Below are positions 1 through 64,000 of a stretch of 64,000 nucleotides of DNA, in pieces (within the stretch, counting starts at the first letter, position 1; every line of letters begins with the position of its first letter). The stretch comes from Longimicrobium sp. GTDB taxonomy: Bacteria > Gemmatimonadota > Gemmatimonadetes > Longimicrobiales > Longimicrobiaceae. Both the position numbers and the translations under genes were made by a program. The stretch lies in NCBI RefSeq assembly GCF_035474595.1, contig NZ_DATIND010000127.1, positions 1 to 64,000 of the forward strand, given 5' to 3'. The notes under the pieces were generated by a model that saw only the letters and a list, made by a program, of their open reading frames with translations, ran no database searches and was not told where the DNA came from.

Positions 1-602
1 CCCGACTCCCACCGCGAGCACCTCCACCCTCTGATTTCGACGCGACGACTCGGGCTCGTCACCCACTCCCGGCTGTCAGATTTTCGGCCGCCAGAAGTGT
101 CAGACTTTCACCCGGCGTTGACACGGGGCGCCAAACCGGGCTGCGCGCGCGGTAGGCAACGATACGACCGTTGCCAACCGCGCCGGGCCCCCGCCGCGCC
201 GGGCATCCACGCGGTCCCTTCCGCATCGATGCGCGCGCGGCGGTTTCCCGGCCCTCCGGGCGCGCATCCCTCACGCACGTGCGCGTCCGCGAGCCTCGCG
301 CCGCCCTCACCCGCGCCGGAGCCGGAGGACGCGGCCCTATCCCGTCCCGGGAGAGGGTGGCCATCCAGCATCGGGCTGCCGGAGACTCTGGCTCACGCCG
401 AAGCCCGGATCGGGCGCAGATCCCGGCGAGCTACTTCTCCCGGTACGGGAGAGGTGGACGGCCTCGGCCGGCCGGAGAGGGCGTGATGCGCCGTACGCGC
501 ACTCCCGCACTCCCGCACTTGTCCGCCGCACTTCCGCGAGCTCCGCTTCGCCCGTAGCTTTGCGCCACTCGAACCACGCTCTCGAACGCACCCAGCACGG
601 TA
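1..602. other. Gene-free left edge holding a dispersed repeat
   Basis: No coding region is supported here; open frames on both strands are low-complexity Arg/Pro/Ala shadows of GC-rich DNA. From about 127 to 483 it carries copy 1 of a dispersed repeat, described separately, followed by short direct repeats of the form actcccgc at about 497-535. The next gene starts at 603. Confidence 0.6.
127..483 (+). repeat. Dispersed repeat family R1, copy 1
   Basis: The last 43 bases (441-483) are identical to 15031-15073 and 59196-59238. The left part, beginning ggcgccaaaccgggctgcgc, recurs at 14868 and, on the opposite strand, around 2390. The element holds two small palindromes built on CTCCCG/CGGGAG. 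It has no open frame that looks like a protein. It behaves like a non-coding interspersed repeat; function unknown. Confidence 0.7.
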
Positions 603-1391
603 ATGACCGAGACCTGTCCCGCGTGCGGCGCCCAGGCGTCCGGACGCTTCTGCGAGCACTGCGGCGTGGCGCTGAGCGCCGCCTGCCGCGAGTGCGGCAA
701 CCCGCTCCCCAAAGGGGCGCGGTTCTGCAACATGTGCGGGGCCACCGCGGCTCCGCCGGCCACCGCCGCCACCCGCTCCTCCACGCTCCCCTGGGCCGTC
801 GCGGGCGTCGCGCTGGCGGCGCTCGTTGCGGTGCTGGTGATCCCGCGGCTGGGCGGACGCCAGGAAGCACCGGCCGCGCAGCCGCCCTTCGCCAGCGCGG
901 GAGACGTGCCTCCCGCCGCCGGTGCCCCGGGCGTGCCGTCCGGGAACCCCGGCGCGGTGGACCTGTCGTCGATGACGCCGCGCGAGGCCGCCGACCGGCT
1001 GTTCAACCGCGTGATGACCGCCGTCTCCAATGGCGACACCACGCAGGCCAAGCAGTTCCTGCCGATGGCGGTGATGGCCTACCAGCGCGTGGATTCGCTC
1101 GACGCCGACGGGCGCTACCACCTGGCCGCGCTGCAGATCGTGGGCGGAAACTTCGACGCGGCGCGCGCGGAGGCGGACAGCATCCTGGCGCGGAACCCCA
1201 CGCACCTGTTCGGCCTGTTCACCGCCGCCGAGGCGGAGCAGCGCCGCGGCAACTCCGCCGCCGCGAAGGACTTCTCCCAGCGCTTCCTGCGCGCCTACGA
1301 CTCCGAGCTGGCGAAGAAGCTTCCCGAGTACGAGGAGCACGCGCAGGGTCTCCCGGCGATGAAGGCCGCGGCGGAGCAGGCGGTGAAGTAG
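603..1391 (+). CDS. Double zinc-ribbon membrane protein with TPR-like C-terminus
   Basis: 262 aa. The N-terminus carries two zinc-ribbon knuckle pairs: C5/C8 with C17/C20, and C28/C31 with C42/C45. A single membrane helix follows at about residues 61-81, then a low-complexity Pro/Ala linker, then a helical region (about 115-262) with alternating Ala/Leu/Asp pattern resembling tetratricopeptide repeats. The likely topology is a cytoplasmic zinc ribbon, one membrane span and an external helical domain. Such proteins are common but functionally uncharacterised. No clear Shine-Dalgarno sequence precedes the ATG, but the zinc-ribbon motif begins at once, which supports this start. A hairpin follows the stop. 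Confidence 0.85.
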   Translation: MTETCPACGAQASGRFCEHCGVALSAACRECGNPLPKGARFCNMCGATAAPPATAATRSSTLPWAVAGVALAALVAVLVIPRLGGRQEAPAAQPPFASAGDVPPAAGAPGVPSGNPGAVDLSSMTPREAADRLFNRVMTAVSNGDTTQAKQFLPMAVMAYQRVDSLDADGRYHLAALQIVGGNFDAARAEADSILARNPTHLFGLFTAAEAEQRRGNSAAAKDFSQRFLRAYDSELAKKLPEYEEHAQGLPAMKAAAEQAVK

Positions 1392-1421
1392 GACGAGTAC
1401 GGAAGTACGGAAGTACGGTAG
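1392..1421. repeat. Octamer repeat array (GTACGGAA variant)
   Basis: About three copies of an 8-bp unit of the type agtacgga lie directly after the zinc-ribbon gene. The unit is a variant of the gtgcgaga/gtgcggaa octamer found at many other sites in the window. Confidence 0.65.
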
Positions 1422-1433
1422 GAATTTCGCCGG

Positions 1434-1465
1434 ATCCCGGCTGCTCGACAGGGCAGCCGGGATTC
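1434..1465 (+). terminator. Hairpin after zinc-ribbon gene
   Basis: Perfect 11-bp inverted repeat (atcccggctgc / gcagccgggat) with an 8-base loop, 43 bases after the stop of the zinc-ribbon gene. The following sequence is only mildly T-rich, so it is a probable rather than certain intrinsic terminator. Confidence 0.5.
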
Positions 1466-1509
1466 GTCTTCATCGGCGATGCACGAAGCTCATTGGCTCA
1501 CCCGCGGCT

Positions 1510-2151
1510 TCAGCCCGGCGAGAGGAGGCGCTGGAGCAGTTCGAGGTCGCGGCGGGACGTGCTCGCGAGCGAGGCGGCGATGGCGGCCAGCGCGTCGAGC
1601 ACCTGCGCGGGCGAGGCGACCCTCACCGCCGCATTTGGCCACCGCGCGAGCCGCACCGCCCGCGAAGGGACGCGCCGGATGAGCAGGTCGTCCCACGAGA
1701 GCGGGTCGTCAGGGATGGAGGTGTCCTCGGGAAGGCGGACGAGCTCCCTGCGGCGCCCGGCGCGCAGAACGCCGTCGGAGCCGAGGGCGACCAGACCGAA
1801 CTCGGCCCAACGCAGCACGAATCCTGGGCCTCCGCGCATCGGGGGCGACGCGGAGAGGTAGCGCGCGAGCACCACGCGGTGGGCGATGCGGCGCCCCGGC
1901 ATCACCGCGCCGAACACGCCCGGAAAGCGCGCCACACGGCCGGTGAACCGGTGCATCGGCAGGTCGTCGAAATACGCGGCCAAGTCGCCCGCCATCTGCT
2001 GCGCCAGCTCGGCGAGCACCAGCCCGGCCGGGGCGCCGCCGGTCACCCGCGCAAGCGCGGTGCGCACATCGAGCAGCTGCGTGCGCGCCAGCGCGACCGC
2101 TTCTTTCGCGTCGGCCGCGTTCGGTTCCGGTAGATTAGGTTCGTCTGGCAT
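1510..2151 (-). CDS. Hypothetical protein
   Basis: 213 aa, no recognised family. The protein is acidic at its N-terminus and otherwise soluble, with a helical start (about 15-60), a central beta-rich part around residues 75-130, and a helical C-terminus. There is no signal peptide or membrane helix. Codon use (G/C at third positions) and the absence of long overlapping genes support a real coding region. It stands alone, followed by the convergent zinc-ribbon gene, and its upstream side is filled by a reversed copy of repeat family R1. Nothing in the sequence tells its function. Confidence 0.6.
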   Translation of the reverse strand: MPDEPNLPEPNAADAKEAVALARTQLLDVRTALARVTGGAPAGLVLAELAQQMAGDLAAYFDDLPMHRFTGRVARFPGVFGAVMPGRRIAHRVVLARYLSASPPMRGGPGFVLRWAEFGLVALGSDGVLRAGRRRELVRLPEDTSIPDDPLSWDDLLIRRVPSRAVRLARWPNAAVRVASPAQVLDALAAIAASLASTSRRDLELLQRLLSPG

Positions 2152-2184
2152 CGCGCCGGGTGCGTTGCGGTCGTCCGGATGGGC

Positions 2185-2410
2185 GACGATGCCGGTGCAA
2201 CTCGCGTGCGGGGCGGGGGGATGCGTGAGGGATGCGCGCCCGAAGGGCCGGGAACCCGGCGGGGCGGCCGCGAAGGAGCTTCGGGAGACGAGACGGGCCC
2301 CTGGGCGGAGACGAACCCGCCGGGGGCCCGGCGCCGTTGGGCACAGTCGTACCGTGCCCTACGGCGCGCGCAGCCCGGTTCCGCGCCTCAGGCGCGGAAC
2401 ACGCCCGAAT
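2185..2410 (-). repeat. Dispersed repeat family R1, partial inverted copy
   Basis: Read on the minus strand, this segment resembles the left part of R1 copy 1: it has the same order of an aaccgggctgcgcgcgc block, a gccgggccccc block and an end in gcgcgcatccctcacgca. It lacks the 43-bp core. It fills the gap between the hypothetical gene and the amidohydrolase. Confidence 0.5.
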
Positions 2411-2431
2411 CCAGCAGTTCCCGGGAGATCG

Positions 2432-3730
2432 TCACCGCGGCTCGGCGCCGGGGCCGAGGTAGACGGTGCCGTTCTTCATCACGAAGCGCACGCGGCGCAG
2501 CGCCGAGACGTCGCGCGTGGGGTCACCTTCGACGGCCACGAGGTCTGCGAAGAGGCCGGGACGGATGCTGCCGATGCGGTCGTCCATGCGGAAGACGCGC
2601 GCGTTCACCGAGGTGGCGGCCATCAGCGCCTGCAGCGGCGTCATCCCGTACTGCACCATCAACTCCATCTCGCGCACGTTGTCGCCGTGCGGGAACACGC
2701 CCACGTCGCCGCCCATGCAGATGGTGACGCCGGCGTCCAGCGCCGCGCGGAAGCTCCGGCGCTTCTGCACCACCTGCGGCGGCTCCGGCTCGAACCCCTT
2801 GCGCCACCCGTGGTACTGCCGGACGGCGTCGGTGGCGGCCAGCGTGGGGCAGTACGCCACGCCGCGCGCCTTCATGAGCTGGAAGACTTCGGGCGTCCCC
2901 TCGTCGCCGTGCTCGATGGTGGCGACGCCGGCCAGGACGGCGCGCCGCATCCCCTCCGGCGTGCCCGCGTGCGCCGCCACCGGCCGCCCGGCGCTGTTCG
3001 CGGCCTCGACGATGGCGCGCAGCTCGGCCTCGGTGAAGGTGGCGCGCGATGGCTCGTCGGTGCCCCAGCGGTAGTCGGCGTACACCTTCACCCAGTCGGC
3101 GCCGTGGCCGATCTGGTCGCGGGCGACGCGGGCGGCTTCCTCGGGGCCGCTGGCCTCCTCGGCGCCGAGCGGAAGGCGCCACTCGGGCGCGCCGCGCGGG
3201 CCGTACGCGCCGGTGGCGACGATGGCGCGGGTGACCACGATCATGCGCGGGCCGGGGATGATTCCTTCCTCGATCGCCTGCTTCAGCCCCACGTCGGCGT
3301 ACCCGGCGCCCTCCGTCCCCAGGTCCCGCGTCGTCGTGAATCCGGCCAGCAGCGTCGCCCGCGCCGAAGCGGTCGCCCGCGCGATGCGGAGCGCCAGGGG
3401 CTCGAACAGCACCTGCTCGTCCCACGACGTCTCGTTGTAGGGGTGCAGGAGCAGGTGCGAGTGGCCCTCGATGAGCCCGGGGATGAGCGTGGTGCCGGGG
3501 AGGTCCACCACGCGCGCGCCGCCGGCGTTCAGCGAGGCGGCCGGCCCCGCCGCGGTGATGCGGCCGCCCTCCACCAGCACCGCCCACCCCTCGTGCGGCT
3601 GGGCGGCGACGCCGTCGAAGACGCGCGCGGGGCGCAGGAGCCAGCGCTGCGGTGCGGCCGGCGCCTGCTGCGCGGCGGCGGCGGTCGCCGCGAGCGGAAG
3701 GAGTGCGGCCAGGAGTCGGAGGATGCGCAT
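2432..3730 (-). CDS. Secreted amidohydrolase family protein
   Basis: 432 aa member of the metal-dependent amidohydrolase superfamily, imidazolonepropionase/prolidase-like subgroup. A signal peptide ([17 protein letters not shown]) occupies about residues 5-21, so the enzyme probably acts in the periplasm. Metal-binding features are in order: the HSH motif in [11 protein letters not shown], a VKVYADY lysine site, AAHAGT, TIEHGDE, and a late GGD aspartate in [13 protein letters not shown]. The substrate cannot be read from sequence; relatives hydrolyse dipeptides, imides or cyclic amides. It is a single-gene unit with no visible operon partner. Confidence 0.9.
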
Positions 3731-3829
3731 GCGTTCAGGGCGTGGCGGTGGATCGGATGCTCGGACGCCGACAACCTACGCGCGCGCTCCTCGCGCGCCA
3801 GCGCGGACGACGGTTGCGGGCACGACGGA

Positions 3830-4246
3830 TTACCCGCGCGGCACGCGGAGCCTGCGGAACTCCGCCTCCGGCAGCGCCTTGATGCGGTTGCGGATCAGCC
3901 AGCGGGCCTTGACGACGAGCTTCCATGCGTCCTCACGCTGCAGGTCCTCGGAAGCCAGGACGTAGTCGGCCTTCTCTCGTGCGCGCCGTAGTAGTGAAAG
4001 CCGACTGTCGACCTCCTTGAATGATGCCCCTGCGCTCCGGACTGCCTGCTTCAACGCATCGTGGGTTCCCCACCGCGGTACACTTCCAGGGCCCTGAGCG
4101 CCTTCTATCCGATCTTTCAGCGCGAGCAGCGCGGCGTAGTAGGCCCGGTTCACCGCCGTCCTCAGCAGCGCTTCGCGGCTGACTCCCGGGATGTTGCTGC
4201 AGCAGATGCTGGCAACCTGTACCCACGATTCAGGATCGAAGCTCAT
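3830..4246 (-). CDS. HEPN-like domain protein (UPF0332 type)
   Basis: 138 aa, all-helical. The stretch LLRTAVNRAYYAALLALKDR (about 26-45) is the signature helix of the HEPN/UPF0332 group, and the later EKADYVLASEDLQREDAWKL segment matches the usual second helical hairpin. The classical RX4-6H RNase motif is not obvious; the nearest is RWGTH, with only three residues between R and H, so catalytic activity is uncertain. The start overlaps the end of the upstream gene by 17 bases, implying co-translation. HEPN proteins often act as toxins or effectors with a small partner. Confidence 0.7.
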   Translation of the reverse strand: MSFDPESWVQVASICCSNIPGVSREALLRTAVNRAYYAALLALKDRIEGAQGPGSVPRWGTHDALKQAVRSAGASFKEVDSRLSLLRRAREKADYVLASEDLQREDAWKLVVKARWLIRNRIKALPEAEFRRLRVPRG

Positions 4247-4625
4247 TGGGCTCTCGCCTGGGTTCCCGTTCGGGCCACACCTCCACGTGAAGGTGCCGGA
4301 AGCGCTTTCCCGGCAGGAGCCCCATGATCTCGTGGAATACGGCCGATTCGAACTCGTGCAGTTCGTCGTTTATCGGCACGCTTCCGAAGAAGTTGACCAC
4401 GACGTAGGTGTCGTCTCCATCACTGTCCGCGCTGATCTCCACGCGCATGGGGCCGTATTCGCGCGTGACGCGGGCCCAGGCGTGCTCGATCGCGGACCAC
4501 AGGCGGTAGCGCCCGATCAGCGCGCGGGCGGAGCGGTCGCGCGCGAACAGGCGCCGCAGCCGCCCGCGTGGTGGGCGGACGTGGCGGGGCGCCGCGTCCA
4601 CGGCACGCTCCAGAGCCGCGCGCAT
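4230..4625 (-). CDS. Hypothetical partner of the HEPN protein
   Basis: 131 aa from an ATG at 4625 with a GAGGGA sequence 11 bases upstream; a longer frame to 4769 exists but its extra N-terminus looks non-coding. The first third is Arg-rich and helical, the rest alternates beta and alpha (MRVEISADSDGDDTYVVVNF, later LHVEVWPER). It lacks the GS...DxD motif of minimal nucleotidyltransferases, the usual HEPN partner, so it is not a canonical MNT antitoxin. The overlap with the HEPN gene suggests one functional module. Function unknown. Confidence 0.6.
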   Translation of the reverse strand: MRAALERAVDAAPRHVRPPRGRLRRLFARDRSARALIGRYRLWSAIEHAWARVTREYGPMRVEISADSDGDDTYVVVNFFGSVPINDELHEFESAVFHEIMGLLPGKRFRHLHVEVWPEREPRREPNELRS

Positions 4626-5051
4626 GGCGGACGTGTCCCTCGGCTTGCTGAATTCGTTCGCGGTCGGGTGCGCCAGCGTGGCCAAGCTGCCTCCCGTGCG
4701 GAGTGGACGATTGGAGGCCGAAGTGTGCTGCGGGCCGACGGATCTGTCAAGCCTTCCGCCATCGTCCAACCTGCTGCAACACCGCTACTTACGCGCCAGC
4801 GTAGGAACGTGCTGGACGCATGAGCCAGATGCGCGGCGGCGACGATCCGGCTCGGTTACCGATCCGCGCCGGAAGGATGGAGAGGGGGGAGACGACGGAA
4901 GCGGAGCGGATGTATGGAGATGCGGAAGCGGAGCGCGAGGTCGGAACGCATCCGGATGAGGGATGAACAGAGACAATGAGCACCGCACCGGAAGCGACAC
5001 CGCCCGTACGCCGGGAGACAAATCGCCCGGCGCGCGCAGGCGCTCGCGCCG
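4626..5051. other. Intergenic, no gene seen
   Basis: Between the HEPN pair and the end of dnaE2. Short frames on both strands have no recognisable content. A purine-rich direct repeat (ggaagcggagcg, twice, around 4906-4945) is the only structure noticed. Confidence 0.5.
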
Positions 5052-8000
5052 TCAGTGGTAGTCGTGCGAGGCGACTACGGCGGCCGCTTCGTCGAGCTTC
5101 AGGGCGTAGAACTGCTCGGCCTTCAGGTTGGTGACGCCGTCCTCCTTCCCCAGCTTGCCGCGCACGGCCAGGATGCCGTTGCCGTTGATGGTCTCGCGCT
5201 GCTCGGCGTAGACCCTGGGGTTCACGATCACGTCGATCCGCCCGGTCTCGTCCTCCAGCCCCACGAACACGAAGCCCTTGGCGGTCCCCGGGCGCTGGCG
5301 GACGATCACCACGCCGGCGGTGGTCACGCGCTCGCCGTGGGCCAGGCGCGGGTCGTCGCGCAGCTCGGCCAGGGTGCGCACCTCCATCGTCTCCAGCCAC
5401 GGGCGCAGGTGGCGCATGGGGTGGCCGTCCAGGTCGAAGCCGGTGGTGTGGTGCGCCATCAGCGTGCGCTCGCTGGGCGCCAGCGCGGGGATGCGCTCCT
5501 CGAACGCCACCCGCGCGGGCGCCAGCGGCCCGCCGCTGCGCCGCGCGCGCAGCTCGCCCAGCACCGTCCACAGCGCCTGCCGCGGCCCCTCGGGAATCCA
5601 GGTGCGGAACGCCCCCGCCGCCGCCAGCGCGCGCAGCCCCGGCTCGCTGTCGAAGCGCGTCACCACGTCCGCCGCCGAGGCGAACGCCCCGCGCTCCAGC
5701 TCCGCCTTCAGCCGCGCGCCGGTCACGGAGCCGAGGCCGCGGACGTATCTCAGCCCGATGCGCACGGCGGGCGGGGACGTGCGAGAGTGCGAAGGTGCGA
5801 GAGTGCGAGAGTGATCGCCATCGGCGCGGGCCGGCGCCCGTTCGCGCTCCGGGCCCGCGCACTCCCGCACTTCCGCACTCCCGCACTGTGGTTCACTTCC
5901 GCACTTCGGTTCACTCTCGCACTCTCGTACTCTCGCACTTTCGCACATCTCCTCCAGCGAGCAATCCCACCCGCTCCGCGCCAGATCCACCGGCATCACC
6001 ACCACTCCGTGCGCCTTCGCGTCGTGGATCAGCGTGGAGACGGGGTAGAAGCCCATCGGCTGGGCGTTCAGGATCGCGCACAGGTACTCGGCCGGGTAGT
6101 ACAGCCGCAGCCACGCGCTCGCGTACGCCAGCAGCGCAAAGGAGATGGCGTGGCTCTCGGGGAAGGTGTAGCTGGCGCACGCCTCCAGCCAGCCGAGCAC
6201 CTTCTCCGCCGCCTCGCTCGACACGCCGCGCTCCGCCATCCCCGCGCGGATGCGCTCCGTGGCCTTCAGCATCTCGGCCGAAGAGCGCTTCCGGCTCATC
6301 GCCCGGCGCAGCGCGTCGGCCTCGCCCGGGCTGCAGCCGCTGACCACGATGGCGCAGCGCATCAGCTGCTCCTGGAACAGCGCCAGCCCGTGCGTCCGCG
6401 CCAGCACCGGCTCCAGGTCGGGGTGCGGATACTCGGTCGGCACCCTGCCGCGCCGCCGCGCCAGCATCTCCTTCACCTGCCCGCCCAGCATGGGCCCCGG
6501 GCGGATGGCGCCCACGCTGATCACCACGTCGTAGAAGCAGGTGGGGCGGAGCCTCGGGAGGAAGTTGGCCTGCGCGCGGCTCTCGATCTGGAACAGCCCG
6601 ATGGTGTCGGCCGCGCCGATCTGGCGGTACACCGCGGGGTCGTCCAGCGGCAGCCGCCCGATGTCGATCTCCACCCCGCGCCAGCGGCGGATCAGCTGCA
6701 CGCACTCGCCCAGCAGGCGCAGCATCCCCAGCCCGAGAAGATCGAATTTCGGCAGACCGGCGTCCGCGCAGTCGTCCTTGTCCCACTGGATCACCGTGCG
6801 CGCGCTCATCGACGCGGGCTCGATGGGCACGACGGACGACAGCGGCTTCGCGGAGATGACGAAGCCGCCGCTGTGGATCCCCCGGTGGCGCGGGAGGCCG
6901 TCCAGCCCCGCGACGATGCGGACGAGGGCGCGCGCCCGCGGCTCCGCCGGATCGAGGCCGATCGCCTGCAGCGCCTTCCCCTCCGACATCTCCAGCCACT
7001 CCGCCGCGGTCTTCGCGGAGGTGTATCCGTCCACCCGCTTCGCCAGCCAGTCCGCCTGCGTGGCGGGGAAGCCGAGGACGCGCATGGCGTCGCGGATCGC
7101 CGATCGCCCGCGATACTCCACGTGCGTGCACACCATCGCCGCGTGCGCGCGCCCGTACTTCTCGTAGACGTACTGGAGCACGCGCTCGCGGGCGTCCATC
7201 GCGGCGAAGTCGATGTCGATGTCGGGCGGCTCCGGGCGCTCCAGCGAAAGGAAGCGCTCGAAGAGGAGCGAGTGGGCCACCGGATCGACCGCCGTCACCC
7301 GCAGGGCGTAGCAGACGATGGAGTTGGCCGCCGATCCGCGTCCCTGGCAGAGGATGCCCTGGTCGCGCGCGAAGCGGCAGATGTCCCAGCAGACCAGGAA
7401 GTGGTCGGCCAGCCCCAGCGTGCGGATGGTGCGCAGCTCGTGCTCCAGCTGCCGCCGGTGCGCGTCCGACGCGTCGGGGAGGCGCTCGGCCAGTCCCACG
7501 CGGGAGAGGCGCTCCAGGTACGCGTCCGCGCTGGACCACTGCGAGGGGAGCGGGAAGGCGGGGTGGACGGGGCCCACCTTCGCGAGGCGGAACCCCTGGC
7601 AGCGCTCGGCGATCTCCAGGGTGCGGCGGACGCCGCCCGGCTCCGCGCGCCACCGCCGCGCCATCTCCTCCGGCTTCTGCAGGCACCATTCGGCGGACGC
7701 GCGCAGGGCCCCGCGGCGGTGCGCCTGCTCCAGCGTCAGCTGCTGGGTGACGCAGGTGAGCGCGTCGTGCACCGCGCGCGCGTCGGGGGTGGCGTAGTGC
7801 ACGTCGTGCGTCACCGTCCACGGGATCTCCATCTCCCGCGCCAGGTCCAGCAGGTCGGCACCGAGCGCGGCCTCGGCGTGGGTGCGGTGGTCCCAGAGCT
7901 CGAGATAGAGCCGGTCTCCGAAGGCGTCGCGCCAGCGGCCCGCCTCCGCGCGCGCTTCGTCCCACCGCTCCGCCGCCAGCAGCCGGGGGATGCGGCCGCG

Positions 8001-8390
8001 CGGGCAGCCGGTCAGCGCGATGATTCCGGCAGCGTGCGAAGCGAGGTCGTCGAAGGAGATTCCCGGGGCGCCGCGGGGGCTGTCCATCCGCCCGCTAGTG
8101 AGCAGGGTGCACAGGTTCCCCCAGCCATCGGGGTTTTCCACAAGAAGGGTGGCGTGGGAGCCGTCCCGCAGCGTGATTTCCGCTCCCGAAATCGGAAAAA
8201 TTCCAGAGCTTTCGCACGCCTTGTGGAAGCGCACGGCGCCGCCCAGATCGTCGTGGTCGGTCAGCGCCAGCGCCCGGTAGCCGAGCTCGGCGGCGCGGGC
8301 GGCCAGCGACTCGGGCGTGGACGCGCCGTCACCCAGCGAAAACGCGCTGTGACAGTGCAGCTCCGCGTAAGTCCCTGATTCCATCGCCAT
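5052..8390 (-). CDS. dnaE2: Error-prone DNA polymerase DnaE2 (ImuC)
   Basis: 1112 aa C-family DNA polymerase of the mutagenic DnaE2/ImuC type, third gene of the imuA-imuB-dnaE2 cassette. The PHP domain starts at once (YAELHCHSAFSLGDGAS), followed by the polymerase core with PDIDIDFAAMDARERVLQYV carrying catalytic aspartates, then helix-hairpin-helix and OB-fold parts (GIVIVRQRPGTAKGFVFVGL). It performs translesion synthesis after DNA damage. Oddity: about 58 residues between SGWDCSLEE and VRIGLRYVRGLG are encoded by octamer repeats (5779-5946) and look like junk (RVRECESEPKCGSEP). The frame stays open, so the protein is probably still functional. Start ATG 8390; a second Met lies two codons on. 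Confidence 0.95.
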   Translation of the reverse strand: MAMESGTYAELHCHSAFSLGDGASTPESLAARAAELGYRALALTDHDDLGGAVRFHKACESSGIFPISGAEITLRDGSHATLLVENPDGWGNLCTLLTSGRMDSPRGAPGISFDDLASHAAGIIALTGCPRGRIPRLLAAERWDEARAEAGRWRDAFGDRLYLELWDHRTHAEAALGADLLDLAREMEIPWTVTHDVHYATPDARAVHDALTCVTQQLTLEQAHRRGALRASAEWCLQKPEEMARRWRAEPGGVRRTLEIAERCQGFRLAKVGPVHPAFPLPSQWSSADAYLERLSRVGLAERLPDASDAHRRQLEHELRTIRTLGLADHFLVCWDICRFARDQGILCQGRGSAANSIVCYALRVTAVDPVAHSLLFERFLSLERPEPPDIDIDFAAMDARERVLQYVYEKYGRAHAAMVCTHVEYRGRSAIRDAMRVLGFPATQADWLAKRVDGYTSAKTAAEWLEMSEGKALQAIGLDPAEPRARALVRIVAGLDGLPRHRGIHSGGFVISAKPLSSVVPIEPASMSARTVIQWDKDDCADAGLPKFDLLGLGMLRLLGECVQLIRRWRGVEIDIGRLPLDDPAVYRQIGAADTIGLFQIESRAQANFLPRLRPTCFYDVVISVGAIRPGPMLGGQVKEMLARRRGRVPTEYPHPDLEPVLARTHGLALFQEQLMRCAIVVSGCSPGEADALRRAMSRKRSSAEMLKATERIRAGMAERGVSSEAAEKVLGWLEACASYTFPESHAISFALLAYASAWLRLYYPAEYLCAILNAQPMGFYPVSTLIHDAKAHGVVVMPVDLARSGWDCSLEEMCESARVRECESEPKCGSEPQCGSAEVRECAGPERERAPARADGDHSRTLAPSHSRTSPPAVRIGLRYVRGLGSVTGARLKAELERGAFASAADVVTRFDSEPGLRALAAAGAFRTWIPEGPRQALWTVLGELRARRSGGPLAPARVAFEERIPALAPSERTLMAHHTTGFDLDGHPMRHLRPWLETMEVRTLAELRDDPRLAHGERVTTAGVVIVRQRPGTAKGFVFVGLEDETGRIDVIVNPRVYAEQRETINGNGILAVRGKLGKEDGVTNLKAEQFYALKLDEAAAVVASHDYH
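5779..5946. repeat. Octamer repeat pair inserted inside dnaE2
   Basis: The left arm (5779-5812) is made of gtgcgaga units; the right arm (5866-5946) is made of the complementary tctcgcac/cttccgcac units, separated by about 50 bases. The arms can fold into a long hairpin. The insertion keeps the dnaE2 frame open and sits in a poorly conserved linker just before the helix-hairpin-helix region. Confidence 0.85.
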
Positions 8391-8444
8391 TTAGCCGAAA
8401 TCCGCGCCCATTGCGCCGTGCCGCTGAAGTGCATCGGGTTGGTA

Positions 8445-9872
8445 TCAGTCGTACCACCCCTCCAGATACCACCCCCCCGATGCCGCGTCGCGGAAGAGCA
8501 GCCCCAGCCACCCGTCGGGCGACTCGACCCGCCAGTATTCCCGCGCGGTTCCGCCGCTCCACCATCCCCCCGAAATCCGCTCCGGCCCCTCGCAGCGAGT
8601 TTTCCACAGACCCGGTGGAAAACTCCCCTTGACAGACCCCGCGAAAAGCCCAAGTCGGCCTCCGTCCACGGCTTGGAGATCCACTCCCAGCGGGCGCCGC
8701 TCGGGGCCCTCGCGGACGCGGATCGCGCGGGGCTCGGGAAGGCGCCGCAGGCACAGGTCCAGGCACCCGCGCCCCAGCTGGGGGAGGTCGGGGACGGGGA
8801 GATCGGACCCGGGGGGATGGGCGGTGGTGAAGGCCGCGATCCCGCCGCTTCCGCGCGCGTCCCACGCCGCGTGCTCGCCGGGGAGATGCGCCCCGTGGCG
8901 CACCGCGCCGCTCAGCGCCCCCTCGCCCCAGCGCGCGAACACGGAGAGGAGCGCGGCGTGCAGCGCGCCGGGGTCGGGCGCCGGCGCGCGGAAGGCGTCC
9001 AGCTGGTCGGCCCGCGGCGCCGCGTCGCCGACCGCCTCGAGCCGGATGGCGGCGATGGGCCCGCCCGCCGGCGGCTCCTCGGCGGCGCGGCGGCAGAGGT
9101 CGGCCAGCACCCGCGCCTCGGCCGTGGGGCGCGCAGGGCGCACCTCGCGCGCGTCCTCGGTGCGGGTCGCGCCGTCGACGGTCAGCACCAGCCGGAGCCG
9201 CGCGGGAATGCGCTGGCGCTCGTCCAGCTGCCGGCAGACCGCGTCGATCAGCCCGGGAAGGACGAAGCGCAGCGGCTCGGTGGATTCGATCGCCGGCTCG
9301 AACTCGGCTTCCGCCGCGGGGATCTCGGGATCCGCCGGGCGGAAGGGCCAGCGCGGGTCGACGGCGCCGGCCAGCCGCCACGCCGCCAGCCCGGCCGAGC
9401 CGAAGCGCAGCTCCACGTCGGACGGCGACAATTCCGCGAGATGGCCGCAGGTGGCCACGCCCAGCAGCCCCAGCGTCTCGCGCAGGTCGGCGGGGATGGG
9501 AAGGAGGGCCAGCGAGCGGCGGCGGAGATAGCGCGCGTCGGCGCCGGCGGGGACCACGCGGTAGTCCGTCCCCCGCTCGCGGGTGGCCGCCGCCGCGGCG
9601 ATGCAGGTGGAGGCGATCCCCACACGCGCGTCGAAGCCGGCGCGGCGCGCGGCGGCCAGGAGCGCGCGCGCCACCGCCACGTCGCCGCCGCGGCGCTCCA
9701 TCCCGCACGCGTCGGCCCACAGCGCGCGCGGGTGCTCGCGCACGGGGGTCACGCGCGGGGCGGCGCGCAGCAGGGCGCCGGCCAGCGCGGCGCGCGCCTC
9801 AGCGCCGGGCGCCGGCTCGCCGGTCGGCGGCGCGGGAAGCCGTATGCAGGCGATTCGTCGGTTCGTGGACAA
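8445..9872 (-). CDS. imuB: ImuB, Y-family polymerase-like mutasome protein
   Basis: About 475 aa from a TTG at 9872; the upstream frame remains open but ImuB proteins begin close to the ACIRLP motif, here RIACIRLPAPP. The palm-like part (RALWADACGMERRGGD, then RVGIASTCIAAAAAT), the little-finger-like region and the C-terminal signature (REYWRVESPDGWLGLLFRD) follow in the right order. ImuB lacks polymerase activity in known systems and links DnaE2 to the beta clamp. The start overlaps the end of imuA by 74 bases, and dnaE2 follows 54 bases downstream. The exact start is uncertain. Confidence 0.85.
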   Translation of the reverse strand: MSTNRRIACIRLPAPPTGEPAPGAEARAALAGALLRAAPRVTPVREHPRALWADACGMERRGGDVAVARALLAAARRAGFDARVGIASTCIAAAAATRERGTDYRVVPAGADARYLRRRSLALLPIPADLRETLGLLGVATCGHLAELSPSDVELRFGSAGLAAWRLAGAVDPRWPFRPADPEIPAAEAEFEPAIESTEPLRFVLPGLIDAVCRQLDERQRIPARLRLVLTVDGATRTEDAREVRPARPTAEARVLADLCRRAAEEPPAGGPIAAIRLEAVGDAAPRADQLDAFRAPAPDPGALHAALLSVFARWGEGALSGAVRHGAHLPGEHAAWDARGSGGIAAFTTAHPPGSDLPVPDLPQLGRGCLDLCLRRLPEPRAIRVREGPERRPLGVDLQAVDGGRLGLFAGSVKGSFPPGLWKTRCEGPERISGGWWSGGTAREYWRVESPDGWLGLLFRDAASGGWYLEGWYD

Positions 9873-10545
9873 GCTCCACCTCGCGTTCCCCCGTGCGCGC
9901 GCTCGCGGACCGGGCCATCCGCACCCCCGAGCGCCGGCGGAAGCGCCCGCCCGTGCGCAGCCCCGTGCCCTCGCCCGCGCGGCGGAACTCCAGCCGCACG
10001 TCGGCGCGCCACCCGGGGTTTTCGTCCTCCGTCGACACCAGCAGCGCCGTGTCCGTCTCCCGCGCCAGCGCGCGGAGGCGGTGCGCCTCGGTGGGGTCGG
10101 GCGCGGGGCCGTCGAGGACCACGAGCCCGAAGGCGCCGGTGCGCACCAGCTGCTCGGCCACCCACGCGCCTTCCATCTCCCGGTCCGCCGTGGGGGGACG
10201 GGCCACCCACAGCCCCGGCGCGGAGTGCCCGTCCGGGCCGCACCACGCCGCGGGGTCCAGCGTGTGCGTGGCATCGACCAGGGCGACGAGGGTCTCGCGC
10301 GTGGCCGTCTCCACCAGCGCGCGCACGGCGGCGGTGCGCCCCGATGTCCCCTGGCCGCTCCACAGCGTGGCCGCGCCGCGGGGAACGCCGGCGGGAAGGA
10401 GCTGGTCCAGCGCGCGCACCCCCGTGCGGAACCCCGCGCGCTCCGGCGCCCCCTCCAGCCCGGGAAGCGGGCGGATGGCGGTGCCGAAGCGCTTTTCCAG
10501 CTCCACGCGAAGCTGGCTCAGGTCCCGGGCTGCGGCTGTGCTCAC
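9799..10545 (-). CDS. imuA: ImuA, RecA-like mutasome accessory protein
   Basis: 248 aa. The N-terminal lead (LSQLRVELEKRFG) and RTGVRALDQLLPAGVPRGAATLWSG match the ImuA/SulA-like RecA-fold family. The P-loop is degenerate (GQGTSGRT, Arg in place of Lys). Later LVVLDGP marks the Walker B strand. The C-terminal tail is Arg-rich. In other bacteria the ImuA-ImuB-DnaE2 set is induced by DNA damage and causes mutagenesis. This is the first gene of the minus-strand operon. The start has a GTG/ATG choice nearby and no textbook ribosome site. No confident LexA box was identified upstream. Confidence 0.85.
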   Translation of the reverse strand: MSTAAARDLSQLRVELEKRFGTAIRPLPGLEGAPERAGFRTGVRALDQLLPAGVPRGAATLWSGQGTSGRTAAVRALVETATRETLVALVDATHTLDPAAWCGPDGHSAPGLWVARPPTADREMEGAWVAEQLVRTGAFGLVVLDGPAPDPTEAHRLRALARETDTALLVSTEDENPGWRADVRLEFRRAGEGTGLRTGGRFRRRSGVRMARSASARTGEREVELVHEPTNRLHTASRAADRRAGARR

Positions 10546-10705
10546 GGTGGCGTCTCGGTATCGTTACCTGTTCCAGCGGCGGCCTCAATGACGCGCGTCT
10601 GAAGCAAGAGTAATACCGAATAATTTCCGAAGCAACCCACAGGGCGCGGCAACTCCGTATCACTTTGCAAGCCGATGCCAGACGGAAGTTTACGTGATGT
10701 CAAAA

Positions 10706-10919
10706 ATGAGGATCAGGTGTATACATCGTCAAAGTTTTTGCCGCTCACGCCGGGAACGCCGTCCACCTTGACGGCAGGGCAGGAGAGGGTCGGGAAGTGC
10801 ACGTGGAACACGGGAAGATCATAAGGGGAGGGAGAGCGGGGAGTGTGTTGACGACGTAAACCATTGCGTCGTTCACATGCACGACATTGCAGACATGGGC
10901 GCGATCGTCACCTCCCATG
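10706..10919 (-). pseudogene. Possible frameshifted gene remnant
   Basis: Minus-strand reading from ATG 10919 gives a plausible start (MGGDDRAHVCNVVHVNDAMV) that runs into low-complexity sequence and stops near 10750. In another frame the downstream part gives a protein-like end (KVDGVPGVSGKNFDDVYT) to a stop near 10706. A single frameshift in the middle would join both. Third-position GC is lower than in neighbours. No family is recognised; this may be a decayed small gene or chance. Confidence 0.25.
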
Positions 10920-10930
10920 AAAAAAAGGCC

Positions 10931-10992
10931 TCACGCGGAGACGCGGAGACGCGGAGGTGCATGAGCGGTCTCCTCCGCGTCTCCGCGTGAGA
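10931..10992. repeat. Palindromic repeat P1, copy 1
   Basis: Left arm tcacgcggagacgcggag followed by an extra gacgcggag copy; right arm ctccgcgtctccgcgtga ending at 10990. The two arms form a long stem. The same arms occur at 11304-11390 and 13165-13233. Confidence 0.8.
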
Positions 10993-11120
10993 TTGCCGTT
11001 GCCGGAGGCGCGGCGCGGACTCCGTCTCCAGATCGAATCACTTCTTTTCCGCTTCCGTGCGTGCTACGATGGGAGCGCTCCCGACGTGCACGCATCTACC
11101 CCAGAAACGAGAAGAGGACG

Positions 11121-11273
11121 ATGGAGAAGCGGATCAGGCTGGCCCTGGAGGAGCTCGCGGTAACGACGTTCGAAACCGAGTCCAAGGACGCGTTGCAGGC
11201 GCACGTCATCTCCGGCGCGTATCCCACCTGCAGGACGTGCCCGACCATCAACGGCACCTGCTGCACGCCCTGA
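11121..11273 (+). CDS. Lanthipeptide-like (pinensin-type) precursor peptide
   Basis: 50 aa with a strong ribosome site (GAAGAGG) before the ATG. The N-terminal half (IRLALEELAVTTFET) matches the leader pattern L-x-L-E-x-L-A-V-x-x-F-E-T seen in pinensin-family precursors; the C-terminal half (YPTCRTCPTINGTCCTP) is rich in Thr and has four Cys, suitable for lanthionine rings. It shares the leader with the 65-aa peptide at 61629. No dehydratase or cyclase gene is in the window, so modification would have to come from enzymes encoded elsewhere. The gene is bracketed by two P1 palindromes. The product class is inferred from sequence pattern only. Confidence 0.7.
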   Translation: MEKRIRLALEELAVTTFETESKDALQAHVISGAYPTCRTCPTINGTCCTP

Positions 11274-11303
11274 CGCCAAAGTCTATCTGCTGAAAGAAAG
11301 ACG

Positions 11304-11390
11304 CTCACGCGGAGACGCGGAGACACGGAGAACTCACAGCATGTGCTGAGTTCTCTGCGTCTCCGCGTCTCCGCGTGAGATTGCTGTTCC
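11304..11390. repeat. Palindromic repeat P1, copy 2
   Basis: Left arm ctcacgcggagacgcggaga and right arm tctccgcgtctccgcgtgag form a long stem with a 20-30 base loop. It lies 30 bases after the precursor peptide and could serve as its transcription terminator. Confidence 0.8.
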
Positions 11391-11414
11391 CGAGGCGCGG
11401 AGGGAGCGCAAAAA

Positions 11415-11444
11415 GGCGGCGCCCCTCGCGAAAGGAGCGCCGCC
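11415..11444 (-). terminator. Intrinsic terminator of the amino-acid permease
   Basis: On the minus strand, the stem ggcggcgctcc / ggggcgccgcc is followed by five T residues (11410-11414 as A on the plus strand). It lies 31 bases after the stop of the permease gene. Confidence 0.8.
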
Positions 11445-11475
11445 GTCGGATGCGGGAGACGACTGCCGGTGGCGC

Positions 11476-13011
11476 TCAGCTCCCCGCTGCGGGGCGGTCG
11501 CGCAGGTTGCTCTTCCAGTAGCCGTACAGGAAGTAGAACACCAGCCCCACGACCAGCCAGATCACGAAGCGCTTCCAGGTGATCAGCGGCAGCTGGTACA
11601 TCAGGAAGCCGCACGACAGGATCGCCGCCGGGGCCACGAACCACACCGCCGGCGTGCGGAACGGCCGGTGGCGCTCCGGCTCGCGCAGGCGCAGCGCCAT
11701 CACCCCGACCGCCACCAGCACGAAGGCGAACAGGGTGCCGATGTTGGTGAGCTCGATCACCTCGTTGATGTTCGCGAACGCCGCGAAGAAGGCCACGAAC
11801 GCGCCCGTCAGGATGGTCGTCACGTGCGGCGTGCGGTACTTGGGGTGCAGCTTCGCGGCGAACGGCGGCAGCAGCCCGTCGCGCGCCATGGAGAAGAAGA
11901 TGCGCGGCTGCCCCATCTGGAACACCAGCAGCACCGAAGCCATGGCGATCACGGCGCCGAAGGAGATGATCCCCGCCGCCCAGTTGTAGCCGCGCTCGGT
12001 GAACGCCGCCGCCAGCGGGTCGGCGCTGCCGTGCGAGTTCCACGGCACCAGACCGGTCATCACCAGCGTCACCACGATGTAGATGATGGAGGTGGCGATC
12101 AGCGACAGGATCATCGCCTTCGGCATGTCGCGCTGCGGGTCCTTGGCCTCCTCGGCCGCCGTCGACACCGCGTCGAAGCCGATGTAGGCGAAGAAGATGA
12201 GCGCCGCGCCCGCGAACACGCCGTTCCAGCCGTTGGGCATGAACGGGTGCCAGTTGGCCGGCTTCACCCAGAACGAGCCCATGGCGATGAAGAAGAAGAG
12301 GATCGCCAGCTTCAGGATCACCATCACCGTGTTGGCCCACGCGCTCTCGCGGATGCCGATGACCAGGATCCAGGTGATCAGCGCCACGATCAGCACCGCC
12401 GGCAGGTTGATGATCACGGGAAAGCCCAGGATGTGCGGCGCCGTGGTCCACGCATGCGCGGCCTCGATCATCGTCGGATCCGTGCTCGGCGTCGCCGCGT
12501 GTACTGCCGTGAACCCCTGGAACGCCGTCCGCGGGTCGGTGGCCAGCCACGACGGCATGTGGATGCCGAACCCCGAGAGCAGCGTGGTGAAGTACGCCGA
12601 CCAGCTCACCGCCACGGCGATGTTCCCCACCGCGTACTCGATGATCAGGTCCCACCCGATGATCCAGGCGATCAGCTCGCCCAGCGTGGCGTACGCGTAG
12701 GTGTAGGCGCTCCCGGCCTGCGGGATCAGCGACGCGAACTCGGCGTAGCACAGCGCCGCGAAGCCGCAGGCGATGGCCACCAGCACGTACGACACCACCA
12801 GCCCGGGTCCGGCGCCGGGGTGGTTGGGCCCGCCCGACACGGCCGTGCCCGCGCCCGAGAAGATCCCCGCGCCGATGATGGCGCCGATCCCCAGCGCGGT
12901 GAGCTGCCAGACGCCCAGGGAGCGCCGCAGACCGTGCTCCACCTCCGTCTGCGGGTCCACGTGCTCGTCGCGGATCTCGCTGATGGGCTTCCTGCGGAAC
13001 AGTGCGTTCAT
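11476..13011 (-). CDS. APC-family amino-acid permease
   Basis: 511 aa integral membrane protein with about 12-14 helices. The first helix motif (GIGAIIGAGIFSGAGTAVSG) is the substrate-binding signature of the amino acid-polyamine-organocation family, and the EFASLIPQAGSAYTYAYATL segment matches cationic amino-acid transporter-like permeases (YfnA/CAT group). It is expected to import an amino acid with protons at the inner membrane. An extended cytoplasmic N-terminus (about 30 residues) precedes the first helix. It is a single-gene unit with its own terminator at 11415-11444 and a P1 palindrome upstream. Substrate not readable. Confidence 0.9.
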   Translation of the reverse strand: MNALFRRKPISEIRDEHVDPQTEVEHGLRRSLGVWQLTALGIGAIIGAGIFSGAGTAVSGGPNHPGAGPGLVVSYVLVAIACGFAALCYAEFASLIPQAGSAYTYAYATLGELIAWIIGWDLIIEYAVGNIAVAVSWSAYFTTLLSGFGIHMPSWLATDPRTAFQGFTAVHAATPSTDPTMIEAAHAWTTAPHILGFPVIINLPAVLIVALITWILVIGIRESAWANTVMVILKLAILFFFIAMGSFWVKPANWHPFMPNGWNGVFAGAALIFFAYIGFDAVSTAAEEAKDPQRDMPKAMILSLIATSIIYIVVTLVMTGLVPWNSHGSADPLAAAFTERGYNWAAGIISFGAVIAMASVLLVFQMGQPRIFFSMARDGLLPPFAAKLHPKYRTPHVTTILTGAFVAFFAAFANINEVIELTNIGTLFAFVLVAVGVMALRLREPERHRPFRTPAVWFVAPAAILSCGFLMYQLPLITWKRFVIWLVVGLVFYFLYGYWKSNLRDRPAAGS

Positions 13012-13164
13012 GGGCTGGATGGAGAAGGGGGCGGCGGGGGAGGGGACCCCCTGGATACCCGTGGCGGGCCCGGTGTGTTGCTGGGACGCCGCGAAACTAT
13101 GCGCCCCGCGAGCCCTCGCGCAACGGATTCGCGTTTCCGATCAAGGATTCGGCGAAAGATGCAT

Positions 13165-13233
13165 CTCACGCGGAGACGCGGAGACGCGGGGAAAACCGCC
13201 GTTCTCCGCGCCTCCGCGTCTCCCGCGTGAGAT
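13165..13233. repeat. Palindromic repeat P1, copy 3
   Basis: Left arm tctcacgcggagacgcggag and right arm ctccgcgtctcccgcgtgaga, with a short loop. It lies between the permease start and the terminator of the symporter gene. Confidence 0.8.
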
Positions 13234-13255
13234 CCAGCGATGCCCGTGCGAGCAC

Positions 13256-13288
13256 GAAAAAGGGCGAGACACCCAGGTCTCGCCCTTC
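13256..13288 (-). terminator. Intrinsic terminator of the symporter gene
   Basis: Minus-strand stem aagggcgagac / gtctcgccctt with a 6-base loop followed by TTTTT. It lies 28 bases beyond the symporter stop. Confidence 0.85.
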
Positions 13289-13315
13289 TCGTTCGATCGA
13301 TTCGCCCGGCCCGCG

Positions 13316-14674
13316 TCAGTCCGCCGACGCCGGGTCCATGTCGCCGGCGATGGGGCGGTGGTCGGGGATGCGGCCCACGCCGGGCTCCTGCTCCACGCCC
13401 AGCTGGCGGGGCGACTCCTCCGGTGGGATCACGGGGGCGTTCGGGTCGAACTCGCCCTCCCAGCGCGCCATCACCACCGTCGCCAGGCAGTTGCCCACCA
13501 GGTTCACCGTGGTCCGCGCCATGTCCATCAGCTCGTCGACGCCCAGGATCACGGCCACGCCCTCCAGCGGCAGCCCGAAGGTCGCCAGGGTGCCCGAGAG
13601 GATCACCAGCGAGGCGCGCGGCACTGCGGCGACGCCCTTGGAGGTGATCATCAGCGTCAGCATCATCGTGAGCTGGTGCCAGAACGTCAGCGGGTGCCCG
13701 GCCGCCTGCGCCACGAAGATCGACGCCAGCGCCAGGTACAGCGTGGTACCGTCCAGGTTGAACGAGTATCCGGTGGGCATCACGAACGCCACGATCCGCC
13801 GCGGCACCCCGATCCCCTCCATCGCCTGCATGGCCCGCGGCAGCGCCGCCTCGCTCGAGGTGGTCGAGAACGCGATCAGCGCCGGCTGCCGCACCGCCTG
13901 CAGGAACTTGCGGATCGGCACCCGCGCGGCGAGGGCGATGGGAAGGAGGACGCAGAGGATGAAGACCACCAGCGCGCCGTACAGCGTCAGGATCAGCTTC
14001 CCCAGGTTCACCAGCACGCCCAGCCCGCTGTGGCTCACCGTCACCCCGATGGCCGCGCCGATGCCGATGGGCGCGAAGCGCATGATGATGGCGGTGAACT
14101 TGAACATGATCTCCGCCAGCGCCTCGCAGAAGCCGATCATCAGCTCCTTGGGCCGCCCGCGCACCTGCGACAGCGCCACCGCGAACAGCACCGACCAGAA
14201 GACGATCTGCAGCACCTCGTTGTGCACCGCCGCCTCGGCAAAGCTCTGCGGCACCAGGTGCTCCAGGAACGAGCCCAGCGTCAGGTCGTGCCCCTTGGCC
14301 GCCAGCTCCGCGCCGGTGGTGGCGGGCGCCTGCAGCTGCACGCCCACGCCCGGCTTCACTAGGTTCACCGCGCCCAGCCCGATGAACAGCGCGACGGTGG
14401 TCACCAGCTCGAAGTAGATGAGCGACTTCAGCGCCAGGCGGCCCACGCGCTTCATGTCGTCGCCGTGCCCCGCGATCCCGATCACCAGCGTGCTGAAGAT
14501 GATCGGCACGATGATCGACTTGATCATCCGCAGGAAGATGGTCGACAGCGGCTTCAGCGACGTGGCCTCGAACCCCCCGTTCCCCACGGGGAAGAGGAAG
14601 CCGAGCAGCACGCCGGTGGCCATGCCGATCAGGATCCACTGGGTCAGCGAGACGCGGCGGAAGAGCTTCAGCAT
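13316..14674 (-). CDS. Dicarboxylate/amino acid:cation symporter
   Basis: 452 aa member of the DAACS family (GltP/DctA group), which imports glutamate, aspartate or C4-dicarboxylates with Na+ or H+. Recognisable parts are the N-terminal helices (TQWILIGMATGVLLGFLFP), the Ser-rich re-entrant loop with AFSTTSSEAALPRAMQAME, and the helix 7 motif MPTGYSFNLDGTTLYLALAS. The late VDELMDMARTTVNLVGNCLA supplies the substrate-binding Asp, Arg and Asn. Start ATG 14674 was preferred over 14719 because the family begins here. The C-terminal tail of about 35 residues is acidic and Pro-rich. Its own terminator follows. Confidence 0.93.
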   Translation of the reverse strand: MLKLFRRVSLTQWILIGMATGVLLGFLFPVGNGGFEATSLKPLSTIFLRMIKSIIVPIIFSTLVIGIAGHGDDMKRVGRLALKSLIYFELVTTVALFIGLGAVNLVKPGVGVQLQAPATTGAELAAKGHDLTLGSFLEHLVPQSFAEAAVHNEVLQIVFWSVLFAVALSQVRGRPKELMIGFCEALAEIMFKFTAIIMRFAPIGIGAAIGVTVSHSGLGVLVNLGKLILTLYGALVVFILCVLLPIALAARVPIRKFLQAVRQPALIAFSTTSSEAALPRAMQAMEGIGVPRRIVAFVMPTGYSFNLDGTTLYLALASIFVAQAAGHPLTFWHQLTMMLTLMITSKGVAAVPRASLVILSGTLATFGLPLEGVAVILGVDELMDMARTTVNLVGNCLATVVMARWEGEFDPNAPVIPPEESPRQLGVEQEPGVGRIPDHRPIAGDMDPASAD

Positions 14675-15238
14675 CGTGTGAGCGGGTAGCCGGTGGGGGC
14701 GGAGCGGGCGCGGGCGCACCCGGAAACGAAGGCCGCCGCCCCGTGAGGCTCACGGAGCGGCGGCCCCCACAAACCGGGCGGGTAGTATGCCGCCGGACCC
14801 GCTGTCCCGCAAGGTCTTACGCTCTTCGGGAAGGGACGACGGGCGGTTTGGGCGTGTTTGGCGCCGAGGCGCCAAACCGGGCTGCGCGTCCGCAACCTCG
14901 CGCCGCCCTCACCCCCCGCCGGAGGGCGCGACCCTCTCCCGTCCCGGGAGAGGGTGGCTCTCCAGCATCCGTGCGAGCCGGGCGGGCACAATGCCTCGGA
15001 CCCGCACCCATCTCGTCGAGCTACCTCTCCCGGTACGGGAGAGGTGGACGGCCTCGGCCGGCCGGAGAGGGCGCGATGCTGCGGCCGGCCACCGCACTTT
15101 CGACCAGCACCGTCCTGGACTTCCTCGTCCCGCACGGATGCTCGCCTCGCCAAGCAGCGCTGGGCCGGGGGAGGAGGCCGTCTGCGCATCGCAGCCGCGC
15201 AGCCGGCCCCGGACGCCTCGCCCCGGCCCGCGTTCCGC
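14675..15238. other. Intergenic with palindrome and repeat R1
   Basis: A 35-base palindrome at 14731-14765 (ggccgccgccccgtgag / ctcacggagcggcggcc) lies upstream of the symporter gene and may be a terminator for transcripts coming from the exbD side. Repeat R1 copy 2 fills 14868-15073. No gene is supported. Confidence 0.6.
14868..15073 (+). repeat. Dispersed repeat family R1, copy 2
   Basis: Starts with the block ggcgccaaaccgggctgcgc shared with 127 and ends in the 43-bp core (15031-15073) identical to two other sites. It is shorter than copy 1 in the middle. It has two internal palindromes, ccctctcccg/cgggagaggg and acctctcccg/cgggagaggt. Confidence 0.8.
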
Positions 15239-15652
15239 TCAGCTTCCGGCGCGCGGCACCAGCCCGATCACCTCCACGCCGGCGGCGCGCGTCGCGTCCA
15301 CCGCCGTCACCACGTCGCCGTAGGTCAGGTTCTCGCCGCCCTTCACGAACAGCACCTTCCGCGGCCGCCCGGCGAAGGTCCGCTCCACCGCGCTCTGCAG
15401 CCCCTCCGCGCCCACCGGCTGCGTGTTGATGGCGTAGCGGCCGCCGGGGAGCACCTCCAGCACGATCTGGCCGTCCGGCCGGCTCGGGGCGGCCGGGTCG
15501 GTCTTCGGCGGCGGGACCTGCACCGCCATCCCGCGCCGCAGCCCCTGCTGCACCACCATGAAGATGATCAGCAGCACCAGCAGCACGTCGATCATCGGCG
15601 TCACGTTGATCTCCGCCACCGCTCCGCCCCGCTTCGCCGCGGCCATGCCCAT
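15239..15652 (-). CDS. exbD: ExbD/TolR-family biopolymer transport protein (type B, second pair)
   Basis: 137 aa. One N-terminal membrane helix with the conserved proton-pathway aspartate in INVTPMIDVLLVLLIIFMVV, then VQQGLRRGMAVQVPPPK and a periplasmic domain ending VDATRAAGVEVIGLVPRAG. The VQQGL...QVPPPK form is shared with the gene at 16296, so both are type B. ExbD works with ExbB to use the proton gradient to energise TonB. It follows a type A exbD by 35 bases and may form a separate transcription unit, because a terminator lies at 16230. Confidence 0.92.
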   Translation of the reverse strand: MGMAAAKRGGAVAEINVTPMIDVLLVLLIIFMVVQQGLRRGMAVQVPPPKTDPAAPSRPDGQIVLEVLPGGRYAINTQPVGAEGLQSAVERTFAGRPRKVLFVKGGENLTYGDVVTAVDATRAAGVEVIGLVPRAGS

Positions 15653-15687
15653 GCGCGCCTCCCGCTTTCCGGTGGATGGTGACGCTC

Positions 15688-16128
15688 TCAGCGGCGCTCG
15701 TCGCGCCGCGGCATCTCGGTGATCGCCGCGACCCGGCGCACCCCCGCCGCCCGGGCCGCGTCCAGCGCCGTCAGCACGCTCCCGTACCCTACGTCGCGGT
15801 CCGCCTTCAGGTAGATGACGTGATCCTCGGGCGTGCGGGCGTAGATCTCCGCCAGCCGCGCCCGCAGCCGCCCCGGCGCCACCCGCTCCGTCCGCCCCGC
15901 GAAGTCGATGGCGAAGGCGCCGCGCGCGTCCACGAGCAGGGTGGGGTGCCTGTCGCGCTGGTACTCGGTGTGGCGGGCCCGGGGAAGCGCAGCGATGGAC
16001 ATCGCCGGCGTGACGACCATGAAGATGATGAGCAGCACCAGCATCACGTCGATCATCGGCGTGACGTTGATCTCAGCCGCGACCTCGAAGCTCGCCGCCG
16101 GAAGGGTGCCCCGCATGCGCGCCTCCAT
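15688..16128 (-). CDS. exbD: ExbD/TolR-family biopolymer transport protein (type A, second pair)
   Basis: 146 aa. The membrane helix has INVTPMIDVMLVLLIIFMVV followed by TPAMSIAALPRA, the form shared with the exbD at 16767 (type A). The periplasmic domain carries HVIYLKADRDVGYGSVLTAL and ends in DAARAAGVRRVAAITEMPRR, again closest to the 16767 gene. Taken with the type B gene downstream, this looks like a duplicate of the first exbD pair. The start ATG 16128 is 102 bases beyond the operon terminator, so it may have its own promoter. Confidence 0.92.
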   Translation of the reverse strand: MEARMRGTLPAASFEVAAEINVTPMIDVMLVLLIIFMVVTPAMSIAALPRARHTEYQRDRHPTLLVDARGAFAIDFAGRTERVAPGRLRARLAEIYARTPEDHVIYLKADRDVGYGSVLTALDAARAAGVRRVAAITEMPRRDERR

Positions 16129-16198
16129 CGTCCGCGGTTCCCGCCTGCCGCCTTTCCGGGGAAACGCGCCAGCCCCGGCGTTTCTGCCGCGCCGGCCT

Positions 16199-16226
16199 CC
16201 CTATCCCCTATCCCCTGTCCCCTGTG
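16199..16226. repeat. Heptamer repeat (CCCCTAT/CCCCTGT)
   Basis: Four tandem copies of a 7-bp unit, two as cccctat-type and two as cccctgt-type, just beyond the operon terminator. The same heptamer recurs at 38754-38783. Confidence 0.7.
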
Positions 16227-16229
16227 ACG

Positions 16230-16268
16230 AAAAAAGCGCCGGCCGCCCCGTGAGGGGACGGCCGGCGC
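16230..16268 (-). terminator. Intrinsic terminator of tonB-exbB-exbD-exbD
   Basis: On the minus strand, the stem gcgccggccgtcccc / ggggcggccggcgc with a 4-base loop is followed by six T residues. It lies 28 bases past the stop of the second exbD and divides the locus into two transcription units. Confidence 0.88.
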
Positions 16269-16295
16269 TGGACCGGATGGAGCCGCGTCAGGCGC

Positions 16296-16754
16296 TCAGG
16301 GAGCCGCGGGTGCGGCGGCCGGAGCCGTGGGGCCCACCTCGGGGCGTGGCACGAGACCCACGATCTCCACGCCGGCGGCGCGGCTGGCGTCCACCGCATG
16401 CACGATGTCGCCGTAGGTCATGTTCTCCGCGCCCTTCACGAAGATGATCTTGCGCGGCCGCTGCGCGTACAGGTCGCGCAGCGTGGACTCCAGCGCGTCG
16501 TAGGCCACCGGCTGCCGGTTGATGGCGTACGCCGGCCCGGGGTTCACCTCGAGCACGATCTGGTCCTCGGGGTTGGACTTCTGCGCCACCTCGTCCTTGT
16601 CCTTGGGCGGCGGCACCTGCATGGCCACGCCGCGCTGCAGCCCCTGCTGCACCACCATGAAGATGATGAGCAGCACCAGCAGCACGTCGATCATGGGCGT
16701 CACGTTGATGTCCGACGCCGGACCGCCCTTGTTCCCGCCAACTCCCATTGCCAT
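16296..16754 (-). CDS. exbD: ExbD/TolR-family biopolymer transport protein (type B, first pair)
   Basis: 152 aa. A Gly-rich N-terminus is followed by a membrane helix with INVTPMIDVLLVLLIIFMVV, then VQQGLQRGVAMQVPPPKDKD. The periplasmic domain contains KIIFVKGAENMTYGDIVHAV and ends VGLVPRPEVGPTAPAAAPAA with an Ala/Pro tail. It is a type B protein like the gene at 15239. It is the last gene before the operon terminator and starts 12 bases after the preceding exbD. Confidence 0.93.
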   Translation of the reverse strand: MAMGVGGNKGGPASDINVTPMIDVLLVLLIIFMVVQQGLQRGVAMQVPPPKDKDEVAQKSNPEDQIVLEVNPGPAYAINRQPVAYDALESTLRDLYAQRPRKIIFVKGAENMTYGDIVHAVDASRAAGVEIVGLVPRPEVGPTAPAAAPAAP

Positions 16755-16766
16755 CGGGCAGTCTCC

Positions 16767-17246
16767 TTATTCCTTGGCCTTGGCCTGGGGCAGCTCGGTG
16801 ATGGCGCCGATGCGGCGGACCCCCGCGATCCGGGCCGCGTCGATGGCGGTCAGCACCTTGTCGTAGCCGGCCTGGTTGTCGGCCTTCATGTACAGCACGT
16901 GATCGTCGGGACGCGAGGCGTACGCCTGCTTCAGCTGCTCGGAAAGCTGGTCGGGCGCCACCTTCTTGGTCTGCTTCCCTTCGATGTAGAAGTTCCCCTG
17001 GCGGTCGATGCCCAGCGTGACGCGCTTCTCCTTCTCGGGAGCGGCGGTCTTCGCCTTGGGGAGGATGGCCGTGTACCCCGCCAGCGACGGCACCGTGATC
17101 ATGAAGATGATCAGCAGCACCAGCATCACGTCGATCATGGGCGTGACGTTGATGTCGGCGTTCACGTCCGACTCCATCCCGGCAACCTTCGGCAGGGGAG
17201 AGCCGCCGAAGCTGGCGGCTCCGCCGAGGTGTCCTCCTCCGGCCAT
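16767..17246 (-). CDS. exbD: ExbD/TolR-family biopolymer transport protein (type A, first pair)
   Basis: 159 aa. A 25-residue Gly-rich cytoplasmic start precedes the membrane helix INVTPMIDVMLVLLIIFMIT with its key aspartate, then VPSLAGYTAILPKAKTA. The periplasmic part has HVLYMKADNQAGYDKVLTAI and ends in DAARIAGVRRIGAITELPQA. It begins 4 bases after the exbB stop, so it is co-translated. The two exbD types may give a hetero-oligomeric stator. Confidence 0.93.
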   Translation of the reverse strand: MAGGGHLGGAASFGGSPLPKVAGMESDVNADINVTPMIDVMLVLLIIFMITVPSLAGYTAILPKAKTAAPEKEKRVTLGIDRQGNFYIEGKQTKKVAPDQLSEQLKQAYASRPDDHVLYMKADNQAGYDKVLTAIDAARIAGVRRIGAITELPQAKAKE

Positions 17247-17250
17247 GGGG

Positions 17251-17955
17251 TCAGTCCCCGTGGTGGAAGGTGGGGTTGCCGCCGCCGGCCAGCTCGCGGC
17301 GGGCCTGGCGCGTCATCATCCAGTCGATCATCTCGCGGCCGGCGTAGGCCAGCTCCGAGAACAGCGTGTCGAGGCGCGCGGTGAAGTAGTTGTACAGCCA
17401 CACCGCCGGGATGGCCGCCACCAGGCCGATGGCCGTGGCGATCAGCGCCTCGGCGATACCGGCCGACACCGCCTCGAGGCCGGCGCCGGTCTCGCCCATG
17501 CCCATGAACGAGCGCACGATGCCGAGCGTGGTGCCCAGCAGCCCCACGAAGGGCGCGGTGGCGCCGATGGTGGCCAGCAGCCCCATCCCGCTCTTCAGGT
17601 CGTTGGCCAGCAGGATCTGCTCACGCTCCACCGACCGCTCGCAGGAGACGATCGCGGCGCCCGCGGCGCGCGGATCCTCGAGCAGCGGGGCCACCTCGCG
17701 CAGCGACTCGCCCAGCACGCGGGCCACGTGGCTGCCGGGGTACTGGTCGGCGGCGGCCAGCGCCTCGGGGATGTTGTCGTTTTCCAGCGCCTGCGAGAAC
17801 ACCGGGGCGAACGCACGGGTGGCGCGCGCCATCTTGCGGAACCGGATCCACTTGGTCACGGCCACGGAAAGCGACACCACGCTCATGAGCGCCAGGAAGA
17901 TCACGATCCCCCTGTTGAACAGGCCGGTGTTGTGCCAGATCTTGGCGAAATCCAT
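17251..17955 (-). CDS. exbB: MotA/TolQ/ExbB proton channel protein
   Basis: 234 aa, inner-membrane proton channel that drives TonB with ExbD. Start ATG 17955 is preceded by AGGAG at the correct distance; a longer frame to 17994 is not needed. Helix 1 is GIVIFLALMSVVSLSVAVTK. The conserved pair of later helices is seen as GLLATIGATAPFVGLLGTTL followed by a GIVRSF loop, and ALIATAIGLVAAIPAVWLYN, both typical of the family. It is second gene of the tonB operon. Confidence 0.95.
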   Translation of the reverse strand: MDFAKIWHNTGLFNRGIVIFLALMSVVSLSVAVTKWIRFRKMARATRAFAPVFSQALENDNIPEALAAADQYPGSHVARVLGESLREVAPLLEDPRAAGAAIVSCERSVEREQILLANDLKSGMGLLATIGATAPFVGLLGTTLGIVRSFMGMGETGAGLEAVSAGIAEALIATAIGLVAAIPAVWLYNYFTARLDTLFSELAYAGREMIDWMMTRQARRELAGGGNPTFHHGD

Positions 17956-18094
17956 TGCTTTGGTCTCCTTTGCGCTCGTCCGCGCGATCCTCAAGGGGTT
18001 GCCGGCCGGCCGGCGCCCTGCGGCGCCCGCCTCCGCCGAATGATCCCCGCCGGGCCGCGTCCGCGGCCGGCGGGGGTGCCAAGCGCTCCGCCCG

Positions 18095-18847
18095 TCAGGT
18101 CTGGAGCTGGAAGGTCACGGGAAGCGTGACCCATACCTTCACCGGGTGGCCGCCCACCTTGGCGGGCCGGAACCGCATCTTTTCGACCACCCGCTTGGCC
18201 GCGTCGGCGAACGCGTCGTGGGTGGTGTTCTCCACCGAGATGCTCTCGGGGTCCACGTGGCCGTCTTCCAGCACGCGCATGCGCAGGGTCACCGTGCCGA
18301 TCACGCCGGCGTCGCGCAGCAGGGGCGGGTAGTTGCGCGCCAGCTGCCGCTGCACCTCGGAGCTGTTGGAGAGCGAGGGCTGCTCCTCCACCGCCGAGAG
18401 CTCGTACGTCCCCTCGTCGGGGGCCGCGGTGCGCTGCTCGGTGGACTGCTGCACGCCGTTCTCCGAGCCGGTGGCGGAGCCGCCGGCCTTGCCCACGCCC
18501 GAGAAGTCGTTGGCGTTCACCGCCACCTGGTTGGGGTCGACCTTGGGGATCTCCCGGGGCGGCTCCACGGGCGGCACCAGCTCCTGGAAGCCCTTGGCCA
18601 CCGGGGGAGGCGCGTCGGGCGTCTCGGGCGGCGGAGGCGGCGGGGGCGGAGGCGGCGGCTCGGGAGCCTTGGGCTTGTTCTGCTCGACCTCCACGTAGTC
18701 GACCAGCTCGTCGCTCTTCTTGTTGAGCGGTCCGCTCATCCCCGAGCGCATGATCAGGAGCGCGATCCCCGCCTCGACGAGGAGGGCGGCCCCGATGCTC
18801 CATGGCGACCAGAAGCTCTTCTTCTTCCGGTCCAGCTTGTTGAACAT
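18095..18847 (-). CDS. tonB: TonB-family energy transducer
   Basis: 250 aa. A cytoplasmic basic start (RKKKSFW) is followed by a signal-anchor helix (about 15-33), a Pro-rich periplasmic spacer with a run of about 12 prolines near residue 65-78, and a C-terminal TonB box-binding domain (about 165-250) including NYPPLLRDAGVIGTVTLRMR and AAKRVVEKMRFRPAKVGGHP. It transfers energy from ExbB/ExbD to outer-membrane receptors, none of which is encoded here. It is the first gene of the operon. The helix lacks the SHLS motif of the Escherichia coli protein, as is common for non-proteobacterial TonB. Confidence 0.93.
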   Translation of the reverse strand: MFNKLDRKKKSFWSPWSIGAALLVEAGIALLIMRSGMSGPLNKKSDELVDYVEVEQNKPKAPEPPPPPPPPPPPETPDAPPPVAKGFQELVPPVEPPREIPKVDPNQVAVNANDFSGVGKAGGSATGSENGVQQSTEQRTAAPDEGTYELSAVEEQPSLSNSSEVQRQLARNYPPLLRDAGVIGTVTLRMRVLEDGHVDPESISVENTTHDAFADAAKRVVEKMRFRPAKVGGHPVKVWVTLPVTFQLQT

Positions 18848-19607
18848 GCCGTATCCCCCGGTGTGTTGACTGCTGGTGACGCCCCGCGCGGGCGCGGCGG
18901 CCCGGCTCCGCCGGTTCCGCCCCTGAAACGCTCGTCCGCTTCCGATTCTGACCCGCTCCGCAGCCCCGCCGGAGCTCCGTCCACGCCGCGCCCGTATCGA
19001 ACGTTAGATCGAAACTCCGCCACGCGCCGGCAGAGAGGCGTGACGGAGGGGCGGTCGTTCCCGGAGATCTGGCGGGAAAGCGTGCCGCGAGCTTGTGCGG
19101 CGCCCCAAGTTGAGGACCGCCCCCGCACCTGTCAAGCACTTGCGCGCACGCCCCGAGCACCGGCTGTCCACGCATGCGTACTGCAGGTTTCGTACTCCCG
19201 CGCGCGTGAGCACGCTGCGGGAGCACGGAGGTATAAATCAGCTATGCCAGTGCATAACTATACGTTCGTGGGAACGTGCTTGTCTACCCTGATTTCGGCG
19301 CACCCGGTCCGCATCTCATTACCAGAACTAAATTTCCATTACTCCTGTTTCCTCACGCCGCCAGCCGCTGCCGCCGAGGCGAAATGAGTTGCGGCGAATT
19401 CCGGCACCGGCAGAGGCAAGCCGGTGCTTCCGGAGATAGGCCGCTTCCGCCTGCCGCAAGGCATTGAAACGAGCATCCGCGTCCCACTTCCCCGTGAATC
19501 TCTCAAATTTCCCCCGGCCGGATGTTCGCCAGCCGTAGCGCGGGAGGTCTCCACACCGGCTGTTTCCGCGCGCTTCACGCCGTCGCATCTCCACTGTTCT
19601 CCGGCGC
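18848..19607. other. Intergenic, no gene supported
   Basis: About 760 bases between the start of tonB and the end of the MBL hydrolase. A distinct AT-richer stretch lies at about 19225-19345. A 47-codon frame (19243-19387) starting MPVHNYTFVGTC and a minus-strand 88-codon frame (19328-19594) are open, but neither shows family features. Promoter elements for tonB are expected near 18900-19050 but could not be fixed. Confidence 0.5.
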
Positions 19608-20543
19608 TTACCGGCTGGCCGCGCGCGCCTTCTTCCACCAGCGCTCCAGGCCGGCGGCCATCATGGGGTAGGGGACGGCGGTCTCGTAGGCGCGCGCCAT
19701 CTCCTCGCTCCCCGTGGCGGCGACGATGTCGGCGGTGGCGCGGTCGCGGAGGGCGGCGGCCATGCCGGCGGAATCCGCACCCGCGCGGGCCTGCTCCTCT
19801 GTCCACGCGGCCCAGCCACGGAGACGCGCGGCGAGGTCGTCCAGGTGCCACCCGGGGTCGGAGATGCCGCCGAAGTGCGTCGGCAGCAGCATCGCCGCAT
19901 CCAGCGCGCGGAGGCGGCGCAGGCTTTCCTGCCAGGCGTCCAGGTCGATGTCCGGCGGCGGGGTGGGCGCGCAGACGTACGGCGCGTGCCGCAGCCGGAT
20001 CCCCCCGACGTCGCCGGTGAAGACGAGGCGCGCGTCGGAATCGTGGTACGCGTGGTGGTGCCAGGCGTGCCCCGGCGTGTCGACCGCGCGCAGGCGCCGG
20101 GTGCCGATCCGCACCTCGTCCCCATCTTCCAGGACGACGAGACGGTCCGCGGGAACGGGAGCCATCTCCCCCCACAGCCGGTCCATCTCCCCGCCGTACA
20201 GCATCGCCGCGCTGGCCAGGAGGCGGGACGGATCGGCCAGGTGCCTGGCGCCGCGCGGGTGGACGTGCACCTTCGCGCGGGGCGCGTGGCGCAGGAGGGT
20301 GCCGGCGCCGCCCGCGTGGTCCAGGTGCACGTGCGTCACCAGTACGTGCGTGATCTCCTCCGGCGCGCGGCCCAGCGCGCGGACGGCGCCGAGCACGGCG
20401 GGGAGGGTGCTCGTCGGGCCGCTCTCCACGACGGCGAGGGCGTCCCCGCCGTCCACCAGGTACGCGGCGACCTGGCCGGGGTGCCCGGCCCAGTTCAGGT
20501 CCACGCGGTGGACGCCGGGGGATTCTTCGAACGGCAGCGTCAT
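19608..20543 (-). CDS. MBL-fold metallo-hydrolase
   Basis: 311 aa from ATG 20543; the frame extends to 20609, but that part is octamer-repeat sequence. The metallo-beta-lactamase fold is clear: THVHLDHAGG (HxHxDH metal motif, about 80-90), DTPGHAWHHHAY, FTGDVGG and LPTHFGG. The C-terminal third is helical. It probably hydrolyses a thioester, lactone or phosphate ester in the cytoplasm; the glyoxalase II-like subgroup is the best guess. It is divergent from the APC permease at 20632, with the repeat between the two starts. Confidence 0.9.
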   Translation of the reverse strand: MTLPFEESPGVHRVDLNWAGHPGQVAAYLVDGGDALAVVESGPTSTLPAVLGAVRALGRAPEEITHVLVTHVHLDHAGGAGTLLRHAPRAKVHVHPRGARHLADPSRLLASAAMLYGGEMDRLWGEMAPVPADRLVVLEDGDEVRIGTRRLRAVDTPGHAWHHHAYHDSDARLVFTGDVGGIRLRHAPYVCAPTPPPDIDLDAWQESLRRLRALDAAMLLPTHFGGISDPGWHLDDLAARLRGWAAWTEEQARAGADSAGMAAALRDRATADIVAATGSEEMARAYETAVPYPMMAAGLERWWKKARAASR

Positions 20544-20556
20544 CGACTTCGGGCCG

Positions 20557-20609
20557 AAAGTGCGAAGGTGCGAGAGTGGCCGCCGCGGTGCGAGATTGGG
20601 GCGCGGCAC
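20557..20609. repeat. Octamer repeat in a divergent promoter region
   Basis: About four gtgcgaga/gtgcgaag-type units between the divergent MBL hydrolase and APC permease genes. It extends the open frame of the hydrolase upstream and would mislead automatic start choice. Confidence 0.65.
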
Positions 20610-20631
20610 GACTCACGGGAGCGGGTAAGCT

Positions 20632-21915
20632 ATGGCAGAGGGGGAGCGGGACAAGGCGCCCGGGCTGCGGCGCGAGCTGGGGCTGAGCGACGCGGTGGGG
20701 ATCGGCTTCGGCGCCATCGTGGGCGCGGGGATCTTCGCGGTCACGGGGATCGCGGCCGGCGTCGCAGGGCCGGCGGTGCTGCTCGCGCTGCCGCTGGCGG
20801 GGGTGGCGGCGACCGCCAACGCGCTGAGCTCGGCCGAGCTGGCGGCGTCGTATCCGCAGGCCGGGGGGACGTACGAGTACGGCTACCGCGTGCTGCACCC
20901 GTGGGCCGGGTTCGCGGCCGGGTGGATGTTCCTGGCGAGCAAGACGGCCGCGGCAGGGACCGTGGGGCTGGCGATCGCCGCGTACCTGGAGCGGATCGCG
21001 CCGGGGCTTCCCGGGCGCGCGGTGGCGGTCGTCGCCGTCGTCCTCTTCACCGCCGTGAATGCGTTGGGGATCCGCAAGTCCAGCGCGGTGAACCTGGGGA
21101 TCGTCGCCGTCGCCACCGCGGTGCTGCTGGCGTTCAGCGCGGTGGGGGTGGCGCGCTTCGACGCCTCGCATCTCCATCCCCTGATGCCGCCGTCGGGCGC
21201 GGGCGGGGTGCTCCGGGCGGCGGCGCTGCTGTTCTTCGCGTACACGGGCTACGCGCGCGTGGCCACGCTGGGCGAGGAGGTGCGCGAGCCGCGGCGCACC
21301 ATCCCCCGCGCGATCCTGATCACCGTCGCGGGCGTCTCCGTTCTCTACCTGCTGGTGACGGCGGCGGCGGTGGGGTCGGTGGGGGCGGAGGTGCTGGCGC
21401 GCACGGACGCGCCGCTGGCCGAGGCCGCGCGGGCGATGGGGATGCCGGAGCTGGAGGTGATCGTCTCCGCGGGCGCGGTGTGCGCCATGCTGGGCGTCCT
21501 CCTCTCCCAGCTGCTGGGTTTGAGCCGGATGGTGTTCGCGATGGCGCGGCGGGGAGACCTGCCGCGGCCGCTGGCGAAGGTGGACGCGCGAAGCGGGGCG
21601 CCGCGGCGCGCGGTGGTGCTGGTGGGCGCGGGCGCGGCGCTGGCGGCGGCGTTCGGAACCCTGCGCGCCATCGCGCCGGCGGCGAGCTTCGCCATCCTGC
21701 TCTACTACGCGCTGGCGAACCTGGCCGCGCTGCGGATGCCGCGCGAAGGCAGGCTGTACCCGGACGCCGTCCCCGCCGTGGGGCTGGCCGCCTGCGCGCT
21801 GCTGGCCGCGTCCATCCCGCCGCGGACGATGGGGGTCGGCATCGCCGTGCTCGCCGCCGGGTTCATCGTCCGGGCGGCGGCGCGCACACTCGCAGGGCCC
21901 GCGGGGGGCGATTAG
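20632..21915 (+). CDS. APC-family amino-acid permease
   Basis: 427 aa with about 12 membrane helices. GIGFGAIVGAGIFAVTGIAA in helix 1 is the family signature, and SSAELAASYPQAGGTYEYGY in the helix 2-3 region is the usual amphipathic stretch. The FFAYTGYARVATLGEEVREP segment fits the Gly-Tyr-rich helix 6 and following loop of the basic/neutral amino-acid group. Compared with the permease at 11476 it is shorter and lacks the long N-terminal tail, so the two are not recent duplicates. Substrate unknown. Confidence 0.9.
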   Translation: MAEGERDKAPGLRRELGLSDAVGIGFGAIVGAGIFAVTGIAAGVAGPAVLLALPLAGVAATANALSSAELAASYPQAGGTYEYGYRVLHPWAGFAAGWMFLASKTAAAGTVGLAIAAYLERIAPGLPGRAVAVVAVVLFTAVNALGIRKSSAVNLGIVAVATAVLLAFSAVGVARFDASHLHPLMPPSGAGGVLRAAALLFFAYTGYARVATLGEEVREPRRTIPRAILITVAGVSVLYLLVTAAAVGSVGAEVLARTDAPLAEAARAMGMPELEVIVSAGAVCAMLGVLLSQLLGLSRMVFAMARRGDLPRPLAKVDARSGAPRRAVVLVGAGAALAAAFGTLRAIAPAASFAILLYYALANLAALRMPREGRLYPDAVPAVGLAACALLAASIPPRTMGVGIAVLAAGFIVRAAARTLAGPAGGD

Positions 21916-21994
21916 ATTCGTTTCCTCCGCGTCCGCCGCGGCGCGGCCCCGTCTCCGGCAGCACCTTCTTCCGCATCACCCCCGAAAAACAGCC

Positions 21995-23797
21995 ATGGCA
22001 CAGGCCGCAGCGGCGTACGTGCTGAACGACCGCCAGGTGGACATCGAGACGCCCGAGCACGTTTCGGTGGGCTACGAGCTGGCGGACATGGGCTCGCGCT
22101 TCCTGGCCCGGCTGATCGACTGGCTGATCCTGCTGGTGTTCTGGATCATCCTCTTCATCGTCAGCATGTACATGCTCCCCGCGGTGGCCATGGCGGGCGA
22201 GACGGGCGTGGCCGTGCTCTTCGGCGGGCTGCTGATCGTCCAGCTGGTGGTGGCGTTCGGCTACTCGATGTTCTTCGAGTGCTTCCGCGACGGCCAGACG
22301 CCGGGGAAGAAGGTGATGCGCATCCGCGTGGTGCAGGACGGCGGCTACCCGCTGGGCGTGCAGGCCGCGGTGCTGCGCAACCTGCTGCGCATCGTGGACC
22401 TGCAGCCCGTGATCAGCTGCGGCGTGGCGGGACTGTCGATGATGCTGCATCCCCGCACCAAGCGCCTGGGCGACATCGCCGCGGGAACGGTGGTGGTGCG
22501 CGACCGCTCCGGGCAGCCCATTCCCGAGGAGCACGTGCCGCGCAACGCCCCGGCGCTGGGGCCGCCGCGGCTGGCCGAGCAGGAGTTCGCCGCGCTGTCG
22601 ATGTACGTGGAGCGGCGCGCCTCGCTGGAGTACCCCGTGCGCGCGCGGCTGGCGGGCACGCTGATGCAGCGGCTGGCGCACCGGCTGGGGAACGACCCGC
22701 GCCAGGCGCAGATGCCGGTGGACCACTACCTGGGAATGCTGTACGAGGAGGAAGGGCTGCGCCGCCGCGCGTCGGGCGCCGGCGGGCGCGCGGGGTCGGG
22801 GCAGGCGACCGCGCTCTTCCGCCGCCAGCGCCCGGCGTGGGACGCGTACGGGCGGATGCTGGAGGAGGCGCGCCGCGGCGGGCTGGCGGCCATGGGCGAG
22901 GCGCGGGTGTCGCGCTTCGCGGCGATGTACCGCGAGCTCTCGGCGGACCTGGCGCGGGCGCGCACCTACGGCGGCTCGCCGGAGCTGCTGTTCGCGCTGG
23001 AGCGCGCCGTGGGCGCGGGGCACAACCTGCTCTACCGCGCGCCGTCGCAGGGGTGGGCGGGCGTGCGCCGCTTCGTGACGGGCGGCTTCGCGGTGCTGGT
23101 GCGGCGCCACCGGGTGCCCATCGCCGTAGCCAGCGCGCTCTTCTACCTTCCCGCGCTCTTCACCTTCGCGGCGGTGCGGCGCGACCCGGCGGTGGGACGC
23201 GACCTGATGCCGCCGCAGATGATGGCCCGCGCCGAGCTGGCTGCCGAGCGCCGCGCGCAGGGGAAGGGGTACGTGAACGCCGAGGAGCAGGGCGGGATGG
23301 TGATCATGTCCAGCGAGATCATGGTCAACAACATCGTGGTCACCATCAAGGCGTACGCCGGGGGGATGCTGGCGGGGGTGGGAACGGTGCTGGCGCTGGT
23401 CTTCAACGGCATTCCGCTGGGCGTGGTGGCCGGGATCTTCGCCAACTACCACCAGAACCTGCACCTCTGGGCCTTCATCCTCCCGCACGGCGTGTTCGAG
23501 CTGACCGCCATCTGCATCGCGGGCGGGGCGGGGCTGCTGCTGGCCTCGGCCATCCTCCTTCCCGGCCGCCAGACGCGCGGCCGGGCGCTGGTGGAGCGCG
23601 GGCGCGAATCGGTGCAGCTGTTCATGGGCACGCTGCTGATGTTGGTGATCGCCGGCATCATCGAAGGCTTCATCTCCCCCTCGCACCTGCCGAACGCGGT
23701 GAAGCTGTCGCTGGCCGCGCTCTTCGCCACGCTGCTGGTGACGTACCTGACGCTGGCGGGGCGCGACCAGCCGGCGCCCGACGCATCCGCGGCGTGA
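21995..23797 (+). CDS. RDD-SpoIIM fusion membrane protein
   Basis: 600 aa. Residues 1-180 are an RDD domain (GSRFLARLIDWLILLVFWII, later GQTPGKKVMRIRVVQDGGYP, RNLLRIVDLQPV and TKRLGDIAAGTVVVRDRSG). Residues 190-600 match the SpoIIM/DUF95 family, with cytoplasmic helices (FAAMYRELSADLARARTYG) and a five-helix membrane part (NGIPLGVVAGIFANYHQNLH, LPHGVFELTAICIAGGAGLL). In many bacteria these are two adjacent genes; here a single frame covers both. SpoIIM-like proteins outside spore formers have unknown roles. An 80-base gap follows the permease. Confidence 0.88.
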   Translation: MAQAAAAYVLNDRQVDIETPEHVSVGYELADMGSRFLARLIDWLILLVFWIILFIVSMYMLPAVAMAGETGVAVLFGGLLIVQLVVAFGYSMFFECFRDGQTPGKKVMRIRVVQDGGYPLGVQAAVLRNLLRIVDLQPVISCGVAGLSMMLHPRTKRLGDIAAGTVVVRDRSGQPIPEEHVPRNAPALGPPRLAEQEFAALSMYVERRASLEYPVRARLAGTLMQRLAHRLGNDPRQAQMPVDHYLGMLYEEEGLRRRASGAGGRAGSGQATALFRRQRPAWDAYGRMLEEARRGGLAAMGEARVSRFAAMYRELSADLARARTYGGSPELLFALERAVGAGHNLLYRAPSQGWAGVRRFVTGGFAVLVRRHRVPIAVASALFYLPALFTFAAVRRDPAVGRDLMPPQMMARAELAAERRAQGKGYVNAEEQGGMVIMSSEIMVNNIVVTIKAYAGGMLAGVGTVLALVFNGIPLGVVAGIFANYHQNLHLWAFILPHGVFELTAICIAGGAGLLLASAILLPGRQTRGRALVERGRESVQLFMGTLLMLVIAGIIEGFISPSHLPNAVKLSLAALFATLLVTYLTLAGRDQPAPDASAA

Positions 23798-24171
23798 GCG
23801 TCGCGGGATCTGCGGTAGATGGAGATGCGAGGACGTCGGGGGATGCGGGACCGGTGATTCTCCGCGTCACCACGCGGTGGCCGGGATGCGGGAGCTCCCG
23901 TCCGCGCGATGCCGGATGGAGGCTCCCGTGATGCGCGCGTGCCCCAGGATGAGACAGGGATGGGGCGGCGCGCGGCAGAGGGGATGCGGGCCCGCGCACG
24001 CCCGGTGGACGGAAAAGCGCAGAATTCCCATGCGGTTACGCGCGCGCGAAGCGCGGCAGGCGGGCGCTCCGGCGCGGCGGTCCGCTCCTTGACAAAGAAC
24101 CCCTCCACGCGGGACATTTCCGAATTACGCCGCCGTACGGGCACCCCTCGAGCGAGCCGGAGGAGAGACCC
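23798..24171. other. Intergenic, no gene seen
   Basis: Between the RDD-SpoIIM gene and the next small gene. Open frames are composition artefacts. A TTGACA at 24089-24094 with a GACATT 18 bases further is a possible promoter for the 118-aa gene. Confidence 0.45.
24089..24118 (+). promoter_or_regulatory. Possible sigma-70-type promoter
   Basis: TTGACA (24089-24094), 18-base spacer, GACATT (24113-24118), about 55 bases ahead of the ATG at 24172. The -10 is a weak match; spacing is acceptable. Confidence 0.35.
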
Positions 24172-24528
24172 ATGGCACGCCACAACCGGGAAGGGCGGGG
24201 AGAGGACCAGCGCGGGCGCACGTACATCATCGGCTACCAGCCGGACTGGTTCAGGCAGGTGAAGGTGACGCGGGGGCTGGATTCGGGGCGCCAGTCCACC
24301 AAAACGCTGGTGCGCAACCCCGAGCCGCCGGAGCAGGAGCCCGGCCGCCGCGTGCGCACGCACGTGGCCGCCCCGGAGCTGGGGCTGGACTTCGAGGTCA
24401 GCCTGGACGACCCGCGCCACGTGGTGCGCCGCATCATCGTGGAAACGGTGGTGCCCGACGGCGACGAGGCGGGCGAGGTGATCGCCTTCTCCGTGTCGCG
24501 CACCGAAGACCACACCGGCGACGACTGA
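24172..24528 (+). CDS. Hypothetical protein
   Basis: 118 aa with a good ribosome site (GGAGGAGAG) before the ATG. It starts with a charged region, then RTYIIGYQPDWFRQVKVTRG and a likely beta-sheet region LDFEVSLDDPRHVVRRIIVE, ending in an acidic tail. No family is recognised. No signal peptide or membrane helix. The next gene, a histidine kinase, begins 58 bases later on the same strand, so the two may be co-transcribed; a hairpin (ggccgcgc/gcgcggcc at 24535-24556) lies between them. Confidence 0.7.
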   Translation: MARHNREGRGEDQRGRTYIIGYQPDWFRQVKVTRGLDSGRQSTKTLVRNPEPPEQEPGRRVRTHVAAPELGLDFEVSLDDPRHVVRRIIVETVVPDGDEAGEVIAFSVSRTEDHTGDD

Positions 24529-24586
24529 CCCCGGCCGCGCACCCCACCCTGCGCGGCCCCGATCCCCTTCCATCTCCCCTCGCTCC

Positions 24587-25441
24587 ATGCTGCTCCAAGC
24601 CGCGCAGGGGGCTCCCTCCGGCGCCCCCACGAAGGTGCTGTTCATCGTGGGGATCCTGGTGATCCTGAGCGTCGTGGTGTTCACCACGGCGGTCATCATC
24701 ACGCTCCTCCGGCGCAGCGACCGCCGCCGCGCGGAAGAGGAGAAGCTGGCCGCCATCGGCACCGCCACCGCGCGCATCCTGCACCAGATCAAGAACCCGC
24801 TGCAGACCATCGTCCTGCACGCCGACATCCTGCAGGACGAGCGCATCGTGAGCGAGCAGCACCAGCGCCGCGAGGTGTGCGAGGCCATCGTGGGCGAGAG
24901 CCAGCGCCTGGTGGCCATGCTGGACGAGCTGTCGGTGTACGCCAGCGGCTCGCGGCGCACGCTGAACCGCCGGCCGGTGCGGCTGGACGACCTGGTGCGG
25001 CAGGTGGCCGACGTGGAGGCGCGCGAGAGCGCCGAGACCGGACTGGCGGTGGACTCGCGCCGCATCGGCGAGGCCACGGTGAACGGCGACGCGTACTACC
25101 TGCGCCAGGTGTTCGAGAACCTGGTGCGGAACGCCCGCGAGGCCATGGAGGGGCAGGAGAAGCCGCCGCGCGTGGAGGTCTCGGTGGAGCGGCTGGCGGG
25201 GAACGCCGAGGTGCGCGTGACCGACAACGGCCCGGGCATCGCCCCGGACGACCTGCAGCGCATCTTCCAGCCCTTCGTCTCCACCAAGGGAAAGGGGATG
25301 GGGCTGGGGCTGGCCATCTGCCGCGAGATCGTGGAGGGGCACGGCGGGCGGATGGACGTGGACTCCACCCCCGGCGAGGGCACCACCTTCCTCGTCACCC
25401 TCCCGCTGCACAGCGAATCGCCCGCGCTCACCGCCGCGTAG
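24587..25441 (+). CDS. Membrane-anchored sensor histidine kinase
   Basis: 284 aa. A single N-terminal helix (LFIVGILVILSVVVFTTAVI, about 16-36) anchors it; there is no sensory domain beyond that. The DHp helix holds the phosphorylatable His in TARILHQIKNPLQTIVLHAD. The ATPase domain has the N box (FENLVRNAREAMEG), G1 (VTDNGPGIAPDD), F box (FQPFVSTKGKGMGLGLAICR, which runs into G2) and ends in GTTFLVTLPL. No response regulator is encoded next to it, so it is an orphan kinase. The lack of a sensor domain suggests input through the membrane or a partner protein. Confidence 0.93.
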   Translation: MLLQAAQGAPSGAPTKVLFIVGILVILSVVVFTTAVIITLLRRSDRRRAEEEKLAAIGTATARILHQIKNPLQTIVLHADILQDERIVSEQHQRREVCEAIVGESQRLVAMLDELSVYASGSRRTLNRRPVRLDDLVRQVADVEARESAETGLAVDSRRIGEATVNGDAYYLRQVFENLVRNAREAMEGQEKPPRVEVSVERLAGNAEVRVTDNGPGIAPDDLQRIFQPFVSTKGKGMGLGLAICREIVEGHGGRMDVDSTPGEGTTFLVTLPLHSESPALTAA

Positions 25442-25608
25442 CAGCGCAATCAGCCGGTGGATTGGCCGGTGGATCAAAGGAGGCGGGACGATGCGGGTCG
25501 TCTCGCCTCGTTGTCTCCGTGCGTCTGTGTGTGGCGCTGTCGGGGCGATGGGCGGCGGGGTAGATTGGGCGCGATCCCGATCTCCCCATCTTCCGTGAAG
25601 TGACGACG

Positions 25609-26514
25609 ATGGACCTGCGAGGAGTTTTCGCGCCCGCCACCACCCCGTTCGACCCCGTCACCGGCGACGCGGACGTGGTCTCGATGCGCGCCAACCTGCG
25701 CCGCTGGCTGGAGGCGCCGCTGGCCGGCGTGGTGCTGTTCGGCTCCACCGGCGAGGGGCCGCTGCTGGACGAGGACGAGAAGGCGCGCCTGACCGCCGCC
25801 AGCCGCGACGTGATCGACGGCGGGCGCCTGCTGCTGGCCGGCACCGGCGCCGAATCCACCCGCGCCACCATCCGCGTCACGCAGTCCGTGGCCGAGGCGG
25901 GGGCCGACGCGGTGCTGGTGCAGCCGCCCGCGTACTTCCGCCCGGCGATGACGCCCGAGGCGCTGCGCGACCACTACACCGCGGTCGCGGACGCGTCGCC
26001 CATCCCCGTCATCCTGTACCAGGTGCCGCCGCGCTTCAGCACGGTGGAGCTTCCCGCGGGGCTGGTGGGCGAGCTGGCGCGGCATCCCAACATCATGGGC
26101 ATCAAGGACTCGCACGGCGACCTGAAGGCGACGGCGACGCTCGTCGACGCGTGCGGCGCGAACGCGCAGGTGCTGGCGGGGAGCGGCGCGGTGCTGTACG
26201 GCGCGCTGGAGGCGGGCGCCGTCGGCGGCATCCTGGCAATCGCGCTGCTGGCGCCGCACGAGTGCGCCGCGCTCTGCCGCGCCTTCGCCGAGGAGCGCTT
26301 CGCGGAGGCGGGGCGGCTGCAGGAGCGGCTGGCGCCGCTGCACCGCGCGGTCGTGGCCGAGCTGGGGAACGCGGGGATCAAGGCCGCGCTGGACGAGCTG
26401 GGGATGCACGGCGGCGCGCCGCGCTCCCCGGTGAAGCCGCTCCGCGCGAAGGAGCTGCCGAAGGTGCGCGAGGCGCTGGCCGCCGCCGGGCTGGCGGGCG
26501 CCGTGGCCGCGTGA
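25609..26514 (+). CDS. Dihydrodipicolinate synthase-family aldolase
   Basis: About 301 aa (beta/alpha)8-barrel class I aldolase of the DapA/NAL family. Seen are the pyruvate-carboxylate site GSTGEGPLL (residues about 44-52), the tyrosine in PVILYQVPPRF, and the Schiff-base lysine in NIMGIKDSHGDLK. The C-terminus (AALDELGMHGGAPRSPVKPL) fits the family. It condenses or cleaves a 2-keto acid. Whether the substrate is aspartate semialdehyde (lysine synthesis) or another aldehyde such as hydroxy-oxoglutarate is not decided by sequence. ATG 25609 preferred to GTG 25600. Confidence 0.9.
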   Translation: MDLRGVFAPATTPFDPVTGDADVVSMRANLRRWLEAPLAGVVLFGSTGEGPLLDEDEKARLTAASRDVIDGGRLLLAGTGAESTRATIRVTQSVAEAGADAVLVQPPAYFRPAMTPEALRDHYTAVADASPIPVILYQVPPRFSTVELPAGLVGELARHPNIMGIKDSHGDLKATATLVDACGANAQVLAGSGAVLYGALEAGAVGGILAIALLAPHECAALCRAFAEERFAEAGRLQERLAPLHRAVVAELGNAGIKAALDELGMHGGAPRSPVKPLRAKELPKVREALAAAGLAGAVAA

Positions 26515-26557
26515 CGGCGCCGCGGTAAGGGACGAACGGCAGGTTCACGCAGACACG

Positions 26558-26595
26558 CAGAGCCGCGGAGGATGATCATCTCCTCCGCGGCTCTG
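26558..26595. terminator. Palindrome between convergent genes
   Basis: Perfect 15-base arms (cagagccgcggagga / tcctccgcggctctg) with an 8-base loop, between the aldolase (+) and a small gene (-). It resembles the P1 repeats and may terminate transcription from both sides. Confidence 0.6.
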
Positions 26596-26630
26596 CTTGT
26601 TGTGCACGCGAGCTCTCGACTCTCAGCCGA

Positions 26631-26855
26631 TCAGCGGCCGTTCGGATGCATCTCCGACGTCGCTCCCGTCGCCGCGTCGAGCACCTGCCGGAGCGCGGCG
26701 CTGTCCAGCTGCTCGGCGTTCGGCACGTAGATGTCGTTCACCGTGAGCAGCGCCAGCAGCGTCTTCTTGCGCAACGCCTCCGTCTTGACGGGATCGGGGC
26801 GGTACTTCTCGATGATCTCTCGCGCTCGCTCGAAGTGTTCACGACTACTGGGCAT
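26631..26855 (-). CDS. Small hypothetical protein
   Basis: 74 aa from ATG 26855, preceded by a strong GGAGGGGGAGAG ribosome site 1-12 bases upstream. It is helical and charged: an N-terminal amphipathic helix (REHFERAREIIEKYR), then ALRKKTLLALLTVNDIYVPN and AALRQVLDAATGATS. The open frame continues far upstream opposite the enoyl-CoA hydratase, but that part is a shadow. No family is recognised. Confidence 0.6.
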   Translation of the reverse strand: MPSSREHFERAREIIEKYRPDPVKTEALRKKTLLALLTVNDIYVPNAEQLDSAALRQVLDAATGATSEMHPNGR

Positions 26856-27054
26856 CTCTCCCCCTCCATTCTCGGCTTGGCATTGGGATGAGGGAACGTG
26901 CTGGACGCCGCTAATCTGTACGCTTTCGCGGTGACATACAAGGGCCCGAACGTGTCGCGCTTGTATTCCGCCATCGTTGCCCCACCTTTGTGCGGCCGCT
27001 AGGTTGTCGCCGCTCGATTCCCGGGATTCCACCGCTCCGAAGACGCTTACGACC

Positions 27055-27840
27055 ATGCCCGAATACAGCAACCTGACGCTCGAGGTGCAGGACCGGATCG
27101 CCGTGCTGTCGGTGAACCGGCCGGACAAGCTGAACGCGCTGAACGAGCAGACCATCCGCGAGCTGGGCCAGGCGTTCGAGGAGATCGCCGGGCGCGACGA
27201 CGTGGGCGGCGTGATCCTGACCGGCGTGGGCGAGAAGGCGTTCGTGGCCGGCGCCGACATCGCCGAGCTGTCGAAGATGGGCCCGGTGGACGGGATCGAG
27301 GTGAGCCGGCTGGGGCAGCAGGTGTTCCGCCGCATCGAGCTGTCGCGCAAGCCGGTGATCGCCGCGGTGAACGGGTTCGCGCTGGGCGGCGGGTGCGAGC
27401 TGGCGCTGGCCTGCCACCTCCGCATCGCCAGCGAGAACGCGCAGTTCGGCCTCCCCGAAGTGAAGCTCGGCATCATCCCCGGCTACGGTGGCACCCTGCG
27501 CCTGCCGCGCATCGTGGGGAAGGGGCGCGCGCTGGAGCTGATGCTGACCGCGCAGTTCATCAAGGCCGACGAGGCGTACCGCATCGGCCTGGCGAACAGG
27601 GTCGTCCCGCAGGCGGAACTGATGGATACCGCGCGGAAGACGCTCTCCACCATCCTCGCCAACGGCCCCATCGCCGTGGGGCTGGCGATCGAGTGCGCCA
27701 CGCGGGGGATGGAGATGTCGGTGGACGACGGGCTGGCGCTGGAGAGCAACCTCTTCGGCCTGCTGGCGGCGACCAGCGACATGCGCGAGGGGATGCAGGC
27801 GTTCCTGGAGAAGCGGAAGGCGGAGTTCACCGGCCGCTGA
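27055..27840 (+). CDS. Enoyl-CoA hydratase/isomerase family protein
   Basis: 261 aa crotonase. Start ATG 27055 gives the normal family length; the frame runs 78 bases further upstream without support. The oxyanion-hole segments are present (AGADIAELSKM and FALGGGCELALAC), and the catalytic glutamates are in GGGCELA and GLPEVKLGIIPGYGG. This is the usual short-chain enoyl-CoA hydratase (3-hydroxybutyryl-CoA dehydratase) set, acting in fatty-acid or butyrate metabolism. The window also holds a long acyl-CoA dehydrogenase at 59445, though not adjacent. A small octamer array follows the stop. Confidence 0.93.
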   Translation: MPEYSNLTLEVQDRIAVLSVNRPDKLNALNEQTIRELGQAFEEIAGRDDVGGVILTGVGEKAFVAGADIAELSKMGPVDGIEVSRLGQQVFRRIELSRKPVIAAVNGFALGGGCELALACHLRIASENAQFGLPEVKLGIIPGYGGTLRLPRIVGKGRALELMLTAQFIKADEAYRIGLANRVVPQAELMDTARKTLSTILANGPIAVGLAIECATRGMEMSVDDGLALESNLFGLLAATSDMREGMQAFLEKRKAEFTGR

Positions 27841-27851
27841 GGCGCCGACAG

Positions 27852-27886
27852 GTGCGAAAGTGCGAGAGTGCGAAAGTGCGAGAGTG
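27852..27886 (+). repeat. Octamer repeat array
   Basis: Four tandem units alternating gtgcgaaa and gtgcgaga, right after the enoyl-CoA hydratase stop. The open frame through it (RECESARV-type) joins that of ogt but is unlikely to be translated. Confidence 0.8.
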
Positions 27887-27937
27887 GTTGATGCGGGGCT
27901 GCTCTCGTACGTCGTCTTCGACCGTGAGATTCTGCCC

Positions 27938-28540
27938 ATGAAGCCGCGCCTCCAGCCGTCCCGCGCCGTCCATCGCCTTCTCCTGCCGTCGCCCGTGGGG
28001 CCGCTGATGGTGGAGCACGACGGCGCGGCGGTGACGGCGATCCACTACTGGCCGCAAGGCGCGCATCCCCCGGCGGGGACGCGGGTCGAGCCGACGCGCG
28101 ACGACGCGCTGGGGTGGCGCATCGCCGAGCAGCTGCGCGAGTACTTCGCCGGCACGCGGCGCGATTTCGACCTGCCGCTCGCGCCGAAGGGAACCGAGTT
28201 CCGGGAGCGTGTCTGGAGCGCGCTCCGGGCGATTCCCTTCGGTGAGACACGAACCTACCGTGACATCGCCGCCCAGGTCGGCCAGCCGAAGGGGATGCAG
28301 GCCATCGGGCAGGCAAACCGCCACAATCCCATCCCCATCGTCATCCCTTGCCATCGCGTGGTCGCCGTCGACGGCATCGGCGGGTACTCGGGAGCGGACG
28401 GGGAGGGGAAGGAGCTGGATACGAAGCGGTGGCTGCTGCGGCATGAAGGAGTGGAAACCGAAGTCCTGAGTCCTGAGTCCCAGGTCCTAAGTGGAACGGA
28501 TGCGGACGACGTCATCCTGCGTCTTCCACTTGGGACTTAG
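27938..28540 (+). CDS. ogt: Methylated-DNA--protein-cysteine methyltransferase
   Basis: 200 aa suicide DNA-repair protein that moves methyl groups from O6-methylguanine to its own cysteine. The active site is IPIVIPCHRVVAVDGIGGYSG (Cys at about residue 140) and the DNA-binding part includes FRERVWSALRAIPFGETRTY and MQAIGQANRHNPI. Start ATG 27938 is chosen because the upstream frame is repeat sequence. Oddity: the last ~26 residues (EVLSPESQVLSGTDADD...) are encoded by the left arm and loop of an inverted repeat, so the C-terminus has been replaced or extended by repeat sequence. Confidence 0.93.
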   Translation: MKPRLQPSRAVHRLLLPSPVGPLMVEHDGAAVTAIHYWPQGAHPPAGTRVEPTRDDALGWRIAEQLREYFAGTRRDFDLPLAPKGTEFRERVWSALRAIPFGETRTYRDIAAQVGQPKGMQAIGQANRHNPIPIVIPCHRVVAVDGIGGYSGADGEGKELDTKRWLLRHEGVETEVLSPESQVLSGTDADDVILRLPLGT

Positions 28541-28560
28541 GACTTGGCACTCAGGACTTT
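28461..28560. repeat. Inverted repeat at the ogt-recF junction
   Basis: The left arm (28461-28496, starting aagtcctgagtcctgagtcc) and right arm (28524-28560, ending tcaggacttt) are imperfect inverted copies made of tandem agtcctg units. The stop codon of ogt lies in the right arm, and recF starts 24 bases beyond. Confidence 0.8.
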
Positions 28561-28583
28561 CCTTCATCTTCCCGACCTCTCCC

Positions 28584-29714
28584 GTGTATCTCTCCCGCCT
28601 CCACCTCCGGAACTGGCGCAACTTCTCCGAGCAGGTGGTGGAGATCCCGCCCGAGGGCGTGGCCATCATCGGCGACAACGGGCAGGGGAAGACGAACCTG
28701 CTCGAGGCCGTCTACTACCTGGAGATCTTCCGCTCCTTCCGCGGCGCGCCCGACGAGCAGCTGGTGCGCTTCGGCGAGGAGGTGTTCCGCGTGGAGGGCA
28801 CGCTGCGCGACCCCGGCGGCACCGACCGCACCATCGCCGCGGCGTTCGAGCGGCGGCGGCGGAAGAAGAAGGTGACGGTGAACGGCGCCGAGCCCGAGCG
28901 GCTGGGCGACGCGCTGGGCCTGGTCGGCGCGGTCATCTTCTCGCCCTCGGATGTTGAGCTCGTCGCCGGCGGGCCGGGGGAGCGACGGCGCTTCCTGGAC
29001 ATCGTCCTTTCGCTCGCGGAGCCCGGGTATCTCCCGGCGCTGCAGCGCTATCGCCATGCGCTCTTCCAGCGCAACACCCTGCTGCGGCAGAACGCGCAGC
29101 GCGCGCTGGTGCAGGCGTTCGACGACTCGCTCGTCGCCGCCGGGAGCCGCGTGCTGGCGGCGCGGGCGCGGTGGGTGGCGGAGCGCGCGGCCGGCTTCGC
29201 CGAGCACTACGCGCGGGTGGCGGGCGGGCAGCCGGGCTTCGTCTCCTTCGTCCCCTCCGTCGACCTCCCCGAGGCCACCCCGCCGGCCGATGACGTCGCG
29301 CGCGCCTTCCGCGACCAGCTGGAGCGCGTGGCCGACCGCGAGGCGGCGCGGGGGATGACGCTGGCCGGACCGCACCGCGACGACCTGCGCTTCACCACCA
29401 CCGGCGGCGACGGGCAGGCGCTGGACCTGCGCACCTACGGCTCGGGCGGGCAGCAGCGCACGGCCGCCATCGCGCTGCGGATGGTGGAGGCCGAGACGAT
29501 CCGCGCCACCCGCGGCCGCGAAAGCGTGATCCTGCTGGACGACGTGTTCGCGGAGCTGGACCCCGGGCGCTCGCGGCGCATCATCGAGTGGATCGACCAG
29601 TCCGGCTCGGGGCAGGTGATCCTGACCTCGCCCAAGGAGACGGACGTGCAGATCCACGGCGGCGGGCTGCCGCGCTGGACCATCCGCGACGGCGTGGTGA
29701 CGCCGCTCTCTTAA
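28584..29714 (+). CDS. recF: DNA replication and repair protein RecF
   Basis: 376 aa from GTG 28584 (VYLSRLHLRNWRNF, the normal family start); the longer frame upstream is repeat DNA. SMC-like ATPase: Walker A GDNGQGKT at residues 30-37, signature GSGGQQRTAAIALR, Walker B SVILLDDVFAELD, with the coiled/arm part between. RecF loads RecA on gapped DNA through RecOR. It normally sits with dnaA, dnaN and gyrB, but here lies between ogt and an NTF2-like gene, so the origin cluster is not nearby. No clear ribosome site precedes the GTG. Confidence 0.93.
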   Translation: MYLSRLHLRNWRNFSEQVVEIPPEGVAIIGDNGQGKTNLLEAVYYLEIFRSFRGAPDEQLVRFGEEVFRVEGTLRDPGGTDRTIAAAFERRRRKKKVTVNGAEPERLGDALGLVGAVIFSPSDVELVAGGPGERRRFLDIVLSLAEPGYLPALQRYRHALFQRNTLLRQNAQRALVQAFDDSLVAAGSRVLAARARWVAERAAGFAEHYARVAGGQPGFVSFVPSVDLPEATPPADDVARAFRDQLERVADREAARGMTLAGPHRDDLRFTTTGGDGQALDLRTYGSGGQQRTAAIALRMVEAETIRATRGRESVILLDDVFAELDPGRSRRIIEWIDQSGSGQVILTSPKETDVQIHGGGLPRWTIRDGVVTPLS

Positions 29715-29728
29715 CACCACTCAGGGCG

Positions 29729-30127
29729 ATGACGTCTTCAACCGTCGATACGGTGCACGCGTGGATCACCGCCGTGAACGCGGGCGATGCCGACGCCGCG
29801 GTGGTGGTGACCTCTCCCGACGTGGCGATCGTCGGGCCGCGGGGGACGGCGCGGGGGCACGCCGTGCTGCGCGCCTGGCTGGCCCACGCCGGCGCCACCT
29901 TCGCCACCCGCGCGGTGTACGTCCACGGCGACTGCGTCGTCGTCGCGCAGCACGGCGTGTGGCGCGACGCGGAGACGGGCGCGGTGAAGGGCGAGGCGGA
30001 CGTCGCCACCCGCTTCCGCGTCGAAGCGGGCAGGGTGGCGGAGATGGAGCGCTACGGCGATCTTCCGGCGGCGCTCGCGGCGGCCGGATTGTCCGAGGCC
30101 GATGCGGCCGGCGACGGCGGGTCGTGA
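29729..30127 (+). CDS. NTF2-like/SnoaL-type protein
   Basis: 132 aa from ATG 29729, 14 bases after recF stop. Predicted cone-shaped alpha+beta fold: TVDTVHAWITAVNAGDADAA, then VTSPDVAIVGPRGTARGHAVLRAWLAHAGATF and FRVEAGRVAEMERYGDL. This pattern is that of the nuclear transport factor 2/SnoaL superfamily, small ligand-binding or isomerase-like proteins. The exact function is unknown. Possibly co-transcribed with recF. Confidence 0.8.
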   Translation: MTSSTVDTVHAWITAVNAGDADAAVVVTSPDVAIVGPRGTARGHAVLRAWLAHAGATFATRAVYVHGDCVVVAQHGVWRDAETGAVKGEADVATRFRVEAGRVAEMERYGDLPAALAAAGLSEADAAGDGGS

Positions 30128-30179
30128 GAGATGGAAGATGCCGGACGGCGGAGATGAACCTGCGAAGGAGAGCGTGAAG

Positions 30180-30599
30180 ATGATGCGTGGTGTGCGAAGG
30201 ATCTCGATGTTCGTGGCGGCGGCGGTGATCGCGGCGGGCGCCGTGGCGGCGCGTCCGCTGGCGACGCGCGCCGAGGCCGAGGCGGCGTTCCACCTGCGGC
30301 TGGTGCGGTCCACCCCGGCCGAGGACGCGGCGCTGCCCCCCGGGCCGTGCCACATCGAGCTGTGGTTCACCGAGGCGCCGGAGCTGCGCGTCACCTCGCT
30401 GCACCTCACCGGCGCCAACGGCCGGCAGGTACCGCTGACCGCGCTCAGCGCCCACCATCCGCGCGGCGAGAACCCGTCGGTGGCGGCGAACACGCGCGGG
30501 CGCCTGACGCCCGGCCGCTACGCGCTGGCCTGGCGCACCATGGCCCACGACGGCCACGTGATGCGCGGCACGATCAACTTCACCGTCGCGGCGCGGTAG
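30180..30599 (+). CDS. CopC-domain copper-resistance-like protein
   Basis: 139 aa, exported: MRGVRRISMFVAAAVIAAGA is a signal peptide. The mature part begins around FHLRLVRSTPAEDAALPPGP and continues IELWFTEAPELRVTSLHL and LAWRTMAHDGHVMRGTINF, the CopC beta-sandwich pattern with the Asp/His site near the C-terminus. CopC binds Cu2+ in the periplasm. The usual partner copD is not present. Start ATG 30180 has GGAG 10 bases upstream. The neighbouring membrane exchanger (cax) is 400 bases away. Confidence 0.85.
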   Translation: MMRGVRRISMFVAAAVIAAGAVAARPLATRAEAEAAFHLRLVRSTPAEDAALPPGPCHIELWFTEAPELRVTSLHLTGANGRQVPLTALSAHHPRGENPSVAANTRGRLTPGRYALAWRTMAHDGHVMRGTINFTVAAR

Positions 30600-31007
30600 G
30601 AGCCGGAGGCGCGAACGTGACCGGGGCAAGCGCCTGCTGACGGGCGCACCCGGCAGATGGAAAATCGAAGGGGCGCCGGAGGGATCCGGGGCCCCTTCGA
30701 TGCTGTTGGTGCCTCCGCTCACCCCGAATGGAATTCGGGGGCAACAACAGCACCAAGCCCCTTCGGGACTGCTGTCATGCATCCCGGTGGAGCGCTGACA
30801 CCTCGCATCCCGCGACGCAACCGGCTGATGCGGCGGGTAGTGTCGCAAGGCGGGCAGGGTGCGGCCGAAGCGCAAGCCTCGCCCAGCTATCCCGTCTCAC
30901 CCGCGTCGCAGGGATGCGCGACGTTGCGTCGGCCGCCTCCTGCGGGTAATCTGCTCACCTCCCACACGTCCGGGGGCCCACCCCCCTGAACCCAGAGGAA
31001 ACCCAGA
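30600..31007. other. Intergenic with hairpin, no gene
   Basis: An 11-bp perfect inverted repeat (atcgaaggggc at 30664-30674, gccccttcgat at 30691-30701) lies about 65 bases after the CopC gene and may end its transcript. Several smaller palindromic fragments (accccgaatggaattcgggg, 30721-30740) follow. No protein-like frame. Confidence 0.55.
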
Positions 31008-32105
31008 GTGATCAAGCGCCTGTTCGGCGGCAACTGGCTGAACACCCTGCTGGTGTTCGTGCCGGTGGCGTTCGTGGCGGAGTACGCGCTGCACGCGCAC
31101 CCCGTGCTCATCTTCATCCTGTCGTGCCTGGCCGTGATCCCGCTGGCCGGGATGATGGGCCACGCCACCGAGGCGCTGGCGGAGCAGATGGGCGAAGGCG
31201 TGGGCGGCCTGCTGAACGCCACCTTCGGCAACGCGGCCGAGCTCATCATCGCCATCATCGCGCTGCGGGCCGGGTACTTCGACCTGGTGAAGGCGTCGAT
31301 CACCGGCTCCATCATCGGCAACATCCTGCTGGTCTTCGGGCTCAGCACCCTGGCCGGCGGCCTCCGCTTCCAGACGCAGAAGTTCAACGCCACCGCGGCG
31401 GCGGCGGGAACCACGCTCCTCGTCCTCTCCGCGGTCGGCCTGCTCGTTCCCGCCGTGTTCCACGCGATCGTGGGGAACACCGCGATCAAGCAGGAGCACA
31501 ACCTCAGCCTGGAGATCGCGATCGTCCTCATCGTCACCTACGCGCTGTCGCTGGTCTTCACGCTGAAGACGCACCGGCACCTGTACGTGGGCGACATCGG
31601 GAAGGAGGACTTCGAGCCGGAAGACCACCACCCGCCGCCGATGTGGCGCCCCGTGCTGACGCTGCTGCTGGCGACGGTGGGGATCGCGTTCATGGCCGAG
31701 TTCCTGGTGGGCGCCGCGGCGGAGACGGCCGAGTCGCTGGGGTGGAGCGAGGTGTTCGTGGGCGTCATCGTCGTGGCCATCATCGGCAACGCGGCCGAGC
31801 ACTCGACCGCGGTGATCATGGCGCTGAAGAACAAGATGGACATCGCCATCAACATCGCGGTGGGCTCGTCGATCCAGGTGGCGCTCTTCGTGGCCCCCGT
31901 GCTCGTCCTGCTGAGCTACGCGCTGGCCCCGCGCCCGATGGACCTGATCTTCACGCGGCTGGAGGTGATGGCGATCGCCGTCTCGGTGCTGATCATGGGG
32001 TACGTGGCCGCGGACGGCGAAAGCCACTGGATGGAGGGGGTGCAGCTGCTGGCGGTGTACACCATCCTCGGCATCGCCTTCTTCTTCCTCCCCGTCCCGC
32101 ATTGA
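31008..32105 (+). CDS. cax: Calcium/proton exchanger (CAX family)
   Basis: 365 aa, about 11 membrane helices in two halves. Each half holds the alpha-repeat ion-binding motif: [20 protein letters not shown] in the first and [20 protein letters not shown] in the second. This antiporter exports Ca2+ from the cytoplasm in exchange for H+. The GTG start has GAGGAAA in front. The ORF stop overlaps the start of a lipoprotein gene, indicating coupled expression. A terminator at 32443 closes the unit. Confidence 0.94.
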
Positions 32106-32416
32106 CGCCGAGACTCGCCGCCGCCGCGGCGCTGGTGCTGGCGGCGGCGTGCGGCAAGCCGGGGTGCCTGCGCGTCGCCCACCCCGCCGCGCTGCTCGAA
32201 CGGCCGTACCCGGTGGGCTACACCACCACGCGCAAGCTGCCCAACCGGGTGCTCGCGACGCTGCAGCCGGGCCGGTACGAGCTGCGCGGCCGGGAGATGA
32301 AGAAGGACTTCATGGTCTACGAGGTCCGCGCGCCGCAGGGCTACGGCTACGTCATCGCCGAGCCGGGCGTGGAAGAGTGCTCCGGCGACGCCACGGGGGA
32401 TGACGGGACGCGGTAA
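32102..32416 (+). CDS. Small lipoprotein coupled to cax
   Basis: 104 aa. A TTG at 32102 overlaps the cax stop (TTGA) and starts a lipoprotein signal: [20 protein letters not shown], with the lipobox LAAAC and lipidated Cys at residue 17. The mature part ([20 protein letters not shown], then [13 protein letters not shown]) suggests an SH3-like fold. This gene is easy to miss because of its TTG start and a large open frame running through it. It is probably anchored to the periplasmic face of a membrane; role unknown. Confidence 0.72.
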
Positions 32417-32442
32417 GCACGGCGGCGAAATCGATCGAGAAG

Positions 32443-32480
32443 GCGGGCCGGGGACATCGCTCCCCGGCCCGCTTTCGTGC
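32443..32480 (+). terminator. Intrinsic terminator after cax-lipoprotein
   Basis: Perfect 12-base stem (gcgggccgggga / tccccggcccgc), 6-base loop, then TTT and a T/C-rich tail. It lies 27 bases after the lipoprotein stop. Confidence 0.82.
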
Positions 32481-32512
32481 TCCTCATCTCCCGATCCTGC
32501 GCCCATCCCCCC

Positions 32513-32745
32513 GACGTCATCCTGAGGCCGACCACGCCACAACCTGTTTCGTGCAAGTGGTTGCAGGCCGAAGGATCCATAGCCCGTCCAGCACGTCCGC
32601 CGAGGAAGCACGTCGAGTCTTCCTCCGGCTTCGGGGGATCGATCGTGCAATCCGGCAGCTCACGTGCGACCTCGCCTATGGATCCTTCGGCCTGCAACCA
32701 CTCGTGCTGGGCAGAGACGGTGTGGCCGGCCTCAAGGATGACGTC
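32513..32745. mobile_element. Palindromic MITE-like element (233 bp)
   Basis: The ends are inverted copies: gacgtcatcctgaggccg at 32513 and, reverse complemented, the sequence ending at 32745, with one base of slippage. Nested inside are long inverted arms (aagtggttgcaggccgaagg at 32555, and its complement ending near 32706). About 70 bases of unpaired centre remain. It has no coding capacity. Structure fits a non-autonomous miniature inverted-repeat element or large hairpin repeat. Confidence 0.75.
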
Positions 32746-32921
32746 TCCCGGTGCGTTTGCAATGCAGAGGTGATTGCCAGCGGAGAGAGTCCTCCGCTCC
32801 TCCGCTTCTCTGCGCGAGACATGTCTTTCGTCTTCCGCCGGGAGATCCGGTCCGGCGGTCCGGTGCGTACTCCCCACTCATGCGGTCACGCGGTCCACAG
32901 ACTCAGGAGAACGGAGGACGT

Positions 32922-33710
32922 ATGAGGATCCCACGGTTCCGGCGGGCCCGGCTCGCGGTGCCCGTGCTCGCGGCGGTGTGCGCCGGGGTGCTGGCGGTGC
33001 GCCAGGGGTGGGGCTCGGACCACCAGGACACCCCCGAGGTGGAGCTCAGCCCGCGGCTGGACATCAACGACGTGTACGCCTTCCCCGGCTCGGACGAGAC
33101 CCGGATCGTGCTGGTGATGACCACGCAGTCGCCCATCACCCCGGCGGGGACGGCGGCGGCGCGCTTCGACGCCAACGCGCTGTACCAGATCAAGATCGAC
33201 AACACCGGCGACGCCGTGGAAGACCTGGTGCTGCAGTTCCAGTTCGACGACCTGGGCGGCGGCGCCCAGCGGGTGGCGCTGTTCGGCCCCGTGGCGCCTG
33301 CCACCACCGGCAAGTTCAATCGCGTCGCGAAGGCCACGCCCGACCTGCTGGGGAACATCAACACCGTGCTGACCACCGGCGCGGGGAACACCCTGGTCCA
33401 GCTCTTCGCCGGGCCGCGCGACGACCCGTTCTACATCGACCTCGACCAGTTCTTCCGCATCATCCCCGACCGGCGCCCCTCGCGCGGGCCGCTGTCGCAG
33501 ATCGGGCCCGCGCCCGAGGCCAGCGCCTTCCGCCCGAAGTGCACCGGCGGCGTGCCCAACCCGGGGCAGGCGCAGTTCGACCAGACGCACGGGTGCGCGG
33601 CGGACTTCCTCCGCACCTTCAACGGCATGGCCATCGTGGTGGAGCTGCCGGAGGCGCTGATCAAGGGCGCCGGGAACAACGTGGGAATCTGGGCCACCGT
33701 GAGCCGCTGA
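32922..33710 (+). CDS. DUF4331-family protein, N-terminal type
   Basis: 262 aa from ATG 32922 with a GGAGG ribosome site. After a signal-anchor helix (LAVPVLAAVCAGVLAVRQGW) comes SDHQDTPEVELSPRLDINDV, the DUF4331 signature with its Asp/His-rich start, then NALYQIKIDNTGDAVEDLVL. The C-terminal part carries two Cys (C208 and C225 approx.) and FNGMAIVVELPEALIKGAGN. The usual DUF4331 protein is longer; the missing end appears to be supplied by the next gene. Function unknown; probably exported. Confidence 0.82.
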   Translation: MRIPRFRRARLAVPVLAAVCAGVLAVRQGWGSDHQDTPEVELSPRLDINDVYAFPGSDETRIVLVMTTQSPITPAGTAAARFDANALYQIKIDNTGDAVEDLVLQFQFDDLGGGAQRVALFGPVAPATTGKFNRVAKATPDLLGNINTVLTTGAGNTLVQLFAGPRDDPFYIDLDQFFRIIPDRRPSRGPLSQIGPAPEASAFRPKCTGGVPNPGQAQFDQTHGCAADFLRTFNGMAIVVELPEALIKGAGNNVGIWATVSR

Positions 33711-33739
33711 CCGCGCGCATACCGCAAAGGAGACGAACC

Positions 33740-34354
33740 ATGAGGATGATCCATGCGGCCCTGCCGGCGATCGCCGCGGCCGCGATTGCCGCCGCCTGCA
33801 CCGGCGACGCCACCCGCAGCATCGTGGAGGTACAGAAGCCCGACACGGTGACCGTGCACGACACCATCCGCATCGGCAACACCAGCGTGACCTTCGACCA
33901 GATGGAGCGGCTGGGCAACCCGCTGGTGAGCGAGGTGTTCGTGGAGAAGCGCGAGCACGGCCACTTCAACGCCAGCCAGCCCGGCGAGGACGTGGCGCAG
34001 TTCCGCGACGACATCGCCCGCTTCATCACCGGCGTGGCCGGGCGCGACCCGGCCTACGCCAACGCGGTGGCCGCGGCGCTCACGCCCGACATGCTCGTCG
34101 TCCGCACCGACAAGGTGGGCGGCGGGCCGTACGGGCCCAACGTGGGGTGGCTGACCTACGTGCTGGACCCGGCCAACGGCTACGGCGGCCGCAAGCTCCA
34201 GGGCGACGACGTGGTGGACAAGGGACTGGCGGTGATCTTCGGCAACGCGCTGGGGAACAACAACAACGTGAGCCCCGGGCTGGTGACCGACAACGTGGAC
34301 GCGAACGACCACGCGCACGGGGCGGCGTTTCCGTATCTGGCGCCGCCGAACTGA
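33740..34354 (+). CDS. DUF4331-related lipoprotein, C-terminal type
   Basis: 204 aa from ATG 33740 behind AAAGGAG. Lipoprotein signal PAIAAAAIAAACTGDA with lipidated Cys at about residue 19. The mature region contains FDQMERLGNPLVSEVFV and ends in DDVVDKGLAVIFGNALGNNN and AAFPYLAPPN, a pattern found at the C-terminus of DUF4331 proteins. It lies 29 bases after the N-terminal type gene, so the two act like a split DUF4331 pair in one operon. Function unknown. Confidence 0.8.
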   Translation: MRMIHAALPAIAAAAIAAACTGDATRSIVEVQKPDTVTVHDTIRIGNTSVTFDQMERLGNPLVSEVFVEKREHGHFNASQPGEDVAQFRDDIARFITGVAGRDPAYANAVAAALTPDMLVVRTDKVGGGPYGPNVGWLTYVLDPANGYGGRKLQGDDVVDKGLAVIFGNALGNNNNVSPGLVTDNVDANDHAHGAAFPYLAPPN

Positions 34355-34357
34355 TCG

Positions 34358-34452
34358 AAGTGCGGAAGTGCGGAAGTGCGGAAGTGCGGAAGTGCGTGAG
34401 TGCGTGAGTGCGTGAGTGCGTGAGTGCGTGAGTGCGTGAGTGCGTGAGTGCG
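34358..34452 (+). repeat. Octamer tandem array (GAAGTGCG then TGAGTGCG)
   Basis: About five copies of gaagtgcg followed by about seven copies of tgagtgcg, immediately after the lipoprotein stop. It lies between two genes of the same block and may affect their transcript. Confidence 0.88.
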
Positions 34453-34573
34453 TCGTACGGTAGATCAAGAAGCAGACAGGGGCCGTGGCCCGATGCCCCC
34501 CTACCCCGTCCTCTCCGGGAGGGCGGGCGGAGGGTCACGGTTCCCTTCCATCCGATCCGGGAGCGAGGACGCG

Positions 34574-35770
34574 ATGAAGCACAAATGGACCGCCGCCGCG
34601 GCGGCCGCGCTGCTGGCGGGCACGGCCGGCGGCGCGTGGGGGCAGGAGATGGGGGGCGGCGGAGGGTTCCGCGCCGGCCGCTTCGACCTGGGGATCTACG
34701 CGGGCGGGTCGGTGACCAGCGACTGGTTCTCCGCCCGCACCATCACGCTGGACGGCACCGAGACGGGCGCGGACAACGGCGACGCGCAGGGGTTCCTCCC
34801 CGGCTACGCGCCGGTGTTCGGCGCCACGGCCACGCTCTGGCTCTCGCCCGCGTTCGGGGTGCGCGCGCACGGCAGCTACACGCCCATGCGGCTGCCCTAC
34901 ACCGGCGGTGCCTTCGGCAACGGCGCCACCGACCGCCAGCGCTACGTGCTGAACACGTACTTCTACGACCTGGACCTGGTGCTGCGCCCCTTTGCCATGC
35001 GCGAGGGCGCGGGGATGTGGCGCTCGGTCTACCTGTTCGCCGGTGGCGGGGGGATGACGGTGAACGTGGCCGGAACCAACCGGCGCGCCTGCCAGGCGAG
35101 CCTGCTCGCGCTGGGCGCCTGCCTCCCGCTGGAGCCGAGGCTGGCCACGGTGGGGCAGGGGACGGGCGGGGTGGGGATGGACCTGCTCCGCTTCGGCCGC
35201 TCGCTGGCGCTCTTCGGCGAGCTGGCGGCGCACGTCTATGATTCCCCCGTGCACGTGGGCGACGAGTGGGTGGGGCCGGTGACCGCCATCCGCGGCAGCG
35301 TCGTTCCCATCGCCGACGACCGCACGACGGTCACCGGGCGGCTGGTGCTGGGGCTGAAGCTGCAGCTGGGCGACCTGCTTCCGGCACTGGTTCCACCGCC
35401 TCCGCCGCCTATCGCATCGCTGGGGCCGGGCACGATCCCGCCGCCTCAGCCGCCTTCCCCGCCCCCGGCGCCGCCCGAGGCTCCGGCCGCCGCCTGCGCG
35501 GTGAACGTCGGGATGGCCGCCGGGGGTGAGACCTGGTTCGTGAACAGCGAGCCGGTGACCTTCAACGGCCGCCGCTACGTGAAGTACGGGCTGCCGCGCG
35601 TGCTGGGCGCATCGGACGTCGCGAGCGTGGGGAGCTACCGGGGCGTGTCGGTCTTCGCCGAGCCTTCGGCGGACCGGATGCGGCCGGAGGTGATCTACCT
35701 GCCCACCAGCCCGCGGTGCGAGTTCCAGGCGTACCAGGTGGAAGTGAAGGCCGGCGCGGTCCGCGGCTGA
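34574..35770 (+). CDS. Outer-membrane beta-barrel-like protein
   Basis: 398 aa with a signal peptide (HKWTAAAAAALLAGTAGGAWG). Residues 30-260 show amphipathic beta-strands (RFDLGIYAGGSVTSDWFSAR, TATLWLSPAFGVRAHGSYTP, RLVLGLKLQLGDLLP) like an eight-stranded outer-membrane barrel. A Pro-rich linker of about 35 residues follows, then a small C-terminal domain (about 315-398) with two Cys. Barrel plus external domain suggests an outer-membrane protein; substrate unknown. It belongs to the DUF4331-HupE block. Confidence 0.78.
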   Translation: MKHKWTAAAAAALLAGTAGGAWGQEMGGGGGFRAGRFDLGIYAGGSVTSDWFSARTITLDGTETGADNGDAQGFLPGYAPVFGATATLWLSPAFGVRAHGSYTPMRLPYTGGAFGNGATDRQRYVLNTYFYDLDLVLRPFAMREGAGMWRSVYLFAGGGGMTVNVAGTNRRACQASLLALGACLPLEPRLATVGQGTGGVGMDLLRFGRSLALFGELAAHVYDSPVHVGDEWVGPVTAIRGSVVPIADDRTTVTGRLVLGLKLQLGDLLPALVPPPPPPIASLGPGTIPPPQPPSPPPAPPEAPAAACAVNVGMAAGGETWFVNSEPVTFNGRRYVKYGLPRVLGASDVASVGSYRGVSVFAEPSADRMRPEVIYLPTSPRCEFQAYQVEVKAGAVRG

Positions 35771-35781
35771 TCGACCGAGGG

Positions 35782-35813
35782 CGGGCCGGGGCGCCGCAGG
35801 GTGCCCCGGCCCG
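35782..35813 (+). terminator. Hairpin between barrel and TPR genes
   Basis: Perfect 11-base stem (cgggccggggc / gccccggcccg) with a 10-base loop, 11 bases after the barrel gene. No T-run follows, so it may be an attenuator or mRNA-stability element rather than a full terminator. Confidence 0.45.
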
Positions 35814-35847
35814 GAGGGAACCACGCATACGGGGGATGGAGATGAAG

Positions 35848-37182
35848 ATGCGCAGACCGGCCGCCGTCATCGCCGGGGTGATGCTGATCGCGGGCGGCGG
35901 GGCGGCGACGGCGCGCTCGGCGATGGCCCACGCGAACGCGGCGCGGATGCGGCGCACGGCCGACGCGGTGCGCGCGGCGGCGGAGGTCCGCGCGGCCGAG
36001 GCGGCGCGGCGGGATGCCGACGTGCGCTTCTTCGAGGCGCGCGTGGCGCAGGACCCGTTCGGCGCGGCGGACCGGGCGCGGCTGGCGGGCCTCTATCTCC
36101 AGCGCGCGCGGGAAACCGGCGAGTACGACGGCTACCTGCGCGCCGAGGCCGCCGCCCGCGCCTCGCTCGGCGCGCGGGGGGAGCGCAACGCCGCCGCCCG
36201 CGTGGCGCTGGCCGGCGCGCTGATGGCCCGGCACCGGTTCGCCGAGGCGCGCTCGGTGGCGGACTCGCTGGTCGCCGGCGAGCCGGAGCGCGCATCGTAC
36301 CGCTCGCTGCTGGGCGAGCTGCAGATGGAGCTGGGGGATTACGACGCCGCGCGCGCCACCTTCGGCTCGCTCCTCTCCGAGCGCGGCAACCTGGGCGTCG
36401 CCCCGCGGCTGGCGCGGTGGATGGAGATGACGGGCCGCACCAACGACGCGCGCACCCTCCTCTACCAGGCCGCGCACGACGCGGCCGCGCGCGGCGACCT
36501 GCCGGCCGAGCAGGTAGCGTGGTTCCGCATGCGCGTGGGCGACCTGGAGCTGCGCAACGGCCGGCTGGACGCGGCCGAGGCGGCGTTCAGGGCCGGCCTC
36601 GCCATCCACCCCGAGGACTACCGGCTGCTGGGCGAGATGGCGAAGCTGGCGGCCGCGCGCGGCGAGTGGGCGGCGGCGCTGGCGCTGGGCGAGCGCGCCA
36701 TCGGCCAGGTGCTGGACCCGGCCACGCTGGCGGTGATGAGCGACGCCGCCCTGGCCAGCGGCGATACCGCGAAAAGCGAGGAGTACGCGCGGGTGATGGA
36801 GGTCTCGGTGCGCGGCCAGACGAGGGCGCTGCACCGCGGCTGGGGATTGTTCCTGCTGGACCGCGGCCGCCGCATCGACGCGGTGGCCGCGCAGGCGCAG
36901 GCCGACCTCCGCGCCCGCCGCGACGTGTACGGATGGGACCTGCTGGCCTGGGCGCGCCACCGCCAGGGCCGCGACGCCGAGGCGCGCGCCGCGATGGCGC
37001 AGGCGCTCCGGCTGGGCACCCGCGACGCGCAGCTCCTCTACCACGCGGGGATGATCGAGCACGCGCTGGGCGACGATGCCGCGGCGGAGCGCCATCTCCG
37101 GGATGCGCTGGCGATCGCGCCGGAGTTCCATCCGCTGCAGGTCCGGGCAGCGCGCGCGGTGCTGGACTCCATCCGCGGCTGA
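35848..37182 (+). CDS. Exported tetratricopeptide-repeat protein
   Basis: 444 aa. Start ATG 35848 is favoured by GGAG 6 bases upstream; ATGs at 35836 and 35842 are alternatives. A hydrophobic N-terminus (RRPAAVIAGVMLIAGGGAAT) is a signal peptide. About 8-10 TPR units follow, with recognisable turns such as LRNGRLDAAEAAFRAGLAIH and HALGDDAAAERHLRDALAIA. TPR proteins serve as scaffolds. It lies 9 bases before hupE and is surely co-transcribed with it. Confidence 0.85.
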   Translation: MRRPAAVIAGVMLIAGGGAATARSAMAHANAARMRRTADAVRAAAEVRAAEAARRDADVRFFEARVAQDPFGAADRARLAGLYLQRARETGEYDGYLRAEAAARASLGARGERNAAARVALAGALMARHRFAEARSVADSLVAGEPERASYRSLLGELQMELGDYDAARATFGSLLSERGNLGVAPRLARWMEMTGRTNDARTLLYQAAHDAAARGDLPAEQVAWFRMRVGDLELRNGRLDAAEAAFRAGLAIHPEDYRLLGEMAKLAAARGEWAAALALGERAIGQVLDPATLAVMSDAALASGDTAKSEEYARVMEVSVRGQTRALHRGWGLFLLDRGRRIDAVAAQAQADLRARRDVYGWDLLAWARHRQGRDAEARAAMAQALRLGTRDAQLLYHAGMIEHALGDDAAAERHLRDALAIAPEFHPLQVRAARAVLDSIRG

Positions 37183-37191
37183 GGAGGGAGA

Positions 37192-37797
37192 ATGTCCGAG
37201 CTGCTGGCGTACTTCCAGGTGGGGTTCCGGCACATCGTGAGCGCCAACGCACTCGACCACATCCTGTTCCTGCTGGTGCTGGCCGCCGTCTACCACGCCC
37301 GCGACTGGCGCGACGCGCTCTGGGTGGTCTCGGCCTTCACCGCGGGCCACTCGGTGACGCTGGCGCTGGCCGTCACCGGTGCGGTGCGGCTGCCCACGCG
37401 GCTGATCGAGTTCCTGATCCCCGTCACCATCGTGCTGACCTGCGCCGAGAACCTGGCCGTCACCGACCGCACGCGGGCGCCGTGGGGCGGGCGCTACCGG
37501 CCGGTGTTCGCGGCGGTGTTCGGGCTGGTGCACGGCGCGGGCTTCGCCAACTACCTGCACGACCTGTTCGTGGACCGCGTCGCCGTGCCGCTGCTGGGCT
37601 TCAACGTCGGCATCGAGGCGGGGCAGATCGTCGTCCTGCTCGCCGCGGCGGCCGTCTTCGCGGCGATGGATGCGGTGTTCCGCGCGGCCCCCGTCCCCCG
37701 CATTTCCGCGTCGCCCCTCCGCGCGCGGGTGGTGATGGTGTCGGGGATGGTGGCCGTGGTCGCCACCGTCTGGGCCGCCCAGCGCAAGCCGTGGTGA
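37192..37797 (+). CDS. HupE/UreJ-family membrane protein
   Basis: 201 aa with six or seven membrane helices. Family signatures: SANALDHILFLLVLAAVYHA, SAFTAGHSVTLALAVTG and the GLVHGAGFANYL helix, with conserved His/Asp residues that could bind metal. HupE-like proteins are linked to nickel, cobalt or other metal uptake. Here it ends a TPR-HupE pair in the DUF4331 block. A long octamer array begins two bases after its stop. The ribosome site GGAGGGAGA precedes the ATG. Confidence 0.87.
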   Translation: MSELLAYFQVGFRHIVSANALDHILFLLVLAAVYHARDWRDALWVVSAFTAGHSVTLALAVTGAVRLPTRLIEFLIPVTIVLTCAENLAVTDRTRAPWGGRYRPVFAAVFGLVHGAGFANYLHDLFVDRVAVPLLGFNVGIEAGQIVVLLAAAAVFAAMDAVFRAAPVPRISASPLRARVVMVSGMVAVVATVWAAQRKPW

Positions 37798-37798
37798 A

Positions 37799-37922
37799 GT
37801 GCGAGAGTGCGAGAGTGCGAGAGTGCGAGAGTGCGAGAGTGCGAGAGTGCGAGAGTGCGAGAGTGCGAGAGTGCGAGAGTGCGAGAGTGCGAGAGTGCGA
37901 GAGTGCGAGAGTGCGAGAGTGC
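37799..37922 (+). repeat. Octamer tandem array, 15.5 copies of GTGCGAGA
   Basis: 124 bases of perfect 8-bp repeats. In one reading direction it would give VRECESAR repeats and on the other strand LALSHSRT, but because 8 is not a multiple of 3, all frames are open and none is likely translated. It is the longest array of this family in the window. The units are identical, so it is probably recent or subject to slippage. Confidence 0.95.
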
Positions 37923-38044
37923 GGCCCGTGACGCATGTACATTTCCGCACGCACGACCAGGCGTCATCCAGAGTCGTCTCCGCGCTGCGCGCGTCCAGGG
38001 GAGGATGAAAGGACGAGCCGTAGCCGCCGACGAGCCGAACAGCC

Positions 38045-38100
38045 TCGCGCAGTTTGCGAGGCTTCCCGTAGTTGTTGCTGCGACTTCAGTCGCCGGTGAC
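38045..38100. repeat. Small REP-like hairpin
   Basis: Stem agcctcgc / gcgaggct with a 7-base loop at about 38041-38063, followed by a conserved-looking gttgctgcgacttcagtcgcc block. It lies between the octamer array and the DUF6702 gene and has no coding capacity. Confidence 0.4.
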
Positions 38101-38160
38101 CGGCTGCGCGCGGAACTTTCTATCGATTCAGGCCGGACTTCAACCGCAGGGATTCTGGGG

Positions 38161-38640
38161 ATGATGACGACGCGGTTCGCGCGGTTGGCATGCGCAGGGA
38201 TAGCGATCCTCGCCTCGATGGGCGCGGCGCCGGGGAGGATGCATCCGCTGCACACGACGCTGACGCAGATCACCGCCGGGCCCGGGCGCGCGACGATCTG
38301 GGTGCGCGCGTTCGCGGACGACTTCGCGCGCGGCGTGGCGCCGGTGCGCGCGCCCGCCGGCGCGGACGCGGCGCAGGCGTACCTGGCGGCATCGATCGCC
38401 GTGTGGGACCGCGCGGGGCGGCGCGCGGCGCTGGTCCCGTGCGGCACTCGCCGCTCGGGCGACCTGCTCTGGTACTGCCTGCGCGCGCAGACGCCGGGCG
38501 GCCTGAGCGGCGCGCGCGTGCTGAACCGGATGCAGTTCTCCGTCTACGACGACCAGGTGAACGTGGTCCAGGCCGCGTACGGCGGGCGCAGCACCAGCCT
38601 CCTCTTCGTCCCCGGCGACGAGGCGAAGCGGCTGCCGTAG
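38161..38640 (+). CDS. DUF6702-like protein
   Basis: 159 aa, exported (FARLACAGIAILASMGAAPG signal). The mature protein begins MHPLHTTLTQITAGPGRATI and continues WVRAFADDFARGV, with later RMQFSVYDDQVNVVQAAYGG. The HPLH start and FADDF motif match DUF6702 proteins, which are often near HupE and DUF4331 genes. Function unknown, possibly metal-related by association. The octamer array and a spacer separate it from hupE. Confidence 0.78.
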   Translation: MMTTRFARLACAGIAILASMGAAPGRMHPLHTTLTQITAGPGRATIWVRAFADDFARGVAPVRAPAGADAAQAYLAASIAVWDRAGRRAALVPCGTRRSGDLLWYCLRAQTPGGLSGARVLNRMQFSVYDDQVNVVQAAYGGRSTSLLFVPGDEAKRLP

Positions 38641-39021
38641 GCCCGTGTCCCCCGACTCGCCGTGATCGCCACACCCCCAACGACGGCTCGGCGGGATGAG
38701 GAGGCCTCCACACTCAGGAGAGACCTTGCTGCGACAGGATCGGGAACTATGATCCCCTGTCCCCTGTCCCCTGTCCCCTGTCCAGGACCCCATCTTCCTG
38801 CAGTCCCCGGAGATACATCCACCACGAACGCCGGGCTCGTACCTCCTTCCATGACACACGCGGCGCGCGGGCCCGTCCTTGCCGGAAATCTCGCGGCAAA
38901 CCTTATGCAGTTGTTGCCGGCCACCCGGGCGGGTACATTCCGCGGGGTTCCCCGGCCCCACCTGGCGCGCCCGGAACCCGCACGGCGCCCCGCGGCGCAT
39001 CATCCCACAAGGAGCGACGAT
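38641..39021. other. Intergenic before the ECF sigma gene
   Basis: Holds the cccctgt heptamer array at 38754-38783. The open frame that runs into the sigma gene is not protein-like before 39022. A promoter for the sigma gene is expected around 38880-38990 but no element is convincing. Confidence 0.5.
38754..38783 (+). repeat. Heptamer tandem array CCCCTGT
   Basis: Four perfect copies of cccctgt. The same heptamer occurs at 16199-16226. Confidence 0.85.
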
Positions 39022-39624
39022 TTGGCGGTGCCCGACACGCTCGTTCCGGCACAGGCGGACCGCGAGCTGGTGCGGCGCATGGCCGCGGGAGACGAGGCCG
39101 CGCTGGGTGCGCTGCACGACCGCTACGCCACGCTCCTGCACTCGCTGGTCATCCGCATCGTGGGCGATCCCGACGACGCCGAGGAGGTGCTGGAGGAGAC
39201 CTTCTGGCAGGCGTGGCGGCAGGCCGGGCGCTACGAGGAAGGGCGCGGCGGGCTGAGCACCTGGCTGGTGATGATGGCCCGCAGCCGCGCGCTGGACCGC
39301 ATCCGCAGCCGCCGGCGCGTGCGCGAGGAGCGCTGGGAAGAGCTTCCCGAGCCGTCGTACGTGGAGGCGGGCGGAAGCGGCGACGTGCCCTCGCCGCTGG
39401 AGTCGGCGCAGGCGGACGAGGTGCGGCGCGTGGTCGCCAGCGCGGTGGCCAGGCTGCCGCCCGAGCAGCGGCAGACGGTGGAGCTGGCCTATTTCCGGGG
39501 GATGAGCCAGACGGAGATCGCGGAGGCCACCGGGCAGCCCCTGGGTACGGTGAAGACGCGGGCACGGCTGGCGCTGACCAAGCTGCGGGACGCGCTGGCG
39601 GTGCTGAGGGAGGACGCCCGATGA
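39022..39624 (+). CDS. ECF-type RNA polymerase sigma factor
   Basis: 200 aa from TTG 39022, with AAGGAG 7 bases upstream; GTG 39028 is possible. Region 2: LGALHDRYATLLHSLVIRIV and DPDDAEEVLEETFWQAWRQA. Region 4: LPPEQRQTVELAYFRGMSQT and EIAEATGQPLGTVKTRARLA. It directs RNA polymerase to a stress or envelope regulon. The next gene overlaps by ATGA and encodes its RskA-type anti-sigma factor, resembling the SigK-RskA arrangement. Start codon is uncertain. Confidence 0.92.
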   Translation: MAVPDTLVPAQADRELVRRMAAGDEAALGALHDRYATLLHSLVIRIVGDPDDAEEVLEETFWQAWRQAGRYEEGRGGLSTWLVMMARSRALDRIRSRRRVREERWEELPEPSYVEAGGSGDVPSPLESAQADEVRRVVASAVARLPPEQRQTVELAYFRGMSQTEIAEATGQPLGTVKTRARLALTKLRDALAVLREDAR

Positions 39625-40529
39625 GCCCGGAGATGGGACACGACGACGTGCGGACCGCGCTGGCCGCCGAGGCGCTGGGCGCGCTGGACGGCGACGAGGC
39701 GGAAGCGGTCCGCGCGCACCTGGCGGACTGCGCCGAGTGCCGGAGCGAGCTGGAGGAGCTGCGCGAGGCGGCGGCCGCGCTCGCGCACGCCGCCCCGCCG
39801 GCGCCGATGGACGCGGATCGCTCCGCCCGCCTGCGCGCTCGCCTGGTCGCCCGCGCCGCCGCCGACCGCGCGGGCGGCGCACACGACGCGAATCCGGACG
39901 CGTTTTCGACCGGGCCGGCGCTGAAGGCCGTCGCGCCGCCGCTATCGGTGCCGGACGACCGCGGCGGCGTGATCCCGATCGCCCGCGCGCGGGAGCGGCG
40001 GGGGGGGATGGGAGGATGGCTGGCGGCCGCGGCGGCGGTGCTGCTGCTGATCGGCGTGGGCGCCTACGCCGCGCGGATGAAGGGACGCTACGACGCGCTG
40101 AGCGAGCGCTATGCGTCGCTCGACGACGAGCGCACGCGGCTGGTGCGGTCGGTGGCGCGGCGCGACTCGACGCTGGCGTCGCTCTCCGGGGCGGGGGTGC
40201 AGGTGATCGAGCTGGCGTCCACCCAGCGGCGGGCGCCGAACGGGCGGATGTTCTGGGACCCGGCCACCGCGCGCTGGACCTTCTTCGCGCACGACATGCC
40301 CGCGCTGAAGGCCGGGCGCGACTACCAGCTCTGGCTCATCACCCCCGCGGGCCCGGTGAGCGCGGGCACCTTCAGGCCGTCGCCCGACGGTGGCGCGGTG
40401 GTGCAGGCCACCTACCCGCTCCCCCGCGACCAGCTGAAGGCCATCGCCGTCACCGAGGAGCCCGCGGGCGGCCTGCCGAAGCCCAGCGGCACCCCGCTGA
40501 TCGTTGGCACGTACGGGACGACGGAGTAG
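39621..40529 (+). CDS. RskA-type anti-sigma factor
   Basis: 302 aa. The N-terminal zinc-binding anti-sigma domain has AHLADCAECRSELEELRE (HxxxCxxC). A membrane helix follows at about residues 133-153 (WLAAAAAVLLLIGVGAYAAR), then a periplasmic coiled part and an RskA C-terminal domain (WDPATARWTFFAHDMPALKA, DYQLWLITPAGPVSAGTF). It holds the ECF factor at the membrane until a signal causes proteolysis. The 4-base ATGA overlap indicates coupled translation. Confidence 0.92.
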   Translation: MSPEMGHDDVRTALAAEALGALDGDEAEAVRAHLADCAECRSELEELREAAAALAHAAPPAPMDADRSARLRARLVARAAADRAGGAHDANPDAFSTGPALKAVAPPLSVPDDRGGVIPIARARERRGGMGGWLAAAAAVLLLIGVGAYAARMKGRYDALSERYASLDDERTRLVRSVARRDSTLASLSGAGVQVIELASTQRRAPNGRMFWDPATARWTFFAHDMPALKAGRDYQLWLITPAGPVSAGTFRPSPDGGAVVQATYPLPRDQLKAIAVTEEPAGGLPKPSGTPLIVGTYGTTE

Positions 40530-40654
40530 AAGGACTGAGAGATGGATGACAAAGCGCCCCGGCGAAATGTCGTGATCGATTGCACCCACGGTCTTGACAC
40601 TCTGTTCAGGATGTGAGATGTTCGGGGAGCGAAGCCAGTTCCACTGGAGGTACC

Positions 40655-40828
40655 ATGAAGCACGTCGACGAGGTGGCTGGGACGATCGGGACGCCTCTGC
40701 CTGATCCCGGCAGCGGCGTTCTCCCGCCGCTCCCATCCGAGGACCAGAAGTTCTTCGACGAATCGTTCCGCGCCGGCATCAAAGGCGTGGGCGAACTGGT
40801 GCGCAAGCGTAAGAAGCCGAAGCCGTAA
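40655..40828 (+). CDS. Small hypothetical protein
   Basis: 57 aa with a strong GGAGG before the ATG. It begins KHVDEVAGTIGTPLPDPGSG, has a middle EDQKFFDESFRAGIKGVGEL and ends in a Lys/Arg/Pro-rich tail. No family is recognised. It might be an antitoxin for the next gene, but a hairpin terminator between them argues against a single transcript. A possible promoter with TTGACA lies at 40594. Confidence 0.6.
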   Translation: MKHVDEVAGTIGTPLPDPGSGVLPPLPSEDQKFFDESFRAGIKGVGELVRKRKKPKP

Positions 40829-40852
40829 CGCGACCGACTGCAGTGAAATCTC

Positions 40853-40890
40853 CGCGGGCCAGTGACCTCCTCTCTGGCCCGCGCTTCATT
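40853..40890 (+). terminator. Hairpin after the 57-aa gene
   Basis: Perfect 10-base stem (cgcgggccag / ctggcccgcg), 11-base loop, then a T-rich cttcattt. It lies 24 bases after the stop of the small gene. Confidence 0.7.
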
Positions 40891-40908
40891 TCCGCCTGCG
40901 GTGTCCCG

Positions 40909-41634
40909 ATGCCTCATCCCGGCCAGGTCTTCTACCTCCCACCCGAACGAGGGGAGGAGCCAAACAAGGGCGATCGTCCACACGTGCTGCTGAGCCTCTG
41001 CCCACCCGGGGCGGAGATCGCAACCCTCGCGTATGGAAGCACGAGGACGACCGACGCCCGGCATGGGGCGGAAGCCGTTCTGGTGGAACCCGGTGGGACA
41101 TCGTATCGCGGCACCGGCCTTGTCTACCCTACCTACCTCTATCCGTCGCGCCTGGTGACGTTCCCCGCCGATGCGCTCGGCGCGCCGGCGGGGGTGATCA
41201 TCGACGAGATGCCCCTCGTCCGCGAATCGCTGAGGCGAGCTCTCGGCCTGGGCACTGGGGTTACTGGTGAACGCAACGTTCCCGGTGCCAACCGGCGAGG
41301 GCGCCTCGTGGAACTCGTCCCGGTAGTCGTCGAGGAATGGGAGGTCCGGTACGCGCTCGTGGTAACCGCGCCCCGGTACTCACGCACCGGATTCCAGCAG
41401 ACCGTGGTTCCCCTGCTCCCGGACGAATGCGAACCGCGGCCCCTCGACGTGATTATTTCGCCCAGCTCGGCACTCGCCCATGTGCACCCGCCGCTGTTGC
41501 ACACGTTGCTTGCCGCCACGATGGTGGCAACCGTGCATCAGCCCAGTTCCGTCTTGCGCTATCTGGACATCATCGTCGAGCCGGAGTTGATGGGACAGGT
41601 GGAATCGGCCCTCATTCTTCATTTCGGGCTCTGA
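40909..41634 (+). CDS. MazF/PemK-like double-domain protein (putative)
   Basis: 241 aa from ATG 40909; the longer frame to 40843 is less family-like. The first half (HPGQVFYLPPERGEEPNKGD, RPHVLLSLCPPGAEIATLAY) resembles the small beta-barrel of MazF/PemK toxins, with the RP(H/V)LLLS strand. The second half (RGRLVELVPVVVEEWEVRYA, VVTAPRYSRTGFQQTVVPLL) looks like a second copy. If so it is a tandem-domain MazF-fold protein. The fold assignment is by pattern and moderately sure; RNase activity is not shown. It precedes, convergently, the treY gene. Confidence 0.6.
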   Translation: MPHPGQVFYLPPERGEEPNKGDRPHVLLSLCPPGAEIATLAYGSTRTTDARHGAEAVLVEPGGTSYRGTGLVYPTYLYPSRLVTFPADALGAPAGVIIDEMPLVRESLRRALGLGTGVTGERNVPGANRRGRLVELVPVVVEEWEVRYALVVTAPRYSRTGFQQTVVPLLPDECEPRPLDVIISPSSALAHVHPPLLHTLLAATMVATVHQPSSVLRYLDIIVEPELMGQVESALILHFGL

Positions 41635-41645
41635 TCCGGTTTTGC

Positions 41646-44543
41646 CTACCCCTCCACCTTCTCCAGCAGCGCGACGGGGAAATCGCCCAGCGCGTCCGCC
41701 AGCGGCAGCCCACCGTTCCCCGCGTCGATCTCGGCGCCGGTGAAGAGGTTGCGCCAGCGGCCGCGGGTCTCGTCGCCGGCCACCGCCGTGTCGGCCCACG
41801 CCTCGGCGCCGGGCACGTCGCCGCCGGTGAGCGTGGCGACGAGGCGGGGGACGATGGTGAGCAGCGTGCTGCCGCCGCCGCGGCGCGCGAAGGCGGCGGC
41901 GTGCTCGGCCCTGGCGCCGGTGACGGCGAGCGGGAGGTACTCGCCCGCGGTGAAGGCGTCCGCGTTGTCCTCGCGGGCGCAGAGGGCCACGTGCGTCACG
42001 AACAGCTTGATGCGCCCATCCTCCCACCGCTCCACCAGCTCGCGGCAGAGCGCGCCTCGATCCCCCCGCATCCGCTCGCGCACGCCGGCGAGGAGGGTGC
42101 GGCGGAGCGCGTAGTCCACCGGGCGGCGGTTGTCGGGGTCCACCAGCGACAGGTCCCAGATCTCCTGCCCCTGGTAGACGTCGGGAACGCCGGGAGCGGT
42201 GAGCTTCACCAGCGTCTGCGCCAGCGCGTTCACCATCCCCAGCCGCGCGATCGGCCGGTGGAACGCCGCCAGGTCGGCCAGGAAGGGGTTGTCGCCCTCG
42301 CGCCGCAGGATCGCCGCGATGAAGTCGCGCAGGCCCGCGTCGTACGCCTCGTTGGGGTTGATCCAGCTGGTGTGGACCTTGGCCTCGCGGGTGGCCTTGT
42401 CCATGTACTGCTGGATGCGCGAGATGAACTCGCCGTGCGCCTCCGCGTCCATCTCCCCCAGCGGCCACGCGCCGACCAGCGTCTGGTACAGGAGGTACTC
42501 GTCGTTGCGGTCGGGGATGGGCTCGCCGTCCTCGTCGCGGCGGTGCGCGGCGTTCATCCCGGCCCAGCGGTTCACCGCCCGGCCCCACGCCTCGGGGATC
42601 TCGCTCAGCACGTCGATGCGGGCGCGCACGTCCTCGCTGCGCTTGGTGTCGTGCGTGCTGCTGGCCGAGAGCGCGCCCGGCCACCGCTCCGCGCGCTCCG
42701 CCATGAAGGCGTGGAACTCGTCCACGCTTACCCCGAAGCGGTCCGGCTCGCCCCCCACCTCGTTCAGCGAGACCAGGCGGTTGAAGACGTAGAAGGCCGT
42801 GTCTTCCACCCCCTTGGCCATCACCGGCCCGGTGAGCTGCTGGAACTTCATCACGAAGCGCGCGTGCTGCTGCCGGTCGTCCTCGGTGAGCGAATCGGGC
42901 CAGTGCAGCAGGAGCACGTCGCGCACGAAGTCGAAGATCGACCCGCTGACGCTGGGGTTGCGGCGCCCGGCCAGCCGCACCGCCTGGTCCACGTAGCGCC
43001 GGTCGCGGTCGCTCACCTCGCCCGCGAAGGCGTCGATGTAGGTGCGGTAGACGGGGAAGCAGGCCACCACCTCGCGCAGCGCGTCGCGCAGCGCCCCCCA
43101 GGTGAAGTCGCGGTACAGGCGGTTCTTCTCGCTGATGCGGTCCAGCATGGTGGTGAGCACCGTGAGCTCGCTGACCAGCGCGAAGCGGAGGATCTGCGCC
43201 TTCTTCTCGTAGACCAGGTCGCGGAACCTGGCGCGGATGCCGGTGAAGCGGCGGTAGGTCTCGTCCATCGCCTGCAGGTTGGCGCCGGCGACGAAGATGC
43301 CGTTCACCCGGTTCAGGAACTCGTATCCCACCGTTCCCGCCACCGGCCAGTCCTCGGGCAGCTTCTCGTCGCCGGTGAGGATCTTCTCCACGACCACGTA
43401 GAAGCGCTCGCGGGCATCGACCCCCGCGGTCTCGGCCTGCAGGTCGCGCAGGTAGTCGCGCGGGTGGAACAGCCCGTCGGGGTGGTCGATGCGCAGCCCC
43501 GTGACCTTTCCCTCGCGGACCAGGCGGAGGATGAGGCGGTGCGTGTCCTGGAAAACCTGGGGGACTTCGACGCGCACGCCGGCCAGCTCGTTCACGTCGA
43601 AGAAGCGCCGGTAGTTGATCTCCTCGGCCGCCACGCGCCAGAAAGCCAGCCGGTAAGCCTGCGCCTCGAGCAGCTCGTGCAGCCGGTCGAACGAGGCCGC
43701 ATCCCCCGGCGTGCCGTTGAAGGCGGCCACGGCCTGGTCCACCGCCACCGCCACGTCGCCCGACATGCCGTACAGGCCGGAAAGGCGGCGCTGGGTGACG
43801 ATCTTCTCGCGGCGGCGCTCCACCACGCTCTGCCGGTCGGTGCGCCGCCGCGCGGGAAGGCGCTCCAGCGCGGTGGCGATGGACTCCAGCTCCATGCGGT
43901 CGGGGTGCTCCTCGTCCAGCACCCCGTCCAGCCGCGCCAGCGCCTCGCGCAGCACCGCCGCGGTCGAGGCCGGGGCGACCGGGAAGCGGTTCTCGAAGTA
44001 CTCGATGCGGAACAGGCCGCCGGCGTACACCAGCTTCAGCTCGCCGCGCTCCAGCACGCACCCGTACTGGTCGCCCAGGATGGGGAGGAGGATCTTGCCG
44101 CCCAGCTCCGGCTGGCGCGGGTCCCAGTCGATGTCGAAGTACGCCGCGTGGGGCGAGTCGGGGCCGCCTTCCAGCACGTCCCACCACCACGGATTGGTGT
44201 GCCCGGCGATGCCCATGTGGTTGGGAACGATGTCGAGCAGGTGGCCCATTCCATGCTCACGCAGCACGCCCGCCAGCCGCACATGGTCCTCGTCCGTCCC
44301 GATCTCCGCGTTCAGCGACGCGTGGTCGGTGATGTCGTATCCGTGCACGCTTCCCGGGCGCGCCTGCAGGTACGGCGACGCGTACAGGTCGCCGATCCCC
44401 AGCTCGCGCAGGTAGGGAACGACCTCGGCGGCCTGGCGGAAGGTGAAGCCGTGGTTCAGCTGCACCCGGTAGGTGGAGCGGGGGATGCGGCCGGCTGCGC
44501 TTGCAGGCGCGGCGTGGCCCCCGGTATTCTCGCGTGTCGTCAC
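41646..44543 (-). CDS. treY: Malto-oligosyltrehalose synthase
   Basis: About 965 aa from GTG 44543, GH13 enzyme that turns the reducing end of a maltodextrin into trehalose. The start is chosen ahead of STYRVQLNHGFTFRQAAEVV, the family N-terminus. Features: DIVPNHMGIAG, GLRIDHPDGLFHPRDYLRDL with the nucleophile Asp, FYVVVEKILTGDEKLPEDWP with the acid Glu, and STHDTKRSEDVRARIDVLSE with the third Asp. C-terminus GNGGLPLADALGDFPVALLE. It is divergent from glgX-treZ and together they make trehalose from glycogen. Confidence 0.93.
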   Translation of the reverse strand: MTTRENTGGHAAPASAAGRIPRSTYRVQLNHGFTFRQAAEVVPYLRELGIGDLYASPYLQARPGSVHGYDITDHASLNAEIGTDEDHVRLAGVLREHGMGHLLDIVPNHMGIAGHTNPWWWDVLEGGPDSPHAAYFDIDWDPRQPELGGKILLPILGDQYGCVLERGELKLVYAGGLFRIEYFENRFPVAPASTAAVLREALARLDGVLDEEHPDRMELESIATALERLPARRRTDRQSVVERRREKIVTQRRLSGLYGMSGDVAVAVDQAVAAFNGTPGDAASFDRLHELLEAQAYRLAFWRVAAEEINYRRFFDVNELAGVRVEVPQVFQDTHRLILRLVREGKVTGLRIDHPDGLFHPRDYLRDLQAETAGVDARERFYVVVEKILTGDEKLPEDWPVAGTVGYEFLNRVNGIFVAGANLQAMDETYRRFTGIRARFRDLVYEKKAQILRFALVSELTVLTTMLDRISEKNRLYRDFTWGALRDALREVVACFPVYRTYIDAFAGEVSDRDRRYVDQAVRLAGRRNPSVSGSIFDFVRDVLLLHWPDSLTEDDRQQHARFVMKFQQLTGPVMAKGVEDTAFYVFNRLVSLNEVGGEPDRFGVSVDEFHAFMAERAERWPGALSASSTHDTKRSEDVRARIDVLSEIPEAWGRAVNRWAGMNAAHRRDEDGEPIPDRNDEYLLYQTLVGAWPLGEMDAEAHGEFISRIQQYMDKATREAKVHTSWINPNEAYDAGLRDFIAAILRREGDNPFLADLAAFHRPIARLGMVNALAQTLVKLTAPGVPDVYQGQEIWDLSLVDPDNRRPVDYALRRTLLAGVRERMRGDRGALCRELVERWEDGRIKLFVTHVALCAREDNADAFTAGEYLPLAVTGARAEHAAAFARRGGGSTLLTIVPRLVATLTGGDVPGAEAWADTAVAGDETRGRWRNLFTGAEIDAGNGGLPLADALGDFPVALLEKVEG

Positions 44544-44887
44544 GTGGATTTCCGTCCGTGGATTAGCCCCGCGGGTGGTCGCGGGCGCCGCGCGAGGGAG
44601 CAAGAAGCGGGCGCACCGCGCGGCAGATCGCACGGCCGTCGCATCCCCCAAACCGAACGGGGGAATCGGGAGACCTCGGCCCGAGAAGAGGCTTCGGCGC
44701 GGAGCGACGGCATCCTGACCGCCAAGCCGGCCCCCTCCCCCGGCCCCTCCGCCCGCTCCGCGGGGGGAGGGGAGAACTGCAACCGGGGCGGCAGACCTCT
44801 GGCACGAGGCCGGAGGCTCACGGCGACCGACGCACACTCACGCACTCACGCACTTTCGCACTTTCGCACCTCTCGCCCCTCGCACGG
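44544..44887. other. Divergent intergenic region treY/glgX with octamer repeat
   Basis: The shared upstream region of treY (-) and glgX (+). It holds an octamer array at 44831-44873 (actcacgc and actttcgc units). No gene is supported. Promoters for both directions are expected here. Confidence 0.55.
44831..44873. repeat. Octamer repeat array
   Basis: Five units of the types actcacgc and actttcgc, the reverse-strand form of the gtgcgaga family, lying directly before the glgX start and possibly over its promoter or leader. Confidence 0.75.
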
Positions 44888-47094
<2,207 letters not shown>

Positions 47095-47095
<1 letters not shown>

Positions 47096-48984
47096 TGGGA
47101 GAGGGCACCCGCTGGCGCCTGCCGTTCGGCGCCAACGTGAGCGATGCGGGAACCGGATTCCGCGTCTGGGCGCCGGGGCACGAGCGCGTCGATGTCGTCC
47201 TCTACGGACCGGACGCGGAGGCCGTGCACCCGCTGGAGGCGGAGGACGGCGGGTGGTTCGGGTGCACCCTGGGCGGCGCCGGCGCGGGCGCGCGCTACCG
47301 CTACCGCCTGGACGGCGGCGACGCCTTTCCCGACCCCGCCTCGCGCGCGCAGCCCGGCGGTGTGCACGACCCGTCCGAGGTGGTCGATCCCTCGGCGTTC
47401 GCGTGGACGGACGAGGGGTGGCAGGGGGTAGAGGCGGAAGATCTTGTCATCTACGAGCTGCACGTGGGGACGTTCACCCCCGAGGGGACCTTCGACGCCG
47501 CCATCTCCCGGCTCGCCGATCTGGCGGAGCTGGGGGTGACGGCGATCGAGCTGATGCCCGTGGCCTCCTTCCCCGGCGCGCGCAACTGGGGGTACGACGG
47601 GGTGGACCTGTTCGCCCCGCAGGCCAGCTACGGCGGGCCGGAGGGGCTGCGGCGGCTGGTGGACGCGGCGCACGCGCGCGGGCTGGGGGTGATCCTGGAC
47701 GTGGTCTACAACCACCTGGGGCCCGAGGGGAACTACCTTCCCGCCTTTACCAGCGGCCGCTACTTCACCGATCGCCACAAGACGCCGTGGGGCGACGCGG
47801 TGAACTTCGACGGCCCCGGCAGCGCGCCGGTGCGCGAGTTCGTGATCCAGAACGCGCTGCACTGGGCGTACGAGTACCACGTGGACGGGCTGCGGCTGGA
47901 CGCCACGCACGCCATCGTGGACGACAGCCCCGTGCACGTGCTGGCGGAGATGGTCACGCGGGTGCGCGAATCGCTTCCCCCCGGCCGCTGCTTCGAATTC
48001 ATCGCCGAGGACGAGCGCAACGAGCGGCGCGTGGTCACCCCGCGGGCGGACGGGGGATGGGGGTTCACCGGCGTGTGGGCCGACGACTTCCACCACGCCG
48101 TGCGCCGGCTGATCGCGGGCGACCGCGAGGCCTACTTCGCCGACTACGACGGGACGGTGAAGGAGGTGGCGACCGCGCTGCGGAAGGGATGGCTGTACGA
48201 GGGCCAGCGCTCGCGCAACCACGGCACGCCGCGCGGCACACCCGCGGACGGGCTGCCGCCGACGGCGTTCGTGCACTGCATCCAGAACCACGACCAGGTG
48301 GGCAACCGCGCCATGGGCGACCGGCTGCACGATGCCGCGCCGCTCGCCGCCACGCGCGCCGCCGCCGCCGTCCTCCTCCTCTCGCCCTACACGCCGATGC
48401 TGTGGATGGGGCAGGAGTGGGCCGCCTCCGCGCCGTTCCAGTACTTCACCGACCATCCCGAGGAGCTGGGGAAGCGGGTGACGGAGGGGCGGCGGCAGGA
48501 GTTCGGGAAGTTCTCCGCCTTCGCCGACCCCGCGGTGCGCGAGCGCATCCCCGACCCGCAGGCGGAGGAGACCTTCCTGCGCAGCAAGCTGGACTGGAAC
48601 GAGCGCGGCCGGATGCCGCACACGGGGATGCTGGCGCTGCACCGCGCGCTCCTGCATCTCCGCCGCACGCACCCCGCCCTCCGTCGCCGCGACCGCCGGT
48701 CCTTCGCCGCAGCCGCGGTCGGGGACGGCGCGCTCATCCTGCGGCGGACGGGGGATGACGGAAGCGCGCTCCTCCTGGTCGCGGCGTTCGAAGGTGATGT
48801 CAGCATCGACCTCACCTCGCGGGAGGAGACGCGCGCGCCGGACGGTGCCGCGTGGGATGTCCATCTGGCAACGGAGGAAGGGCGCTTCGGGGGGGAGATG
48901 GAGGGCGGTCTCGCCACCCTCTCGTCCGGCGGACGGCTGGAGATGCGCGGCCCGGGCGCGGTGGTGCTGGTGGGGGAGCGATGA
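47095..48984 (+). CDS. treZ: Malto-oligosyltrehalose trehalohydrolase
   Basis: 629 aa GH13 enzyme that releases trehalose from the TreY product. N-terminal CBM48 (FGANVSDAGTGFRVWAPGHE), barrel with LDVVYNHLGPEGNYLPAFTS, DGLRLDATHAIVDDSPVHVL (nucleophile Asp), FEFIAEDERNERRVVTPRAD (acid Glu) and IQNHDQVGNRAMGDRL (third Asp). It overlaps the end of glgX and, by ATGA, the start of the phosphodiesterase gene. The pathway uses glycogen as source and protects against desiccation or osmotic stress. Confidence 0.95.
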
Positions 48985-49463
48985 AGATCGGCATCATCTC
49001 CGACACGCACGGCCTCCTGCGCGCCGAGGTCTTCGAGGTGTTCGCGGGCGTCGGGCACATCCTCCACGCGGGCGACGTCGGCGATCCCGGCATCCTCGAC
49101 GAGCTGGCGGCGATCGCGCCGGTGACCGCGGTGTGGGGGAACGTGGACGGGTTCGACGTGCGGAAGCGCACGACGGAGGTGGCGGAGATCGAGCTCGGCG
49201 GCGCCCGCGTCGTGGTCGTGCACGGGATGCAGCTCGGCTCGCCCACGCCGGAGCGGGTCGCCGCGGCCTATCCCGATGCCGCGCTCGCCGTCTTCGGCCA
49301 CTCGCACCGGCCGGTCATCCAGCAGGTGGGCGCCACGCTGGCCGTGAACCCCGGCAGCGCCGGCCGCCAGCGCTTCCGCGACCCCGTCTCCGTCGCCCTG
49401 GCGGAGATCGGCGGCGGCAAGGTGACGGCGCGCCTGGTCGATCTCGATCCGCCGCGGAAGTAG
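48981..49463 (+). CDS. YfcE/MJ0936-family metallophosphoesterase
   Basis: 160 aa from ATG 48981, overlapping treZ by ATGA. Metal-binding motifs are in order: GIISDTHG (DxH), HAGDVGD (GD), VWGNVD (GNxD), VVHG and FGHSHRP (GHxH). These small calcineurin-like enzymes cleave phosphodiesters. Its link to trehalose metabolism is only positional. No membrane helix. Confidence 0.93.
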   Translation: MKIGIISDTHGLLRAEVFEVFAGVGHILHAGDVGDPGILDELAAIAPVTAVWGNVDGFDVRKRTTEVAEIELGGARVVVVHGMQLGSPTPERVAAAYPDAALAVFGHSHRPVIQQVGATLAVNPGSAGRQRFRDPVSVALAEIGGGKVTARLVDLDPPRK

Positions 49464-49483
49464 CCGGGCTGCCGCATCCAACG

Positions 49484-49549
49484 AAGAAGCACGCAGCGAA
49501 GCAGAGTAACGGAGGAACCTCTCTCCGCTCCTCTGCTTCTCTCCGCGAC
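49484..49549. repeat. Palindromic repeat, P1-related variant
   Basis: Arms agcacgcagcgaagcagag and its approximate complement ctctgcttctctccgcga around a short loop, between the phosphodiesterase and the convergent YdcF gene. It may serve as a two-way terminator. Confidence 0.6.
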
Positions 49550-49582
49550 CCCATCTTTTCCTGCGGTTCCGACGGCTCGGGA

Positions 49583-50308
49583 TCAGGCTCCCGCCACCAC
49601 GTAGCGCGCGAACTTCAGGTACTCGTTCACGTACGTCACCAGCCCGGCCTCGGAGCGCCACCAGCTGGTCTCGTCGAAGCCGCGGGCGGGGACGCCGGCC
49701 ATCATCACCCGCACGTCCATTCCCTTCAGCCCGCGGCGGAGCGCCCACCGCGCGCGGCGGGTGTGGTAGTCGGTGGTCACGGCGATCACCCGGCGCGCGC
49801 CCGTCCGCTTCAGCCACGCGCGCAGCACGGCCACGTCGTCGGTCGTGCTCGTCGTTCCGCCCGGCATCGCCAGCACGGCCACGACGGAGTCGGGAACGCC
49901 CTCGTGGCGCAGCACGCCGGTGAAGAGCTGCGTCTGCGACGGAACCATCCCGATGTCCGCCAGCCGCCCCGTCTCCATCCCCGGCACCAGCACGCGCGGC
50001 GCCCACCCGCGGCGGTAGAGCTCGGCCGCGGCGAACGGGCGGATGGCGGGATCTCCGCCAAACACGAAGATCGCGTCCGCGCGCTCCAGCCGGTCGTGCA
50101 CGGTCAGGAAGCGGCCCACGCCGGTGAGGATCCACGCCCGCAGCACCCACGCGAGCAGGACGACGGTGAAGAAGACGGCGAGGGAGATGAGCAGCCTCCG
50201 CCCGCGCCGCCGGGGACGCGGGGGGAACGCGTCTCCGGCCGATGCGGGAGCGGCATCGGCCGGGGGCGGCCGACGGCGGTTCTGCTTGACAGGCCAGGGG
50301 ACGCGCAT
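49583..50308 (-). CDS. YdcF/ElyC-family (DUF218) membrane protein
   Basis: 241 aa from ATG 50308. An Arg/Pro-rich cytoplasmic start leads to one membrane helix (LLISLAVFFTVVLLAWVLRA, about 37-56), then the DUF218 domain: LERADAIFVFGGDPAIRPFA, AAELYRRGWAPRVLVPGMET, and GTTSTTDDVAVLRAWLKRTG, ending VNEYLKFARYVV. Relatives (ElyC, SanA) affect the cell envelope. The upstream region is shared with the divergent GntR gene, only 36 bases away. Confidence 0.88.
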   Translation of the reverse strand: MRVPWPVKQNRRRPPPADAAPASAGDAFPPRPRRRGRRLLISLAVFFTVVLLAWVLRAWILTGVGRFLTVHDRLERADAIFVFGGDPAIRPFAAAELYRRGWAPRVLVPGMETGRLADIGMVPSQTQLFTGVLRHEGVPDSVVAVLAMPGGTTSTTDDVAVLRAWLKRTGARRVIAVTTDYHTRRARWALRRGLKGMDVRVMMAGVPARGFDETSWWRSEAGLVTYVNEYLKFARYVVAGA

Positions 50309-50344
50309 GTACACCTGTGGTTGGACTTCCCTCACCCGATCCCG

Positions 50345-50731
50345 ATGTTCCACTTCGATCCGTCGGATCCCACGCCGCCCGAGGTGCAGCTCGTCCGCAC
50401 GATCCGCTCCGCCATCGGCGCGGGGCTGCTGGACGCGGGCGAGGCGCTGCCCACGGTGCGGCAGCTGGCCGTGGAGCTGAAGGTGGGCGCCAACTCGGTG
50501 GCCCGCGCCTACGCCGAGCTGGAGCGGCAGGGGGTGCTTGCAACCCGCCCCGGGGTGGGCGCCGTAGTGAAGGCGTCGCCCGGCGAGATCCGCGGCGAGG
50601 AGCTGCTGGCCGAGCTCGCTGCGCTCGAGGACACCTTCCTGCGCCAGGCCAGCGCGCTGGGGTTCTCGCTCGACGACGTGATCATCCACCTGGACAGCCG
50701 ACGCAGGAGCCGATCCTCCGATGCCGCCTAG
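50345..50731 (+). CDS. GntR-family transcription regulator (YtrA/YhcF type)
   Basis: 128 aa. The N-terminal winged helix has VQLVRTIRSAIGAGLLDAGE, LPTVRQLAVELKVGANSVAR and AYAELERQGVLATRPGVGAV. The short C-terminus (LAALEDTFLRQASALGFSLD) is typical of the YtrA group, which lacks a large ligand-binding domain. It overlaps by 11 bases the SPFH gene and probably regulates that operon. Start ATG 50345 is preceded by CCC-rich DNA without a clear ribosome site. Confidence 0.9.
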   Translation: MFHFDPSDPTPPEVQLVRTIRSAIGAGLLDAGEALPTVRQLAVELKVGANSVARAYAELERQGVLATRPGVGAVVKASPGEIRGEELLAELAALEDTFLRQASALGFSLDDVIIHLDSRRRSRSSDAA

Positions 50732-51698
50732 AACCGACCTGACCGTGACCTCCACCCAGGCCTCGCTCCCCACGCAGCGCGCGGCGGGCGGGGGGCTGAA
50801 CTTCCTCTCCACCCTGGCGCTGCTCATCCCCACCGCCATGGGCGCGGCGGCCACCGCGGTCGTGCACAGCCCCGCGGGGCTCATCGCCGGTGCCGTGGTG
50901 GGGCTCTTCGCCAGCATGGCCCCCAAGATCGGGCGGCAGTGGGAGCGCGCGGTGGTGCTGCGGATGGGGCGCTACGTGGGGCTGCGCGGCCCCGGCGTCT
51001 TCACCATCGTCCCCTTCGTCGACAACATCGCCGCGTGGATCGACCAGCGCACCATCACCACCAGCTTCAGCGCCGAGCAGACGCTGACCGCCGACACGGT
51101 GCCGGTGAATGTGGACGCGGTGCTGTTCTGGACCGTGCACGACCCCGAGAAGGCGGCGCTCGAGGTGCAGGACTACGTGCAGGCGGTGAGCTGGGCGGCG
51201 CAGACGGCGCTGCGCGACATCATCGGGCGCACCAGCCTGACCGAGCTGCTGCGAGGCCGCGAGCGCATCGAGGCCGAGCTGCAGGCGCTCATCGACCAGC
51301 GCTCCACGCCGTGGGGGGTCACGGTGCACAGCGTGGAGATGCGCGACGTGGTGATTCCGGCCGCGCTGCAGGACGCCATGAGCCGCGAGGCGCAGGCCGC
51401 GCGCGAGAAGCAGGCGCGCATCATCCTGGGCCAGGCCGAGGTGGAGATCGCGCAGCTGTTCGCCGAGGCGTCGCACGCGTACGAGCAGAACCCGGTGGCG
51501 CTGCAGCTGCGGCAGATGAACATCCTGTACGAGGGGCTGAAGCAGAAGGGGGGGATGATGGTGATCCCCAGCAGCATCGTCGATTCGATGGGCCCCAGCG
51601 GGGTGATGGCCACCGCCGCGCTCGCCCGCCAGCAGCAGACGCAGCCCGAAGCCCCCGCCGCCCTCCCCCCCGGCGACGACGGCTTCGGCGAGGGGTGA
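50721..51698 (+). CDS. SPFH/Band 7 (slipin-type) protein
   Basis: 325 aa. One or two N-terminal membrane helices (LNFLSTLALLIPTAMGAAAT, AGLIAGAVVGLFASMAPKIG) followed by the SPFH domain: WERAVVLRMGRYVGLRGPGV, DNIAAWIDQRTITTSFSAEQ, TLTADTVPVNVDAVLFWTVH, and the coiled region AQAAREKQARIILGQAEVEI. Slipins form membrane microdomains. A NfeD partner, common for slipins, is absent. The Pro/Gln-rich tail is unstructured. Co-transcribed with the GntR regulator. Confidence 0.9.
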   Translation: MPPRTDLTVTSTQASLPTQRAAGGGLNFLSTLALLIPTAMGAAATAVVHSPAGLIAGAVVGLFASMAPKIGRQWERAVVLRMGRYVGLRGPGVFTIVPFVDNIAAWIDQRTITTSFSAEQTLTADTVPVNVDAVLFWTVHDPEKAALEVQDYVQAVSWAAQTALRDIIGRTSLTELLRGRERIEAELQALIDQRSTPWGVTVHSVEMRDVVIPAALQDAMSREAQAAREKQARIILGQAEVEIAQLFAEASHAYEQNPVALQLRQMNILYEGLKQKGGMMVIPSSIVDSMGPSGVMATAALARQQQTQPEAPAALPPGDDGFGEG

Positions 51699-51704
51699 TC
51701 GTCG

Positions 51705-51902
51705 GTGTCGCTTGGATTCGAGTGGGATCCGGAGAAGGCCGAGGCGAACCTGCGAAAGCACCGAGTCTCGTTTCCCGAGGCCGAGACCGCTTTCCGCGAT
51801 CCGCTCTCCGCGACGGTGGACGATACGCGTCACTCGTTCGCGGAAGAACGGTTCGTGCTGTTCGGTACGTCGGACGGGCGCGGAACGGAGAGAGTTCTAT
51901 GA
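51705..51902 (+). pseudogene. BrnT-like toxin, internally deleted and frameshifted
   Basis: 65 aa. The first 50 residues (FEWDPEKAEANLRKHRVSFP, TRHSFAEERFVLFGTSDGRG) match BrnT toxins well, but the expected last strand and helix are missing. Just after the divergence, another frame encodes AERREFYEDFRF, which looks like the original C-terminus of a BrnT. A deletion of about 20 codons with a frame change explains this. The toxin is thus likely inactive. Confidence 0.65.
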
Positions 51903-52132
51903 AGACTTCCGGTTCTGAACCCGAGGAGATCCCGGACGACGAGATCCTCCCGGAGTACAGTCTGAAGGGTGCCGTCCGCGGCAAGTACGCCAGGTACTTC
52001 ACCGCGGATACGAAAGTCGTGGTCCTGGACCCTGACGTCGCGGATGTGTTTCCCGATGCCACGTCCGTCAATTCCGCGCTACGGGCACTCTCGGGAATCA
52101 TCCGTGAGCGGGCTCAGGTTCCGGTCGGATAA
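51899..52132 (+). CDS. Antitoxin partner of the BrnT-like toxin
   Basis: 77 aa from ATG 51899, overlapping the end of the toxin remnant by 4 bases. The core VRGKYARYFTADTKVVVLDP and DVADVFPDATSVNSALRALS matches the short antitoxins that accompany BrnT-family toxins in many bacteria. The acidic start (EPEEIPDDEILPEY) is typical. The antitoxin seems intact although its toxin is decayed. Confidence 0.75.
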   Translation: MKTSGSEPEEIPDDEILPEYSLKGAVRGKYARYFTADTKVVVLDPDVADVFPDATSVNSALRALSGIIRERAQVPVG

Positions 52133-52162
52133 TCGGTCTGCAGGCGCTTTCTCCATTCTGAG

Positions 52163-53161
52163 TTACCAATCCCCCTCCAGCACCACCTCCGACAGCTCCG
52201 ACGGGGTGCCGGGCTCGTCGCGGTCGATGACGGCCCACAGGCGGCCCGGGGCGTGCGGCAGGATGCCCTCGATCTTGCCGGCGTAGCGGCTGCCGTCCGC
52301 GTTCCGCACCACGCACAGGCGCGCCTCGCCGCCACGGATGATGCCGATGGCGCTGCCGGCGACCGGCCCGTCGCGCGTCGCGTCCGGCGAGTCCTCGGCG
52401 GCGGCGGTGAAGAGGATGGCATCGCCGAACGCGGCCGCGTCCGTGAACGTCAGCGGAAAGCCGCCGATCTCGCCCAGCTCGTACTGCGTCACGTTGCGCG
52501 GCTCGGGCGGCGGGAGCGCGGGGTCGCGGAGAAAGGCGAGGAGCGCGGCCGCGCCGATCTCGCACGTGGCGTTGACGGGCCGGAGATCTCCATGCGGCGC
52601 GCCGTTGCCGCGGTTGAACAGGCGCAGCACGCCGCCCGCGAGCGCCACGCCCTCGACGTTCAGCTCGCTCCCGGCGAACGCCGTCTCCGCGCGGAGGCGG
52701 CCGTAGAGCGCGGACGCGCCGGCCACCGCGATCTCCGCATCCCCCGATCCGATCCCGCGGACGAGGACGATCCGCTCGCGCTCGGGGCTGGAGCCGGAGC
52801 CGAAGGCGGCCAGCACCTCGCGCCCATCTCCATCCCGCAGCACCGCGCAGCATTCCAGGTCCAGCTTCCAGCGCTTGTTGCCGCGCTCGTCGTCGAACTG
52901 CCGCGCGCCGCCCTCGCCGGCGGGCAGGGTCAGCGCCGACGCCCGCCCCGTCTCCGGATCGACCAGCGCGACGAAGTTGGCATCGTCCTGCACCACGGCG
53001 ACCCGGCCCGCGACGAGCGCCATCCCCGACGCCGCGCGGACGTGCGCGGGGCGGTCCAGCGCCGCGTCCGCCCCCTCCGCATACAGCAGCGGCACCGAGC
53101 GCACCACCCGCGCACCAAGCGTTGGATCAAGAATCGCGCGGACGGTGGGCTGCGTCGTCAT
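52163..53161 (-). CDS. Hypothetical beta-propeller-like protein (DUF6929-like)
   Basis: 332 aa from ATG 53161 (the longer frame up to 53356 is unsupported). The protein is rich in beta-strand patterns with repeating short motifs: ASGMALVAGRVAVVQDDANF, ERERIVLVRGIGSGDAEIAV, NVEGVALAGGVLRLFNRGNG, and a C-terminus SRYAGKIEGILPHAPGRLWA. This suggests a six-bladed propeller or similar. No signal peptide. The family has no described role. Confidence 0.72.
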   Translation of the reverse strand: MTTQPTVRAILDPTLGARVVRSVPLLYAEGADAALDRPAHVRAASGMALVAGRVAVVQDDANFVALVDPETGRASALTLPAGEGGARQFDDERGNKRWKLDLECCAVLRDGDGREVLAAFGSGSSPERERIVLVRGIGSGDAEIAVAGASALYGRLRAETAFAGSELNVEGVALAGGVLRLFNRGNGAPHGDLRPVNATCEIGAAALLAFLRDPALPPPEPRNVTQYELGEIGGFPLTFTDAAAFGDAILFTAAAEDSPDATRDGPVAGSAIGIIRGGEARLCVVRNADGSRYAGKIEGILPHAPGRLWAVIDRDEPGTPSELSEVVLEGDW

Positions 53162-53380
53162 CAGCGGTTCGGGGCAATGGAGATGGCGATCGGTCGTGAC
53201 GAGCATCGAAGATCGCACGAGCGCGCGAGTCCCGCACGCCGAGCACCGCGGCCCGCAGCGCCGGATGGGACAGCCGCGATCACATCGTCCTCCCGCTGGC
53301 GGAGTTGTGGCGATGCGGCGCATCCCGCTTCTCCGATCCGGGGTGCTTCTGTACATTTCGGAAGCAACCCGGAGGATTCC

Positions 53381-53959
53381 ATGGCCAAACGAGTGATCGA
53401 GATCCCCCAGCAGCTCGATGACGCCCTGGCGAGCTACGCGGCCGCGCTCGGCGAATCCGAGGCCGACATCATCGCGCGCGCCATCGAGAGCTACCTCGAG
53501 GACGGCATCGAGCCCGCCGAGATCACCGACCCGGACGAGGTCGCCGAGATCGTCGCGTCAACCGCGGGGATGTGGACGGGCCGCACTGATCCGGATCGCT
53601 TGACGCTGCTTCGGGCAGGGCGGGGAATGTGGAAGGATCGCGAAGATCTGCCGGATTCGGCGGCCCGGAGAAACGACGTGGACCACAGGACAGCTGTGAT
53701 CCCGACGCAACTGGAGGAAGCGGTGAGGGATGCCGCGGTAACGCGGGGGGTACCCGAGCACGAGATCGTCACCTGCGCGCTCCGCGGGTACCTTGCAGCA
53801 CCTGCCGTCGTGCCGGCGACCATCACGGATCCCGAGGAGGTCGCAGCCGCGAGAAAGGCTGCGGTAGGAATGTGGAAGGACCGCTCCGACGTGCCGGACG
53901 TGAGAGAGTTGCGTCGGGGGTGGCGCAGACGCTTGCGTCGAGTGATGCCGGATGAGTGA
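53381..53959 (+). CDS. VapB-type antitoxin with duplicated module
   Basis: 192 aa; the GGAGG site lies 10 bases before the ATG. The N-terminal RHH-like domain (KRVIEIPQQLDDALASYAAA) is followed by ITDPDEVAEIVASTAGMW. A second copy follows: AVIPTQLEEAVRDAAVTRGV, EHEIVTCALRGYL, ATITDPEEVAAARKAAVGMW. The GMWKDRxDxPD motif occurs in both halves. A normal VapB is about 80 aa, so this is a tandem antitoxin from an internal duplication. It overlaps the VapC start. Confidence 0.8.
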   Translation: MAKRVIEIPQQLDDALASYAAALGESEADIIARAIESYLEDGIEPAEITDPDEVAEIVASTAGMWTGRTDPDRLTLLRAGRGMWKDREDLPDSAARRNDVDHRTAVIPTQLEEAVRDAAVTRGVPEHEIVTCALRGYLAAPAVVPATITDPEEVAAARKAAVGMWKDRSDVPDVRELRRGWRRRLRRVMPDE

Positions 53960-54329
53960 ACCGATCCTGATCGATACGGACGTTTTGATCGACTACATGC
54001 GCGGCCACCCCGACGCAGTCTCGTGGGTGGATACACGCATGAACGCGCAGGTGTCCGTCGTTACGGTGGCGGAGCTTTACTCGGGTGCGCGCGATGCTGA
54101 GATGGAGAAGCTCCGCGCGCTTCTCGCAACGTTCCCGCACCTTCCCGTGACGGAGGAGATTGCCGTGCGCGGTGGGCTGTTCCGACGGCAGCACGGCAAG
54201 GCGATCCGCATCGAGGTGCCGGACGCGCTGATCGCGGCGACCGCTCAGGAACATGGCCTGAAGCTGGCGACGCTCAATCGCAAGCACTTCCCGGCCGTTG
54301 ATGTAGTCGCGCCGTATACGAAGCGGTGA
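53952..54329 (+). CDS. VapC-type PIN-domain toxin
   Basis: 125 aa. PIN nuclease with acidic residues in LIDTDVLIDYMRG, VVTVAELYSGA and VPDALIAATAQEHGLKLATL, ending NRKHFPAVDV. It cleaves RNA, usually tRNA, when freed from its antitoxin. The start overlaps the antitoxin end by 8 bases, the common VapBC arrangement. All four expected acidic positions appear present, so the toxin is probably active. Confidence 0.93.
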   Translation: MSEPILIDTDVLIDYMRGHPDAVSWVDTRMNAQVSVVTVAELYSGARDAEMEKLRALLATFPHLPVTEEIAVRGGLFRRQHGKAIRIEVPDALIAATAQEHGLKLATLNRKHFPAVDVVAPYTKR

Positions 54330-54345
54330 ACGAAGATCTTTCGAC

Positions 54346-54382
54346 ACAAAACGGGGCGAGACCGCGGTGGTCTCGCCCCGTT
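54346..54382 (-). terminator. Intrinsic terminator between convergent genes
   Basis: Stem acggggcgagacc / ggtctcgccccgt with a short loop; on the minus strand it is followed by TTTTGTG, serving the hypothetical gene at 54405. It may also stop vapC transcription on the plus strand. Confidence 0.78.
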
Positions 54383-54404
54383 CGCCTGGGTGGCGCGCAG
54401 GTGA

Positions 54405-54689
54405 TCACTCGCGCGGCGGGTCGCCCCACTGGTAGGGGAGCTGGTTCAGCAGGTAGCGCACGACGCCGTCCACCTTCGAGGTGCGCAGGCGGTCGGTGCG
54501 TACGGTGACGACCGTGGAGGGGCCGTGGCGATGCGCCTCCAGCGTCACGGTGCCCTCGCCGCCGGTGTAGGTCACGCGGTGCGCGGTCTCCTCGGTGCGC
54601 TGCAGCTCGGCGCGCTCGGTGAAGATCTGGCTGGCCTTCGCGAAGATCTCGCGGGTGGGGAGCACGGTGCTCCGCTCGTAGTCGGACAT
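54405..54689 (-). CDS. Small hypothetical protein
   Basis: 94 aa. Starts SDYERSTVLPTREIFAKASQ and has a beta-rich central part (HRVTYTGGEGTVTLEAHRHG, STVVTVRTDRLRTSKVDGVV) and a short C-terminal helix (RYLLNQLPYQW). The pattern suggests a small START/ligand-binding-like or stress-related fold, but no family is recognised. The ribosome site GAGAGGAACGA precedes the ATG. It is followed by a good terminator. Confidence 0.7.
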   Translation of the reverse strand: MSDYERSTVLPTREIFAKASQIFTERAELQRTEETAHRVTYTGGEGTVTLEAHRHGPSTVVTVRTDRLRTSKVDGVVRYLLNQLPYQWGDPPRE

Positions 54690-54735
54690 CGCTCTTCGTT
54701 CCTCTCGTTCGGCAGGAGGGCGCGCGGCCCCCGCT

Positions 54736-55317
54736 TCACTTGCGTTGCAGCAGCGCGCGCAGGTCGTCGTACGCCTGCGCGCCGGTGAGCAGCTCCGCGT
54801 CCGCGCCTCCGCCCACGATCAGCGCAGGGACCGCGGCGATCCCCAGCCGCCGCGCCAGCGCCTCGTCGGCCGCCACGGCGCCGCTCAGCGAATCCACGTC
54901 GAGCACCACCTTCGTCTCCGTGGCGTCCAGCCCCAGCGCGGCGGCCAGCTCCACCAGCACGTCGATGCGGCCCACGTCGCGTCCGTCGCGGAAGTACGCG
55001 GCGAAGATCGCCTCGCGCATTTCCCATCCCACGCCCTTCTCCGCCGCGAGCTTCGCGGCCTCGTGCGCCTTGCGCGTGCGCGGCACCGCGGGCGGCATTT
55101 CCATTCCCACGCCCAGTTCCTCCGCCAGCGGGCGCGCCGCGGCCCAGTCGTCAGCGGACGGGGCGGCGGGGAGCGCGGTGTCGGCCGGGTACAGCTCGAA
55201 CGCGGCGTAGCGCGGCGCGGCCAGTCCCTCGGCTTCCAGGCGCCGGAGCGCGGCCTCGGTGACGTGGCAGAACGGACAGGTGAAGTCCGAGAACACCAGC
55301 ACCGGCACGGCCGCCAT
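54736..55317 (-). CDS. DsbA-family (FrnE-like) thioredoxin-fold protein
   Basis: 193 aa from ATG 55317. The N-terminus VPVLVFSDFTCPFCHVTEAA holds the CPFC active site. The helical insertion (WAAARPLAEELGVGMEMPPA, AHEAAKLAAEKGVGWEMREA) and C-terminal LGIAAVPALIVGGGADAELL with the cis-Pro are typical. No signal peptide, so a cytoplasmic FrnE-type oxidoreductase/isomerase is likely. The longer open frame upstream is a shadow of the opposite-strand gene. Confidence 0.9.
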   Translation of the reverse strand: MAAVPVLVFSDFTCPFCHVTEAALRRLEAEGLAAPRYAAFELYPADTALPAAPSADDWAAARPLAEELGVGMEMPPAVPRTRKAHEAAKLAAEKGVGWEMREAIFAAYFRDGRDVGRIDVLVELAAALGLDATETKVVLDVDSLSGAVAADEALARRLGIAAVPALIVGGGADAELLTGAQAYDDLRALLQRK

Positions 55318-55476
55318 GCGCCACGTCACAAAGGCTCGAGAACTCGTCGGGTCAGCGGGCGCGCCCAATCTGTCCCCCCGCGCCGGGGCACGCAAGCGCA
55401 CGCCGCGGCCCCGCACTTGCCCGTCGCGCGGTATCATTCCGGGGCTATGCGGATCCGTTGCGGGGCGAGGTGGGAG

Positions 55477-56367
55477 ATGGTGGAGAGCTGGGAGCACCGC
55501 GAGGCGGTGGTCAACAACGTGCGGCTGCACTGGGTGGAGCAGGGGAGCGGGCCGCTCGTCATCCTGCTCCACGGCTTCCCCGAGTTCTGGTACGGGTGGC
55601 GGCGGCAGATTCCCGCGCTGGCGGCGGCGGGCTTCCGCGTGGTCGCGCCGGACCTGCGCGGGTACAACCTCTCCGAAAAGCCGAAGGGCACCGCCAGCTA
55701 CCGCGTCAGCATCCTGGTGGAGGACGTCGCCGGGCTCATCCGCCAGCTGGGGGCGGAGCGCGCGCACGTGGTCGGGCACGACTGGGGCGGCGTCATCGCC
55801 TGGCATCTGGGGATGCGCCGCCCGGAGCTGGTCGACCGCCTCGCCATCATCAACGCCCCGCATCCCTCCATCTTCGCGCGCGAGATGCGGCGCCCGCGGC
55901 AGTTCCTGCGCTCGTGGTACGCCTTCTTCGTCCAGCTCCCCCTGATCCCCGAGGCGGGGATCCGCGCGCGCGACTTCGCGCTGCTGGAGCGCCTCTTCCG
56001 CGGCACCGCGCGCCGCGGCTCGTTCACCGACGCGGACATCGCGCGCTACAAGGAGGCGCTGGGGCGCCCCGGCGCGCTCACCGCCGCGCTGAACTACTAC
56101 CGCGCGTACCGCAGCCACCTCTTCCAGCGCAGGGAGACGAAGAAGGAGCCGCGGCGGGTGATCGGCCGGCCCACGCTGGTCATCTGGGGCGAGCGGGACC
56201 AGGCGCTGAACCTCCACAACCTGGACGGGCTGGAGCGCTACGTCCCCGATCTCCGCGTCGAGCGGCTTCCCGAGGCCACGCACTGGGTGATGGCCGACGC
56301 GCCGGCGCGGGTGAACGATCTGCTGGCGGAGTTCCTGGGGGACGACGGAAGGGCCGGCCGCGCCTGA
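55477..56367 (+). CDS. Epoxide hydrolase-like alpha/beta hydrolase
   Basis: 296 aa from ATG 55477 with GAGG upstream; ATG 55447 is an alternative adding 10 residues. Motifs: oxyanion HGFPEFWYGWRRQIPALAAA, nucleophile elbow VVGHDWGGVIAWHLGMRRPE (catalytic Asp in HDW), and acid/base part RLPEATHWVMADAPARVNDL with the His. It matches the soluble epoxide hydrolase group (haloalkane dehalogenase cousins are less likely because of cap-domain sequence). Substrate unknown. Divergent to the DsbA-like gene. Confidence 0.9.
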   Translation: MVESWEHREAVVNNVRLHWVEQGSGPLVILLHGFPEFWYGWRRQIPALAAAGFRVVAPDLRGYNLSEKPKGTASYRVSILVEDVAGLIRQLGAERAHVVGHDWGGVIAWHLGMRRPELVDRLAIINAPHPSIFAREMRRPRQFLRSWYAFFVQLPLIPEAGIRARDFALLERLFRGTARRGSFTDADIARYKEALGRPGALTAALNYYRAYRSHLFQRRETKKEPRRVIGRPTLVIWGERDQALNLHNLDGLERYVPDLRVERLPEATHWVMADAPARVNDLLAEFLGDDGRAGRA

Positions 56368-56413
56368 TGTTTCCCCGCGCACCGCTCTTGCATTCACCGC
56401 GCGCAGATTTCCG

Positions 56414-57097
56414 ATGCGGACCACCGACGACGAAGGAGATGCGATCCCCGTGGATGCCCTGACCCTCCCCGCGTCCCCCGCGTCCCCCGCGTCCGCGCGG
56501 CCGCGCGGCATCCGGCGCGAGCTGGCGCGGAAGGCGTTCCACGTCTCCTCCGCCGCGCTTCCGCTGCTGGTGTGGGTGGCGCCGCGCTGGGTGTCTCTCG
56601 CCGTGCTCCTCCCCGCCGCGTCGGTGGCGGTGGGGGTGGACTGGACGCGGCTGCGCTACCGGGCGCCGCGCTACTGGTTCCTGCGCTACACCCGCCGCAT
56701 GCTGCGCCACCACGAGCGCCGCCGCTTCGCCGGGGCCACGTATATGGCGGTGGCGTACGCGGCGGCGGTCGTCTTCTTCCCCCGCCCCATCGCGGCGATG
56801 GCCATGCTGTTCAACGGCTTCGGGGATGCGGCCGCGGCGCTGGTCGGCAAGCGCTGGGGGCGGCGGCGGACGAGCTGGGGGAAGAGCTGGGAGGGCTTCG
56901 GCGCGGGCTTGGCGGTGGACCTCGCCGTCGCGATCGCCGTCAGCAGCCTGGCGCCCGGCGTCCCCCTCACCGCGGCGGCGGCGGGCGCGGTGGCGGCGGC
57001 CACGCTGGAGTTCCTGGATCTCCCCATCGACGACAACGTGCGCGTGACCCTGGGTGGCGGCGGGGTCGCGTACCTGGCGATGCTGCTGCTCGGCTGA
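56414..57097 (+). CDS. CTP-transferase-type membrane protein (phytol/dolichol kinase-like)
   Basis: 227 aa. About 5-6 membrane helices. Conserved parts: RRELARKAFHVSSAALPLLV, a loop RRMLRHHERRRFAGATYMAV, LFNGFGDAAAALVGKRWGRR and SWGKSWEGFGAGLAVDLAVA. The GD...ALVG...G...KSWEG motif is that of the CdsA/SEC59/VTE5 superfamily, which uses CTP to phosphorylate or activate a lipid alcohol. The shorter length and RKxFH motif favour the dolichol/phytol kinase-like group. It is followed by a good terminator. Confidence 0.87.
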   Translation: MRTTDDEGDAIPVDALTLPASPASPASARPRGIRRELARKAFHVSSAALPLLVWVAPRWVSLAVLLPAASVAVGVDWTRLRYRAPRYWFLRYTRRMLRHHERRRFAGATYMAVAYAAAVVFFPRPIAAMAMLFNGFGDAAAALVGKRWGRRRTSWGKSWEGFGAGLAVDLAVAIAVSSLAPGVPLTAAAAGAVAAATLEFLDLPIDDNVRVTLGGGGVAYLAMLLLG

Positions 57098-57120
57098 GAT
57101 CGGGGACGAGATCCCGATCA

Positions 57121-57157
57121 GGGGGGGCGGATACCCGAATCCGCCCCTTTTCTGTTT
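57121..57157 (+). terminator. Intrinsic terminator after CTP-transferase gene
   Basis: Stem ggggcggat / atccgcccc with a 6-base loop followed by TTTTCTGTTT, 24 bases past the stop. Confidence 0.88.
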
Positions 57158-57577
57158 CCGTGAGCACGCCGGGAGACGCGCGGAACGCCACCTGTTCATC
57201 GCCGCGATCCGTCCGCGAGGGCCGTGATCCGGCGGCTCGCCGGGCGGGGAAACGGCCGGAGGTACGCGCGCCCCGCCGATCCCTCCAAACCACCGTGGTG
57301 CACGGAATCCGCTGCGTTCCGCATCCGCTGCACCAGCTTCGTGCGCCCGCTTCGGAGCGCGTCTTCAAACGAACCTCTGGCATTGTCGCGGGGATAGGCC
57401 CATTATTCACACACACGCGTAAATAGCCACGACTCCGCGGGCGCTCCCTTCGCGCCGGGCGCGGAGCAGAGTGCACATCATTTGCACCTGACGTGGAGCT
57501 GCACCCGTTTACGCGGGACGGGCGCGCCCGGGCCGGCGCGCCGCGCTGAATCCACACCCCTTGTCGGAGCCCCTCGA
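57158..57577. other. Intergenic, no gene seen
   Basis: About 420 bases upstream of a TPR gene. The segment 57395-57430 is AT-richer (cattattcacacacacgcgt) and may hold its promoter. No protein-like frame. Confidence 0.45.
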
Positions 57578-58876
57578 ATGGCCGGACCACAACCGGGTTC
57601 GCCCGCGCGCAAGCCGCGCCGCCGCTGGCGGTGGCACGTGCCGCCGGCGCTGGTGCACGGGAACGAGACGCTGGAAGGCACGGAGATGCTGGAAGAGTTC
57701 TCCGGGGCTGTGGGGCTGGTCCTGTGGCAGTCCATGCGCGACGTCACGCTGTGGGCGGGCGGGCGCGAGCCGGCCGAGCGCGCGGACCTGTTCCAGGGCA
57801 TCGCGCACGAGCAGCGCCTGCGGCAGCTGGAGCAGGCGGGGATCGACGCGGCCATCGACGCGCCGATGCGCATGCTGGCCCGCATCTCCGGCGAGCCGGC
57901 GGCGATCACCGAGGACGAGATCCTGGGCGCCTGCCGCGACGTGGCCAGCTGGGCCGACGCGCAGGAGAAGCTCTCCACCGCCATTTCCTTCTCGCAGGCG
58001 GGCGCGCTGGCGGCGCCCACCAACGCGGCGGCGGGGTTCCGCGTGGGGCAGCTGGCGCGGCGCAAGGCCGAGTACGCGCGCGCCGAGAGCTGGTTCCGGC
58101 GGGTGATCGGGCTGGGGCGGCAGGCCAAGGACTGGGCCAGCTACTCCGAGGCCTTCCTGGGGCTGGGCGAGCTGTACACCCAGCGCGGCAACTACCCGGC
58201 GGCGCGCCGCTTCCACGTGCGGGCGCTGCGCGCCGCCAAGCGCCACGGCCTGCGCGACATCCAGGGGCGGTCGCTGCACGCGCTGTTCGTCATCGCCAGC
58301 GACACCAACCCGGCCGAGGCGCTGGAATTCGCGCGGCAGTCGTTCCGCGCGTACGGCAGCACGCACCTGCGCCTGCCCATGCTGGCGCGCGACCTGGCGT
58401 ACTTCTGGATGACGCGCGGCCGCTTCGCGCAGGCGCTGGCCGTGTTCCAGGCGCTGGCGCCGCACCTGTCCACGCCGGGCGAGCGGATGCTGAACACCGC
58501 CGACATCGGGCGCGCGGCGGGCGGCGCGGCCAACCGCGGCGAGTTCGACCGCGCGTGGGACGAGGTGTGGAGCTTCGCGGGCGAGTGGCACACGCGCCCG
58601 AACGCGGCGCAGGCGCTGCTGGACCTGGCGCGTGGCGCGGCCAGCCTGAAGGACTGGAGCCGCGCCGAGCGCGCCGCCAGCACGGCGCGCGACGTGGCCA
58701 CGCGCCGCGAGGAGAGCCGCGTGGCGCTCGAGGCCGAGACGGTGCTGGACCAAGTGACCCGCAAGCGCGGCATCGAGGCGGCCACCGAGCCCGCGGGCGG
58801 CGAGCAGGAGGAGGCCGACACCGAAGGCCTGGCCGCCGAGCTCCTCCGCACCCTCAGCCTCGCCGCGCGACGGTAG
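57578..58876 (+). CDS. Tetratricopeptide-repeat protein
   Basis: 432 aa from ATG 57578; the longer frame upstream is not protein-like. A basic N-terminus (ARKPRRRWRWHVPPALVHGN) leads to an all-helical protein. TPR units are visible at about 155-330, e.g. AEYARAESWFRRVIGLGRQA, GELYTQRGNYPAARRFHVRA and GRFAQALAVFQALAPHL. The first 130 residues form a separate helical domain. It could be a scaffold or a regulator sensor of the type common in this lineage. No membrane helix. Function unknown. Confidence 0.8.
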   Translation: MAGPQPGSPARKPRRRWRWHVPPALVHGNETLEGTEMLEEFSGAVGLVLWQSMRDVTLWAGGREPAERADLFQGIAHEQRLRQLEQAGIDAAIDAPMRMLARISGEPAAITEDEILGACRDVASWADAQEKLSTAISFSQAGALAAPTNAAAGFRVGQLARRKAEYARAESWFRRVIGLGRQAKDWASYSEAFLGLGELYTQRGNYPAARRFHVRALRAAKRHGLRDIQGRSLHALFVIASDTNPAEALEFARQSFRAYGSTHLRLPMLARDLAYFWMTRGRFAQALAVFQALAPHLSTPGERMLNTADIGRAAGGAANRGEFDRAWDEVWSFAGEWHTRPNAAQALLDLARGAASLKDWSRAERAASTARDVATRREESRVALEAETVLDQVTRKRGIEAATEPAGGEQEEADTEGLAAELLRTLSLAARR

Positions 58877-58948
58877 GGGCGAGGGAGTTCTGAAGACGAG
58901 CCGCCGCTCCGGAGACGTCACCGGGGCGGCGGTTTCGCATTCTGGGAC

Positions 58949-59238
58949 TGCGGGATCGGGGCGTGTTTGATGCCTCCGAGCGCCAGTCCTGCGCCGGTGG
59001 AGCCCTCCGCCCGCAACTGGGGCCGCGTACCCCCTCCCGATAACGGGAGGGGGTAACTTCGATAGCTCCGCTCAGCCGGTCGAGCACTCGTCGGGTGACC
59101 GTGTGCCGCGAGGCCCAACCCCGCATCGCAGTGGCTCATCAAGCCGGGCGGGCACAAGGCAGCCTCCAGCACCGATCTCATCGAGCTACCTCTCCCGGTA
59201 CGGGAGAGGTGGACGGCCTCGGCCGGCCGGAGAGGGCG
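58949..59238 (+). repeat. Dispersed repeat family R1, copy 3
   Basis: The last 43 bases (59196-59238) are identical to those at 441 and 15031. Upstream a palindrome ccctcccg/cgggaggg and the block agccgggcgggcac are shared with copy 2. The middle is diverged. Confidence 0.75.
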
Positions 59239-59265
59239 CGGGGCAGAGGGCGCACTCCGAAGCCT

Positions 59266-59303
59266 GGCACTCAGCACTTCCGCACTTCCGCACTCCCGCA
59301 CTC
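59266..59303. repeat. Octamer repeat array
   Basis: Units of the type cacttccg and cactcccg, four to five copies. These are the reverse-strand form of the gtgcggaa octamer. Confidence 0.7.
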
Positions 59304-59444
59304 GAATCGCTGCAAACCCCTTGGCACGACTCGCGCTATTGCGTGAGTGGGGCTCACTTCTACGTTTCATCGTGGGGCCACCGGCAGCACGCCGGACGCG
59401 CCCGTGGCGAGCGCCCTCAACCCATTGGCCAGGAACGGTTTTCG

Positions 59445-61397
59445 ATGAGTGACCAGAACGCCCGGAACGCTCCGAGCGAACAGGAGTCGCGCGAAGTCGC
59501 GGAGGCCGCGCGCGAAACCGAGTGGACCGCGCCGAGCTTCGTCCGCGAGCTGTTCCTCGGCAACTTCCGCCTGGACCTGATCCATCCCTATCCCCGGCAG
59601 TCGCCCGAGGACAAGGCCAAGACCGACGCCTACATCGCCAAGCTGCGCAAGTTCCTGGACGAGAACGTAGACTCCGACGAGATCGACCGCACCGGCGAGC
59701 TGCCGCCCGAGGTGGTGCAGGGTCTCCGGGATCTCGGCGCCTTCGGTCTCAAGATCCCCGAGGAGTACGGCGGCATCGGGCTCAGCCAGCTGGGGTACGG
59801 GCGCACCATCGGCATGGTCACCAGCAAGGACGGCAACCTCACCGCCCTTCTCTCGGCGCACCAGTCCATCGGCGTGCCGCAGCCGCTGAAGATGTTCGGC
59901 ACCCCCGAGCAGAAGAAGAAGTACCTGCCGCGCCTGGCCGCGGGCGCCATCAGCGCCTTCGCGCTCACCGAGCCCGGCGTGGGCTCGGACCCCGCCGCGC
60001 TGGCGACGACCGCCGAGCCGACCGAGGACGGCGAGGCCTTCATCCTGAACGGCGAGAAGCTGTGGTGCACCAACGGCACCATCGCCGAGCTGCTGGTGGT
60101 GATGGCGAAGACCCCGTCGAAGATGAAGAACGGCAAGGAGATCCCCCAGATCACCGCCTTCATCGTCGAGACCAGCGCGCCGGGGGTGGAGATCACCAAC
60201 CGCTGCCGCTTCATGGGCCTGAAGGCGCTGCAGAACGCCGTCATCACCTTCAAGAACGTGCGCGTCCCTCGCGAGGACATCATCTGGGGCGAGGGGAAGG
60301 GTCTCAAGCTGGCGCTGATGACGCTGAACACCGGCCGCCTGACGCTGCCCATGAGCGCGGCGTACGGGGCCAAGGTGGCGGTCGAGGTGGCGCGGAAGTG
60401 GGCCGCCGAGCGCGTGCAGTGGGGCGCCCCCATCGGCAAGCACGACGCGGTGGCGCAGATGCTGGGCGCCATGGCGGCCGATGCCTTCGCCATCGAGAGC
60501 ATGGCCGAGCTTTCCAGCGCGCTGGCCGACCAGGCGAAGAACGACATCCGCCTGGAGGCCGCGATCGCCAAGCTGTGGACCACGGAGATCGGCTGGCGGA
60601 TCGTGGACGACCTGCTGCAGATCCGCGGCGGGCGCGGCTACGAGACGGCCGACTCGCTGGCCGCGCGCGGCGAGGTGCCCATCGCGGTGGAGCGGATGAT
60701 GCGCGACTTCCGCATCAACCGAATCTTCGAGGGCTCGTCGGAGATCATGCGCCTGTTCATCGCCCGCGAGGCGGTGGACACGCACCTGGCCGTGGCGGGC
60801 GACCTGATCAAGCCCGGCATCAGCACCGGGCAGAAGCTGGGCGCCATGGCCAAGGCGGGCGCCTGGTACGCGGCCTGGCTGCCGAAGCGCTTCGTGGGCG
60901 GCGGGCAGCTTCCCGGCCACTACGGCGAGTTCGGGCGCAACGCCAAGCACGTGCGCTTCATCGAGCGCACCTCGCGCAAGCTGGCGCGCAACATGTTCTA
61001 CGCCATGGGCAAGTACCAGGCGAAGCTGGAGCGCAAGGGCCACCTGCTGGGCCGCTTCGTGGACATCGGCGCCGAGCTGTACGCCATGAGCTGCGCGGTG
61101 GTGCGCGCGCAGGACATGCGCGACGGGCCCAACGGCAAGGAGGCGGCGATCCTGGCCGACGTGTTCTGCCGCCGCTCGCGGCTGCGGGTGAAGGCGCTCT
61201 TCGACCAGCTGTGGGAGAACGCCGACGACCCGACCTACAAGGTTGCCCAGGACGTGATGAAGGGCCGTTACGCCTTCATCGAGGAGGGCGCCGTCACCAC
61301 CATCCCCGAGCACACCCTGGCGCCCAGCGCGCAGCCGCCCATCGAGCGCAAGGTGTCGGGCGAGCGCCCGGCCACGCGCATCGGCGCGAGCGGCTGA
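59445..61397 (+). CDS. Acyl-CoA dehydrogenase, long form
   Basis: 650 aa flavoprotein. The catalytic core (about 45-430) has the FAD-binding signatures FALTEPGVGSDPAALATTAE and YETADSLAARGEVPIAVERM, and the catalytic Glu in NRIFEGSSEIMRLFIAREA. An additional C-terminal domain of about 190 residues (LGAMAKAGAWYAAWLPKRFV to KVSGERPATR) resembles that of VLCAD/ACAD9 and of bacterial long-chain enzymes. It performs the first step of beta-oxidation with long substrates. Single-gene unit. Confidence 0.93.
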   Translation: MSDQNARNAPSEQESREVAEAARETEWTAPSFVRELFLGNFRLDLIHPYPRQSPEDKAKTDAYIAKLRKFLDENVDSDEIDRTGELPPEVVQGLRDLGAFGLKIPEEYGGIGLSQLGYGRTIGMVTSKDGNLTALLSAHQSIGVPQPLKMFGTPEQKKKYLPRLAAGAISAFALTEPGVGSDPAALATTAEPTEDGEAFILNGEKLWCTNGTIAELLVVMAKTPSKMKNGKEIPQITAFIVETSAPGVEITNRCRFMGLKALQNAVITFKNVRVPREDIIWGEGKGLKLALMTLNTGRLTLPMSAAYGAKVAVEVARKWAAERVQWGAPIGKHDAVAQMLGAMAADAFAIESMAELSSALADQAKNDIRLEAAIAKLWTTEIGWRIVDDLLQIRGGRGYETADSLAARGEVPIAVERMMRDFRINRIFEGSSEIMRLFIAREAVDTHLAVAGDLIKPGISTGQKLGAMAKAGAWYAAWLPKRFVGGGQLPGHYGEFGRNAKHVRFIERTSRKLARNMFYAMGKYQAKLERKGHLLGRFVDIGAELYAMSCAVVRAQDMRDGPNGKEAAILADVFCRRSRLRVKALFDQLWENADDPTYKVAQDVMKGRYAFIEEGAVTTIPEHTLAPSAQPPIERKVSGERPATRIGASG

Positions 61398-61418
61398 TCG
61401 CGGGCCGCCTTCGGCGGA

Positions 61419-61449
61419 GTACGAGAAGTACGGAAGTACGAAAGTACGC
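61419..61449. repeat. Octamer repeat array (GTACGGAA variant)
   Basis: About three to four copies of agtacgaa/agtacgga, directly after the acyl-CoA dehydrogenase gene, mirroring the placement at 1392-1421. Confidence 0.65.
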
Positions 61450-61452
61450 AAC

Positions 61453-61495
61453 GGCCCCGCGGCGGATGCATCGCCGCGGGGCCGTCGCTCGTTCT
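61453..61495 (+). terminator. Hairpin after acyl-CoA dehydrogenase gene
   Basis: Perfect 12-base stem (ggccccgcggcg / cgccgcggggcc) with a 7-base loop, followed by gtcgctcgttctg. Only a weak T-tract. Confidence 0.65.
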
Positions 61496-61628
61496 GCTCG
61501 ATGGATACGGACGCGCTGCTTTTCAGCCGGGGAATCGAACGTTCCGTCTCAATGGGCGTGGCACTGGAACTGCGGCGACTCGGGGGAGATCGCCCGTTCG
61601 GCAATCCATCCCGTTCACGGAGGCACGG

Positions 61629-61826
61629 ATGCGCAAGCTTCGCCTGGAGCCGGAAGATCTGGCCGTTGAGTCGTTCGACACACGCGGCACCGGGCTCGAC
61701 GAGAGCGGCACCGTGTACGGGAACGCCGTGACGACCCCCTGCTCATGCCGCGGCACCAGCTGCCTCGCCACGGCGTGCGTCGACGCGAATGGCTGCATCG
61801 ACCCCACCTGCCGCGCGATTCAGTAG
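61629..61826 (+). CDS. Lanthipeptide-like (pinensin-type) precursor peptide
   Basis: 65 aa with GGAGG upstream. Leader RKLRLEPEDLAVESFDTRGT matches the pattern in the peptide at 11121 (LEELAVTTFET). A GTVYG spacer is followed by a core (TTPCSCRGTSCLATACVDAN, then GCIDPTCRAIQ) with six Cys and several Ser/Thr, ready for lanthionine formation. No modification or transport gene is next to it; it lies between a dehydrogenase gene and a toxin-antitoxin pair. The class is inferred from pattern. Confidence 0.75.
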   Translation: MRKLRLEPEDLAVESFDTRGTGLDESGTVYGNAVTTPCSCRGTSCLATACVDANGCIDPTCRAIQ

Positions 61827-62051
61827 GACGGAAGGATGCACGCCGAGCGTCGCCACGCGCTCCCAGAGCCCCCGCTCCGGGAGCTTCGTCGTTCCGCCGG
61901 GTGGGTATCGGTTGCGGTCCGGCAGGAGGCTCTCGGGCTTGTCGACGACCGCGCCGCGAGCCGGGATCATCTTGCGCGCTCGCCTGTCACGCGGGTTCTC
62001 CGCCGCGATCCTGTTTGTTATGTTTTGGAGAACCCGCGCTGGAGTGTCGAG

Positions 62052-62270
62052 ATGAGCGAGACGATTCCCATTACCCTCTCCAACGAACTCGCTGCCGAAG
62101 TCGACGCGCTGTCCGAAGCCGACGGCATCCCGCGCGACGAGCTCGTCCGCAATGCCGTGGAAGCGTATGTCGCGGAGCGGAGGTTCGACGAATTGCGCGC
62201 CCGCGTCATCCCGCAGGCACAGAGGGCCGGGTTCTTCACGGACGAGGACGTGTTCCGCGAGATCTCGTGA
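62052..62270 (+). CDS. RHH-type antitoxin
   Basis: 72 aa from ATG 62052. A ribbon-helix-helix start (TIPITLSNELAAEVDALSEA, IPRDELVRNAVEAYVAERRF) and a short acidic tail (RAGFFTDEDVFREIS). It binds DNA as a dimer and neutralises the following PIN toxin. The stop overlaps the GTG start of the toxin (GTGA). The frame upstream to 61836 is not supported. Confidence 0.88.
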   Translation: MSETIPITLSNELAAEVDALSEADGIPRDELVRNAVEAYVAERRFDELRARVIPQAQRAGFFTDEDVFREIS

Positions 62271-62677
62271 GGCTCGTTCTCGATACGAACGTCCTCATCG
62301 CGGCTTATGCCACCGAGGGCGCCTGCATGCGGCTGTACAGATACTGCATGCGGCGCCACGTCCTCGTTACCTCCGAGATCCTCATCGAGGAGTTGCGGGA
62401 GAAGCTCCTTCGAAAGCTCAAGATCGCCTCTCCGGACGTTGACGATCTCCTCGGGTTCTATCGCGAACACTGCGAGATCGTTATGCCGCGGCCGCTGCAA
62501 TCTCCAGTTTCACGCGATCCTGACGACGATTGGGTGATCGCCACAGCGATAGCGGGCGAGTGCCGGTGCATCGTAAGCGGTGACGGCGATCTCCTCACGC
62601 TCGAGACCTACCAGGGCATCCGTATGATTCGCCCGGCCTCGTTTTGGGAGTTTGAAGCTGGTTCATCAGAGGTGTAG
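62267..62677 (+). CDS. PIN-domain toxin (COG1569 type)
   Basis: 136 aa from GTG 62267. The PIN fold has acidic residues in RLVLDTNVLIAAYATEGACM, TSEILIEELREKLLRKL, RDPDDDWVIATAIAGECRCI and VSGDGDLLTLETYQGIRMIR. The DxD motif near the C-terminus is typical of this subgroup, which differs from VapC by having the acidic DPDDD cluster. Translation is coupled to the antitoxin. It is probably an active RNase. Confidence 0.9.
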   Translation: MRLVLDTNVLIAAYATEGACMRLYRYCMRRHVLVTSEILIEELREKLLRKLKIASPDVDDLLGFYREHCEIVMPRPLQSPVSRDPDDDWVIATAIAGECRCIVSGDGDLLTLETYQGIRMIRPASFWEFEAGSSEV

Positions 62678-62829
62678 TCCTTCTGATCCGTCAGGTCCTT
62701 CCCTAATCCGTCTCCCCAGCGCCTCACATCGGAATCCTTCCCTGACCCCGCCGTCGCCCGCCCGGCACGGATCGTGAAGCCGCGTGTCCTGCAACCGCAG
62801 CGCGGACAAGCACATCCAGAGGAGGAACG

Positions 62830-63171
62830 ATGGGCGGCAAGCGACGGGACCAGTACAACATCGACCCCAGCGAGGCGGGGGCGTCCGACTACAAGAACCT
62901 TCCCGAATCGGGGCAGGGGCACTCCAGCCTGGACGACACCGTCACGGGCGACACCGAGAAGGTGGGGCGGCAGCACGTGGGCCACGGCGGCGGCCCCGGG
63001 CAGCACTTCTTCGACCCCAAGCATCCGCAGCCCTCGCACGACGCCAACGTGCACGCCCGCGAGGGGCACGGCCACGGCGGCGAGGAGGGCGCGATGTCGG
63101 CCGGCGAGTCGCCGCGCGAGCGCGAGGCGGAGGGGACCGAGGACCCGCGCGACCGCGGGGTGGGCGCGTGA
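62830..63171 (+). CDS. Small disordered hydrophilic protein A
   Basis: 113 aa with a strong GAGGAGGAACG site. The sequence is Gly/His/Asp/Glu-rich and has no hydrophobic core: GGKRRDQYNIDPSEAGASDY, KVGRQHVGHGGGPGQHFFDP, HAREGHGHGGEEGAMSAGES. Such composition is typical of disordered stress or desiccation-related proteins, but no known family is recognised. The stop overlaps the GTG of the next small gene, so the two are coupled. Confidence 0.72.
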   Translation: MGGKRRDQYNIDPSEAGASDYKNLPESGQGHSSLDDTVTGDTEKVGRQHVGHGGGPGQHFFDPKHPQPSHDANVHAREGHGHGGEEGAMSAGESPREREAEGTEDPRDRGVGA

Positions 63172-63431
63172 GCCCCGGCGGCCCCGGCCCGCGCCAGGAG
63201 ATCGGAAACGCGGAGAGCTCCGGCAAGCACCCCCCGCACGTGGACGTGAACGCGAAGGGAAGCCCCCTTCAGGAATCGTCGGGGAACCCCGCCGACGTGC
63301 CCACGATGCCCGCCAACGCGCACGGGAGCGACCACGCGCCCGGCGGCGAGCAGCCGCACACGATCGACGAGGGGAGCATGTACGACCGGCGGCCGGAAGA
63401 GGACAAGGACAACCGCGTTGCCGGCGCGTGA
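63168..63431 (+). CDS. Small disordered hydrophilic protein B
   Basis: 87 aa from GTG 63168 (GTGA overlap with protein A). It is also highly hydrophilic: SPGGPGPRQEIGNAESSGKH, VDVNAKGSPLQESSGNPADV, GEQPHTIDEGSMYDRRPEED. No hydrophobic segment. Given coupling with protein A, both are likely made together and work in the same process. Function unknown. Confidence 0.65.
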   Translation: MSPGGPGPRQEIGNAESSGKHPPHVDVNAKGSPLQESSGNPADVPTMPANAHGSDHAPGGEQPHTIDEGSMYDRRPEEDKDNRVAGA

Positions 63432-63462
63432 CCCGCTGATTGCAGCTTCGTGACCTCTTTCA

Positions 63463-63490
63463 CGCGGCCCCGGGATCTCCCGGGGCCGCG
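63463..63490 (+). terminator. Hairpin after protein B
   Basis: Perfect 13-base stem (cgcggccccggga / tcccggggccgcg) with a 2-base loop region, 31 bases after the stop; only a few T's follow. Confidence 0.55.
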
Positions 63491-63642
63491 GCTGCTTCGG
63501 TCCGTTCACTTCCGCACCCGCGCGGGTCAGCCGATCGCTCCCGCCGGAGGCCGGTTCCGCCGCCCGAAGTGTCCGATGTGGTGTATCAGATGGGCGGCGC
63601 GGGGCGGCCGCATGTACAACCTTTGCGGCGGTAACGGAAGGG

Positions 63643-63670
63643 TTGACCACTAGATATTGGGGTCCTACAT
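63643..63670 (+). promoter_or_regulatory. Promoter overlapping an NrdR-like box
   Basis: TTGACC (63643-63648), 16-base spacer, TACATT (63665-63670): a good sigma-70-type promoter about 110 bases ahead of the RNR gene. Between the hexamers lies ccactagatattgggg (63647-63662), close to the palindromic NrdR box found ahead of ribonucleotide reductase genes in many bacteria. Binding there would block RNA polymerase. A second box could not be placed at the usual 31-bp distance. Confidence 0.5.
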
Positions 63671-63779
63671 TGTTGCTCCCCAACACGTGGTACACACCAG
63701 ATTGTTTTCCACAGGCGCAACCGCCTTTACCGCAAGCCGTTTCGCGGGTTTTCCACAACGCGCAGAGAGGACCTGGTCG

Positions 63780-64000
63780 ATGAACCCTCCCACCGCCCTT
63801 CCGTCCGTGGCCGACGCCCCCGTGGCCGCAATCCCCGCCGACCTTCCGCGCGCCGAGCTGAGCGATAACGCGCGGATCGTGCTCGCCAAGCGGTACCTGA
63901 AGAAGGACGAGTCGGGGAAGCCGACGGAAGGCCCGGAGGAGATGTTCTGGCGCGTGGCCTACACCATCGCCAGCGCCGACCGCCGCTACGGCGCGTCGGA
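63780..64000 (+). CDS. B12-dependent (class II) ribonucleotide reductase, N-terminal part
   Basis: Partial: the first 73 codons, cut by the window end. After a 30-residue lead the sequence reads [40 protein letters not shown] and ADRRYG, which is the N-terminus of adenosylcobalamin-dependent ribonucleotide reductases (NrdJ type). The enzyme makes deoxyribonucleotides. A candidate NrdR box and promoter lie upstream. No cobalamin riboswitch was recognised in the leader. ATG 63780 has AGAGAGG ahead. Confidence 0.82.

Follow-up and report, generated by a model that had tools for sequence, protein, structure and literature searches.

The small gene at positions 11121–11273 of the window, the 64,000-nt stretch of Longimicrobium sp. 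DNA analysed here, encodes in our estimate (probability of about 80%) a class I lanthipeptide precursor, one of at least 160 substrates with a leader that would be read in trans by enzymes, a split LanB and a LanC, whose genes lie elsewhere in the genome. In the mechanism that we propose, the leader would be recognised by a LanB divided into a glutamylating protein (LanB-N) and an eliminating protein (LanB-C), acting together with LanC. Thr and Ser residues of the core would be dehydrated and Cys residues added to them, giving up to four predicted thioether rings; the product would then be exported by a linked ABC/HlyD pair and trimmed by a linked S8 protease at a putative cleavage site. We infer that distant genes are expressed and modified in this way, and ring chemistry, cleavage, export and activity of the product are likewise predicted.

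The precursor gene and its leader family

The initial annotation described a 50-residue precursor with a Cys/Thr-rich core, and the sequence bears this out: an ATG-initiated reading frame with a ribosome-binding-site-like motif encodes the product MEKRIRLALEELAVTTFETESKDALQAHVISGAYPTCRTCPTINGTCCTP (Table 1). Its residues 1–36 are free of Cys and four Cys residues follow, fitting the Cys-free leader and Ser/Thr/Cys core of LanA precursors. The gene is solitary and outside any biosynthetic cluster, the usual but not strictly required location of a LanA gene.

Table 1. Features of the precursor gene and its surroundings in the window
Feature	Position	Strand	Remark
P1 palindrome 5' of precursor	10930–10991		129 nt before start; hairpin dispersed genome-wide
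Shine-Dalgarno-like GAGGA of precursor	11114–11118	+	read from sequence
Lanthipeptide-type precursor gene, 50 aa	11121–11273	+	leader = residues 1 to about 24, then Cys/Thr-rich core
Conserved leader MEKRIRLALEELAVTTFETE of precursor	11121–11180	+	family consensus MKKLxLxx[DE]xLxVESFxT
Core region HVISGAYPTCRTCPTINGTCCTP of precursor	11202–11270	+	4 Cys, 6 Thr/Ser; kept in three relatives
P1 palindrome 3' of precursor	11304–11379		30 nt past stop; between precursor and convergent APC permease gene
Third local P1	13165–13223		with neighbouring P1, brackets APC permease gene equally well
Second precursor of same leader family, 65 aa	61629–61826	+	GTV motif present; leader-profile match

A leader profile was made from 27 other sequences, with both window peptides and the closest homologue excluded, and was run on the window's 958 ORFs. 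The peptide scored 25.2 bits (E = 5.9e-7), and the second orphan gene about 50 kb away, which had been said to share its leader, indeed scored 39.9 bits (E = 1e-11). The best other ORF reached 6.5 bits, and nothing exceeded 6.5 bits among the reversed ORFs used as a control. Searches of Pfam and NCBIfam with the peptide gave no match, and its score is below the curated cut-off (24 bits) of the NF038180 pinensin leader model. It contains neither a GG motif nor the GT[VIM] motif after the leader, the latter being present as GTV in its homologue from genome G008. A protein-mode search of a phage collection returned a sole match at chance level (E = 9).

Full-length homologues that include the core were found in three genomes, G008 (57%), G009 (51%) and G014 (48%, another genus), so that the peptide is conserved in relatives, as had been asked of it. 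The core pattern, C.T.PTI.G[TS]CCTP-like, is shared by these relatives of two genera, and its conservation between species and genera argues for function; composition inflates the E-values between such Cys-rich cores, which served only as a qualitative guide. When 298 genomes of the phylum were searched with a profile, the window peptide scored 104 bits, the G009 and G014 homologues 98 bits and the next match 30 bits, among listed matches that did not include G008 and with scores that are non-independent, as the scored sequences are in the profile. The distance in score from every other member nevertheless sets these sequences apart as a discrete subfamily with one copy per genome. A chance ORF in an intergenic region would be conceivable for a short frame in 71% GC DNA that Pfam and NCBIfam do not recognise; the leave-out score stands against it, its probability is negligible, and it is excluded in practice because homologues exist. 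The window gene is real.

The leader belongs to a large family. A profile of 30 leaders (A1) was run on the whole draft genome (6.57 Mb in 163 contigs, 4% estimated contamination) and gave at least 150 matches, with E from 1.9e-16 up to 2.2e-7 among the matches listed. The neighbourhoods of these matches, about 800 kb, were rescanned, so the gene counts are lower bounds; they contained 168 family ORFs at 20 bits or more, 163 of them at 25 bits or more, across 56 contigs. Linkage within 2 kb yielded 90 groups, of which 59 hold a single gene and the largest holds nine; the full range for solitary genes is 59–67. Conserved leader columns carry 2–4 bits and core columns about 0.5 bits, and Cys makes up 0.1% of leader residues versus 14.5% of core residues; the median core has 46 residues with six Cys. 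An SD-like motif precedes 152 of 167 family genes, and the GT[VIM] motif, common but not universal, follows the leader in 155 of 168 members. The NF038180 leader_pinensin model recognised many paralogues of the window peptide, which links the family to the pinensin type. Thus, the proposal of a pinensin-like leader with further genes elsewhere was borne out by at least 160 genes genome-wide. No 8-mer that could serve as a shared upstream regulatory motif was clearly enriched at 66 isolated precursors relative to random neighbouring DNA.

Split LanB and LanC genes and their link to the leader

Lanthipeptide enzymes were sought genome-wide, as the initial annotation had suggested, and a class I set of split LanB and LanC is present. 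PF04738 and PF14028, the LanB elimination domain, were found in split form on contigs C4 and C23, the only PF14028 gene of the genome being on C23. The C23 locus comprises genes for LanB-C (Lant_dehydr_C, E = 1e-41) and LanC (LANC_like, PF05147, E = 2e-57), the 3' part of a LanB-N gene, an ABC exporter, an HlyD protein, an S8 protease and five precursors, the only family members that adjoin the class I enzymes. LanC retains WCHGAPG (C334) and LCHG (C381/H382), which correspond to zinc-site motifs in NisC and LANCL1; LanB-C retains FFIRYSxxGPHVRLRL and HMMNNR, aligned with NisB; and LanB-N has a relative of known structure, a lantibiotic-dehydratase-domain protein (6ec7). At the end of C4, an M20 peptidase gene is followed by another LanB-N, represented by its 5' 802 codons, and the two LanB-N fragments are 76% identical in amino acids over their overlap. 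Contig ends interrupt the class I locus, which in the complete genome is either a single locus that was assembled in variant forms or a duplicated one. In the relative G008, a single contig (C103) carries the order M20 peptidase-like, LanB-N (1075 aa), LanB-C, LanC and precursors. Upstream of LanB-N on C4 (L118, 919–5406) are genes that read as APS kinase-like, Sat-like, sulfite reductase-like and PAPS reductase-like; this placement of apparent sulfate assimilation and cysteine supply genes is possibly a coincidence.

Among the 21 family genomes, all of which were searched, the leader profile and PF14028 occurred in exactly the same ten, a coincidence with a probability of 2.8e-6 if the genomes are treated as independent and phylogeny is uncorrected. 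Leader copies per genome were 1 (G006), 5, 11, 16, 46, 61, 76, 141 and, in both the window genome (G000) and G008, at least 150. Three genomes of the same genus without LanB had zero leader peptides. A scan of named genomes also found LanB-C in a Gemmatimonadetes MAG and, at 35–38% identity, in four Thermoanaerobaculia/Acidobacteriota MAGs, three of which had a leader-family peptide near LanB-C. The order in one Acidobacteriota MAG (L243) is LanB-N, LanB-C, leader peptide, LanC-like, ABC and S8-like, the last three read from translations; position thus ties the leader to split LanB/LanC, in addition to co-occurrence. One precursor each was seen at the enzyme loci of these three MAGs (L240, L242 and L243), which suggests that the expansion in the window's family came after a cluster-type ancestry or a transfer.

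The claim that scattered precursors are served by one enzyme set elsewhere is therefore well supported: at least 163 genes on 56 contigs face one class I locus, the leader and LanB-C share the same ten genomes, and in an Acidobacteriota MAG a leader peptide stands between LanB-C and LanC. Modification itself we infer. Two other explanations were weighed against this one. The precursors could be substrates of class II LanMs, or of another modifying system, instead of LanB/LanC. The genome does contain two LanM genes (DUF4135 plus LANC_like, on C25 and C136), together with a weak further LanC-like match on C87. The LanM on C136 (L120, 297–4231), however, has two near-identical adjacent precursors of its own, with a different, GG-type leader, whereas the leader family tracks LanB-C exactly over the 21 genomes and its peptides occur inside LanB/LanC loci. 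We consider the LanM explanation very unlikely. The other explanation, which we regard as unlikely, is that the solitary genes give rise to Cys-rich peptides that stay unmodified, or are relics in decay whose leader was kept by descent. Hypervariable cores and the small number of family genes in a biosynthetic cluster would agree with decay, but the ATG, SD-like site and stop are intact in nearly all members, the leader is strongly conserved though the cores differ, core homologues are kept across species and genera, and the same-genus genomes without LanB are also without the leader. Trans-acting LanB/LanC with dispersed substrates is the reading that we prefer.

P1 palindromes around the precursor

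P1 palindromes do flank the gene on both sides, as had been reported. The 5' and 3' hairpins fold far better than shuffled sequences (z = -6.3 and -12.4, respectively). P1 is a long palindrome with the arm CTCACGCGGAGACGCGGAG, and its flanks often extend as ATCGCTGGATCTCACG / CGTGAGATCCAGCGA. The arm had 379 matches in the genome at two or fewer mismatches, versus 0–1 for a backward control pattern, and P1 is mostly intergenic and mostly 3' of genes. It may be a REP-like element, a transcript-end structure or a MITE.

The further idea, that precursors moved as repeat-flanked cassettes, did not hold up. A mobile cassette, with the precursor mobilised by the P1 palindrome on either side, would accord with the position of the gene between hairpins 312 nt apart and with the unrelated loci that the core homologues occupy in relatives. 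The APC permease operon is kept in G005 and G006 (80% identity), where the DNA downstream of it is unrelated and contains no precursor. P1 is also slightly denser near precursors (60 observed versus 44 expected, Poisson p = 0.014), an excess that probably reflects intergenic content, precursors being intergenic too. Against mobilisation, P1 is dispersed genome-wide and lies within 50 nt downstream of 8 of 168 precursors versus 11 of 298 ordinary genes; it occurs on both sides within 300 nt at only 3 of 168 precursors, versus 3 of 298 ordinary genes. No P1-like palindromes were found around the core homologues of G008, G009 and G014, and with the third local P1 the APC permease gene is as well bracketed as the precursor. 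We therefore regard a mobile cassette as most unlikely.

Three other gene groups were noted in the window. Minus-strand genes that resemble a DnaE2/ImuB/ImuA mutagenesis cassette from their translations (5052–10545) lie just upstream of the precursor. Four ExbD/TolR-like genes with an INVTPMIDV motif stand in a row at 15239–17177, and similar rows occur in relatives. A probable antitoxin-PIN toxin pair (61970–62677; translations MSETIPITLSNELAAEVDAL... and VRLVLDTNVLIAAYATEG...) adjoins the second orphan.

Relation to known lanthipeptide systems

Previous studies have described prochlorosins and synechococsins, in which a conserved leader, diverse cores and scattered precursor genes go with one tolerant enzyme (PMC10783134), with up to 79 SyncA precursors in one SyncM strain (PMC9872173). 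The present system resembles these products of ProcM and SyncM from marine picocyanobacteria in its shared leader, varied cores, genomic scatter and single, presumably tolerant, enzyme set. It differs in that they use class II LanM and a Nif11-type leader ending in GG, whereas here a class I split LanB and LanC go with a pinensin-like leader, and the number of precursors is at least twice theirs. The window peptide does not group with prochlorosins: its leader tracks LanB-C and not LanM, it has no GG, and no Pfam model matched.

Pinensin biosynthesis in Chitinophaga pinensis also uses a split LanB (PMC7268733), and the pinensin leader model (NF038180) is the one that matches many paralogues here. 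Pinensin-like gene clusters, however, have been described as individual clusters from a few Bacteroidetes (PMC9248904), while here the precursors are spread over some 90 sites, and the score of the window peptide lies below the NF038180 cut-off. The nisin-type class I system (NisB/NisC) has in common the LanB glutamylation and elimination domains, the zinc-site motifs of LanC, the ABC exporter and the S8 protease; it differs in that here LanB is on two polypeptides and the substrates are mostly far from the enzymes. For Longimicrobium, the literature yielded just numbers of predicted regions: the genome announcement of Longimicrobium terrae lists three lanthipeptide regions (PMC7291104). In open-access papers we found no description of this precursor family or of a class I system on such a scale.

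That a single tolerant enzyme can serve scattered precursors is thus already known from class II, and by comparison with these reports a class I version with more than 160 precursors would be new. It is fairly probable that a single (or duplicated) split-LanB/LanC machine modifies most of the at least 160 dispersed precursors, which would make this the largest such system known to us and the first of class I at this scale. If so, the dispersed substrates of a single class I enzyme set would number at least 160, double the 79 reported for SyncM, and natural combinatorial biosynthesis would reach beyond class II into class I lanthipeptides and into the Gemmatimonadota. Seen as part of a system that spans the genome, the gene is of more interest than as a lone orphan; seen as a mobile cassette, it is of less. 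A library with a shared leader and variable cores would offer a direct test of the core diversity that a tRNA-dependent LanB tolerates, and also of the purpose of such peptide repertoires, a question that stands equally for prochlorosins. The expansion is traceable, with closely related genomes holding 0, 1, 11, 76 and at least 141 copies, and most of these genes would escape cluster-based genome mining.

Some family members have a multi-core layout. At G000:C97:5695-5916 (L105) and in L232 from position 1906, a precursor carries its core unit, MKTYEPGCTTPDLCP, in duplicate, and this form is kept in two genomes; tandem core repeats were also seen at G000:C119:9534-9821 and 12876-13160.
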